Positions 1 to 38,543 of a stretch of 38,543 bases of DNA are shown here, piece by piece. The notes under the pieces are model-generated. The model was not told the origin of the DNA and ran no database searches. It saw only the letters and a list, made by a program, of their open reading frames with translations. Every line of letters begins with the position of its first letter. The first letter of the stretch is position 1. A program made the translations under genes and the position numbers. The DNA is taken from the NCBI GenBank assembly GCA_015058875.1, contig SVBN01000026.1, forward strand, positions 1 to 38,543, read 5' to 3'. Source of the stretch: Erysipelotrichaceae bacterium (GTDB taxonomy: Bacteria > Bacillota_I > Bacilli_A > Erysipelotrichales > Erysipelotrichaceae).

Positions 1-564
1 AATATCATTTGAAAATGTCAGGATTCCGCCATAGGCTTCATGAAAACCGATCAGAATGCAGTCAGCGAACTCAGCAGGTTCATCCGACGGATTATATACA
101 ATATAATCAGAAGATCTGCCTGAGTAGGATATTCTTCCCGTAACAGCCCCGACAGCTCCTGCCTCCAGCTTCTCCGGACCGGAAACCGACTCATGGTCCG
201 CATCCGCGTACTGCTTTGTTTTCGAAACCTCTCCCTTGAAATGATCGCCGAATCTTGTAACGCCCAGAACAACCTCGTCACCGGTGAAATCATCTTCCGG
301 ACGGGCATTAACAGAATAAGTATTAAAGCTCTCAAACGCCGCCGGATCACTGAAATGGCCCGGCTCCGTTCCTTCTTCCGCCGGTTCCAGGTACTCTGCC
401 TGTACTGTCTCCGGTACAGCTGCCGCTTCCGGCGTTTCTGCCGCAGCCGGCTTTGACTCTGCAGCACCGGAAGAAGATGAAGAATCAGATGCACTTCCGG
501 ATCCGCATCCGGCCAGGCTCAGTGTCAGGATTCCTGCCGCGAGCATTTTAAAATATCTTTTCAT
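1..564 (-). CDS. Lipoprotein of unknown function (C-terminus cut by window edge)
   Basis: The frame is open from an ATG at 564 to base 1, giving 188 codons without a stop. The N-terminus is a lipoprotein signal peptide: MKRYFK, a hydrophobic stretch, then a lipobox LSLAGC with the cysteine at about residue 20. A Ser/Ala/Glu/Pro-rich linker follows to about residue 60, as is usual for surface-tethered proteins. The visible mature part (for example FESFNTYSVNARPEDDF and GAVTGRISYSG) matches no family I recognise, and I do not see an FMN-binding motif. GGGAGG lies 10 bases before the ATG. It is downstream of the NusG-II and Gx-family genes but separated from them by a terminator, so it is probably transcribed on its own. 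That it is an exported, lipid-anchored protein is well supported; its function is unknown. Confidence 0.8.
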   Translation of the reverse strand, partial: MKRYFKMLAAGILTLSLAGCGSGSASDSSSSSGAAESKPAAAETPEAAAVPETVQAEYLEPAEEGTEPGHFSDPAAFESFNTYSVNARPEDDFTGDEVVLGVTRFGDHFKGEVSKTKQYADADHESVSGPEKLEAGAVGAVTGRISYSGRSSDYIVYNPSDEPAEFADCILIGFHEAYGGILTFSNDI

Positions 565-656
565 GTCAGATTTTCCTCCCTCATATAAATCAGATACATT
601 TTATGACCAATCCCGCTCTTCGGATAGTGGCAGATACCGGTGGCATGCTGTCATAT

Positions 657-677
657 AAAAACCGGTTTTCACCGGTT
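657..677 (-). terminator. Intrinsic terminator after the Gx-family gene
   Basis: On the minus strand AACCGGT, a GAAA loop and ACCGGTT form a 7-bp stem followed by a run of Ts. The stem includes the stop codon of the gene ending at 669. It separates that gene from the lipoprotein gene. Confidence 0.75.
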
Positions 678-1196
678 CATGTTCTTTTCAATATCCTTCC
701 GCAGCGGTTTGATGCGGGTCAGCACCAGCTGTGCGGTATATCCTGTCAGAATTCCCATCGGTACGGATCCCAGCAGCATATACGGCAGGATCGCCGCAAA
801 AGCCGGCTGATTGTAAAACGCCATGACCACAAGCACCTGACCGAGCGAATGGCAGATCGAGGAAATCACGGATGTAAACATCAGCGAGGACTTCATCCTG
901 TCGCAGATCACCAGGGAAATGCTGGAAAGCACTACGCCGCCGAAGGCAATCCAGAATGTGCTTCCGAAAATCGTCCCTCTCAGCAGGTTTCCGATCATGA
1001 CACGCATGGCATTGACAATGATCATATCCCGGACACCGAGAATGCGGATGGTAATCAGGGCAATGATATTGGCAAGGCCGATGCGCAGTGTCAGGAAGAT
1101 CGGACCGATATAGATCGATTCGATCAGATTCAGCGTAATTGCCATTGCCGAAAGCAGCGTCAGATATACAAAATGTCTGTTCTTGTTAATCGTCAT
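669..1196 (-). CDS. Gx transporter family / heptaprenyl diphosphate synthase component I-like membrane protein
   Basis: This 175-residue protein has about five hydrophobic segments and the look of the PF07456 family, annotated as heptaprenyl diphosphate synthase component I or Gx transporter. Characteristic stretches are GPIFLTLRIGLANIIAL near residue 31 and MRVMIGNLLRGTIFG near residue 64. The family resembles S-components of ECF-type transporters; the substrate is unknown. The start is fixed by an ATGA overlap with the stop of the upstream NusG-II gene, with GGAG 5 bases upstream, so the two are translationally coupled. NusG-II and Gx genes are often neighbours in Firmicutes, commonly near flavin or quinone/isoprenoid genes. 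No polyprenyl synthase or ApbE gene is visible here. Confidence 0.82.
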   Translation of the reverse strand: MTINKNRHFVYLTLLSAMAITLNLIESIYIGPIFLTLRIGLANIIALITIRILGVRDMIIVNAMRVMIGNLLRGTIFGSTFWIAFGGVVLSSISLVICDRMKSSLMFTSVISSICHSLGQVLVVMAFYNQPAFAAILPYMLLGSVPMGILTGYTAQLVLTRIKPLRKDIEKNMNR

Positions 1197-1540
1197 TGAT
1201 TCTCCAATACCATGATATACACTTCGTTCGGCAGGCAGGTAATCGGGATCATGTCATCGACTGTCACCCAGCCCATCCCGGCGCAGATATGGTTCGGACA
1301 CTGCTCATTGGTCACATGCCAGCTGCCGTCCTTTACTTCCACATCCAGCGTTCCGTAGGAACCGGTGATATGGTAGATTGCGTCTTCTTCCGGATCAAAT
1401 GTATGTATCACTTTATTCTGATGGTAGATTGCCACCAGAGTTTTTTCTTCCGGCTTTTTCCACGGCTGTTTCATGATCAGCAGCGCTGCCAGGGAAACCA
1501 GTGCAAGGACTGCCAGAATCCAGATTTCTTTCTTTTTCAT
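1193..1540 (-). CDS. Membrane-anchored NusG domain II protein
   Basis: The 115-residue protein has an N-terminal membrane anchor (about residues 6-24) and one extracytoplasmic NusG domain II (PF07009). The conserved cysteine pattern of the family is clear: EQCPNHICAGMGW, then ITCLPNEVYI at the end. Despite the name it has no NGN or KOW domain and is not a transcription factor. Its role is unknown, but it travels with the Gx-family membrane protein that overlaps its stop codon by four bases. The ATG at 1540 has no Shine-Dalgarno sequence. An extended -10 (TGG then TAGAAT) ends 9 bases upstream, so the message would have a leader of only about two bases (see findings). Confidence 0.82.
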   Translation of the reverse strand: MKKKEIWILAVLALVSLAALLIMKQPWKKPEEKTLVAIYHQNKVIHTFDPEEDAIYHITGSYGTLDVEVKDGSWHVTNEQCPNHICAGMGWVTVDDMIPITCLPNEVYIMVLENQ

Positions 1541-1549
1541 AACGTCAGT

Positions 1550-1558
1550 ATTCTACCA
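1550..1558 (-). promoter_or_regulatory. Extended -10 promoter immediately before the NusG-II gene
   Basis: On the minus strand TGG followed by TAGAAT lies in the 18-base gap after the MATE gene. The predicted start of transcription is about 1543, two or three bases before the ATG. No convincing -35 is seen. Confidence 0.4.
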
Positions 1559-2941
1559 TCATTCCCTTTCCTGCACCAGTATTGTAAGATCCTTCGCCCA
1601 GATATTCGTATTCACGCGCTTCATTCCCAGAATCAGGCGCACCAGCTGCTCCAGCTGGGATACGAGCAGAACAAGCGCAATGCTTGACATATGGAAGAGA
1701 TCCACGCAGGCAAATGCGGCCGGCAGACCGACCGCCCATTCCAGTCCGGAATCGAGGAACTGGATCACAGCCGAGTCTCCGCCGGAGCGCAGGATACAGA
1801 AGATCACAAAATTGAACAGACGCATCGATGTTTTCAGCGCGAACACATAGACAATCGACACCGCAAGCTTCTGCGCCGCGGAATCATTCAGCCGGAACAG
1901 GGAAACAAGCGGTACGGCAAATACAATCAGGAAGACAATCATGACAACCGACAGCAGGAAGGACAATCCCATGTGCCATTCCTTTTCCTTCTTTGCCTGA
2001 TCGATCTTTCCAGCGCCGAGCAGCTGGCCGAGCAGTACCTGTACGGCGTTTCCGTATCCGTAAATGATGAAACTCATCAGATTAAAGATCTGGTTGCCGA
2101 CATAATAGGCATCCATCTGTTCTTTGCCGAGCTTGCCGAACGCTTTGACAAACAGCGTCTGTCCGAAGCCGAATGTTGACTCATTGATAATCAGCGGCAG
2201 GATCTTGCTCAGAATCGGCTTTACAAAACGCATGTCAAACCGGAACATCTCCGCCGGCGTCCCGATAAACAGCTGGTCTGTCCTCAGGGAATAAACAATA
2301 TAAATCAATGCGCCCGCACACGATGCCAGCACTGTTGCCAGCGCCGCTCCCCGTACGCCCATTTCCGGGAAAGGACCCAGGCCGAAGATCAGACAGGCAT
2401 TGAGTCCGACATTCATCAATGCCGTCGCAATGGAGATGCGCAGCGTCAGCTTTGCCTGTCCGGTGGAACGGAACATGTTGGAAAAGCTGAAGGTCACAGC
2501 ACCGGGAAACAGCGCATAGACCGATATGGAAAGATACCGCAGACCGTCCGCAACAATCGCCGGATCATTCATATAAAAAGTCAGAATCTGCCGCCCGAAG
2601 AACATTGCCGCAAGATACCAGAGAAACGCATTGGCCAGGGTCATGGAAAGACACAGACCCAGCGCACGCTTCAGATTCCGGTAATCCTCTGCACCGAAAA
2701 ACTGCGCCGCAAACATTCCGATCCCGCCGACAATCCCGTAGTTGATCATGCCCGAGAGTGTATTGATCTGGGAAGCGGTTCCGACCGCACTCACCATGCC
2801 GATCCAGGATACCATCAGGGTATCCACCGTGCTCATAGTGCTCTGCAGGGCGGAATTCAGCGCAAGAGGGACAGCCGTATGAGCTGTCCTTTCATAGAAT
2901 CCCCTGTCTCCGATGTATTTATTCTTCAGTGCAGTGTTCAT
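1559..2941 (-). CDS. MATE family multidrug/Na+ efflux transporter
   Basis: The 460-residue polytopic protein has the 12-helix layout of the MATE family (two MatE repeats), including the opening IPLALN-type helix 1, a STVDTLMVSWIG segment and FAAQFFGAEDYRNLKRALG after helix 2. Such proteins sit in the cytoplasmic membrane and export cationic or metabolite substrates by Na+ or H+ antiport; the substrate here is unknown. It shares the N-terminal signature YIGDR.FY with the second MATE protein at 18153-19559, so the two are distant paralogues. It lies 61 bases after aroA. The ATG lacks a Shine-Dalgarno sequence; a TAAAAT hexamer (2952-2957) ends 10 bases upstream, a weaker case of the near-leaderless arrangement. 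Confidence 0.9.
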   Translation of the reverse strand: MNTALKNKYIGDRGFYERTAHTAVPLALNSALQSTMSTVDTLMVSWIGMVSAVGTASQINTLSGMINYGIVGGIGMFAAQFFGAEDYRNLKRALGLCLSMTLANAFLWYLAAMFFGRQILTFYMNDPAIVADGLRYLSISVYALFPGAVTFSFSNMFRSTGQAKLTLRISIATALMNVGLNACLIFGLGPFPEMGVRGAALATVLASCAGALIYIVYSLRTDQLFIGTPAEMFRFDMRFVKPILSKILPLIINESTFGFGQTLFVKAFGKLGKEQMDAYYVGNQIFNLMSFIIYGYGNAVQVLLGQLLGAGKIDQAKKEKEWHMGLSFLLSVVMIVFLIVFAVPLVSLFRLNDSAAQKLAVSIVYVFALKTSMRLFNFVIFCILRSGGDSAVIQFLDSGLEWAVGLPAAFACVDLFHMSSIALVLLVSQLEQLVRLILGMKRVNTNIWAKDLTILVQERE

Positions 2942-3002
2942 TTCATCAGCGATTTTACCGCATCGGGTCTGTTTCCGCCATTGGATTATGAAAAATATTG
3001 GC

Positions 3003-4274
3003 TTATTCCGTGATCATATGGACCTGAGGTCCGATTGTGCTCAGATCGGAGAAGAATTCCGGATAGCTCTTGTTTACTGCTTCCGCACCGATGATTGTCA
3101 CGGTTTCATCCAATCCGGACGCCAGGGCGCTCAGCGCCATCACAATTCTGTGATCATTGTGCCCGGAAAGAAGTGCGCCATGCAGACGGGAACCGCCCCG
3201 GACAATGACAGTGCCTCCGTCCGCATGCAGATTTCCTCCGAGCTTTTCCAGCTCTTCCTGCATTGCGGCAATCCTGTCGCTTTCCTTGAAGCGCAGCCTG
3301 CCGGCATTGCGGAACACTGTCTCTCCTTCCGCTCTCTGTGCCAATGCAAACAGCACCGGTCCGAGATCCGGACAGTCCGCAAGATCAATCTCACAGCCAT
3401 GCAGTTCTGCCGGAAGCACGCGGTATCCTTCTTCCGTCTCTTCAATTGCAGCACCCATCCGCCTCAGGATACTGATGATCTGATGATCCGGCTGAAGTGA
3501 GTCATGCCTCATCCCCTGCACTTCAACAGTCTGTCCCGCCATGCATCCGAGCGCCAGGAACACAGCCGCCTGGGAATCCGCCCCGGTCACGAACCAGTCG
3601 GAAGAATGATATCTGCTGTTTCCGGGAATATATATCGTATTTCCTTCATCCCTGACGGATATGCCGGCCTGCACAAGTGTTTCTTCTGTGAGTCTGACAT
3701 ATCCTCTGGATTCATACGGCGGAATAATATGCAGCACGGAATCTTCTTCTGCCGGCGGCAGTGCAAACAGCAATCCGCTGATAAACTGTGAGGAAATGTC
3801 TCCCGGAATCCGGTATGTCCCGCCTTTCAGAGGTCCCCTGATTCTGAGTACTGCACCATTCTGTTCAAACAGCAGTCCCGCTTCATGGAACAGGTCGCGG
3901 TAAACCGCTAACGGGCGCTCCATCAGCTTTCCTCCGCCCGTAAAGAAGTATTCATTTCCGCTGAGTGCAAACAGCGGTATCAGAAAACGCAGTGTGCTTC
4001 CCGACTCACCGCAGTCCAGCAACGTTCCGGAAGAAGGCAAACGCAGTCCGCATCCATATACCTCAAACAGATCATCATGCATCTTTACGGAAGCACCGAG
4101 CTGTTCCAGACAGCGTATAGTCGCATCTGTGTCAAGGTTGACGGACGGATGAAAAATCCGGGAATCCCCTTCCGCAAGCGCGGCGGCGATGAGTGCCCGG
4201 TGCGTCATAGATTTGGAGGAAGGAATCCGGATGGCTGCCGGTTCATTCCTGCCTTTCTGTATGACTGCTTTCAT
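3003..4274 (-). CDS. aroA: 3-phosphoshikimate 1-carboxyvinyltransferase (EPSP synthase)
   Basis: The enzyme transfers the enolpyruvyl group of PEP to shikimate-3-phosphate, the sixth step to chorismate, in the cytoplasm. The 423-residue length is normal. Family motifs are in order: PSSKSMTHRALIAA near residue 18 (substrate-binding Lys and Arg), DTDATIRCL near residue 48, GESGSTLRF near residue 89 and RLRFKESDRIAAM near residue 328. The start codon is separated by one base from the aroK stop. GGAGG lies 10 bases upstream inside aroK, so the genes are co-translated. Family membership is certain from motifs; I did not try to assign glyphosate class. Confidence 0.95.
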   Translation of the reverse strand: MKAVIQKGRNEPAAIRIPSSKSMTHRALIAAALAEGDSRIFHPSVNLDTDATIRCLEQLGASVKMHDDLFEVYGCGLRLPSSGTLLDCGESGSTLRFLIPLFALSGNEYFFTGGGKLMERPLAVYRDLFHEAGLLFEQNGAVLRIRGPLKGGTYRIPGDISSQFISGLLFALPPAEEDSVLHIIPPYESRGYVRLTEETLVQAGISVRDEGNTIYIPGNSRYHSSDWFVTGADSQAAVFLALGCMAGQTVEVQGMRHDSLQPDHQIISILRRMGAAIEETEEGYRVLPAELHGCEIDLADCPDLGPVLFALAQRAEGETVFRNAGRLRFKESDRIAAMQEELEKLGGNLHADGGTVIVRGGSRLHGALLSGHNDHRIVMALSALASGLDETVTIIGAEAVNKSYPEFFSDLSTIGPQVHMITE

Positions 4275-4275
4275 A

Positions 4276-4779
4276 TCATCCGTTCCTCCGCAGGCCTGTC
4301 TGTGTGATAATCTCTTTCAGACATTCTTCCGGTGTTCCGTTATTTTCAATCCTGAGATCGGCGTAATGCGCATAAAGATCTTTTCTTTCTTCATACAGCC
4401 TTGTCAGACTGATGCGGTCTGCCGCCAGCGGACGTTCTGCCGAAGCAAACAGCAGCTCCGGTTTCCGGTCCAGCCAGATGATCAGACCGTTTCCGGAAAG
4501 ATATTTCATATTCTCCGGATTCTTGATCACTCCGCCGCCGCAGGAAATCACGGCATTCTCCCTGCCGCTGATTTCCCTGCAGACTTCCGTTTCAAGCATA
4601 CGGAAATATGTTTCTCCGAATATCCGGAAAATTTCCGTCACAGGCATGCCGGCTTTCCTGACGATTTCATCATCCATCTCAATCAGTTCTCTGCCCAGTT
4701 CTTTGCTCAGAAGCTTTCCGAGTGTTGTCTTGCCGGCGGTCGGCATGCCGATCAATACGGGATTTCTGTTTTCATTCAT
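4276..4779 (-). CDS. aroK: Shikimate kinase
   Basis: This enzyme phosphorylates shikimate at O3 using ATP. It shows a P-loop (GMPTAGKTT, residues about 11-19), an acidic shikimate-contacting segment (EMDDEIVRKAG), the substrate-binding CGGGVI motif and an Arg-containing lid (ERPLAADR). I chose the ATG at 4779 (167 residues). It overlaps the aroC stop as ATGA, has AAAGG 9 bases upstream and places the P-loop at the usual distance from the N-terminus. The upstream ATG at 4785 would be too close to that ribosome binding site. The overlap implies translational coupling to aroC. Confidence 0.94.
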   Translation of the reverse strand: MNENRNPVLIGMPTAGKTTLGKLLSKELGRELIEMDDEIVRKAGMPVTEIFRIFGETYFRMLETEVCREISGRENAVISCGGGVIKNPENMKYLSGNGLIIWLDRKPELLFASAERPLAADRISLTRLYEERKDLYAHYADLRIENNGTPEECLKEIITQTGLRRNG

Positions 4780-5882
4780 TCGCATCCGCCTTTCAGCCAG
4801 AGTGTTCCGTACCGTACCGCCAGCATATCCGCAATCACAAGCGCACAGACCGCATCCTGCACCGCACACGCCCGGTGAACGATAGCCGGATCATGCCTGC
4901 CCTGTATCTCAATTTCCGTTTCTTCCATCTTTTCAAAGCTTATAGTTTTCTGCGGTTTTCCGATGGAGGATACCGGTTTGTATGCTGTTCTCAGAGTGAC
5001 GGGCATGCCATTGGAAATACCGCCGTTCACGCCGCCGTTATGATTGGCAAGTGTGACCACCCGGTCATCCCTGAGGGCAAAGGGATCGGAAGCTTCCGAG
5101 CCTTTCATCTCCGCAAATCCAAAGCCGCTGCCGAATTCCACGCCCTTTACTGCCGGAATGGAAAACAGGACATGGGCAAGCATGCTTTCCAGGCTGTCGA
5201 AAAACGGTTCTCCGATTCCTGCAGGCAATCCGGCAATTCCGGTCTCGAGAATTCCGCCGACCGAGTCTTTCTGCTCTGCCGTCTGTTCAATGAGCATTCT
5301 CATCTTTTCACCGGCTTCTTCATTCAAAACAGCAAACTGTTTCCCTCTCAGTTCCCTGAGCTGATCTGCCGGATCCAATGTATCCAGTTTCTGATCTTCG
5401 ATTCCGCCCAGAACCGAAATATGCGTACCGATCAGGATTCCCTTTTCTTCCAATGCTCTCATCAGGATTGCACCGGCTGTTGTCAGCACTGCAGTCAGCC
5501 GGCCGGAAAAATGTCCGCCGCCGGAGGCGTCCTGATATCCCAGATATTTCATCTGCGCGCTGTAATCCGCATGTCCGGGACGGGCAATCCCGGTAAGCGC
5601 GTCATAGTCATGCCGTTTCACATCCGTATTGCGGATGATGAAAGCGAGCGGCGTCCCTTCGCTGTATCCGTCCTTAACGCCGGACAGAAATTCAAGCCGG
5701 TCCGCTTCCCTTCTCGCAGTCCCTGTCTTTCCGGCAGGACGGCGGCGGTCATTCATTTTCCGGATATCTTCTTCATCAATTTTCAATCCCGGCGGAAGTC
5801 CGTCCAGAACCCCGCCGATTGCCGGTCCGTGCGACTCACCGAAGATCGTCAGGGTGATTGTGTTTCCGAATGTATTCTTCAT
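4776..5882 (-). CDS. aroC: Chorismate synthase
   Basis: This enzyme converts EPSP to chorismate by an anti-1,4-elimination that needs reduced FMN. The protein is 368 residues from the ATG at 5882, with MKNTFGNTITLTIFGESHG at the N-terminus, the family's universal opening. Further motifs are GRRRPA-type DRRRPAGKTGTARRE near residue 45, GGHFSGRLTA and NHNGGVNGGISNGMP. An in-frame upstream extension to 5936 would run through the upstream gene's stop region and lacks family similarity, so I rejected it. GAGGCGG just before 5882 is the likely ribosome binding site. It starts seven bases after the aldo/keto reductase gene and overlaps aroK by four bases. Confidence 0.95.
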   Translation of the reverse strand: MKNTFGNTITLTIFGESHGPAIGGVLDGLPPGLKIDEEDIRKMNDRRRPAGKTGTARREADRLEFLSGVKDGYSEGTPLAFIIRNTDVKRHDYDALTGIARPGHADYSAQMKYLGYQDASGGGHFSGRLTAVLTTAGAILMRALEEKGILIGTHISVLGGIEDQKLDTLDPADQLRELRGKQFAVLNEEAGEKMRMLIEQTAEQKDSVGGILETGIAGLPAGIGEPFFDSLESMLAHVLFSIPAVKGVEFGSGFGFAEMKGSEASDPFALRDDRVVTLANHNGGVNGGISNGMPVTLRTAYKPVSSIGKPQKTISFEKMEETEIEIQGRHDPAIVHRACAVQDAVCALVIADMLAVRYGTLWLKGGCE

Positions 5883-5889
5883 AGCCGCC

Positions 5890-6705
5890 TCACATCCAAT
5901 GGTTTCCGTACCAGCCGAACAGCGACTTTCTTTCATTCATTGTTCCGATACGTTTCATTTCATCCGCACTGAGTTCAAAGTCAAAGATACTGATATTCTC
6001 TTCCATTCTCGTTCTGCGCTGCGACTTGGGAATGACGCAGATCCCGTTCTGAATCAGATAACGCAGCGCTGTCTGTCCGGCAGTCTTTCCATGGGCCGCA
6101 CCGATCTCATTGAGTATCTCTTCCGCAAAGATGTTCCGCTTTCCTTCCGTAAAGGAGCCCCATGACTGCATGGCAGTTCCGGAGGATATCAGCAGATCAC
6201 GCATCTCCTGCTGGGGATAATAAACATGGGATTCAATCTGATTGACAGCCGGAACACTCCTGCAGGAAGAAAGCAGTGCCCGGTACGGTTTCTCCATAAA
6301 ATTGGAAATGCCGGCTGCACGTACCATGCCCTTTTCCAATGCCTGTTCCAGACCGCGGTACATTTCTTCCGCCTGCCGGTAAGGCTCATGAATCAGAATC
6401 AGATCCGCATAGTCCAGTCCGAGCTGTCCCAGCCGTGCTTCCACAGCCGTCAGGGTTTCCGCAGCTGATGCACACGCATGGGAAATCTTTGTTTCGACAA
6501 AGAATTCTTCTCTCGGGATTCCGCTGTCTCTGACTGCCTTTCCGACGATTTCCTCATTCCGGTACATTTCGGCTGTATCAAACAGCCGGTATCCTGCGTC
6601 AATCGCATCCTTCAGTATTCTGAGGCCTTCTTCTCCGCGTACATCCCATGTGCCGAAGCCTGCCATAGGCATCCGGATTCCGTTATTCAAAGTCACATAT
6701 TCCAT
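5890..6705 (-). CDS. Aldo/keto reductase
   Basis: The 271-residue TIM-barrel NAD(P)H oxidoreductase has the full catalytic tetrad: Asp43 and Tyr48 in FDTAEMYRNE, Lys73 in ETKISH and His106 in LILIHEPY. The cofactor-binding end is IPKSQRRTRMEENISIF near residue 228. It resembles the AKR5-like small aldehyde/ketone reductases of Firmicutes; the substrate cannot be told from sequence. Its stop lies seven bases before aroC, so it is almost certainly the first gene of the aro transcript. The ribosome binding site is weak (AGCGGG or GGAAAG). A TATGAT hexamer at 6742-6747 is a candidate -10, back to back with the plus-strand promoter of the next gene. Confidence 0.9.
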   Translation of the reverse strand: MEYVTLNNGIRMPMAGFGTWDVRGEEGLRILKDAIDAGYRLFDTAEMYRNEEIVGKAVRDSGIPREEFFVETKISHACASAAETLTAVEARLGQLGLDYADLILIHEPYRQAEEMYRGLEQALEKGMVRAAGISNFMEKPYRALLSSCRSVPAVNQIESHVYYPQQEMRDLLISSGTAMQSWGSFTEGKRNIFAEEILNEIGAAHGKTAGQTALRYLIQNGICVIPKSQRRTRMEENISIFDFELSADEMKRIGTMNERKSLFGWYGNHWM

Positions 6706-6735
6706 TGCCGAATCCCGCTTTCTTTCCTGTATCTT

Positions 6736-6764
6736 TTGTGGATCATATTCCGTGTTGCTATAAT
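6736..6764 (+). promoter_or_regulatory. Promoter for a leaderless message
   Basis: TTGTGG (6736-6741), a 17-base spacer and a perfect TATAAT (6759-6764) preceded by TGC form a strong sigma-A promoter. The expected start of transcription is about 6771, directly at the ATG (6772) of the next gene, which has no Shine-Dalgarno sequence. Confidence 0.65.
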
Positions 6765-6771
6765 TCTAGAT

Positions 6772-7287
6772 ATGTATGAAAAGAAATGCAAATGGAGTCA
6801 TCTTATCTCAGATCTGATCATTCCCGCTTGTCTGCTCATCCCGATGATCATGACCGGATTCAGTGAAAACTATTCCGGGATTCTGAACCGGAACCGTCTG
6901 TTTTTTTACTGCTGTGCCGGCATTGCTTTCTGCTGGTGCGTTCTGATGACTTACCGTTTTTCGTGGCATTCCCTCAGGAAATATCAGCGGCTTCTCTGGA
7001 TGCTGTATATCCTGCTGTTTCTGCTCACCCTGCTGGTGCCCTATCATGTTCCGGAAGATCTGTTTTCCCAGCTGCATCTGATCTTTGCGTACGGTTCCTT
7101 TCTGGCATTCAATCTTCTGATACTCCGGGAAATCCTTTATATTCCGAAATATCTCACCGTCTATGCGGCAGGTCTGTTCACATCATTTCTGCTTTGCATT
7201 ACCGCCGGAGAAATCAGCGGACCGGCGGAAGCCGTGACTGCGGTTATCATATCCGTATTGCTCGGACGAATTGAAAGGATGCCCTGA
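6772..7287 (+). CDS. Small integral membrane protein of unknown function
   Basis: The 171-residue protein is mostly hydrophobic, with about five or six membrane segments (LIIPACLLIPMIM, FFYCCAGIAFCWCVL, LLWMLYILLFLLTLL, AYGSFLAFNLLIL, YAAGLFTSFLLCI). I do not recognise a family. The ATG at 6772 is chosen because the consensus promoter TATAAT ends seven bases before it, so upstream in-frame ATGs would not be transcribed. It is a single-gene unit divergent from the aldo/keto reductase gene and ends in its own terminator, which contains the stop codon. Confidence 0.65.
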   Translation: MYEKKCKWSHLISDLIIPACLLIPMIMTGFSENYSGILNRNRLFFYCCAGIAFCWCVLMTYRFSWHSLRKYQRLLWMLYILLFLLTLLVPYHVPEDLFSQLHLIFAYGSFLAFNLLILREILYIPKYLTVYAAGLFTSFLLCITAGEISGPAEAVTAVIISVLLGRIERMP

Positions 7288-7300
7288 GACATCCTTTTTT
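7274..7300 (+). terminator. Terminator containing the stop codon, probably bidirectional
   Basis: AAAGGATG (7274-7281) pairs with CATCCTTT (7290-7297), followed by a T run. The stop codon of the upstream gene sits in the loop. An A run on the other side lets it also end the minus-strand transcript from 7305. Confidence 0.8.
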
Positions 7301-7304
7301 CAGA

Positions 7305-7607
7305 TCAATACAATACTTTGCAGGGATACAGATCCGGCGGTGCCGTGCTGATGGAAGCCGCAAGCTTTCCGAATTCAAATACCCGGTCGCCTTCCTCATC
7401 CGCATGGGCGACATGCGCCTGGAAGTGTTCTTCGCTGTCCCATCGCTCGGCAAGGATTACAAGATCTTCCCTGCCTTCCGGTGCCAGCACATCATAGCTG
7501 AGATTGCCTTCTTCCTGACGGGTCAGATCCGCCAGAGCGGACGCTGCCTGAATCAGCACATCCCGTTTTGCGGGATCCACATGCACAATTGATAAACACT
7601 GATACAT
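7305..7607 (-). CDS. ABM-domain monooxygenase (putative quinol monooxygenase family)
   Basis: This 100-residue single-domain protein belongs to the antibiotic biosynthesis monooxygenase (ABM) fold, a dimeric alpha/beta barrel of the YgiN type. Typical stretches are QEEGNLSYDVL near residue 31, ILAERWDSEEHFQAHVAH near residue 51 and a hydrophobic C-terminal strand. Family members oxidise quinols or polycyclic aromatics without cofactor, though some are non-enzymatic; the substrate here is unknown. GAGG lies 5 bases before the ATG. It starts seven bases after the upstream SDR gene, so it is in the same transcript as the two SDR genes. Confidence 0.82.
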   Translation of the reverse strand: MYQCLSIVHVDPAKRDVLIQAASALADLTRQEEGNLSYDVLAPEGREDLVILAERWDSEEHFQAHVAHADEEGDRVFEFGKLAASISTAPPDLYPCKVLY

Positions 7608-7614
7608 AACTGCC

Positions 7615-8379
7615 TCAGATCAGACGTCTTCCGCCGTCCACAAACAGACTTGCGGCATTGCAGAAATCAGCTTCATCGCTGAGCAGATACAGCGCCGCAT
7701 GAGCAATTTCATCAACGGTGCCGAGTCTCGGAACAGGCGTTCCGTTTTCGATGGAGTCTTTTGCCCATTCACGGATTTCCGGCTTTTCAAACGCACCGGC
7801 CAGAATCAGTCCCGGACAGATTTCATTGCAGCGGATGCCGTCTTTTGCGTGTTCCAGTGCAACGGTCTTTGTCAGATTATGAATTGCAGCTTTTGCCAGG
7901 GAATAGACGCCCACGCCCGGAACAATCTGTTCCATTGTCACAGAGTTGATATTCAGAATCTTTCCGCTGTGCTGGGGAACCATGTAGCGCAGTGCATTTA
8001 CGGTTGCCATGACATAGGATCCGAGATTTGTATTCATGACCTTCTGATAGTCTTCCCATGTCAGATCCTTGATCATGATGGTCGGTTCCCAGGCGCAGTT
8101 GTTTACCAGAATATCAATTCTGCCGTAGGTTTCCACAGCCGTATCAATCAGATGCTTCACCTGTTCAGGATCACTGGCGTCAGTCCGTACAAAGATGGAC
8201 TCTCCGCCCGCATCCCTGATTTCCTGTGCCACCTGCTGACCGAGCTCTTCTCTTCTGCCGGAGCCGACAACTTTCGCTCCCTGTTCGGCAAAGAGCTTAG
8301 CCATTCCCTTTCCGATACCGGATGTTGTACCGGTAATGACAATAACCTTGTCTTTCAGAATATCAATATACTGTCCCAT
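7615..8379 (-). CDS. SDR family NAD(P)-dependent oxidoreductase
   Basis: The 254-residue classical short-chain dehydrogenase has TGTTSGIG (residues 16-23) for cofactor binding and catalytic Ser146, Tyr159 and Lys163 (YSLAK). The usual NNAG motif after beta-4 reads NNCA (residues 93-96), an unusual change in a structural motif. The ATG at 8379 is preferred because AAGGAGG lies 5 bases upstream; earlier in-frame starts would lie inside the upstream gene. It is a tandem paralogue of the frameshifted SDR gene just upstream: both share LKDKV..ITG.TSGIGK and YGRID near residue 86. The substrate is unknown; hydroxysteroid, polyol or aromatic substrates are all possible. Confidence 0.9.
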   Translation of the reverse strand: MGQYIDILKDKVIVITGTTSGIGKGMAKLFAEQGAKVVGSGRREELGQQVAQEIRDAGGESIFVRTDASDPEQVKHLIDTAVETYGRIDILVNNCAWEPTIMIKDLTWEDYQKVMNTNLGSYVMATVNALRYMVPQHSGKILNINSVTMEQIVPGVGVYSLAKAAIHNLTKTVALEHAKDGIRCNEICPGLILAGAFEKPEIREWAKDSIENGTPVPRLGTVDEIAHAALYLLSDEADFCNAASLFVDGGRRLI

Positions 8380-8389
8380 CTTTTCCTCC

Positions 8390-9186
8390 TTAATATCCTC
8401 TCTGGGCATAGTCAATTAACAATGATGCACCGCTGATATAGCTTGCTTCATCCGACAGCAGGAACAATACCGGATAGGCAACTTCAATCGGGTCTGCGGC
8501 TCTGCCGACCGGAAGCAGTGACTGGATATAGTCATATCCCTCGGCACCGGGACCTTCGAGGGTCATTTCCGTCGCAACAAGACCCGGCATGACATTATTG
8601 ATGCGGATATTCTTTTTGCAGTATTCCACGGCAATGCAGTGGGTCATGTGGTTTACGCCTGCCTTTGTAAAGCAGTACAGCGCGCCGCCCGGAATCTGAT
8701 TATCCAGCGCCGCAAGCGAAGTATCGTTGACGATGGATCCTCCGCCCTGCTTTTCCATGATGGGCAGCACCAGCTGCATCATCCGCAGATAGGAATAGCA
8801 GTCCAGATTCGTGAAGTCCTCCCAGTCCTGTCGGGTCAGCTCGGTTGTCGGCTTTGTGATCAGACGCCGGCATTATTGAACAGACAGTCGATCCGGCCGT
8901 ATGTATCCATTGTCTCTTTCACAATTCTCTGGCAGTCTTCCTCTTTTGTCACATCCGCCTGGACAAAGATTCCCTCGCCGCCGTTTTCCCTGATCGCGGC
9001 AAGGACGGCTTCACCCTTTTCCTTTCTCCGGCCGCTCAGCACTACTTTTCCTCCCTCATGGGCAAACAGAATCGCAGATGCCTTGCCGATCCCGGACGTT
9101 GCGCCGGTAATGATTACCACCTTATCCTTCAGACGGTTCGCACTGGGTTTCAGTCCGGTGACTTCCGGTTCTTTCCTGACAGTCAT
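8390..9186 (-). pseudogene. SDR family oxidoreductase, frameshifted
   Basis: Two frames together make one classical SDR. The first part (9186 to 8860) has TGATSGIG, GRIDCLFNNAGV and then a TGA at 8860-8862. The second part, entered by a shift at about 8858-8866, continues with ITKPTTELTRQDWEDF and runs through the catalytic YCFTK and IRINNVMPG to 8390. One missing base or two extra bases (the TG after GTC) restores the frame. All other SDR motifs are intact, so this is either a very recent inactivation or a sequencing error. GGAGGAGA lies 6 bases before the ATG at 9186. It heads the SDR-SDR-ABM transcript. Confidence 0.82.
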
Positions 9187-9292
9187 TAGTCTCTCCTCCT
9201 TTATTCTGTCAATGCGCGGTTTCGATTATGTTTTGTCGATATATCTCTACATAAACTATAATACTTTCACTGTTCCGATGACAGAAAAGCGC

Positions 9293-9317
9293 AAAAAAAA
9301 GGAACTCCTCAGAGTCC
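9293..9317 (-). terminator. Intrinsic terminator of the H1-like gene
   Basis: On the minus strand GGGACTC, a short loop and GAGTTCC form a 7-bp stem (one G-T pair), followed by eight Ts. It lies 16 bases after the stop at 9333. Confidence 0.88.
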
Positions 9318-9332
9318 CGTAATGTGTGCTGC

Positions 9333-9851
9333 TCAGTCGTTGACTTCGCTGTACTTGCGGCGGAATTCGCTCAGATTGTCTGTGTAGTAACGGACAGACA
9401 GAGTAGCGTCATCTGCTTCGGTAATATAATAGTCGCCTTCCAGCATCAGATCCTTGACTGCTTCGACAGCTGCCGCAATGTTGTCGACACCTGCTTCAAG
9501 CTCTGTCAGCAGATCGCCTGCGTTGACTTCGATGTAGAGCCAGTCGAGGTTATGAGCTTCCCACTTCTTCCAGTTGATGACGTCCTTGTATTCCTGTACG
9601 GACTTCTTTGCAACTTCCGGAGCCGGTTCAGCCTTCTTTTTGGCTGTTCTCTTAACTGTCTTCTTCGGAGCTTCTTCTTTTGCTGTATCTTTCTTGGCTG
9701 TCTTCTTAGCTGTTGTCTTCTTTGCAGTTTTTGTTTCTTCTTTCGCTGCTGCTGCAGCTGCTGTTTTCTTAGCGGCAGGTTTTTTTGCAGTCTTTTTTGT
9801 TTCCTTTACTGCTTCTTCAGCCTGCACTTCTGCCTTTTTCTTAGCCGGCAT
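9333..9851 (-). CDS. Histone H1-like Lys/Ala-rich tail fused to an acidic domain
   Basis: The 172-residue protein has two halves. Residues 1 to about 85 are a low-complexity basic tail built from KKTAKK, KKPAAKK and AKKTTAKKTAKK units, like eukaryotic H1 tails and bacterial H1-like nucleoid proteins, and likely to bind DNA or RNA non-specifically. Residues from about 88 form a compact domain (VINWKKWEAHNLDWLYIEV, then ELEAGVDNIAAAVEAVKDL) that is acidic and rich in Tyr near its end; I do not recognise it. The ATG at 9851 is chosen because GGGAGG lies 7 bases upstream. The gene has a strong extended -10 promoter and its own terminator, suggesting high monocistronic expression. A DNA-binding role is inference. 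Confidence 0.75.
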   Translation of the reverse strand: MPAKKKAEVQAEEAVKETKKTAKKPAAKKTAAAAAAKEETKTAKKTTAKKTAKKDTAKEEAPKKTVKRTAKKKAEPAPEVAKKSVQEYKDVINWKKWEAHNLDWLYIEVNAGDLLTELEAGVDNIAAAVEAVKDLMLEGDYYITEADDATLSVRYYTDNLSEFRRKYSEVND

Positions 9852-9868
9852 TTCAAATCCTCCCTTAC

Positions 9869-9900
9869 GGAGCCTGGGCTCCATGTCCATGATTATAGCA
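9869..9900 (-). promoter_or_regulatory. Extended -10 promoter and 5' hairpin of the H1-like gene
   Basis: TGC followed by TATAAT (minus strand, 9900-9892) is a consensus extended -10, with GTGACA 15 bases upstream as a possible -35. The predicted start is about 9885. The transcript would almost begin with an inverted repeat, GGAGCC and GGCTCC (9882-9869), a structure that could protect the 5' end. Confidence 0.65.
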
Positions 9901-9995
9901 CTATTTTCCGATTGTCACGCTGTTTTTGCATGTTTTCACACTTTTTTGCCTGTACCCCGTCAACTTGTGATATCGTTTATATGCAGAAGGTGCAT

Positions 9996-11465
9996 ATGAT
10001 TGTTAATCATCTCGAAATGAAACAGATTGAACATAATTCCGGAAAAAGCGTCAGTGAACTGATGGAAACTGCCGGCAGGGCAGTGGCGGCAGAACTGCTG
10101 GAACTGAGCCGCTCCGGATCCGTTATCCTGATGCTTGCCGGGAAAGGAAATAACGGCGGAGACGCTTTTACCGCGGCCGGATATCTGAAAGACCAGGGAA
10201 GAATCTGCCGCGTGATTCTGCTGTGCGGCGGTCCGGCGGCGGATGCCGCAGCCGAAGCTTTCCGTAGGCTTGATCCTTCAGATATTGTACCGGCATCATC
10301 CCTGGAGAAAGAACTTGCCGGTGCGGATATGGTCGTGGATGCGGTATTCGGCTTCGGATTCCACGGTTCCCTCAGCAAGGATCTGAAGCAGGCATTCCGC
10401 CTGGTAAACCGGAGCGGGAAGCCTGTATACAGCATTGATATCAACAGTGGTGCGGAAAGTGACAGCGACGCGCATGACTCGGATGCTGTCCGTTCCGATG
10501 TCACATTTGCCCTCGACTGCTATAAGCCGTTCCATATGCTCAGAAAAGAGCATCATCTGTTCAGGGAAACAAAACTGCTGGATCTCGGACTGCCGCATGA
10601 CATTCCGACGGAATACTATGAAATGAACGAGGACCTGTTTTTTGCCGGAATTCCCGAAAAGCAGGAAGACGCCTATAAAGGCACATTCGGAAAGATTACC
10701 CTGGTATCCGGAAGCTACGGCATGGCCGGAGCCGCATGCCTGAATCTGCTCGGTGCCCGGGCAATGGGTGCCGGATATATCAACTGCGCGCTCCCGGAGG
10801 AAATCTATCCGATTGCCGCTTCGCAGTTCATGTCCGTTGTCTTCCATCCCTTCCGGGAGGATTACTGGATCGAACAGATTCTGCCGCTGATCTCCACCAG
10901 CAAAGCCATCGGATTCGGCAGCGGTGCCGTATACATGCCGAAAAAGCGGGACGTAATGGATCTCATTCTGCAGTACAGCAAATGCCCGGTCGTTCTGGAT
11001 GCGGAAGCACTGCGGCTGATGATTCATAACACATATCTGTTCCGGTTCGTCAAGGCACCGGTGATCATCACACCGCATATCGGGGAATTTGCGGATCTGA
11101 TCCAGAAACCGATTCCGTATGTACAGGATCATAAGGTCGAACTGGCTGCGGACTTTGCCAGGGATTACAGGGTAATCGTCGTTCTGAAAGGCGCAAACAC
11201 GATTGTGGCCGGTCCGGCAGGCGAGATGTATTTCAACCAGAGCGGAAACGCGGCGCTGGCTCAGGCTGGCAGCGGCGATCTGCTGACCGGCATCATGACC
11301 GCACTGCTCTCCTATAACTGCGACACCTTCCGGGCGGTATGCATGGCAGTATGGATCCACGGATATCTTGCCGATCTGGCAGTACAGAAGCACAGCATCC
11401 GGGGATTTGACTTCAGCATGATCCCTTCCATCATGGATGAGCTCTTTAAAAAACACGGATTCTGA
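9996..11465 (+). CDS. nnr: Bifunctional NAD(P)H-hydrate epimerase / ADP-dependent NAD(P)H-hydrate dehydratase
   Basis: This enzyme repairs hydrated NADH and NADPH: the N-terminal YjeF_N epimerase interconverts the R and S forms and the C-terminal ribokinase-like domain dehydrates S-NAD(P)HX using ADP. The N-terminal half has AGKGNNGGDAFTAAGYL near residue 50 and SIDINSGAESDSD near residue 148. The C-terminal half has KGTFGKITLVSGSYGMAGA, ITPHIGEFADLI and the catalytic-loop variant GNAALAQAGSGDLLTGI. Length (489 residues) fits the fusion form. I chose ATG 9996 because AGAAGGTG lies 5 bases before it; ATG 9981 is in frame but its start overlaps that site. It is monocistronic, followed at once by a strong terminator. 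Confidence 0.93.
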   Translation: MIVNHLEMKQIEHNSGKSVSELMETAGRAVAAELLELSRSGSVILMLAGKGNNGGDAFTAAGYLKDQGRICRVILLCGGPAADAAAEAFRRLDPSDIVPASSLEKELAGADMVVDAVFGFGFHGSLSKDLKQAFRLVNRSGKPVYSIDINSGAESDSDAHDSDAVRSDVTFALDCYKPFHMLRKEHHLFRETKLLDLGLPHDIPTEYYEMNEDLFFAGIPEKQEDAYKGTFGKITLVSGSYGMAGAACLNLLGARAMGAGYINCALPEEIYPIAASQFMSVVFHPFREDYWIEQILPLISTSKAIGFGSGAVYMPKKRDVMDLILQYSKCPVVLDAEALRLMIHNTYLFRFVKAPVIITPHIGEFADLIQKPIPYVQDHKVELAADFARDYRVIVVLKGANTIVAGPAGEMYFNQSGNAALAQAGSGDLLTGIMTALLSYNCDTFRAVCMAVWIHGYLADLAVQKHSIRGFDFSMIPSIMDELFKKHGF

Positions 11466-11496
11466 AACTGACGGATCACACAGTCCGTCAGTTTTT
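11466..11496 (+). terminator. Intrinsic terminator after nnr
   Basis: AACTGACGGA and TCCGTCAGTT form a perfect 10-bp stem with an 8-base loop, followed by Ts. The stem starts at the first base after the stop codon. Confidence 0.92.
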
Positions 11497-11517
11497 CACA
11501 TGCTTTTCACAGACAGA

Positions 11518-11526
11518 TGATAGAAT
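11518..11526 (+). promoter_or_regulatory. Extended -10 promoter of the CPBP protease gene
   Basis: TGA followed by TAGAAT predicts a transcript starting near 11533. The in-frame ATG at 11525 would lie upstream of that start, which supports translation from ATG 11558. Confidence 0.5.
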
Positions 11527-11557
11527 GAAGTCCTTAAGGGGGAGAAAGAGAGGTTTC

Positions 11558-12478
11558 ATGCCTGAGGATTCACTCAGAGTTATAACGCCTGCCGAAGCAA
11601 GATCACAGATCAATCATTTCGGAAGGCCGCTGGCAGTATATATGATCCTGCTGATGCTGCTGCAGTTCGGTTCCGGTTTTATTTACAGCCGGTTCCCGCA
11701 GTTCTTTTCATCATGGCAGAAAGATACCGTTACGATCGCCGGAATGATTCTGATCTGTCTGACAGGCCTGATCCTGTTTGCACTCAGCGCCGCTGTTCTG
11801 AAACTGAAAAACAGCACATATCTGAAACCGGCACGTCTTTCCTTCGGCAGATGCCTGTCTCTTGCCTGTATCGGAACGGGAATTCATCTGGCCGTTCTGA
11901 CTGCCGTCAATATGACCGGAATTTTCATTTCCAATACCGATTATGAATTCTTCGGGAAATGGAATTCCCGGGAATATCTCCTGGCCAACATTCTGTATGC
12001 CGTTATGTTTATTATCATACGGCCGGTATGTGAAGAATATATATTCCGCGGTGTAATTCAGCGGCAGCTTGGTCATTACGGCAGATACTTCGGTGTCCTG
12101 GCCTCCGCCTTTCTGTACGCCATCGCGCACCAGGATCTGATTATGGTGCTGCCTTCCTTTGCTTTCGGATGGTATCTTTCCCAGATCACCCTGAAATATC
12201 ATTCGATCCGTCCTTCCATCGGTGTGCATATGTTTATGGGACTGTTTTACCTGATCATGGAACAGATCCCCGACAGATACTTTGCCGTTACGATCGTCAT
12301 GATTATTCTTGTTTATTTCATTGCCGCCCTCGGGATTATGAAACAGCATATGCTGCTGAATATGCCCCGAACGGGAGCCACGGAATGGAAGCTCTGGAAG
12401 ATCCTGCTTACTTCGCATACGATCATCATCTGCATTCTTCTGTTTATTGCAGAGATCATACTGACAGTTCTTCTGTAG
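11558..12478 (+). CDS. CPBP family intramembrane glutamic endopeptidase (CAAX-like)
   Basis: The 306-residue polytopic membrane protein belongs to the CPBP/Abi family (PF02517). Motif 1 is EEYIFRG (EExxxR), motif 2 is FLYAIAH (FxxxH) and motif 3 is HMFMG after a transmembrane helix; these Glu and His residues form the active site. Family members act in protein processing, bacteriocin immunity or stress signalling; the target here is unknown. An in-frame ATG at 11525 exists, but a -10 element overlaps it, so ATG 11558, with GAGAGG 4 bases upstream, is preferred. About 80 residues with two more membrane segments follow the catalytic core. It ends in its own terminator. Confidence 0.87.
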   Translation: MPEDSLRVITPAEARSQINHFGRPLAVYMILLMLLQFGSGFIYSRFPQFFSSWQKDTVTIAGMILICLTGLILFALSAAVLKLKNSTYLKPARLSFGRCLSLACIGTGIHLAVLTAVNMTGIFISNTDYEFFGKWNSREYLLANILYAVMFIIIRPVCEEYIFRGVIQRQLGHYGRYFGVLASAFLYAIAHQDLIMVLPSFAFGWYLSQITLKYHSIRPSIGVHMFMGLFYLIMEQIPDRYFAVTIVMIILVYFIAALGIMKQHMLLNMPRTGATEWKLWKILLTSHTIIICILLFIAEIILTVLL

Positions 12479-12503
12479 GGAATCCGGAAAAGGATTCCTT
12501 TTT
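12479..12503 (+). terminator. Intrinsic terminator after the CPBP gene
   Basis: GGAATCC and GGATTCC form a 7-bp stem followed by five Ts, starting at the base after the stop codon. Confidence 0.88.
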
Positions 12504-12510
12504 CTCTGCA

Positions 12511-12535
12511 GAAAAAACTTCCCGTCTCCGGGAAG
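12511..12535 (-). terminator. Intrinsic terminator of the FakA C-domain-like gene
   Basis: On the minus strand CTTCCCG, GAGA and CGGGAAG form a 7-bp stem with a tetraloop, followed by six Ts. It faces the plus-strand CPBP terminator. Confidence 0.9.
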
Positions 12536-12549
12536 CATGGATTGCATTC

Positions 12550-12807
12550 TCAGCCTTTGAGGCCTTCCTGCTGACGCTGCATGTTTTCAACAACAACGTC
12601 ATAGATATCACCGATGGACTGGCCGTATTCCAGAATCAGCCACGGTTCATTTGTGTGGAAATGAATCTTGATCAGCGTGTCGTCGCCGACAACCAGCAGG
12701 CTGTCGCCCTTGAAATGTTCGGTAATATAATCGTTGATTGCATCCTCATCGAGGTTTTCGCCGTCGATCAGAAGCTGTGTATCAAATTTAAATTCCAGCT
12801 GTTCCAT
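12550..12807 (-). CDS. Stand-alone FakA C-terminal-like domain protein
   Basis: The 85-residue cytoplasmic protein resembles only the last part of FakA-type fatty acid kinases (DAK-like C-terminal domain): an LEFKFDTQLLIDGEN strand, GDSLLVVGDDTLIKIHFHTN near residue 35 and DVVVENMQRQ at the end correspond to family blocks of the type GDSLVVV.DD.LVKVH.HT and IENMREQ. The ATP-binding Dak2 domain is absent. ATG 12807 has AAGGAG 6 bases upstream and its own extended -10 promoter (TGCTATAAT), so it is a deliberate gene and not a fragment of a decayed one. A FakB-like DegV protein is encoded 2.9 kb away. It may be a regulator or partner of fatty acid kinase; that is inference. Confidence 0.72.
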   Translation of the reverse strand: MEQLEFKFDTQLLIDGENLDEDAINDYITEHFKGDSLLVVGDDTLIKIHFHTNEPWLILEYGQSIGDIYDVVVENMQRQQEGLKG

Positions 12808-12834
12808 ATCAGTCTCCTTTTTATGAACACAATG

Positions 12835-12843
12835 ATTATAGCA
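12835..12843 (-). promoter_or_regulatory. Extended -10 promoter of the FakA C-domain-like gene
   Basis: TGC followed by TATAAT on the minus strand predicts transcription from about 12828, giving a 20-base leader that contains AAGGAG. Confidence 0.65.
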
Positions 12844-12853
12844 TGTTTCCGGG

Positions 12854-14422
12854 TTAGTTATGTATAACCTGCTCTTTTTCACGGTAGAACCGGATCACAT
12901 TCTCCGCCTGTACAATCCCGTCCGTACCGCTGGAAACAATGCCTCCGGCATAGCCTGCCCCTTCCCCGCACGGGAATACGCCGGCTGTATTGACACTCTG
13001 TCCGCTTTCATCCCGGACCATGCGGATCGGGGAGCTGGACCGTGTTTCCGTTCCGACCATAATCCCGGCGAGGAAACCGGGGATTTTCCTTTCAAATGCA
13101 AGAAAGCCGTCCTCCAGGGATATACCGACAGGATCACTGAACAGATCATGCATATCTTCGGGAATCACTCCCAGAGGATATGATGTGACAAGCTGCAGCT
13201 CTGAGGGTCCGGTCCGTTTCACGAAATCACGGATATTCATTGCCGGTGCCCGGAAGCCGGGACGGAATGCTTTTCTCTCAATCGCCTGCTGGCAGGCAAA
13301 GCCGTTCAGCGGATTGCCGTTGTCAAAATCCGATACGGGTATCTGCACAAGGATGGCGCTGTTCGCGTTTGCGCCGTCCCGCTGTGAATAACTCATGCCG
13401 TTGACGACGAGCGTTCCGTTCTCCGAAGAAGAAGGCACCACGATTCCGCCCGGACACATGCAGAAAGAGTAAACGCCTCTGCCCGCAGAGGAACGGTGCG
13501 TCAGCTTGTAGGAAGCATGGCCGAGATCCGGATGTCCGGCATACTCCCCGTACTGGTTCCGGTCGATCAGACTCTGCGGATGCTCCACTCGCACCCCTGC
13601 CGCGAAGTCTTTCGGAATGATATGCACACCCTGTTCATACAGTGTGCGCCAGGTTGCCTGGGAGGAATGCCCGAGACACAGCAGCACCGCCTGCGTGTCA
13701 ATCTTTCCGTGCGCCGTCACAACGGAGGTCAGCGTCCGCTCACGCAGACAGAGCGACTCCAGTCTTTCGGAAAAATGCACCTCGCCGCCTAGACGGATGA
13801 TCTTTCTGCGGATATTTACAACAATTTCGCGCAGTCTGTCCGTTCCGAGATGCGGCATATGTTCATACAGAATCGCCGGATCCGCGCCGGCTTCCACCAG
13901 TTCTTCCAGCACCTTTCTGACCCGGTAGTTCTTGCTGCGGGAAGTCAGCTTCCCGTCCGAGAACGTCCCGGCACCGCCTTCTCCGTACTGGACATTGGAT
14001 TCTTCATCCAGAACGCCTTCCCGGAAAAACAGTTCCACGTCCCTGATTCTTTCTTCGGCGCATTTTCCCCGCTCAATGACAATCGGACGCATTCCTGCTT
14101 CCGCAAGAATCAATGCTGCAAACATACCGGCAGGACCGAATCCGGCAATCACCGGTCTGTCATCGGTCTTTACGCCTTCCGGTATCTCATATACCGGGCG
14201 TTCCTTTTCTTCCGTATCCTTGTTTCTCAGATATTTCCGCTCATTTCTGAGCCGTGCATAAACACTGCAGGACCATTCAAAATGACCGTTTCTGGCGTCC
14301 AGCGACTGCCTTTCAATCTCATACGAAAGGATATCGCTGTCGCTGCATCTCAGCTTCCGCGCGATCATCTCTTTTGAAAACTGTGTTCCGACAGGATATT
14401 TGATCTGATGTATCAGCAGCAT
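12854..14422 (-). CDS. FAD-dependent dehydrogenase, COG2509 type
   Basis: The 522-residue flavoprotein has an N-terminal alpha/beta appendage (about residues 1-80) followed by a Rossmann FAD site, PVIAGFGPAGMFAAL, and an ERGKCAEERIRDV stretch after beta-2. VQYGEGGAGTFSDGKL near residue 145 is diagnostic of the COG2509 uncharacterised dehydrogenases. The C-terminal FAD-contacting motif is CGEGAGYAGGIVSSGTDGI. The physiological substrate of the family is unknown. It begins four bases after the stop of the hypothetical gene upstream, with AGGATGAGAG before the ATG, so the two are co-transcribed. Confidence 0.9.
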   Translation of the reverse strand: MLLIHQIKYPVGTQFSKEMIARKLRCSDSDILSYEIERQSLDARNGHFEWSCSVYARLRNERKYLRNKDTEEKERPVYEIPEGVKTDDRPVIAGFGPAGMFAALILAEAGMRPIVIERGKCAEERIRDVELFFREGVLDEESNVQYGEGGAGTFSDGKLTSRSKNYRVRKVLEELVEAGADPAILYEHMPHLGTDRLREIVVNIRRKIIRLGGEVHFSERLESLCLRERTLTSVVTAHGKIDTQAVLLCLGHSSQATWRTLYEQGVHIIPKDFAAGVRVEHPQSLIDRNQYGEYAGHPDLGHASYKLTHRSSAGRGVYSFCMCPGGIVVPSSSENGTLVVNGMSYSQRDGANANSAILVQIPVSDFDNGNPLNGFACQQAIERKAFRPGFRAPAMNIRDFVKRTGPSELQLVTSYPLGVIPEDMHDLFSDPVGISLEDGFLAFERKIPGFLAGIMVGTETRSSSPIRMVRDESGQSVNTAGVFPCGEGAGYAGGIVSSGTDGIVQAENVIRFYREKEQVIHN

Positions 14423-14426
14423 TCTC

Positions 14427-14951
14427 TCATCCTATCCTTTCCATAATGTAGGCAAAGCTCATGCGCGAATGGGCAATTGTCCATTTCAGGGAACCCCCTG
14501 TTCCGGAGATGATATAATCCTCCGCCTTCCGTTCCGTTTCCCGCTTCATATCTGTGACCAGCACCCATGTCCGGCACATGCCTTCATAGGAAAACTCTTC
14601 CGCAAGATTGGAACGGTCCGGTACCGGAAACGGTGTCGGAGAAGTCCTGATTTCCCTGATCCGGCAGGAGAATCCGATATCGTTGTCAATATTGCGGTTG
14701 TTTATGCCGATAAACAGATGGATTATCTGTCCCTCCCGGATTGCCCGGTTCAGATGTTCCGCCCGCTTCGCGCTCATGCCGCGGGCGGCCTGGGAGATGC
14801 TGATCCAGGTACTGCCGTGTTTTTCCACCGCATGCATCAGGATTTCTGCAGTCTGTTCACCGTCGATTTTTCTGCCGTCGTCCAGTGTGATCGGAACAAA
14901 TTTGATAAACAGTTCTTCCACCGCAAACGGAATATCATCATATCCTGCCAT
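14427..14951 (-). CDS. Conserved-looking protein of unknown function
   Basis: The 174-residue soluble protein has no signal peptide or membrane segment. I do not recognise the family. It starts MAGYDDIPFAVEELFIKF, has a segment SISQAARGMSAKRAEHLNRA that could be a helix-turn-helix or basic helix, and ends with a Thr/Gly-rich stretch and SFAYIMERIG. An EVE/PUA-like RNA-binding fold is one possibility, but I have no motif to prove it. The ATG at 14951 has no Shine-Dalgarno sequence; TAAGAT ends six bases upstream, as in the other leaderless candidates. It is co-transcribed with the FAD dehydrogenase (4-base gap) and divergent from the GT51 gene. Confidence 0.65.
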   Translation of the reverse strand: MAGYDDIPFAVEELFIKFVPITLDDGRKIDGEQTAEILMHAVEKHGSTWISISQAARGMSAKRAEHLNRAIREGQIIHLFIGINNRNIDNDIGFSCRIREIRTSPTPFPVPDRSNLAEEFSYEGMCRTWVLVTDMKRETERKAEDYIISGTGGSLKWTIAHSRMSFAYIMERIG

Positions 14952-14957
14952 AGCGAT

Positions 14958-14963
14958 ATCTTA
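14958..14963 (-). promoter_or_regulatory. -10-like hexamer six bases before an ATG without ribosome binding site
   Basis: TAAGAT on the minus strand would start transcription at about 14951, the first base of the gene. No good -35 is visible, so the call is tentative. Confidence 0.35.
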
Positions 14964-15026
14964 CACAAAACAGAATCTTAAAAAAACTGTAAATTCTGAT
15001 TTCTGGATTTCTTTCCGCAAAAAGAC

Positions 15027-15032
15027 AATAAT
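15027..15032 (+). promoter_or_regulatory. -10-like hexamer six bases before the GT51 start
   Basis: AATAAT would place the start of transcription at about 15039, the A of the ATG. The gene lacks a Shine-Dalgarno sequence. No good -35 is visible. Confidence 0.35.
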
Positions 15033-15038
15033 TGAAGC

Positions 15039-15743
15039 ATGAAAAGACTGTTGCTGAACATTCTTATACTGCTGGTAATTCTGACCGCATCCGCCGGCGG
15101 ATATTTTGTATACCGCGGCTACAGAAGATACAGAAGCGCCGTGAATGAAACGCCGCCGGAAGCTGCCGCAGAAGTGTATGAAAACTGTTCCTGCTGCCTG
15201 GCATATGAGGAAATCGATCCGGACTTTGTCCATGCGGTTGTTGCCGTGGAAGACAGACGCTTCTTTTACCGCGAGGGGTTTGACTGGTTCGCACTCGGCC
15301 GGGCAATCGTCAATAATCTGCGGGCCGGCAGAGCTGTCGAAGGAGGAAGCACAATCCCCCAGCAGATTGCCAAGAATCTGTACTTTCAGGGCGCTCCGAG
15401 AGGGATCGATGAAAAGATCACCGAGGTCTTCATCATGTCGGATCTGGAAGAACTTTATTCACACGAATATCTGTTTGCCGTCTACGCGAACATGAATTAT
15501 TACGGCGACGGATACTGGGGTCTGGCAAATGCCGCCGAAGGATATTACGGAACATCTGTCTCCGATCTGAGCATTGCCCAGGCAGCCATGCTTGCCGGAA
15601 TCCCCAACGCGCCGGGCATCTATCAGCTTTCCACCGGCCACGATCCTGCATTGAAACGGCAGCGGAAAATTCTGAATGACATGAAGAAAAACAAGTTCAT
15701 CTCCGATGAAGAGTATGAACTTGCCTTAGCTGAAAATGTTTAA
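15039..15743 (+). CDS. Monofunctional GT51 peptidoglycan glycosyltransferase
   Basis: The 234-residue protein has an N-terminal signal anchor (about residues 4-26) and a single GT51 domain that polymerises lipid II outside the membrane; there is no penicillin-binding transpeptidase domain, so it is MtgA-like. Family motifs are VAVEDRRFFYREGFD with the catalytic Glu (about residue 70), GGSTIPQQIAKNLYF, a divergent KITEVFIMSDLE holding the second Glu, and AAMLAGIPNAPGIYQL. The usual E.YLN..YFG is altered to LFAVYANMNYYG. It lacks a Shine-Dalgarno sequence, and its 3' end overlaps the convergent DegV gene by four bases with no terminator between them. Confidence 0.9.
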   Translation: MKRLLLNILILLVILTASAGGYFVYRGYRRYRSAVNETPPEAAAEVYENCSCCLAYEEIDPDFVHAVVAVEDRRFFYREGFDWFALGRAIVNNLRAGRAVEGGSTIPQQIAKNLYFQGAPRGIDEKITEVFIMSDLEELYSHEYLFAVYANMNYYGDGYWGLANAAEGYYGTSVSDLSIAQAAMLAGIPNAPGIYQLSTGHDPALKRQRKILNDMKKNKFISDEEYELALAENV

Positions 15744-16579
15744 AGTGTGCCGTCCTCGAAGCCGATCATCAGACCGCCCTTTTCCGCATAATAGCTGCAC
15801 AGACCTGTCGTAGGTTCCACAACCACATCCGCAAACGGGAATTCCGATACAATCAGATCTCTCAGCCTGTATGCCGCGTCCGGATTCAGGCAGTGGGCAA
15901 TTCTGACTTTCCGGCCGTTGTAGCCGTATTCCTTCATATGATCGAATACAGTCTGAACGGCTTTTTTTGCGCCTCTGACATTGGCGATCTGCTGGAGTTT
16001 TCCTTCCTCGCTGGCAACGCCGACAAAGCGGATGCCGACCAGACTTGCAATCTTGGCGATCACCGGATTGACGCGTCCGTTTTTCGCCAGGTTGGCAAGG
16101 GATTCCAGAGAGAACAGCAGGTGGCTGTGCTTCGTATACTCATGAAGCTGTTCGCTGATCTCCTCAAAGGTCAGATCTGTCTGAATCAGCTCCGTCATCT
16201 TTTCAATAATCAGATGCAGCTCCGGTCCTGCCGACAGCGAGTCGATTACGCAGACTTTCTTTCCTTCATGCTGTTCCATGTAATGCTCGGCAGCCTGCTG
16301 GGCGGAATTCCATGATCCGGACAAAGCGCTTGTAATCGTTACGGCAAATACTTCATCGGCACCCATATACGCTTCTTCAAACTCAAACGCATTCGGACAG
16401 GATGTGGAATTCGGTCCCTTGGTAGCGATCAGCTCCGCTACCATTTCCGGAACATCCAGTTCCGGGTTATCCACATACTGCGCTTTTTCCGTAATGATTT
16501 TCAGCGGTACGGACACAAAATCCACACCGGGAACCTCGTAAACATTGGACGAGGAATCCGAAACAATTCTTCTGCTCAT
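15740..16579 (-). CDS. DegV family fatty-acid-binding protein (FakB-like)
   Basis: The 279-residue protein is a DegV family member, a two-domain protein that binds one fatty acid and presents it to the kinase FakA for phosphorylation. Motifs seen are SDSSSNV near residue 7, STSCPNAFEF near residue 58, TITSALSGSWNSAQ near residue 82, and a LLFSLESLANLAKNGRVNP segment near residue 156 that is the family's lid region. AGGAGG lies 5 bases before the ATG. It follows the HAD gene by 24 bases and is probably co-transcribed with it. No full-length FakA gene is present, only the C-domain-like gene at 12550-12807. Confidence 0.92.
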   Translation of the reverse strand: MSRRIVSDSSSNVYEVPGVDFVSVPLKIITEKAQYVDNPELDVPEMVAELIATKGPNSTSCPNAFEFEEAYMGADEVFAVTITSALSGSWNSAQQAAEHYMEQHEGKKVCVIDSLSAGPELHLIIEKMTELIQTDLTFEEISEQLHEYTKHSHLLFSLESLANLAKNGRVNPVIAKIASLVGIRFVGVASEEGKLQQIANVRGAKKAVQTVFDHMKEYGYNGRKVRIAHCLNPDAAYRLRDLIVSEFPFADVVVEPTTGLCSYYAEKGGLMIGFEDGTL

Positions 16580-16603
16580 AATAACCTCCTGTATGTCCCG
16601 GAC

Positions 16604-17437
16604 TCAGTCAATCAGCCCGAGATGACGGAATGCATTCGCAAGTCCGTCCTCATTGATATCATCGGTAATATAGTCCGCTGCCGCCTTGCATTCCGGCCCG
16701 CCGTTGCCCATGGCAACGCTGTATCCGCAGCATTCAAACATCGGAATGTCCACCTTCGCATCCCCGAATGCAATGCAGTCTTCCGCATCGGCATTCAGAT
16801 GCTTCAGAAGCACCTGGATCGCTTCCGCCTTATTGATATTCTTTACGCCCAGATCCCCGTACAGTGCGGCCTCGCCGACGCCGCCCCAGGTACCCGGTTT
16901 CAGATCGGGGAATTCTTTGATGGAATCGAGATGATCCTGATAGGAATTCAGTACAAAGCTGAATTTGTTGACATCATCGCGGATCAGATCCGCTCCCGCA
17001 ATCATATGTGAAGGCAGCGGCGGACGGAAACCTTCCGGCACTTCCGCACCTTTCCCTTTCATATACTGGATTCTTGCCTGCAGGGAACCCTCTTCATATC
17101 CGTCGCAGATATACATGCCGCTGTTGCATTCTTCCCGGAAGAAAATACCGCGGGAATTGCACCAGTCAATGACGTGTCTTACCTGATCGACAGTCAGATG
17201 CTTATGCATCACAACTTCGCCATGGTCTTCAACGTAGGCTCCGTCTCCCCCGATCATTCCGTCGAGTTCAAAGTCCCAGTGCTTGGAATCAATCTCGGCA
17301 CGGGAACAGCCGGTGCAGATATATACCAGGTGCCCGTTTTTCCGGGCATCGATGACTGCCTGTCTGGCAGAAGCAGGGAGTTTCTGTTCATAATCGATCA
17401 GTGTTCCGTCCACATCAAGAAACAGTATCTTTCGCAT
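16604..17437 (-). CDS. Cof-type HAD-IIB phosphatase
   Basis: The 277-residue cytoplasmic hydrolase has the HAD nucleophile motif LFLDVDGTLIDYEQ at the N-terminus, motif II YICTGCSRAEI, a large C2B cap domain and motif IV AFGDAKVDIPMF, followed by VAMGNGGPECKAAADYI. Motif IV reads GDAKVD where most relatives have GDx.ND, still with the metal-binding Asp. Such enzymes dephosphorylate sugar phosphates or flavin intermediates; the substrate is unknown. ATG 17437 has AAGGAG 7 bases upstream. Its promoter lies inside a near-palindrome. It leads a two-gene unit with the DegV gene. Confidence 0.9.
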   Translation of the reverse strand: MRKILFLDVDGTLIDYEQKLPASARQAVIDARKNGHLVYICTGCSRAEIDSKHWDFELDGMIGGDGAYVEDHGEVVMHKHLTVDQVRHVIDWCNSRGIFFREECNSGMYICDGYEEGSLQARIQYMKGKGAEVPEGFRPPLPSHMIAGADLIRDDVNKFSFVLNSYQDHLDSIKEFPDLKPGTWGGVGEAALYGDLGVKNINKAEAIQVLLKHLNADAEDCIAFGDAKVDIPMFECCGYSVAMGNGGPECKAAADYITDDINEDGLANAFRHLGLID

Positions 17438-17457
17438 TGCAATTCTCCTTGTTACAC

Positions 17458-17470
17458 GGATATTATATCC
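17458..17470 (-). promoter_or_regulatory. Promoter -10 embedded in an inverted repeat
   Basis: GGATATTATATCC is a 6-bp inverted repeat around one base, and on the minus strand it contains TATAAT (17467-17462). The predicted start is about 17455, giving an 18-base leader with AAGGAG. The symmetry may be an operator or chance. Confidence 0.55.
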
Positions 17471-17491
17471 CAAATGTACTGTTCATAAATG

Positions 17492-17514
17492 AAAAGGGGA
17501 TGAATTCACTCCCC
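17492..17514 (-). terminator. Terminator at the end of the TVP38 gene
   Basis: GGGGA and TCCCC form the stem on the minus strand, followed by four Ts. The hairpin begins before the stop codon at 17506. Confidence 0.65.
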
Positions 17515-18105
17515 TGTGTCCTTCTCGTTCTCAAATACTTTTCTTGAAATCAGCCACAGCACGCCGAGCAATGCCAGCACAGCCGGGATATAAAGCGGTT
17601 CCTCAGCGGAAAGAACAATCCCGCGGCCGATCAGAGCAAGGAATGCAATCATCAGCGTCTTGGCGCAATACAGTGTAATCAGGTAGCCCAGCGGATGATA
17701 ATCGGAAGCGCCGAAAGCAAAGTTCATGAACGATGACGGCGTAAACGGCATCATGATAATCAGAAACAGCGCTTTCCGGTTGATTCTGTTCACAAACCTT
17801 CTTGCTTTCATTACTTTCTCATGCTTTGCGGCAAACCGTGCCGCCCGTGATGAGAGAATCAGACGCCAGAACCAGAAAACGACCGTACAGCCGAGACAGT
17901 TTCCGATCCAGCTGAACAGGCTTCCTTCCATCACACCGTATGCCGCGATATTCCACGCAACGATCGCTGTCAGCGGCACCGCCGGCAGGAAGGACTCGGC
18001 CATTACCACCAGTATCGGAACCAGAGGGCTCAGATTTCCGTATGTGTCGAGGACGGATTCCCAGTCAAAGGTAAAAATCCATCCCGGAAGTTCCAAATAA
18101 TCCAT
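17506..18105 (-). CDS. TVP38/TMEM64 family membrane protein (DedA-like)
   Basis: The 199-residue membrane protein has about five hydrophobic segments and matches the SNARE-associated/DedA superfamily (PF09335): an ESFLPAVPLTAIVAWN re-entrant segment near residue 37, WIGNCLGCTVVFWFWR, and FLIIMMPFTPSSFMNFAFGAS near residue 114. Family members include lipid scramblases and transporters; the function here is not known. No Shine-Dalgarno sequence precedes the ATG. TGTTATGATA ends five bases before it, making a leaderless message likely. It follows the second MATE gene by 47 bases. Confidence 0.85.
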   Translation of the reverse strand: MDYLELPGWIFTFDWESVLDTYGNLSPLVPILVVMAESFLPAVPLTAIVAWNIAAYGVMEGSLFSWIGNCLGCTVVFWFWRLILSSRAARFAAKHEKVMKARRFVNRINRKALFLIIMMPFTPSSFMNFAFGASDYHPLGYLITLYCAKTLMIAFLALIGRGIVLSAEEPLYIPAVLALLGVLWLISRKVFENEKDTGE

Positions 18106-18111
18106 GCATTT

Positions 18112-18139
18112 ATCATAACATGCGTACCTTGATGGAAAA
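18112..18139 (-). promoter_or_regulatory. Extended -10 promoter for a leaderless message
   Basis: TTTTCC, a 16-base spacer and TATGAT preceded by TGT on the minus strand. The predicted start is base 18105, the A of the ATG. The same ten bases, TGTTATGATA, precede the regulator gene start at 33649. Confidence 0.55.
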
Positions 18140-18152
18140 TCTTAATTATGGA

Positions 18153-19559
18153 TTAACTGACTGTTTCCGTCAGATTTCTGACCCAGACCAGTTTATGGAC
18201 AAGATACAGACCGAGGATCATCTTCGGAATATCGCTTGCCTGTACCGCCAGATACATCAGGACCGTATTCACACCGGTAAATCTGGACAGAAAGAATGCC
18301 AGCGGGAAATTGATGCATACGGTGTAAAAGCTGTCCATCAGCATCGTAATGACCGTTCTGCCGCCGCTGCGCATTGTAAAATAGCAGGCGTTGTACATGG
18401 TGAATACCGGCTGGAACAATGCCGTGATCTTCAGCAGCCGTTCCGCCGTCTGCCTGACCTCTTCCCCCGTGTTGTACATCCGCGGAAACAGCGGTGCGCT
18501 GAGATACAGCATTGCCAGGATAACAAATGATACTGCCAGTGCCATGGCAATCATCTTCCTGTCCAGATCCACCGCTTCCTCTGTTTTCCCGGCGCCGAGC
18601 TTCTGCCCGACCAGGATGGAAATGGAGATGCCCATTGCCATGCCGGCAATCATAAACACATTCTGAATCGTGCTGTTGATATTCATCGCCGCAACAGCAT
18701 TCAGTCCGCGGGTGGAATAGCATTGGGTAATTGCAGCCATTCCGACCGACCAGAGCACTTCATTGAGCATGAGCGGAGCTCCCCGCAGCAGAATGGACCT
18801 GACCAGGGAGGCCGGAACCCGCATTGTGCTGTAGAGGCCGTCCAGAAACAGAAATCTGTCTTTCCGCCGATATGATCCGTAAACCATCACCGCAAGTTCG
18901 ATTACTCTGGAAAGAACCGTGGCCGCAGCAGCACCGCGGATGCCCATCCTCGGGAAACCGAAATGACCGAAGATCAGCAGATAGTTGAAGCAGAGATTGA
19001 CCAGGACAGCGCAGATGCTTGCCCGCATCGGCAGAATCGTTTCGCCGGTCTCACGGACGGTGGAGGAATATACCTGCGTCAGGGCGAACAGCGGCAGTGT
19101 CCAGAGCATAATATGCAGATATGACAGCGCATAGCCCAGCGTATCAGCCGCATCCGCAGCGGAATTTGCCTGTGAATTCAGAAACAGCCCGACCAGATGC
19201 TTTCCGCCCAGGCCGAATACCAGCAGCCATCCCAGCGCCGCAAAGCCGGCCGCATAAAACTTAAAGCGCATGGTATTGCGGTGACCTTCCGCATCGCCCT
19301 TTCCGAAAAACTGCGCACCGAAAATGCCGGCCGCGTTGACTGCGCCGAAGATGGTGATATTGAAAATCATCAGAAGCTGATTGGTGATGGATACGCCGCT
19401 CATCGGCAGCGTTCCGACCTGGCCGACCATGATATTGTCCAGCATATTCACAAACGATGTGATGCCGTTCTGTATCATAATCGGAATCGTGACCGCCATG
19501 ACATTCTGATAAAACACGCGGTCACCGATATATCGTTTACGAATTGCTTCAACTGTCAT
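18153..19559 (-). CDS. MATE family efflux transporter
   Basis: The 468-residue, 12-helix MATE protein is paralogous to the one at 1559-2941; both begin with a YIGDR.FY motif before helix 1. Family features are IPIMIQNGITSFVNMLDNIM in helix 1, AAGIFGAQFFGKGD after helix 2 and SILVGQKLGAGKTEEA in the second half. It probably exports a drug or metabolite by ion antiport. GGGAG lies 6 bases before the ATG. It is downstream of the heterodimeric ABC exporter genes, separated by a 46-base gap with a long hairpin, so read-through may be partial. Confidence 0.9.
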   Translation of the reverse strand: MTVEAIRKRYIGDRVFYQNVMAVTIPIMIQNGITSFVNMLDNIMVGQVGTLPMSGVSITNQLLMIFNITIFGAVNAAGIFGAQFFGKGDAEGHRNTMRFKFYAAGFAALGWLLVFGLGGKHLVGLFLNSQANSAADAADTLGYALSYLHIMLWTLPLFALTQVYSSTVRETGETILPMRASICAVLVNLCFNYLLIFGHFGFPRMGIRGAAAATVLSRVIELAVMVYGSYRRKDRFLFLDGLYSTMRVPASLVRSILLRGAPLMLNEVLWSVGMAAITQCYSTRGLNAVAAMNINSTIQNVFMIAGMAMGISISILVGQKLGAGKTEEAVDLDRKMIAMALAVSFVILAMLYLSAPLFPRMYNTGEEVRQTAERLLKITALFQPVFTMYNACYFTMRSGGRTVITMLMDSFYTVCINFPLAFFLSRFTGVNTVLMYLAVQASDIPKMILGLYLVHKLVWVRNLTETVS

Positions 19560-19570
19560 ATTTCACTCCC

Positions 19571-19610
19571 GAAAACAAAGATATGAGATACTGTGACTCA
19601 GCATCTCATA
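19571..19610 (-). terminator. Hairpin with imperfect T tract between ABC exporter and MATE genes
   Basis: TATGAGAT and ATCTCATA (8 bp) flank a 13-base loop. The following tract is TCTTTGTTTTC on the minus strand. It probably causes partial termination or marks the 3' end of the exporter message. Confidence 0.55.
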
Positions 19611-21414
19611 CCATATCCGCAGCCATTTCTTCAAACTGCCTTGTATAAAGACTGTAGTAATACCCTTTCCTGCGCATCAGCTCGCGGTGTTTACCGCACT
19701 CCACGATCTTTCCGTCGCGGACCACCAGAATCACATCCGCATTGGTGATCGTGGAAAGACGATGGGCAATCACAAAGGAAGTTCTTCCTTTGATCACAAC
19801 GGAAATCGCATCCTGAATCGCCTTTTCCGTCAAAGTATCAATCGAAGCGGTCGCTTCATCCAGCACCAGAATACGCGGATCCGCAATAATAGCTCTTGCA
19901 AAGGAAAGCAGCTGTTTTTCACCGGTGGAAAGCATGTCGCCGCCTTCACCGACTTCACTGTCCAGTCCTTTGTCCATCTTGTCAATGACAAAGTCTGCGG
20001 AAACCAGCTTCAGCGCCTTCATGATCTCTTCATCCGTCGCATCCGGCTTGCCGTACCGCAGATTGTCACGTACGGTTCCGGAGAACAGATGCGGGGTCTG
20101 CAGCACATACCCGATATTGCTGTGGAGCCAGAGCTGGGAGCGTTCCCGTGCATCTTTTCCATCGATCAGCACCTGTCCTTCCGTCGGTTCATAGAAACGG
20201 CAGACCAGATTGACAAGCGTTGATTTGCCGGCACCGGTCTCACCGACAATCGCAACATTGGTTCCCTGAGGCACCTGCAGATTAAAGTGTTCCAGAACCA
20301 TTTCCGTCCCGTCGGGATAGCGGAAGCTGACATCACGGAATTCCACATCTCCGTACAGCTCTTCCCAGTTTTCTTTCTTCGGTTCAAATGCATCGCCGTA
20401 TTTTTCAATGACATCCGGACGGTCCGCTACATCGGATTCCGTTGCCAGAAGCTTTGTCAGACGTTCAATGTTGACCTGGATTGCAATCAGCGCCGAAATC
20501 GTTGCGATAATGCTCTGAATCGGTTCCATCATGCCCAGGGCATAGCTGACAAATACGGACAATGTGCCGATCCGCATCACGCCTTCCATCGTCAGATGTC
20601 CGCCCTGCCACAGAACAATCGCCAATGCCATGGAGCTCATCATTGTCACAGCTGCGGAAAACAGTGCCGAGTAATGCGTCGCATGGATTGAAGTACGCTT
20701 CATTTCGGCGGTGTCCTTCTGAAAATCGGAGAAGATTGTATCTTCGACAACCAGTGTCTTGATCGACCTTGCGCCGGTAATACCCTCATTGAAGTTGCCG
20801 GTAATCTTTGAGTTGATCTCACGGATCATCCGGTTCAGCTCAATCAGGTGTTTCTGGAACCAGCTGATCATCAGCACGGCCAGCGGAACAAGCACCATGA
20901 CGTACAGTGCCAGCCGCAGATTAATTCTCAGCATGACAATCAGAACACAGATGATGTAAGATCCGTTCCAGACGATATCCATCATCCGCCATGCAACAAG
21001 CTCACCGATCTTGCCGGTATCGCTCATGACTCTGGCATGGATATAGCCGACATTGTTCTGGTTGAAATAAGAGAAGGACAATGTCTGCAGGTGGTTGAAT
21101 GCCGCATTTCTGAGATCCCTGTCCACGGACATTTCAATCTTCCCGCACCAATAGGTGCTGATATAGTTGTCCATGACCTGAATCAGAAGAACAGATACAT
21201 ACAGCACAATGAAGAGCGGCATCGTATCCAGTGTTCCCAGGGCAATGAAATGATCGATTGCATAGCTGTTGAACAGCGGGAAAATGCTGTCGATCAGGCT
21301 GGACAGAATGCCCAGCAGAATTACTGTAATCAGTGTCTTCCGGTACGGCATGGCATAGGGAAGAATCTTCGGAATACCGAAGAGAGGCAGCGAGATGTTC
21401 TTATTCTCTTCCAT
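19606..21414 (-). CDS. ABC exporter half-transporter, catalytic-Glu subunit
   Basis: The 602-residue protein has an N-terminal six-helix ABC membrane domain (about residues 20-320) and a C-terminal nucleotide-binding domain. The latter has Walker A GETGAGKST, Q-loop YVLQTPHLF, Walker B ILVLDEATASID with the catalytic Glu, and H-loop IAHRLST. Its signature motif is degenerate (LSTGEKQ instead of LSGGQ). With the upstream partner it forms a heterodimer with one competent ATP site, as in TM287/288 or LmrCD. ATG 21414 overlaps the partner's stop as TGATG, so translation is coupled. The substrate is unknown; lipid or drug export is typical. Confidence 0.94.
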   Translation of the reverse strand: MEENKNISLPLFGIPKILPYAMPYRKTLITVILLGILSSLIDSIFPLFNSYAIDHFIALGTLDTMPLFIVLYVSVLLIQVMDNYISTYWCGKIEMSVDRDLRNAAFNHLQTLSFSYFNQNNVGYIHARVMSDTGKIGELVAWRMMDIVWNGSYIICVLIVMLRINLRLALYVMVLVPLAVLMISWFQKHLIELNRMIREINSKITGNFNEGITGARSIKTLVVEDTIFSDFQKDTAEMKRTSIHATHYSALFSAAVTMMSSMALAIVLWQGGHLTMEGVMRIGTLSVFVSYALGMMEPIQSIIATISALIAIQVNIERLTKLLATESDVADRPDVIEKYGDAFEPKKENWEELYGDVEFRDVSFRYPDGTEMVLEHFNLQVPQGTNVAIVGETGAGKSTLVNLVCRFYEPTEGQVLIDGKDARERSQLWLHSNIGYVLQTPHLFSGTVRDNLRYGKPDATDEEIMKALKLVSADFVIDKMDKGLDSEVGEGGDMLSTGEKQLLSFARAIIADPRILVLDEATASIDTLTEKAIQDAISVVIKGRTSFVIAHRLSTITNADVILVVRDGKIVECGKHRELMRRKGYYYSLYTRQFEEMAADMV

Positions 21415-23249
21415 CACTCCTGCACCTCCTCTTCCTGGGAAATCTGAAGATCATAGATCCTGCGGTAAGTTCCGCCGTTTGCCAGCAGTTCTTCATGTGT
21501 TCCGCGCTCCGTAATCTTTCCATGATCCAGCACAATAATCTGATCCGCATTCATCAGTGTGGTGATGCGGTGGGCAATCAGGATCACCGTGGAATCACCG
21601 GCCGCCTCATGCAGTGCATGGCGGATCTTCGCGTCGGTTTCCGCATCCACTGCGGAAAGAGAGTCATCAAAAACCATCACCGGCGGTTTCCTTATCAGCA
21701 TCTGCGCAATTGCCGTACGCTGTTTCTGTCCGCCGGAAAGCGTAACGCCGCGTTCTCCGACAAAGGTGTCATATCCTTTGTCAAAGTGCTCGATTGTTTC
21801 ATCCAGACTTGCCAGTCTTGCGGCTTCACGGACTTCCGCCATATCCGCCGAGCTGCTGGCAATTTTAATATTCTCTTCCAGCGTTCTGGAAAACAGGAAC
21901 GGCTCCTGCAGAACCATGCCGATATTGGAGCGCACCCATTCCGCCTTCATATCGGCGATATTCACGCCGCCGACTGTAATCTTTCCGCTTCCTTCCGGAA
22001 GATCATAGAGACGGTCCAGCAGATACATCAGCGTCGACTTGCCCGATCCGGTTCCGCCGAGGATACCGAAAGTTGTCCCCTGCGGCACGGTGAAGCTGAC
22101 ATCTTCCAGCACTTCCGCGCTGCCGTTTTCATACTGATAGGAAACATGGTCGAATACGATATCACCGTGGAAATCCGGCGTCAATGCCGCGGGCCTGTCA
22201 TGTTCCACATCGGAATTCATGATGTAACGCAGACGCTCAATGGAAATCGCCGCCTTGGACATCTGGGAGATGACTCTTCCCAGCGATCTGACCGGCCACG
22301 TCAGCATCAGATTGTAGGAAACAAACGACAGATAGTTTCCTGCCGTCAGTTCCCCGTGCACGCACAGATACGATCCGAATACGGTAATCGTCAGGATCTG
22401 CAGTCCCGAAAACAGATCGCCGGTTCCCCAGAACTGCGACAGCACGCGCATCAGTTCAATCCACATCTTTGTATAGCTAACATTCTGCTTTTCAAAGCGC
22501 TGACGTTCATACTTCTCACGTCCGAATGCACGGACCACGCGGACGCCGGTCAGGTTTTCCTGGGCGATCGAGGACAGCTTTCCCTCTTCGATATCCGCAT
22601 GCTCAAATGCATTTCCGATCCGCCGGTAAAACAGGAAGCTGTAGCCGACAATCACCGGAATAAAGCACAGCGCCGTAAAGGCAAGCTTTGTATTGATCAT
22701 GAACATGAACCAGACGGACATGACGATCAGAACAAGGATTCTGACCAGCGCCGTCATCTGTTCGGACAGAAACACCTTGATTGTTTCCACATCGGAGGTG
22801 CACCGCTGGATGATGTCTCCGGTCATATTCTCACTGTGCCAGGCAAACGGCAGATGAATGATATGGTCAAACAGCGTATCACGCATGCGCTGCACAAGCG
22901 TTTCGGCACCGCGGGAATTGCTGAGACGGAATTCATACCGGCAGAAAGCTCCGCACAATGCCACCAGAATCACCGCAAAGGCAATATAGGAAAGATGCTG
23001 TTTCAGAAACGGTGTTCCGCCGATCCCTTCAATCCAGCGGTTCACAAATGCCGGAAGCGATGATGCCTTGTTATCCAGCACGGAGTCTACGGTAAATCCC
23101 AGAATCTTCGGATTGATCAGATCAAGCAGGGAAACCAGGCACGCGAAAATCATGCTCGAAACAAAGAAGCGCTTCGAACCCTCCAGAAAATACATAATCA
23201 GTCCCATTCTGGTCGGGAATAATTCGGTTTTTGTTTTCTGTTCACTCAT
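21414..23249 (-). CDS. ABC exporter half-transporter, degenerate-site subunit
   Basis: The 611-residue partner of the preceding protein has six membrane helices (about residues 30-330) and a nucleotide-binding domain. It has Walker A GGTGSGKST and a canonical signature LSGGQKQR, but Walker B VMVFDDSLSAVD carries Asp in place of the catalytic Glu. This is the complementary pattern to its partner: the competent site combines this LSGGQ with the partner's Glu. The ATG has no Shine-Dalgarno sequence and lies seven bases after a good -10 (TTTAAT with TGA before it), so it is probably read from a leaderless message. Read-through from the ABC-F gene upstream is also possible. Confidence 0.94.
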   Translation of the reverse strand: MSEQKTKTELFPTRMGLIMYFLEGSKRFFVSSMIFACLVSLLDLINPKILGFTVDSVLDNKASSLPAFVNRWIEGIGGTPFLKQHLSYIAFAVILVALCGAFCRYEFRLSNSRGAETLVQRMRDTLFDHIIHLPFAWHSENMTGDIIQRCTSDVETIKVFLSEQMTALVRILVLIVMSVWFMFMINTKLAFTALCFIPVIVGYSFLFYRRIGNAFEHADIEEGKLSSIAQENLTGVRVVRAFGREKYERQRFEKQNVSYTKMWIELMRVLSQFWGTGDLFSGLQILTITVFGSYLCVHGELTAGNYLSFVSYNLMLTWPVRSLGRVISQMSKAAISIERLRYIMNSDVEHDRPAALTPDFHGDIVFDHVSYQYENGSAEVLEDVSFTVPQGTTFGILGGTGSGKSTLMYLLDRLYDLPEGSGKITVGGVNIADMKAEWVRSNIGMVLQEPFLFSRTLEENIKIASSSADMAEVREAARLASLDETIEHFDKGYDTFVGERGVTLSGGQKQRTAIAQMLIRKPPVMVFDDSLSAVDAETDAKIRHALHEAAGDSTVILIAHRITTLMNADQIIVLDHGKITERGTHEELLANGGTYRRIYDLQISQEEEVQE

Positions 23250-23256
23250 AGCGTTA

Positions 23257-23286
23257 ATTAAATCACGGTTCCCTTCCGATTTACAA
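23257..23286 (-). promoter_or_regulatory. Promoter of the ABC exporter operon
   Basis: TTGTAA (23286-23281), an 18-base spacer and TTTAAT (23262-23257) preceded by TGA. The -35 contains the stop codon of the ABC-F gene. The predicted start is about 23250, at the ATG. Confidence 0.6.
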
Positions 23287-24837
23287 GATAGTGCCCATAC
23301 TTATTTCATGCAGACCTGTCTCATCCATGCGCAGAATGCGTTCACAGACTTCGCTGATATATTTCCTGTCATGCGAAACACTGATAATGCTCCCGGGAAA
23401 AGTCTTCAGGGCAGTGCGGATCACCGGTCCGGACAGCGGCGAGAAATTTCTTGTCGGCTCATCCAGAATCAGCACATTCGCTCCGGCAAGATTCATCTTC
23501 AGAAAGAACAGTTTCGCCTTCTGTCCGCCGGAAAGATCACATATCCTGTGATTCATCTCATCCGCCGTATATTTCATGGATCCGAGCCATGTCCGGATTT
23601 TCGTATATTCTTCCTTTTCCCGGCTGAAGGAAAGATAATCCGGAGGCGTCATCTGATCATACAGGAGATCATCATAGTTCTGCGGCATATAAAACGCCCT
23701 CAGATCCTTTCTTGCCGTCAGTTCTTCCGCTATCATTTTCAGCAGCGTGCTCTTGCCGCAGCCGTTTTTTCCGATAATGCAGATCTTTTCCGGTCCCCTG
23801 ACATTCAGAGCAATATTCTCCGAAAGTATTCGTGTTCCGTCGGGACACATGATCTTTTCCTTCTGCAAATCCAGCACTGTTTTGCCCTCAGGCATATAAG
23901 AACGCTCCGGATCAAAGCGGATCAGAATCGCCGTTTCTGTCTCCGGTTTCTCCGCAATATCCTCTTTCTCACGTTCAAACCGGCGTTCCATTGACTTCAC
24001 TGCCTTCATCTTTTTCTTCAGCAATGCGCCGCCATGGGGATCCTGCCTGGAAATAGTTGTCTGATCGTGTTCCACCTTCTGTTCGATTCTGCGCAGCTTT
24101 TCCTCCCTGATTTTCTGTCTGCGGCGCTGCTGGTATGCCAGATCCTCCTGGTTCTGCATCTGTGCATTCCGGTGTCTGACATATTCCCCATAGGTCATAT
24201 GCCTGACAGAATGACGGCTCTGCATCTTTCTGCGGATCTGTTCCAGATGAATGATCATATTTGCGGCATGTTCAATCAGAACTTCATCGTGCGAGATGAA
24301 CAGCACGGTTTCCCGGCATCCGCAGATGAAATCCTCCAGCCATTGCAGTGTTTCAATATCGAGATCATTGGACGGCTCATCCAGAAGATATACCGTCGGC
24401 TGACGCATCATAATACGCATCAGCTGCGCCTTGATCTTTTCTCCTCCGGACAGGGTTTCCATTTTCTGATCCGAGAAGAAGAATTCCGGAGCAAGGGAGA
24501 AATCCGCCGCAAGCCTGCCCAGCTCAGCCGGCGTCTGTTCCGGGAATCTTTCTTCTTCCGAAAAGAATTCCCATATACTTCTGTTTTTATCTTCCTCCGG
24601 AAGCTGCTGGGGCAGATAGCCGAACACTTCTTTCCCGATGTGCATTTCCCCCTGTACATCCATATAATCACTGACGGATTCCGGATCGAAGATCCATTTC
24701 AGCAGTGTGCTTTTTCCGTTGCCTTCTTCCCCGATGATGACCGCCCTGTCTCCGGGATTGAGCACCATGGAAAAATCTTCCAGAATCACCCGGGAGTCCT
24801 GTATGTGCGTCAGTTTCAGATTTCTGATTTCAAGCAT
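23281..24837 (-). CDS. ABC-F family ribosomal protection-type ATPase
   Basis: The 518-residue soluble protein carries two ABC ATPase domains and no membrane helices. Domain 1 has GEEGNGKSTL, LSGGEKIKAQLM and LLDEPSNDLD; domain 2 has GKNGCGKSTL, LSGGQKAKLFFLK and LILDEPTRNFSP. They are joined by a long charged, Arg/Lys/Glu-rich helical linker (about residues 200-310), the part that enters the ribosomal E site. Antibiotic-resistance ABC-F proteins rescue ribosomes blocked by macrolides, lincosamides, pleuromutilins or streptogramins; others are housekeeping. ATG 24837 has AAGGAG 5 bases upstream. The leader with a terminator and mini-ORFs favours a drug-induced resistance type. Confidence 0.92.
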   Translation of the reverse strand: MLEIRNLKLTHIQDSRVILEDFSMVLNPGDRAVIIGEEGNGKSTLLKWIFDPESVSDYMDVQGEMHIGKEVFGYLPQQLPEEDKNRSIWEFFSEEERFPEQTPAELGRLAADFSLAPEFFFSDQKMETLSGGEKIKAQLMRIMMRQPTVYLLDEPSNDLDIETLQWLEDFICGCRETVLFISHDEVLIEHAANMIIHLEQIRRKMQSRHSVRHMTYGEYVRHRNAQMQNQEDLAYQQRRRQKIREEKLRRIEQKVEHDQTTISRQDPHGGALLKKKMKAVKSMERRFEREKEDIAEKPETETAILIRFDPERSYMPEGKTVLDLQKEKIMCPDGTRILSENIALNVRGPEKICIIGKNGCGKSTLLKMIAEELTARKDLRAFYMPQNYDDLLYDQMTPPDYLSFSREKEEYTKIRTWLGSMKYTADEMNHRICDLSGGQKAKLFFLKMNLAGANVLILDEPTRNFSPLSGPVIRTALKTFPGSIISVSHDRKYISEVCERILRMDETGLHEISMGTIL

Positions 24838-24858
24838 ATATACTCCTTTCCGCCATGC

Positions 24859-24886
24859 AAAAATCCGCCCCATGCCGGAGCGGACT
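24859..24886 (-). promoter_or_regulatory. Leader terminator (attenuator) of the ABC-F gene
   Basis: AGTCCGCTCC, the loop GGCAT and GGGGCGGATT form a 10-bp stem with two G-T pairs, followed by five Ts. It lies 10 bases before AAGGAG and 22 before the ATG, so termination here would prevent expression. A segment GGATCGGAT (minus strand, 24956-24948) can pair with the left arm at 8 of 9 positions as an antiterminator. Confidence 0.7.
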
Positions 24887-24995
24887 GCACATACCGAAAA
24901 GAAGCTGTTTGACACATGAAAATATCAGTTTCGAGACGAATACGGCAATCCGATCCGGTACATACAAACAGACCTCTGCAGGCCATAACTTCTTT

Positions 24996-25032
24996 TTATC
25001 TGTATTTCCGAATCAAATTACGCATTCTTCAT
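24996..25032 (-). other. Two candidate leader peptides upstream of the ABC-F gene
   Basis: MKNA followed by a stop (25032-25018) is preceded at 5 bases by AGGTG. MRNLIRKYR followed by a stop (25025-24996) overlaps it in another frame. Short basic leader ORFs of this kind couple ribosome stalling to antitermination in several ABC-F resistance genes. Translation is not proven. Confidence 0.45.
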
Positions 25033-25099
25033 TTCTTCACCTGTCACACATTCATGTGTCCTGATTCATATGTATCACAGGATAGTGTCTCCTGCAAGC

Positions 25100-25124
25100 A
25101 AAACAGCATGCCCGGGCATGCTGT
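25100..25124 (-). terminator. Terminator of the MFS gene (22-bp perfect palindrome)
   Basis: A 22-base perfect palindrome at 25103-25124 (ACAGCATGC arms around CCGG) is followed on the minus strand by four Ts. It lies 11 bases after the MFS stop codon. Confidence 0.75.
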
Positions 25125-25134
25125 GCAAAGAGAA

Positions 25135-26325
25135 TTATTCGGCTTTCAGTCTGCGGATGCCCCAGACCATCATCAGGGTTCCAGCCACGGAAATGATAAA
25201 TCCGATCAGCAATGCGGCCGATACCGACAGATGATCCATCAGAACGCCGCCGATCAGCGAGGCGATAATGCCGCCGACCGTGGTTGTCCACATCATGACA
25301 GCCTGTCCCTGGTTGCGGTCTTCCTCACGGATATGCTTGTTGGCAAAATAGACCGCCGCCGGCATCATCAGGGCATACGACAGCATCTGCAGCAGCATTG
25401 AGCCGTACAGCACGGCAATATTCGGAGCCATCCATACAAGCAGATGCTTGACGCTGTAGAAAATTCCGGCAAATGCCATGACCTTGTCGACATCAAACTT
25501 TGCGAGGATTTTCGACAGCATAAACATCGGCGGCAGTTCCGACATTGCCTGAATAAACAATGCCGTTCCCTGATTTGCAGAGTTTCCGCCGACATTGGTT
25601 ACGACATTGATCATGAAGTTGTTGATCATCATGTGGCATGTATAAATCAGTACCATCCCGCAAAGCACCGGCAGAAGATGACTGTATTTCCGGAAGAATA
25701 CCGCATAGTTTGCCTTTTCTCCGGCTTCCGCCTGTTGTGAGGGATGCCGTTCGGGCGTCTCGAGTGTCCATACCAGAAGAAGCGTCACAAGCGCTATGGA
25801 AATATAGATCAGCGGCAGATAGGACGCAGGTTCCCTGCCTCCGGAAAGCGTCAGATTCAGATATCTTCCGATCACAAGCGATCCGACGGCATAGGCAGCC
25901 GAACCGATTCCGCGGCACAGACCGTAGTTGATGGTCTGCCCTTCTTTTTCATAGATGAATGCGATGGAATTGATAAACGGCATGCCGGCATTGGCGAATG
26001 TAAAGCCGATCACCACCAGCACCAGCAGGAACACGGATGCGGAAGGCATCAGATACATGAGCAGCGACATGACCGCCGTCAGGATCAGCGTGATGGAAAT
26101 AAATCTCTTTTCATCCAGCTTCTGTGAACGGTCGATAATCGGGGCAAAGAAACCCTGGAACAGAACGCCGCAGATACTGACTGCCGCAAGTGCGGTTCCG
26201 ACAACCGAATTGGAAAATCCCTTGGAAAGCAGATAATTGGCTGCGTAGCCGATCGTCGCACAGATCAGAAACAGATAGAACGCGTTGATCAGCGCATATT
26301 TCAGATTCAGATATTTATACTTCAT
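25135..26325 (-). CDS. MFS transporter, probably for oligosaccharides
   Basis: The 396-residue protein has 12 predicted membrane helices of the major facilitator fold. FFAPIIDRSQKLDEKRF near residue 60 is the loop 2-3 region, and NYGLCRGIGSAAYAVGSLVIG near residue 130 matches the LacY-like/MFS_1-like symporters. The ATG at 26325 has GGAGG 4 bases upstream. It lies 57 bases after the GH13 gene on the same strand and shares its transcript, which suggests it imports the substrate or exports the product of that enzyme, most simply maltooligosaccharides. Substrate assignment is inference. Confidence 0.85.
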   Translation of the reverse strand: MKYKYLNLKYALINAFYLFLICATIGYAANYLLSKGFSNSVVGTALAAVSICGVLFQGFFAPIIDRSQKLDEKRFISITLILTAVMSLLMYLMPSASVFLLVLVVIGFTFANAGMPFINSIAFIYEKEGQTINYGLCRGIGSAAYAVGSLVIGRYLNLTLSGGREPASYLPLIYISIALVTLLLVWTLETPERHPSQQAEAGEKANYAVFFRKYSHLLPVLCGMVLIYTCHMMINNFMINVVTNVGGNSANQGTALFIQAMSELPPMFMLSKILAKFDVDKVMAFAGIFYSVKHLLVWMAPNIAVLYGSMLLQMLSYALMMPAAVYFANKHIREEDRNQGQAVMMWTTTVGGIIASLIGGVLMDHLSVSAALLIGFIISVAGTLMMVWGIRRLKAE

Positions 26326-26382
26326 AATGCCTCCGACATCATTCATTGTACATGACGGCTTCGTATGTGAGAATCAGAAACC

Positions 26383-27951
26383 TCAGCGGAAGCTGCGCAC
26401 CCAGTTCAGCAGGGAGTCACGGTACACATTCTCCGCAACATCCTGCTTCTTGCGGTCGGTGACCGGACCGTTGGCTGCCATCTTTGCCAGAATTGCGGCC
26501 TGCAGCTCCGGCACGCTCATTTCCTCGTACGGTTTGGAAAGATTCACATCCTTCGGAATTTCCGGAAGCTTTTCCTCTTTCTTCATTTCTTTTTTGATAA
26601 CCGCCTTCACCGGCTTATACTCCGGACGGCTTTTCCCTTCCGGAATCAGAATCTCACCGCCGCAGGCAGGAAGATTGAAATGCAGCACGCCGTTTTCCGC
26701 ACGGTATGTCCCGCCGTGCAGCGCACCGTGATAAACGCCGTCGGGGCATCTGACTTCCGCAGCCGCTTCCTGATCTGCGTTGTTTACGCCGATCATCACA
26801 TCACCTCTGGCAAAGATATACTGCCCGGTGGTGAGATGGAGCTGGCGGTATTCCCCGTACACCAGTGCCTTTTCATTCCGGTAGATCTTTCCGAGCGCTT
26901 TCACCACTTCATAATACGGATTCTCTTTCGAAAGCAGCTCATCCAGATCCAGTGCGGGACGGATGCTGTCGTCGGACCAGCGCTCCTTCTTTCCCTCAAC
27001 GGCAAATTCCGATCCGTAATAAATGGAAGGAATGCCCGGCAGGCAGAACAGCAGGATGTGCACCGGCTCCCAGCAGCGCTTGTCATTCAGCTTGTTATAG
27101 ATGCGCTCAACGTCATGGTTATCCGCAAAGCTGTACAGTTTCGTGCAGTCGATGCCGTTCTGCATGAAGCGGTTCAGGGTATGTGCGATCTCGAAATAGT
27201 TGTGATCGTTATGCCCGCTGTACAGCGCTTTATGCAGCGGATAGTCTGTCACCGAATGCAGGGTCGAAGGATTTACCCATCTCTGATATTCCCCGTGGAT
27301 CACTTCTCCCATCAGCCAGAAATCCGGCTTTACTTCATCCGCCAGAGAGCGCATTGCCCGCATGAAGTCAAAGTCCAGCACATCCGCCGTATCCAGACGG
27401 ATGCCGTCGATATCAAATTCACTGACCCAGAAGCGGATCGTATCCAGAATATAGTTCACAACCTCCGGATTTTTCTGATTCAGCTTGACCAGCAGATTGT
27501 ATCCGCCCCAGTTGTCATAGGAGAAACCGTCATTGTATTCGTTGTTTCCCCGGAAGTTCACATTGCAGTACCAGTCCCTGTACCGGGAATTCTCCCTGTT
27601 TTCCTTCAGATCACGGAATGCGAAGAAGTTCCTGCCGGTATGGTTGAACACGCCGTCGAGAACGACACGAATTCCGTTCTCATGGCATTCACGCACAAAT
27701 TCCTTCAGGTCTTCATTGGACCCAAGACGGCTGTCCACCCTGCGGTAATCGGTCGTCTCATAGCCGTGTCCTTCCGACTCAAACAGCGGTCCGATATACA
27801 GTCCGCCCACCCCAAGATCCTTCAGATGCGCGATCCACGGCTTCAGGTTCTTCAGCCTGTGCTGCACTTCCCCATAGGGATTCTGTTTCTCCGCTCCGAG
27901 CAATCCGAGCGGATAAATATGATAAAACAATGCCTCATCGTACCAGGTCAT
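26383..27951 (-). CDS. GH13 alpha-amylase family glycoside hydrolase with helical C-terminal extension
   Basis: The 522-residue enzyme has the GH13 barrel with all four conserved regions: DGVFNHT (residues 99-105), GIRLDTA with nucleophile Asp187, acid/base Glu216 in MGEV and FADNHD with Asp280. There is no signal peptide, so it acts in the cytoplasm, probably as an oligo-1,6-glucosidase, neopullulanase or maltodextrin-type enzyme; sequence alone does not settle specificity. After the usual C-terminal beta-domain, about 75 residues form a charged helical extension (KKEMKKEEK, then VPELQAAILAKMAANG) that I do not recognise. It has its own promoter and forms a two-gene unit with the MFS gene. 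Confidence 0.9.
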   Translation of the reverse strand: MTWYDEALFYHIYPLGLLGAEKQNPYGEVQHRLKNLKPWIAHLKDLGVGGLYIGPLFESEGHGYETTDYRRVDSRLGSNEDLKEFVRECHENGIRVVLDGVFNHTGRNFFAFRDLKENRENSRYRDWYCNVNFRGNNEYNDGFSYDNWGGYNLLVKLNQKNPEVVNYILDTIRFWVSEFDIDGIRLDTADVLDFDFMRAMRSLADEVKPDFWLMGEVIHGEYQRWVNPSTLHSVTDYPLHKALYSGHNDHNYFEIAHTLNRFMQNGIDCTKLYSFADNHDVERIYNKLNDKRCWEPVHILLFCLPGIPSIYYGSEFAVEGKKERWSDDSIRPALDLDELLSKENPYYEVVKALGKIYRNEKALVYGEYRQLHLTTGQYIFARGDVMIGVNNADQEAAAEVRCPDGVYHGALHGGTYRAENGVLHFNLPACGGEILIPEGKSRPEYKPVKAVIKKEMKKEEKLPEIPKDVNLSKPYEEMSVPELQAAILAKMAANGPVTDRKKQDVAENVYRDSLLNWVRSFR

Positions 27952-27978
27952 ATTTCAGTTCTCACTTTCTCTCTACCT

Positions 27979-28006
27979 ATTATATGGATTCCGGATCAGA
28001 TCACAA
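27979..28006 (-). promoter_or_regulatory. Promoter of the GH13-MFS unit
   Basis: TTGTGA (28006-28001), a 16-base spacer and TATAAT (27984-27979) on the minus strand. The leader is about 20 bases and has only a weak ribosome binding site (GAGAGAAAG). Confidence 0.7.
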
Positions 28007-28012
28007 CTTCTC

Positions 28013-28048
28013 AAAAAAACAGATCCTGCGTCTGATACAGGATCTGTT
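28013..28048 (-). terminator. Strong terminator after the beta-glucuronidase gene
   Basis: AACAGATCCTG and CAGGATCTGTT form an 11-bp stem with a 9-base loop, followed by Ts on the minus strand. It separates the PTS/beta-glucuronidase operon from GH13-MFS. Confidence 0.92.
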
Positions 28049-28068
28049 AAAAGTTATCTGAGCGGTTC

Positions 28069-29865
28069 TTATTTATTATCCCAGCGCTTCTTCAGCACAA
28101 ATGCGGAAGATTTCGGCTGTCTGTTTCTGGTGAATACGCCCTTCTTATTGCCGTTGACACGCATAATGCCTTCGGTTGTCTGGAAGTCAGCGAAATTCCA
28201 TGTCAGTTCACCGGTAATGAAGTCATAGGAATCAAATACGCTGAAGTTTCTTTCATAGTATTCATCCTGATATTCCTGGGACCACATAATGGAAGGAAGC
28301 TTGTGGAGGGAATCCAGCGTGTCGGTTCCGAATTCGGTGAAGACAAACGGAACGTTCAGATCCTTTGCAGCCCAGCGGTTCATTTCATCACGGAATTTCA
28401 GCTCGGCATCCTCGATTTCCGGACCGCCGCTGATATACCATCCGTAGTAACGGTTCAGGCACATGAAATCGCAGAGCGGATAGACCTGGCAGAGCTCCGG
28501 CTGGCTGTTCTTTTCAAACGCACCGGTCAGCGGACGCTTCTGGGGATCCAGAGGACGGGCGCTGTCGAATACTTCCTTAAAGTAGTCATGCGCTTCTTTG
28601 GAAGTTGTTTCGGGCTCGTTGAACAGGGAGAATGAGAAGACGCTCGGATGGTTCTTGTCACGGGTGATCATTTCATTCACCTGCTGCTTGTGATTCTTCA
28701 GCAGTTCCGGTACGGTATCTGTCTCAAAGAAATGCGTGAATCCGCCGGTACCTGCCTTGACGAAGTTTCTGGTGGAACGCATCATGCCGACCGCCGGAAC
28801 TTCATCGATAATCAGGAAGCCTTCCTCATCCGCCAGCTGATACCATTCATCCGCATAGGGATAATGGGATGTGCGGAAGCAGTTGGCATTGATCCATTTC
28901 ATGCATTCATAGTCACGCTTTGCGACGCCGTAATTGAACGCTCTTCCGATGACTTCAAAGTCTTCATGCTTTCCGAAGCCCTTGAGATATACAGGCTCAT
29001 CATTGATCAGGATCTTTGTGCCTTCAATCCGGACGGTGCGGATGCCGAGCGGGGCTTCATAGCTGTCAATCACAGCTTCACCGTCCCGGATTTCCAGAAC
29101 CAGTGTATAGAGATATGCATTTCTGACTTTCCAGAGATGTGCATTCCTGACATGCAGCGTTCCTTCTTTTCCGCCGCATTCCGCGACCGTATTTCCTTCT
29201 CTGTCCTTCAGGACGGCATGCACTTCATGTTCACCGTTTGTGTAGGCACGGTAATGCACATCCGCATCTTCGCCCTTCAGTTCAAAGCAGGTATCATAAT
29301 CGGAAATATTCTCTTCCGGCTTTGTGACCAGATATACGGAGCGCTGAATACCGGAGTAGTTGTAGAAGTCAAAGTAGGGAGCCGCCAGTTTCCGGCCGCT
29401 CATCAGCTCCTTCACGCTACCGCAGGGAAGTGTGGCTTCGCTGAGCTCATTGTTTGCCTTTACGACGACTTTGTTCACGGCATTCTTCACAGCCGCAGCG
29501 GTAATATCGCACACAACCGGCAGGAAGCCGCCTTCATGTGAGCAGATTTCCTTCCCGTTGACATAAACTGTGCATCTGTGGGTCACGGATCCGAAGCGCA
29601 GTTCAACTCTTGATGAGCCGCACTCATGCAGGAAGAAATCCTTTTCATACCAGAAATCACCGCAGTAGTCGCGGGATTCATGATCCGTGAATACATCGGA
29701 GAATGATGCGGGAACCGGCATCTGAACAGATTCGGGCAGTCCTGCCATCCAGTTTTCACTGCAGCCTTTCCCCTCTCTGTCAAAGCTGAATTTCCACATG
29801 CCGTCGAGTGATACCGCCGATCTTGCGGCATTGTTTACGGGATACAGTACAGAATAATCCAACAT
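28069..29865 (-). CDS. uidA: Beta-glucuronidase (GH2)
   Basis: The 598-residue enzyme has the GH2 layout: jelly-roll sugar-binding domain (about 1-175), immunoglobulin-like domain (about 176-270) and TIM barrel. Acid/base Glu is near residue 417 (FNEPET) and the nucleophile Glu near 511 (FTEFGTD). The N-K-K triplet near residues 573-575 (NGNKKGVFTRNRQPK) corresponds to the N-x-K motif that reads the glucuronate carboxylate, so this is a true glucuronidase rather than a galactosidase. The stretch between VGM and RDKNHP is as long as in E. coli GUS, suggesting a Loop-1 type active site. There is no signal peptide, so it is cytoplasmic. AAGGAG precedes the ATG. It is the last gene of the PTS operon. 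Confidence 0.93.
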   Translation of the reverse strand: MLDYSVLYPVNNAARSAVSLDGMWKFSFDREGKGCSENWMAGLPESVQMPVPASFSDVFTDHESRDYCGDFWYEKDFFLHECGSSRVELRFGSVTHRCTVYVNGKEICSHEGGFLPVVCDITAAAVKNAVNKVVVKANNELSEATLPCGSVKELMSGRKLAAPYFDFYNYSGIQRSVYLVTKPEENISDYDTCFELKGEDADVHYRAYTNGEHEVHAVLKDREGNTVAECGGKEGTLHVRNAHLWKVRNAYLYTLVLEIRDGEAVIDSYEAPLGIRTVRIEGTKILINDEPVYLKGFGKHEDFEVIGRAFNYGVAKRDYECMKWINANCFRTSHYPYADEWYQLADEEGFLIIDEVPAVGMMRSTRNFVKAGTGGFTHFFETDTVPELLKNHKQQVNEMITRDKNHPSVFSFSLFNEPETTSKEAHDYFKEVFDSARPLDPQKRPLTGAFEKNSQPELCQVYPLCDFMCLNRYYGWYISGGPEIEDAELKFRDEMNRWAAKDLNVPFVFTEFGTDTLDSLHKLPSIMWSQEYQDEYYERNFSVFDSYDFITGELTWNFADFQTTEGIMRVNGNKKGVFTRNRQPKSSAFVLKKRWDNK

Positions 29866-29890
29866 AATTTTTCTCCTTTTCTTGGATGAA

Positions 29891-29918
29891 AGGATCCCGG
29901 AAACGGGTCCGGGATCCT
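29891..29918 (-). other. Strong intergenic hairpin between EIIC and beta-glucuronidase genes
   Basis: AGGATCCCGGA and TCCGGGATCCT form a perfect 11-bp stem with a 6-base loop and no T tract. It is unlikely to terminate and may act as a processing or stabilising element that adjusts the ratio of PTS to enzyme messages. Confidence 0.7.
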
Positions 29919-29930
29919 GAATTGATCACA

Positions 29931-31211
29931 TTAGTCAGCTTCTGTGAAAGCTTCTTCTTCCTGAACCTTTTTCTTTTCAGCCATCTTGAACCACGGATAC
30001 CAGAGGATCGGTGAGATGATGAGCTGAGAGATCAGCTGCCATACGACAATTGTCCAGTGGCCGCCGACCATGGCATGGAATCCGAGCGGCAGACCGAAGA
30101 TGCACTGTACGCCTGAGCATCTTGCGATGACGCCGATTGCTGTGAGGAAGTAAGACAGAAGGATGATGATGACGTTATTGAAAATATACGGGAAGAAGAA
30201 ATCGAAGTTGAATACCAGAGGAAGACCGAATACGAGCGGTTCGGTAATTCCGAGCAGACCCGGTACCAGAGCGATTTTTCCCATTTCACGATACTGCTTG
30301 GACTTGGATCTCAGCATCAGGAAGATCAGACCCAGAGTTGTAGCACCCCATGTGTTGATGGACCAGAAGGCGTTGCCGATGATGTTCGGAAGAGCCTGTC
30401 CTGCCGCAAGAGCTGCCAGGTTTTCTGTATCCAGAGCCAGACGGAGCGGCTGAACCAGCGGGTTGATAACGTTTGTTCCGTGAATTCCGAAGAACCAGAA
30501 CAGCTGGGCAACAGTACCGAATACCAGAGTAGCCGGCAGGGATGTACCCAGACCCTGCAGAGGAGCCTGAATCATGGAGTAGATGAACTGATGCATGTTG
30601 CCGAAGCTTGTCATCTGGAAAATCAGTCTGATGATAATGAAGATTGCACCGACTGTCAGTGCCGGGAACAGGGAGTCAAAAGACTTTGTAACCACAGGCG
30701 GAACGCTTTCGGGCATCTTGATTGTGATGTGCTTTTTTACAAAGAGCTCATATGTTTTTGCTGTAATAATACCGACGATGAATGCTGAGAATACACCGGA
30801 AGCACCGAGCCACTGGGTCGGGATGCCGTTTCCGCCTGCTTCCAGGGGTCCGAGCGGTGTAATAATCAGGAATCCCATCAGGGAAAGCGCACCGATCAGC
30901 GCGCCGTCTTCATTCAGCAGGGAAGAAATCAGGTTCTTCGCCATCAGGAATGAAACATACAGAGCAAGACCGCCGATGGTAACAGAGTTGACTGCAGCCA
31001 GAATCGGAGTCAGTCCGATGGCAGCAATCGCATCCTTGACGCCCTGAATCGGGAATGCAAGCAGCAGTACGGCGATGGAACCGACCATCAGAGGTCCGAT
31101 AGTTCCCATCATGGTATTTGAAATAGCACGCAGATATACGTTATTTCCGAGTTTGTTTACTGTCGGGGCAAGCTTATCAAAGAAGCCTGTCATTTTGTCC
31201 TGAATAGACAT
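29931..31211 (-). CDS. PTS EIIC component, lactose/cellobiose (Lac) family
   Basis: The 426-residue membrane protein is the sugar-translocating EIIC of the Lac/cellobiose/chitobiose PTS family. It has about ten membrane segments and the family stretches LRAISNTMMGTIGPLMVGS near residue 28, FWFFGIHGTNV near residue 243, NAFWSINTWGATTLGL and GITEPLVFGLPLVFN near residue 323, which includes the substrate-contacting Glu. It works with the EIIB encoded 17 bases upstream and a cytoplasmic EIIA not encoded here. AAGGAG precedes the ATG. The family usually imports beta-linked disaccharides; the neighbouring beta-glucuronidase suggests a glucuronide-containing substrate. Confidence 0.92.
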   Translation of the reverse strand: MSIQDKMTGFFDKLAPTVNKLGNNVYLRAISNTMMGTIGPLMVGSIAVLLLAFPIQGVKDAIAAIGLTPILAAVNSVTIGGLALYVSFLMAKNLISSLLNEDGALIGALSLMGFLIITPLGPLEAGGNGIPTQWLGASGVFSAFIVGIITAKTYELFVKKHITIKMPESVPPVVTKSFDSLFPALTVGAIFIIIRLIFQMTSFGNMHQFIYSMIQAPLQGLGTSLPATLVFGTVAQLFWFFGIHGTNVINPLVQPLRLALDTENLAALAAGQALPNIIGNAFWSINTWGATTLGLIFLMLRSKSKQYREMGKIALVPGLLGITEPLVFGLPLVFNFDFFFPYIFNNVIIILLSYFLTAIGVIARCSGVQCIFGLPLGFHAMVGGHWTIVVWQLISQLIISPILWYPWFKMAEKKKVQEEEAFTEAD

Positions 31212-31228
31212 GATCCTCTCTCCTTTTT

Positions 31229-31537
31229 TTACTCATCCAGCAGCTTCAGGATCTGTTCGAACACATGTTTTCCGTCCATTCTTCCGTAGTCCTTCATATC
31301 GATCATGGCAACTTTTGTATCGGTGCCCTGATACTTTCCGCTGATCTGTTCAAACAGATAGCTTAACTGCGGACCGAGAAGAATCACATCCACATGCTGT
31401 TTTATCCCCTGAAAATTAGATTCCGACATAGCTCTGATGTCACCGTCAAACGCATGTTCTTTCATTTCTTTCCTGATATAGGTCGCCAGAATGTTTGTTG
31501 AGAAACCTCCGGCACAGATCAGAACAATATGTTTCAT
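31229..31537 (-). CDS. PTS EIIB component, lactose/cellobiose family
   Basis: This 102-residue cytoplasmic phosphotransfer protein has the active-site cysteine at residue 8 in LICAGGFSTNIL, the P-loop that accepts phosphate from EIIA and passes it to the incoming sugar on EIIC. VDVILLGPQLSYLFEQI near residue 49 is the conserved central strand-helix. It is the first gene of the operon. AGGGGAG lies about 11 bases upstream of the ATG. The promoter is TTCTGA-16-TAGAAT, with a candidate operator further upstream. Confidence 0.9.
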   Translation of the reverse strand: MKHIVLICAGGFSTNILATYIRKEMKEHAFDGDIRAMSESNFQGIKQHVDVILLGPQLSYLFEQISGKYQGTDTKVAMIDMKDYGRMDGKHVFEQILKLLDE

Positions 31538-31562
31538 AGTTTCAACATCTCCCCTGATAACT

Positions 31563-31590
31563 ATTCTACACGATCCGGGCTTCGTCAGAA
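31563..31590 (-). promoter_or_regulatory. Candidate promoter of the PTS/beta-glucuronidase operon
   Basis: TTCTGA (31590-31585), a 16-base spacer and TAGAAT (31568-31563). The poor -35 fits a promoter needing an activator. Confidence 0.55.
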
Positions 31591-31602
31591 CGGCTGCTGT
31601 GA

Positions 31603-31632
31603 TGTAACTTTTTAATCGCGATTTCTGTTACA
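31603..31632 (-). promoter_or_regulatory. Candidate operator for the PRD regulator
   Basis: Nested inverted repeats: outer arms TGTAAC (31603-31608) and GTTACA (31627-31632), inner palindrome AATCGCGATT (31614-31623), with centres one base apart. It sits 12 bases upstream of the -35, a normal place for an activator site. The assignment to the adjacent regulator is inference. Confidence 0.5.
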
Positions 31633-31669
31633 GGTATAATATAAAAACTCTTATTGCAAATCTCCACTT

Positions 31670-31698
31670 AAAAAAGTGCCGCAATATTGCGGTCACTG
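31670..31698 (-). terminator. Terminator of the PRD regulator gene
   Basis: AGTG plus CCGCA pairs with TGCGG plus CACT (one bulged A) and is followed by six Ts on the minus strand. It isolates the regulator from the PTS operon. Confidence 0.85.
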
Positions 31699-31720
31699 AT
31701 TTTACATTGCGGAAAACGAT

Positions 31721-33649
31721 TCAGATCTCCTTCAGGAGATTCATGAAAGCCTCGTAGGAAGGGTTCTGAATCAGCTCATCGATCTTCGGACAGCCGACGA
31801 TCAGCTGTGTTGTCACACGGTAGAATTCCTCCTCATCCGGATCGGATTCCCTGCCGGTTGAGGCAAGAATCACCACCTGAACTTCATTCCGTGACCACAG
31901 GATCGGCTTTTTCAGCACGGCCGTGCATACAATCGTCCGGTCAGTTACCGTTTTATAAGGATGGGGCAGCGCAATCCGGTTGCCGAAATCGGTCGGGGCA
32001 AGCGCTTCACGCTTCAGCACCGCATCCGCAAAGCCTTCCGGAAGCTCCGTGTCGTATCCTGCCCGCTTGCACATCTGCTGGATAATCTCTTCCTTTGTGT
32101 CTCCGGTGATATCTGTATAGAACGCCGACGGCCGGAAATATTTCCGCAGGAAGGAACTCTCCCCTTTTTCCAGCAGTTCCTGTACAGCGGCCCTGTCATT
32201 GTCGCTGAAGAAATATCCGACTTCCATAATCGGTTTGGGAACATACACCGCCACATTGACCGTCGTCAGGATATAGTCCACCTTATCGAAATCAAAGCGG
32301 GCAAGTTCTGCCAGATCACAGAGATAGATCCGGTCGATATAACGGCTGAATTCCCTCTGGTAGCGGTTTGCCAGCAGCCGTGAGGAAGCCTTGCCGGCAG
32401 CGCACACAATCAGGATATTGACTTTCTTTTCGTCTTTGGAGTTTTCTTTTGCCAGGGCAAAGATAAAGGCCAGATATCCGATCTCATCCTCGCTGACCGG
32501 TTTTCTGTATTTTTCTGAAATGATCGCACTGACATGCGCCGCAACAATATAGGACTGCATATCATACCGCTTGATTTCATCGAGCATGGGATTGACCGAC
32601 TGGATATCAAACTGCAGGCGGATATCCATCGGGACAAGATGCTGGTTCAGCAGCATCCGTATTTCAAAATTATCACGCAGATCCAGATGGAATTCCTGAT
32701 ATACCGTCTCCAGGATCTGGGTCGTCAGCTCATCGATTTCCTCGTGGATGACAAAATTGGTTTCATCACCGGAAACGCTGCCGCTTCTTCTTCCCGCCAT
32801 CAGGTATATCAGCATGTAATATGCTTCATCCTCCGGCGCCTCAAAGTGATAGGTCTCTGTGAGCACGGAGAGCAGTTCCTTGACAAAGCGGATCTCCTTT
32901 TCCGCAGCACCGCTGAATGCGCCGCTGTTCAGTTCGATATAGTGCCCGTCCTTCATCCGCTCCAGACCGACATAAGACTGGAACAGGAACGACGCAAACG
33001 ATACATCGGTCAGATGAATATCATAGCGGTTCATCAGATCCTTGATCATCTCTGCCAGGGAATGCATCACAGATTCCATATTGCTTCTGTACAGCAGATT
33101 GTTCCGTCGGGCAAACGTGCTGGAGATGCATCTGCGGATATCGAACTCATTGCCTTCCACCCTGATGCCGTAGGCAGGCCGGCGCTTCAATGTCAGATTA
33201 TACTGATTCAGAATGCCTTCCGCTTCCCGGACCGCCCCCTGCATCGTCGGACGGGATACAAACAGTTCATCCGCCACATCGCCGATTCTGATATAATCGC
33301 CGCTTTCAAACAGCACCTTGATCAGATAATACAGTCTGGCATTGGGAGAATCGGGAGAAAGAACTTCCGCCGAGGAAAGCGACCGGATCAGCCGGCTGAC
33401 ATCCTCCGGGTCTCTGCAGATCAGAATATAACCGTAATGCGGCCGCGATTCGATACTGACGCCGTACGCCTCACCCTCATCATTGATGCTTTTTACCCAG
33501 GACCTGATTGTTTTGTTTGAAACATGGAAAAAAGATGACAGCTGGGAGGCTGTAACGTATTCATCAGCCGACAGAGTTTTCAGCAATTCCACCTTAAAAT
33601 CCATTGTCTGTACCGTCTGATCAGTCTGCTTTGCACAGGCTGATTGCAT
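31721..33649 (-). CDS. PRD-domain transcriptional activator with EIIB- and EIIA-like domains (LicR/MtlR type)
   Basis: The 642-residue protein has, in order, a DNA-binding HTH (ASQLSSFFHVSNKTIRSW, near residue 40), a second winged helix (VADELFVSRPTMQGAVREAE), PRD1, PRD2, a GatB-like EIIB domain with Cys416 (LIVCAAGKASS) and an EIIA domain with His563 (IALPHPY). These activators sense PTS phosphorylation. The His usually found in the EIGY..LH type motifs is Tyr in PRD1 (YYMLIYL) and Ile in PRD2 (EIGYLAFIF). Start 33649 is chosen because TGTTATGAT ends six bases upstream; ATG 33604 is in frame, also without a Shine-Dalgarno sequence, and begins nearer the HTH. It probably controls the adjacent PTS operon. 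Confidence 0.9.
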   Translation of the reverse strand: MQSACAKQTDQTVQTMDFKVELLKTLSADEYVTASQLSSFFHVSNKTIRSWVKSINDEGEAYGVSIESRPHYGYILICRDPEDVSRLIRSLSSAEVLSPDSPNARLYYLIKVLFESGDYIRIGDVADELFVSRPTMQGAVREAEGILNQYNLTLKRRPAYGIRVEGNEFDIRRCISSTFARRNNLLYRSNMESVMHSLAEMIKDLMNRYDIHLTDVSFASFLFQSYVGLERMKDGHYIELNSGAFSGAAEKEIRFVKELLSVLTETYHFEAPEDEAYYMLIYLMAGRRSGSVSGDETNFVIHEEIDELTTQILETVYQEFHLDLRDNFEIRMLLNQHLVPMDIRLQFDIQSVNPMLDEIKRYDMQSYIVAAHVSAIISEKYRKPVSEDEIGYLAFIFALAKENSKDEKKVNILIVCAAGKASSRLLANRYQREFSRYIDRIYLCDLAELARFDFDKVDYILTTVNVAVYVPKPIMEVGYFFSDNDRAAVQELLEKGESSFLRKYFRPSAFYTDITGDTKEEIIQQMCKRAGYDTELPEGFADAVLKREALAPTDFGNRIALPHPYKTVTDRTIVCTAVLKKPILWSRNEVQVVILASTGRESDPDEEEFYRVTTQLIVGCPKIDELIQNPSYEAFMNLLKEI

Positions 33650-33655
33650 GTCTAT

Positions 33656-33664
33656 ATCATAACA
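33656..33664 (-). promoter_or_regulatory. Extended -10 promoter of the PRD regulator gene
   Basis: TGT followed by TATGAT on the minus strand. The predicted start is base 33649, the A of the first ATG. No good -35 is seen. Confidence 0.5.
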
Positions 33665-33913
33665 CTTTAAGGGAATATGCTCGTTCTTTTTTACAATCTG
33701 TACTTCTGCTGTGTTTCTGTCTGCCTCTGCTTCGCCTTCAGCTTCCCTGTCTGTTATGTTTACGACTTAGTGCATCTGTCATGCCGCGTTCTCTGTTTAT
33801 ACTATTTATTCGTAAATGAATAACGAATAGTCTTTATTATTTTGAAATGTATCATTTTTCAGAATCAATGAAATAAAAATCATTTGTTTTTCCAAAAAAA
33901 ATGTTCACTTTAC
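33665..33913. other. AT-rich intergenic region with one inverted repeat
   Basis: I see no gene in these about 250 bases, part of a 323-base gap between two divergent genes. It contains an inverted repeat, TATTCGT (33807-33813) and ACGAATA (33823-33829), with a TATACT hexamer just before it. The repeat could be an operator or a short transcript's hairpin. Confidence 0.5.
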
Positions 33914-33943
33914 TTGTATCATGGACTGATTTGGTGAAATAAT
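33914..33943 (+). promoter_or_regulatory. Candidate promoter of the DUF349 gene
   Basis: TTGTAT, an 18-base spacer and AATAAT, followed by a short leader that contains AAGGAG 8 bases before the ATG. Confidence 0.45.
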
Positions 33944-33972
33944 AAACTGTAGTCGCAAAAGGAGAACAACAT

Positions 33973-35340
33973 ATGAACTGGCAGAACAAACCTGAATTTA
34001 ACGATCCGTTTACAAAAGCACGCACCCGTGTCCATAACACATTCGGTGGAAAAACCGTCGAATTTATCTATGGAGCCAAGGATGCGGACGGAAACCCGGC
34101 TGAGCCGAAAGATGATTCCGCAGGAATCGGACGCTGGACAGGCATAGAGGTAAACGGACAGTACCAGATGTTCACCTGGCAGCACTCCGCTGAAGAAGGC
34201 GGCGCAGTTGAGTACGGAACCGAATACAATGAAAATGCACTGACAGTCATGGAAGACAGCATCCTGAAAAAGCAGGAGCTCTGCCGCCAGGCTGAAAGCA
34301 TTCTTCGTGATATTGACAGCGCAGACGCTGAAGAAAAAATGAATGCCGTGCGCGATGAATTCAACGCCCTCGGCAATTGGGAAACTCCGAAGGAAGCAGA
34401 GTATCAGAAGCGTTTCGATCTCGTTATGAGCCGCTTCGATGAACGTGCAGAGAAAGTAAAGGCAAACAAAACTCTGAAGGAAGAAATCCTTGCCAGAGCT
34501 GAAGCAGTCAAAGAAATCACCAACTTCAATGAAGCCAGAAAAACTCTCCGCGCGCTCCGTTCCGAACTCAGCGATATCGGTTCTGCAGGTGAAGCAAATG
34601 ACGACGCATTCTGGAGCAGACTGAACGAACTGGATGCGGATGTACGCAGAAGACAGAGACAGTACTTCGACGAGCTTGACACACATCGTGAAAATGCCCG
34701 TATCAAGAAGGAAGAAGTCATCGAAAACGCAAGAAAAGTTACAGAGAATCCGGCAAACTGGAAAGCTGCAGGCGATCAGCTGAACAACCTGTTCAACGAA
34801 TGGAAAGCTGCAGGCAGCGCCGGACGTGAAGTGGACGATGAACTCTGGCAGAAGTTCAACGAACTCAGACAGAGCTTCTTCACACGCAGACAGGCATTCT
34901 TCGACGAGAGAAATGCACAGTGGGCCAAGAGCATTGAAGCCAAGACAGCACTGATTAAGGAAGCTTCCGAAATCACGGCTGAAAAGGATTACGGCAAGGA
35001 AAAGACAGAACGCATGAAGGCGCTGGACAGAGAATGGAAAGCAGCCGGATATTCCGGAAAGAACGACAACGATCGTCTCTGGGATGAGTTCTGCAAGGCG
35101 AAGGAAGAATTCTGGAGCGCAAAGAAAGCAATTTCCGACAAGCGTTTCCAGGATCAGATCGACGCCAGACAGTCAAAGATCGACGGTCTGAACAAGCAGA
35201 TTGAAGATCTGGAATACAGAATGACAATCGTACCGAAGCCGGCAATGAAGAAAGATCTCGAAACATCCGTCTATCTGAAGAAGGGTGAAATCGACAGCAT
35301 CGAAAAAGAAATCGAAGATCTGAAAACAAAGCTCAACTGA
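33973..35340 (+). CDS. DUF349 repeat protein with unique N-terminal domain
   Basis: The 455-residue, highly charged protein has four DUF349-type helical repeats between about residues 90 and 390, each with a W or F..G..G..D..LW..F pattern: FNALGNWETP, ELSDIGSAGEANDDAFW, FNEWKAAGSAGREVDDELW and DREWKAAGYSGKNDNDRLW. The C-terminus (about 400-455) is a coiled coil (DGLNKQIEDLEYRM). The first about 85 residues are a beta-rich domain with Trp and Gly that I do not recognise (FIYGAKDADGNPAEP, GIGRWTGIEVNGQYQMFTW). There is no signal peptide. DUF349 has no settled function. AAGGAG precedes the ATG, and it is a single-gene unit with its own promoter and terminator. Codon use here is biased towards GAA, AAG and CTG, as in well-expressed genes. 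Confidence 0.82.
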   Translation: MNWQNKPEFNDPFTKARTRVHNTFGGKTVEFIYGAKDADGNPAEPKDDSAGIGRWTGIEVNGQYQMFTWQHSAEEGGAVEYGTEYNENALTVMEDSILKKQELCRQAESILRDIDSADAEEKMNAVRDEFNALGNWETPKEAEYQKRFDLVMSRFDERAEKVKANKTLKEEILARAEAVKEITNFNEARKTLRALRSELSDIGSAGEANDDAFWSRLNELDADVRRRQRQYFDELDTHRENARIKKEEVIENARKVTENPANWKAAGDQLNNLFNEWKAAGSAGREVDDELWQKFNELRQSFFTRRQAFFDERNAQWAKSIEAKTALIKEASEITAEKDYGKEKTERMKALDREWKAAGYSGKNDNDRLWDEFCKAKEEFWSAKKAISDKRFQDQIDARQSKIDGLNKQIEDLEYRMTIVPKPAMKKDLETSVYLKKGEIDSIEKEIEDLKTKLN

Positions 35341-35351
35341 TCCGCATGGTT

Positions 35352-35376
35352 AAGGGAACCCGCACGGTTCCCTTTT
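35352..35376 (+). terminator. Terminator of the DUF349 gene
   Basis: AAGGGAACC and GGTTCCCTT form a 9-bp stem with a 5-base loop and end in Ts. Confidence 0.9.
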
Positions 35377-35384
35377 CTGTACAC

Positions 35385-35417
35385 AAAAAGCGCCGGAGAA
35401 GAACTCCCCGGTGCTTT
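35385..35417 (-). terminator. Terminator of the DUF937 gene
   Basis: On the minus strand AAAGCACCGG and CCGGCGCTTT pair over 10 bp (one G-T), enclosing GGAG/CTCC, followed by Ts. It faces the DUF349 terminator. Confidence 0.85.
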
Positions 35418-35439
35418 ACTTACGGTATGGATTCTGTTC

Positions 35440-36153
35440 TTACTTCATCAGCGAAGCGAGAACATTCAGCAGCTGTGTGCCGTCGACAGCCGCATTCTGC
35501 TGAGGCTGTGCCTGCTGGGCTGCTGCGCCGCCGAGAAGGCTGAGCAGGCTTCCCACGCTTGTAGCTGTCGCATTGGATGCCTGTGTCTGCTGTGTTCCTG
35601 TGCCGAGCAGAGAATTCAGAAGTCCGACAGCATTGTTTGCCTGGGACTGCTGCTGAGCCTGCTGGACACTCTGACCCGCAAACATATTGAAGAGGCTTGT
35701 CAGATCAGCTGCAGGAGCTGCGGCGGCCTGAGCCTGCGGCTTTGCCTGCTGGGAAGCAGCGGCGGACAGTGTGGAAAGCAGTGCCGGAGCGATGCTTGCC
35801 AGTCCTCTTGTGACTGTCTCACCCTGGATTCCTGTTTCTTCTGCCAGTTCCGCAACAACCTTTTCCTGGTCATTTCCGAGGATATGACGGATGATCTTTG
35901 CGCCGTCTTCCACGTCCGCATCGTCAATCTGTTCAGCGATTGTACGGTTGGATGTATGCTGTGTCAGCGCACCGAGCAGAGATGCCGCTCCGCCTTTGGC
36001 AAGAACATTCTGAGTCAGATACTTGATCAGAAGCGGCAGTGCGGCAGTGATCAGTTTCTGGACAAGCTTGGAAGAAAGTCCGGTCTTCTGTGAAACGGAG
36101 TTGACAGAAGATGTAGACAGCAATGATCCCAAAAGAAGCTGTAATAAATTCAT
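35440..36153 (-). CDS. DUF937 domain protein with Ala/Gln-rich C-terminus
   Basis: The 237-residue protein has an N-terminal DUF937 domain (about residues 1-135), a YidB-like helical bundle: SSVNSVSQKTGLSSKLVQKL, ALPLLIKYLTQN, IAEQIDDADVEDGAKIIRHI and LAEETGIQGETVTRGL. The rest is low-complexity Ala/Gln linker broken by three short amphipathic helices with related sequences (LLNSLLGT, LLSLLGG, LLNVLASLM), which suggests a small interaction motif repeated three times. The function is unknown. AAGGAG lies before the ATG. It is a single-gene unit convergent with the DUF349 gene. Confidence 0.85.
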   Translation of the reverse strand: MNLLQLLLGSLLSTSSVNSVSQKTGLSSKLVQKLITAALPLLIKYLTQNVLAKGGAASLLGALTQHTSNRTIAEQIDDADVEDGAKIIRHILGNDQEKVVAELAEETGIQGETVTRGLASIAPALLSTLSAAASQQAKPQAQAAAAPAADLTSLFNMFAGQSVQQAQQQSQANNAVGLLNSLLGTGTQQTQASNATATSVGSLLSLLGGAAAQQAQPQQNAAVDGTQLLNVLASLMK

Positions 36154-36231
36154 AGTGATATTCTCTCCTTATTTCTTTCTTTTATTCTACAACGTACAGC
36201 CCTGTATTTCACAAAATTCATGCACTGCTTA

Positions 36232-36252
36232 TCTGAACATTTTCTGAACATT
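36232..36252. repeat. Tandem direct repeat of TCTGAACATT, 11-base period
   Basis: Two perfect 10-base copies (36232-36241 and 36243-36252) lie upstream of the DUF937 gene, about one helical turn apart. They could be paired regulator sites. Confidence 0.5.
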
Positions 36253-36378
36253 AAGCGCATATGCATAACATTTTTCTGTAAAGATAACTGAATTTCTGAG
36301 AGAAACCTTTTCCATCAGAGACGTATCATATAAATGCAGATGTGATAGATAGTATCCTGATCCCCTTAAATCCAGATC

Positions 36379-36399
36379 AAGACCCTTCCGGGTCTTTTT
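36379..36399 (+). terminator. Orphan plus-strand terminator
   Basis: AAGACCC, TTCC and GGGTCTT form a 7-bp stem followed by Ts in the plus direction only. No plus-strand gene precedes it within 1 kb, so it may end a small RNA from 36154-36378. In the minus direction it has no T tract, though it may still cap the ROK message. Confidence 0.65.
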
Positions 36400-36402
36400 C
36401 TG

Positions 36403-37353
36403 TTACTTTCCGTATTTCTGAAGCCAGGTATACGCAGCACCGATCAGATTGGCGTCTGAACTGAAATGGCACACATCCAGCGGCGCATCCGGGAATCCCA
36501 TGCTCAGAAGTACGGCGATAGATTTTGCATATTCCTCTTTCAGATCACGGATAAACCGCGGATTTGCGGAAACACCGCCGCCGACAACGATCTTCTCCGG
36601 ATCCAGTACCATCTTCATGTTGTAAAGCACAAGTACCAGCTTCTCGATCCAGGAGCGGTATACATTCATAACAACCTCATCCCCTGCTTCTATCCATTCA
36701 AAGACTTCTTTCCCGGAGATCTTCTTTTCCCCGCTGCTTTCCCCCCGGGCCATATAGCCGCTGATTTCAAAATCGGAGGGATTCATTCCCTTTGCATATG
36801 CCACCTGCATCAGGAACGCGCTCATTCCGGCAGCGGATGCCGCATAGTTTCCGAAAGAATAATCTCCCGGATTCATCAGCAGCCCGCTGATTTCACCGGA
36901 CGCAAAATGACCGCCTTTGCGCAGTTTCCCGTCCATGACGACTCCGCCGCCGAGACCGGAGCCGATAATGCATGCACATCCGTTTTTCACATCCTGCAAA
37001 GCGCCTTTCCACACCTCGGCCTGAATCGCGGCCTTCCCGTCATTTTCAATGCATACATATACATCGATATACGGCGTCAGGAGTTCGTACACATTCTGCC
37101 CCGGCATTTTTGCATAGGCCCCGGCAGTTCTGGCCAGACCTGTTTCAGAGTCAATGATGCCGGGCATGGAGATTGCGACCCCCTCAGCCGTCCCTCTGAA
37201 CTGTTCATAAATCCTGCCAGCTGTTTCAGCGAAAGCCTCGGGACTTTCCAGCGGAGCAGGCACTTTCCCCTTGCCGCTCAGTTCACCACTTTCCGTATCC
37301 AGCAGGCCGTATTTTACAAACGTCCCGCCGTAGTCAATTGTCAGCAGTTTCAT
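36403..37353 (-). CDS. ROK family sugar kinase
   Basis: The 316-residue ATP-dependent kinase has the N-terminal phosphate motif LLTIDYGGTFVKYGLLD, catalytic Asp105 in CIENDGKAA, IIGSGLGGGVVMDGKL and a second ATP motif VVGGGVSANPRF. The CxCGxxGCxE zinc motif found in most ROK glucokinases is absent, which is typical of the BglK-like beta-glucoside kinase branch; the sugar cannot be fixed from this. ATG 37353 is chosen because the longer frame has no family similarity; AAGGG lies 11 bases upstream. It is divergent from the YdjC/ChbG deacetylase gene, so the two may share control and act on one glycan. Confidence 0.9.
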   Translation of the reverse strand: MKLLTIDYGGTFVKYGLLDTESGELSGKGKVPAPLESPEAFAETAGRIYEQFRGTAEGVAISMPGIIDSETGLARTAGAYAKMPGQNVYELLTPYIDVYVCIENDGKAAIQAEVWKGALQDVKNGCACIIGSGLGGGVVMDGKLRKGGHFASGEISGLLMNPGDYSFGNYAASAAGMSAFLMQVAYAKGMNPSDFEISGYMARGESSGEKKISGKEVFEWIEAGDEVVMNVYRSWIEKLVLVLYNMKMVLDPEKIVVGGGVSANPRFIRDLKEEYAKSIAVLLSMGFPDAPLDVCHFSSDANLIGAAYTWLQKYGK

Positions 37354-37386
37354 AATGATATTTTCCCTTCTGATTTCTTTAATCAG

Positions 37387-37395
37387 ATTATAACA
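37387..37395 (-). promoter_or_regulatory. Extended -10 promoter of the ROK gene
   Basis: TGT followed by TATAAT on the minus strand. The predicted start is about 37380, just inside an inverted repeat CTGATT/AATCAG that could fold at the 5' end of the message. Confidence 0.6.
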
Positions 37396-37483
37396 GAGGT
37401 AATATCTGACAGAAAGCGGCCGGATACACATCGTAGAATAATATCGGAAAAAGCCTGCAGATGAGTGAAAGGAGAACAATTGC

Positions 37484-38347
37484 ATGAGAAAACGACTGAT
37501 CTACCGCTGTGACGACGTGGGCTATACGGAAGCTTATGATCTCGGTATTTTCAAGGTACTGGATTCCGGCATCGGCTGCAGCGCCGACGTGATGCTCGAC
37601 AGCATGCATGTACGGGAAGCATTGAAAAAGCTGAAAGAACGTCCGTGGCTTTCCGTCGGATGGCACAGACATCTCTGGGAACGTCCCGTGCTTCCGCCAG
37701 AGGAAGTACCTTCCCTCGTGAATGAAGAAGGCAGATTCAAGTGGGGGCACCGCCGCCAGGATCTGATGAAGGAAGCCACGTATGAAGATGCTTATAAAGA
37801 ATTCAAAGCGGAAGCACAGCTGTGTTACAACATACTGGGAAGATACCCGGACGTCTCTTCCTGCAGAAACAGTGACATCCCGCTGGAAAAGGCATTTGAA
37901 GATGTACTGAACGAGCTCGGCATTCCTCATAATTATTTCTTTGCGGAAGGCAGTCCCCGCCGTCCCGTAAAAACCGTTCCGCAGACGCAGTACGCACATC
38001 TGAATATTATTTCGGATATGAGTGCGGTATCCCAGTCCTATAAGATGGAAGACTGGGCGGCATATGATCCCTTTAAAGGACTGATGAATCCGCAGTGGAC
38101 GGAAAAGGAAGAAATCTTCTTCTACGGATGGCACCCTGGATATCTCGATGATCATATTCTGGCGGAGAGCTCCTGCAGCATCCACCGTGTCCGTGAACTG
38201 CAGTGCGCACTTTCCGAAAAATACAGAAGATGGATTATCGATAATCACATTGAACTGATCAACTTCCGTGACGCCCTGTACGGAACAAGTGAGTTCCAGG
38301 ATCATCTGCGTGATATCGGCAGCGATCTGTATATGGGCAGTAAATAA
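37484..38347 (+). CDS. YdjC/ChbG-family carbohydrate deacetylase
   Basis: The 287-residue cytoplasmic enzyme matches the YdjC family (PF04794), metal-dependent deacetylases of chitooligosaccharides and related N-acetylated sugars. The metal site is visible: Asp10-Asp11 in IYRCDDVGYT, His61 and His63 in GWHRHLW, and a late FYGWHPGYLDDHIL motif. In E. coli the relative ChbG deacetylates chitobiose-6-phosphate imported by a Lac-family PTS, the same PTS family as the one at 29931-31537, 6 kb away. AAAGGAG lies 9 bases before the ATG. It is followed by a strong terminator. Confidence 0.9.
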   Translation: MRKRLIYRCDDVGYTEAYDLGIFKVLDSGIGCSADVMLDSMHVREALKKLKERPWLSVGWHRHLWERPVLPPEEVPSLVNEEGRFKWGHRRQDLMKEATYEDAYKEFKAEAQLCYNILGRYPDVSSCRNSDIPLEKAFEDVLNELGIPHNYFFAEGSPRRPVKTVPQTQYAHLNIISDMSAVSQSYKMEDWAAYDPFKGLMNPQWTEKEEIFFYGWHPGYLDDHILAESSCSIHRVRELQCALSEKYRRWIIDNHIELINFRDALYGTSEFQDHLRDIGSDLYMGSK

Positions 38348-38354
38348 TCTTTCC

Positions 38355-38382
38355 GGCGCCGCAGTATTCGCGGCGTCTTTTT
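38355..38382 (+). terminator. Terminator of the YdjC gene
   Basis: GGCGCCGC and GCGGCGTC form an 8-bp GC-rich stem (one G-T) with a 7-base loop and five Ts. Confidence 0.92.
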
Positions 38383-38401
38383 CTGTTCAGGCACAGAAAA
38401 A

Positions 38402-38507
38402 ATCCGAACCTTCGGATTTTTCTTTTTATCCGAACCTTTGATAAATCCGAACCTTTTCTCATATTTGGCTTAAACACTGGGTTTTATGAACGAAAAGGTT
38501 CGGATTT
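38402..38507. repeat. Cluster of ATCCGAACCTT repeats with a 16-bp inverted pair
   Basis: ATCCGAACCTT occurs directly at 38402-38412, 38428-38438 and 38445-38455 and inverted at 38495-38505. The last direct and the inverted copy extend to perfect 16-bp arms, AAATCCGAACCTTTTC (38443-38458) and its complement (38492-38507), around a 33-base loop. The first copy is itself half of a 10-bp palindrome with Ts after it. No gene is visible from 38348 to the window end. Confidence 0.75.
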
Positions 38508-38543
38508 TATTTTCGCTATGATAATCATTGACCAAGTCAAAAA

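Follow-up and report, generated by a model that had tools for sequence, protein, structure and literature searches.

The leader of vmlR in Bacillus subtilis combines an upstream open reading frame (uORF) coding for MIN with anti-antiterminator, antiterminator and terminator structures and with a stem that sequesters the Shine-Dalgarno (SD) sequence (PMC9226507). The cplR leader of Clostridioides difficile has a uORF of the form MR[I/M], and its terminator hides the SD; the same study gives MK[L/Q] for the VmlR2 uORF and MAGN for the LsaA uORF, and names Lmo0919/VgaL together with CplR in an alignment of uORF and anti-SD sequences (PMC10201436).

Here we describe the leader of an ABC-F gene from an Erysipelotrichaceae bacterium, located on contig SVBN01000026.1, of which a stretch of 38,543 nt is called the window below. 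All of the features discussed are on the reverse strand. The leader (24837-25080) is composed of two tiny ORFs, an intrinsic terminator and, upstream of it, a segment complementary to the left arm of that terminator. With a probability of about 0.83, we regard it as a ribosome-mediated transcription attenuator of the vmlR and cplR type, in which a second lock acts on translation.

Organization of the leader

Folding of the 253-nt leader yields -96.0 kcal/mol, as compared to -64.4 ± 4.6 kcal/mol for shuffled sequences (z -6.8), and none of 200 shuffles folded as well. The most stable fold is dominated by two large hairpins, one designated P1 and the other representing the terminator hairpin extended at its base. 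P1 (24938-25027), the putative anti-antiterminator, has 20 pairs and brings together the uORF region GAAUGCGUAAUUUGAUUCGG and CCGGAUCGGAUUGCCGUAUUC; its stability exceeds that of shuffled sequences with z -3.8 and p 0.005. The 5′ strand of P1 includes the uORF and the 3′ strand includes the candidate antiterminator segment, which would thus be hidden for as long as P1 stays closed.

A preliminary description of this locus, made from the sequence alone, had listed two tiny upstream ORFs, MKNA and MRNLIRKYR, and both are indeed present, at 25032-25018 and 25025-24996, respectively. The first of them, ATGAAGAATGCGTAA, extends from an ATG at 25032 to a stop codon ending at 25018, and is preceded by the SD sequence AGGTGA (25037-25042) at a spacing of 7 nt. 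Its position and SD register are those of the MKL, MKN and MRN uORFs found upstream of related genes, where the SD is mostly GTGAT or GAGGTGA, also with a spacing of 7 nt, and an identical MKNA uORF is present in two other leaders, L097 and L100. MKNA is therefore likely to be the functional uORF and the antibiotic-sensing site, as the window counterpart of the uORFs in relatives. The overlapping MRNLIRKYR is in another frame and has no SD at a usable distance. We rejected it as the main candidate for a sensing peptide, since the only SD lies 14 nt away and it is MKNA that occupies the SD register of the family. MRNLIRKYR is probably not translated independently, and may be translated by re-initiation or coupling from MKNA. 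No promoter of the leader could be assigned with confidence.

The terminator hairpin (24862-24886) has the structure AGUCCGCUCC-GGCAU-GGGGCGGAUU, with a stability of -16.3 kcal/mol, and is followed by a run of five T residues, placing the predicted transcript end at about 24859, 22 nt upstream of the ABC-F ATG at 24837. These features agree with the hairpin and T run reported in the preliminary description. A simple terminator scan did not list the hairpin, probably because the stem definition used absorbs part of the T run, and its existence was verified by folding. In a fold of the read-through RNA, the strand CUUCUUUUCGG (24894-24904) acts as an anti-SD by pairing with the ABC-F SD, GGAAAGGAG (24843-24851), which is thereby sequestered in the extended terminator stem; because of this pairing, read-through RNA would be translationally locked as well.

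The segment GGATCGGAT (24956-24948) can pair with the terminator left arm at 8 of 9 positions, as had been noted earlier, and the complementarity is in fact longer: the full antiterminator segment CCGGAUCGGAUUGC (24945-24958) lies in a duplex with UAUGUGCAGUCCGCUCCGG for which -28.4 kcal/mol was calculated. When only the interval from the uORF to the terminator is considered, the antiterminator duplex of the window has -17.1 kcal/mol, versus -10.2 ± 2.1 kcal/mol in shuffles (z -3.2, p 0.003).

Behavior of partial transcripts with a ribosome on the uORF

Equilibrium folds with the uORF blocked by a ribosome always gave the terminator, and for this reason the switch was computed from partition functions of growing (partial) transcripts, with a ribosome footprint blocking the uORF. 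With no ribosome present, the antiterminator segment is held in P1 (0.97), antiterminator pairing amounts to 0.00, and the left arm remains available for the terminator. With the footprint covering either codons 3-4 of MKNA or the opening codons of MRNLIRKYR, the antiterminator captures the left arm (0.83-0.90) as soon as this arm exists, and keeps it up to the point at which half of the right arm has been transcribed. Capture is also seen when the ribosome has reached the end of MRNLIRKYR (0.67-0.90), and one that covers just the MKNA start codon opens P1 only by half, with antiterminator pairing of 0.50-0.69. Once the full right arm has been made, the terminator is favored at equilibrium in every ribosome-blocked fold, so that antitermination would have to be kinetic. 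Attenuation is, in general, a kinetic mechanism. The earlier proposal that a ribosome stalled on a leader ORF favors antitermination is supported by the partial transcripts of the window and requires kinetic trapping.

The proposed sequence of events would be as follows. In the absence of drug, ribosomes would complete the four codons of MKNA and leave, P1 would close over the uORF and hide the antiterminator segment, the terminator would form, and transcription would end about 22 nt before the gene; in any RNA that is nevertheless read through, the SD of the gene would be hidden in the extended terminator stem. An antibiotic acting at the peptidyl transferase center would hold a ribosome on the uORF and prevent P1 from closing, and the 3′ strand of P1, once free, would pair with the terminator left arm while the right arm has yet to be transcribed, allowing the polymerase to read into the ABC-F gene, the product of which would probably remove the drug from ribosomes. 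The most likely inducer would be a lincosamide, a pleuromutilin or a streptogramin A, since most types of stalling that depend on the nascent chain would need a longer uORF than this one.

Conservation of leaders in related genomes

A DNA-level search of the 69 other genomes of the genus for leaders similar to that of the window returned only the window itself. Homologues of the ABC-F protein are present in 28 of 70 genus genomes at E values up to 1e-60, and in 112 of 272 family genomes at E values up to 1e-90. The leader sample consisted of the DNA upstream of 109 homologues, 108 of which had at least 300 nt available. Three of its members (L036, L037 and L040) are from records with other names and do not necessarily belong to the family, and two pairs (L020 and L038; L021 and L039) are duplicate contigs with identical sequence.

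We counted as uORFs those ORFs of 3-5 codons which have an SD match of at least 5 bases at a spacing of 5-9 nt and are located 45-215 nt upstream of the gene, and used shuffled leaders and neighboring genes as the background. By this definition, a uORF is found in 55 of the 108 leaders, as opposed to 2.35 ± 1.3 in shuffled leaders, with a maximum of 5 in 40 rounds; uORFs whose second codon specifies K, R or Y occur in 49 of the 108, versus 0.45 in shuffles. Among neighboring genes at the genus loci and in the window, such uORFs precede about 2 of 71, after L038 and L039, which are duplicate ABC-F records, were removed from the four hits and from the 73 genes. The peptides encoded in relatives include MKL, MRL, MKN, MRN, MKK, MKTA, MYRK, MYKHK and similar ones. 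This enrichment of SD-preceded ultra-short uORFs supports the attenuator type of leader that had been suggested for the window, as does the layout of uORF, hairpin and terminator which is shared, with differing sequences, by ten homologous leaders.

In these ten terminator-type leaders (L001, L012, L016, L020-L023, L033, L035 and L048), the terminator is found 19-25 nt upstream of the gene, and the interval between the uORF and the terminator folds significantly in each case, with the uORF placed in the P1 stem (mean z -4.2, every p ≤0.01). Eight of the terminator stems could be compared in register from the base, and their paired positions are occupied by several pair types (T-A, C-G and T-G; G-C, A-T and G-T). 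A MAFFT alignment of the terminator regions was discarded, as it misplaced the sequence of the window. The antiterminator complementarity is significant in the window and L016 and borderline in L012 and L021; against shuffles it is not significant in L020, L022, L023, L033, L035 and L048, and in L022, L023, L035 and L048 it does not rise above chance.

The uORF is missing in 9 of the approximately 27 genus homologues with upstream sequence, including the two closest ones, L009 and L032, with 60% and 57% identity, respectively. Both lack a leader and have a TATAAT only 7 nt before the start codon, which suggests that these two genes are leaderless and non-attenuated. Overall, the attenuator reading withstood all of the computations that were able to refute attenuation, and is supported by them.

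Two leaders from records named Lachnospira and Roseburia (L037 and L040), the ABC-F proteins of which are 53-54% identical, have different SD-preceded uORFs, reading MYRVTCEQ and MYRISCE; between uORF and gene lie a terminator-like hairpin and a T run. Eight other leaders (L064, L068, L071, L076, L086, L087, L091 and L094) carry uORFs of the MKN/MRN/MKK type, mostly without a convincing terminator. The near-identical uORFs MDRKSF and MDRNSF are found at position -54, with the SD TAAGG, in L119 and L122, which are from single-contig genomes in the family, and blocking of the uORF opens the SD in both (from 0.00 to 0.45 and from 0.00 to 0.42, respectively).

Translational control and other alternatives

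In family relatives that have no convincing terminator, among them L064, L068, L087 and L091, the uORF region is base-paired to the region of the main SD, and blocking of the uORF raises the accessibility of the main SD from 0.08 to 0.42 in L064, from 0.01 to 0.50 in L087 and from 0.03 to 0.58 in L091, which suggests that family members of this kind have switched to purely translational attenuation. By extension, the window leader might itself be mainly a translational attenuator, with the uORF governing access to the ABC-F SD and the terminator playing a secondary role. Such an interpretation would accommodate the complete burial of the SD in the extended terminator stem, and has a precedent in cplR, where induction needs stalling on the uORF and not premature termination (PMC10201436). 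We nevertheless hold it to be distinctly unlikely for the window, in which the SD of the full-length RNA is still buried in spite of a ribosome on the uORF, and in which a canonical terminator and a strong antiterminator favor a step at the level of transcription.

If the hairpin served merely to terminate or insulate against transcription from upstream, with the tiny ORFs being there by chance, the hairpin and its T run would suffice, and an MFS gene on the same strand is indeed located upstream. However, that gene is separated from the ABC-F leader by an intrinsic terminator of its own (25103-25124), consisting of ACAGCATGCCCGGGCATGCTGT with 9 pairs, followed by TTTGC; moreover, the 22 nt between the T run and the ATG leave no room for a promoter, and the uORF and P1 are conserved, all of which makes simple insulation very improbable. 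A ligand-binding riboswitch or a protein-binding leader in place of a ribosome sensor would account for a large and stable fold, but is held to be extremely improbable, because the leader belongs to no Rfam family at the gathering score, with weak matches at chance level, and because the conserved element consists of the SD and the uORF, while hairpin sequences vary freely. The ribosome-mediated transcription attenuator with a translational lock is thus retained as the preferred reading.

The ABC-F protein

The gene behind the leader (23281-24837) codes for an ABC-F ATPase of 518 aa with two nucleotide-binding domains, a helical linker and no transmembrane domain, i.e. with the layout of antibiotic-resistance ABC-F proteins; the structure model has a pLDDT of 90.9, with linker helices at 216-261 and 267-291. 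NCBIfam leaves its subfamily unassigned: the protein scores 352.9 bits with NF000355 (ribo_prot_ABC_F, ribosomal-protection-like ABC-F), missing the cut-off of 380, and 94-223 bits with the named resistance families Vga, CplR, Msr, Sal, Lsa and OptrA, which have cut-offs of 680 or more. Among solved relatives, the profile search placed VgaL/Lmo0919 first (E 1e-80), VmlR2 second and VmlR fourth, after Uup, and the top two Foldseek matches of the model are PoxtA and VmlR2. Since the protein falls below all curated cut-offs for ABC-F resistance, its role is one that we infer, mainly from the leader and additionally from the nearest solved relatives, which indicate that the product is probably an inducible resistance factor acting in ribosome protection, as had been predicted.

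A mobile resistance gene was considered and rejected, as plasmids gave no match at E 1e-60 and viral contigs gave none either; the plasmid ABC-F proteins listed at E 1e-15 are 24-34% identical to that of the window. This ABC-F lineage is common in one gut/rumen family, and would represent a probable intrinsic, drug-inducible ribosome-protection factor, although the protein of the window is left unassigned by curated resistance models.

Downstream transporters and hairpin P0

The ABC-F gene is followed, 31 nt after its stop codon, by a gene for an ABC exporter half-transporter (21414-23249), then by a second half-transporter gene (19606-21417) overlapping the first, and, after this exporter pair, by a MATE-family transporter gene (18153-19559). 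No terminator was found between the ABC-F and exporter genes, and none is obvious across 18153-23280, where gaps are short. Owing to these short gaps and the lack of an obvious terminator, the attenuator might control an operon that combines ribosome protection with efflux, comprising the ABC-F gene, the exporter pair and the MATE gene. This arrangement was not seen in the relatives from the genus.

A small hairpin, P0 (25046-25059; ACACAU-GA-AUGUGU), adjoins the ribosome-binding site of the uORF and is weak (-3.6 kcal/mol, p 0.018). Similar hairpins are located directly 5′ of the uORF SD in 12 leaders, namely that of the window and those of 11 relatives (L010, L011, L012, L014, L016, L017, L018, L023, L026, L027 and L048), in most of which P0 sits between AGAAAGG and GTGAT, with paired bases differing among genomes. 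The P0 intervals of the 12 leaders, which were picked by eye, sum up to -105.6 kcal/mol, versus -32 ± 6 kcal/mol for shuffled sequences. Because of this manner of selection, and because no excess stability is seen when a constant 48 nt 5′ of the uORF is folded (mean z -0.9), P0 is to be treated only as a lead, possibly pointing to a split and bridged ribosome-binding site of the uORF. The broader proposition that, within this genus, P0 splits this site (in relatives, AGAAAGG - hairpin - GTGAT - AGG - ATG) and makes initiation at the sensing uORF dependent on a looped-out and bridged SD, and that the window attenuator would also govern the exporter pair and the MATE pump, appears doubtful.

Comparison with known attenuators

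We found no description of ABC-F attenuators from the family of the window in the open-licence literature, which is weak evidence of novelty. The uORFs preceding the related genes encode peptides of three to five residues (MKL, MRL, MKN, MRN, MKNA, MYRK, MYKHK and others) and form a natural series in which terminator and SD-sequestering outputs are mixed, and which should be useful in relating uORF sequence to the range of inducing drugs and in following the interconversion of outputs.

The vmlR leader resembles that of the window in having an ultra-short uORF, with an SD of its own, inside an anti-antiterminator hairpin, as well as an antiterminator, an intrinsic terminator and a sequestered ABC-F SD. 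The two differ in the sequence of the uORF and in the ABC-F subfamily of the product; moreover, vmlR hides the SD in a separate stem, SL-4, while the extended terminator stem serves this purpose in the window, and the relatives of the window differ from vmlR in bearing P0 at the ribosome-binding site of the uORF. The cplR leader likewise has a 5′ hairpin holding the uORF, which in cplR codes for a tripeptide, and its terminator hairpin doubles as the sequestering element for the ABC-F SD. Its uORF reads MR[I/M], as compared to MKNA in the window and MKL, MRL, MKN and MRN in relatives, and the window protein scores 211 bits with the CplR model, which has a cut-off of 780. The MK[L/Q] consensus of the VmlR2 uORF overlaps the MKL found in genus relatives of the window, and VmlR2 itself is the second match in both the profile and the Foldseek searches, with about 26% identity in the structural alignment. 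Lmo0919/VgaL of Listeria monocytogenes is the best profile match of the window protein, yet the latter scores far below the cut-off of the Vga family.

The components characteristic of the vmlR/cplR type are all found here: a conserved uORF led by an SD, a P1 hairpin containing this uORF, a terminator between the uORF and the gene, and, in partial transcripts of the window, an antiterminator that is released when a ribosome occupies the uORF, with pairing rising from 0.00 to about 0.9. Overall, the window leader matches the known attenuators by every criterion that can be computed, and probably represents a type of switch that is already known.
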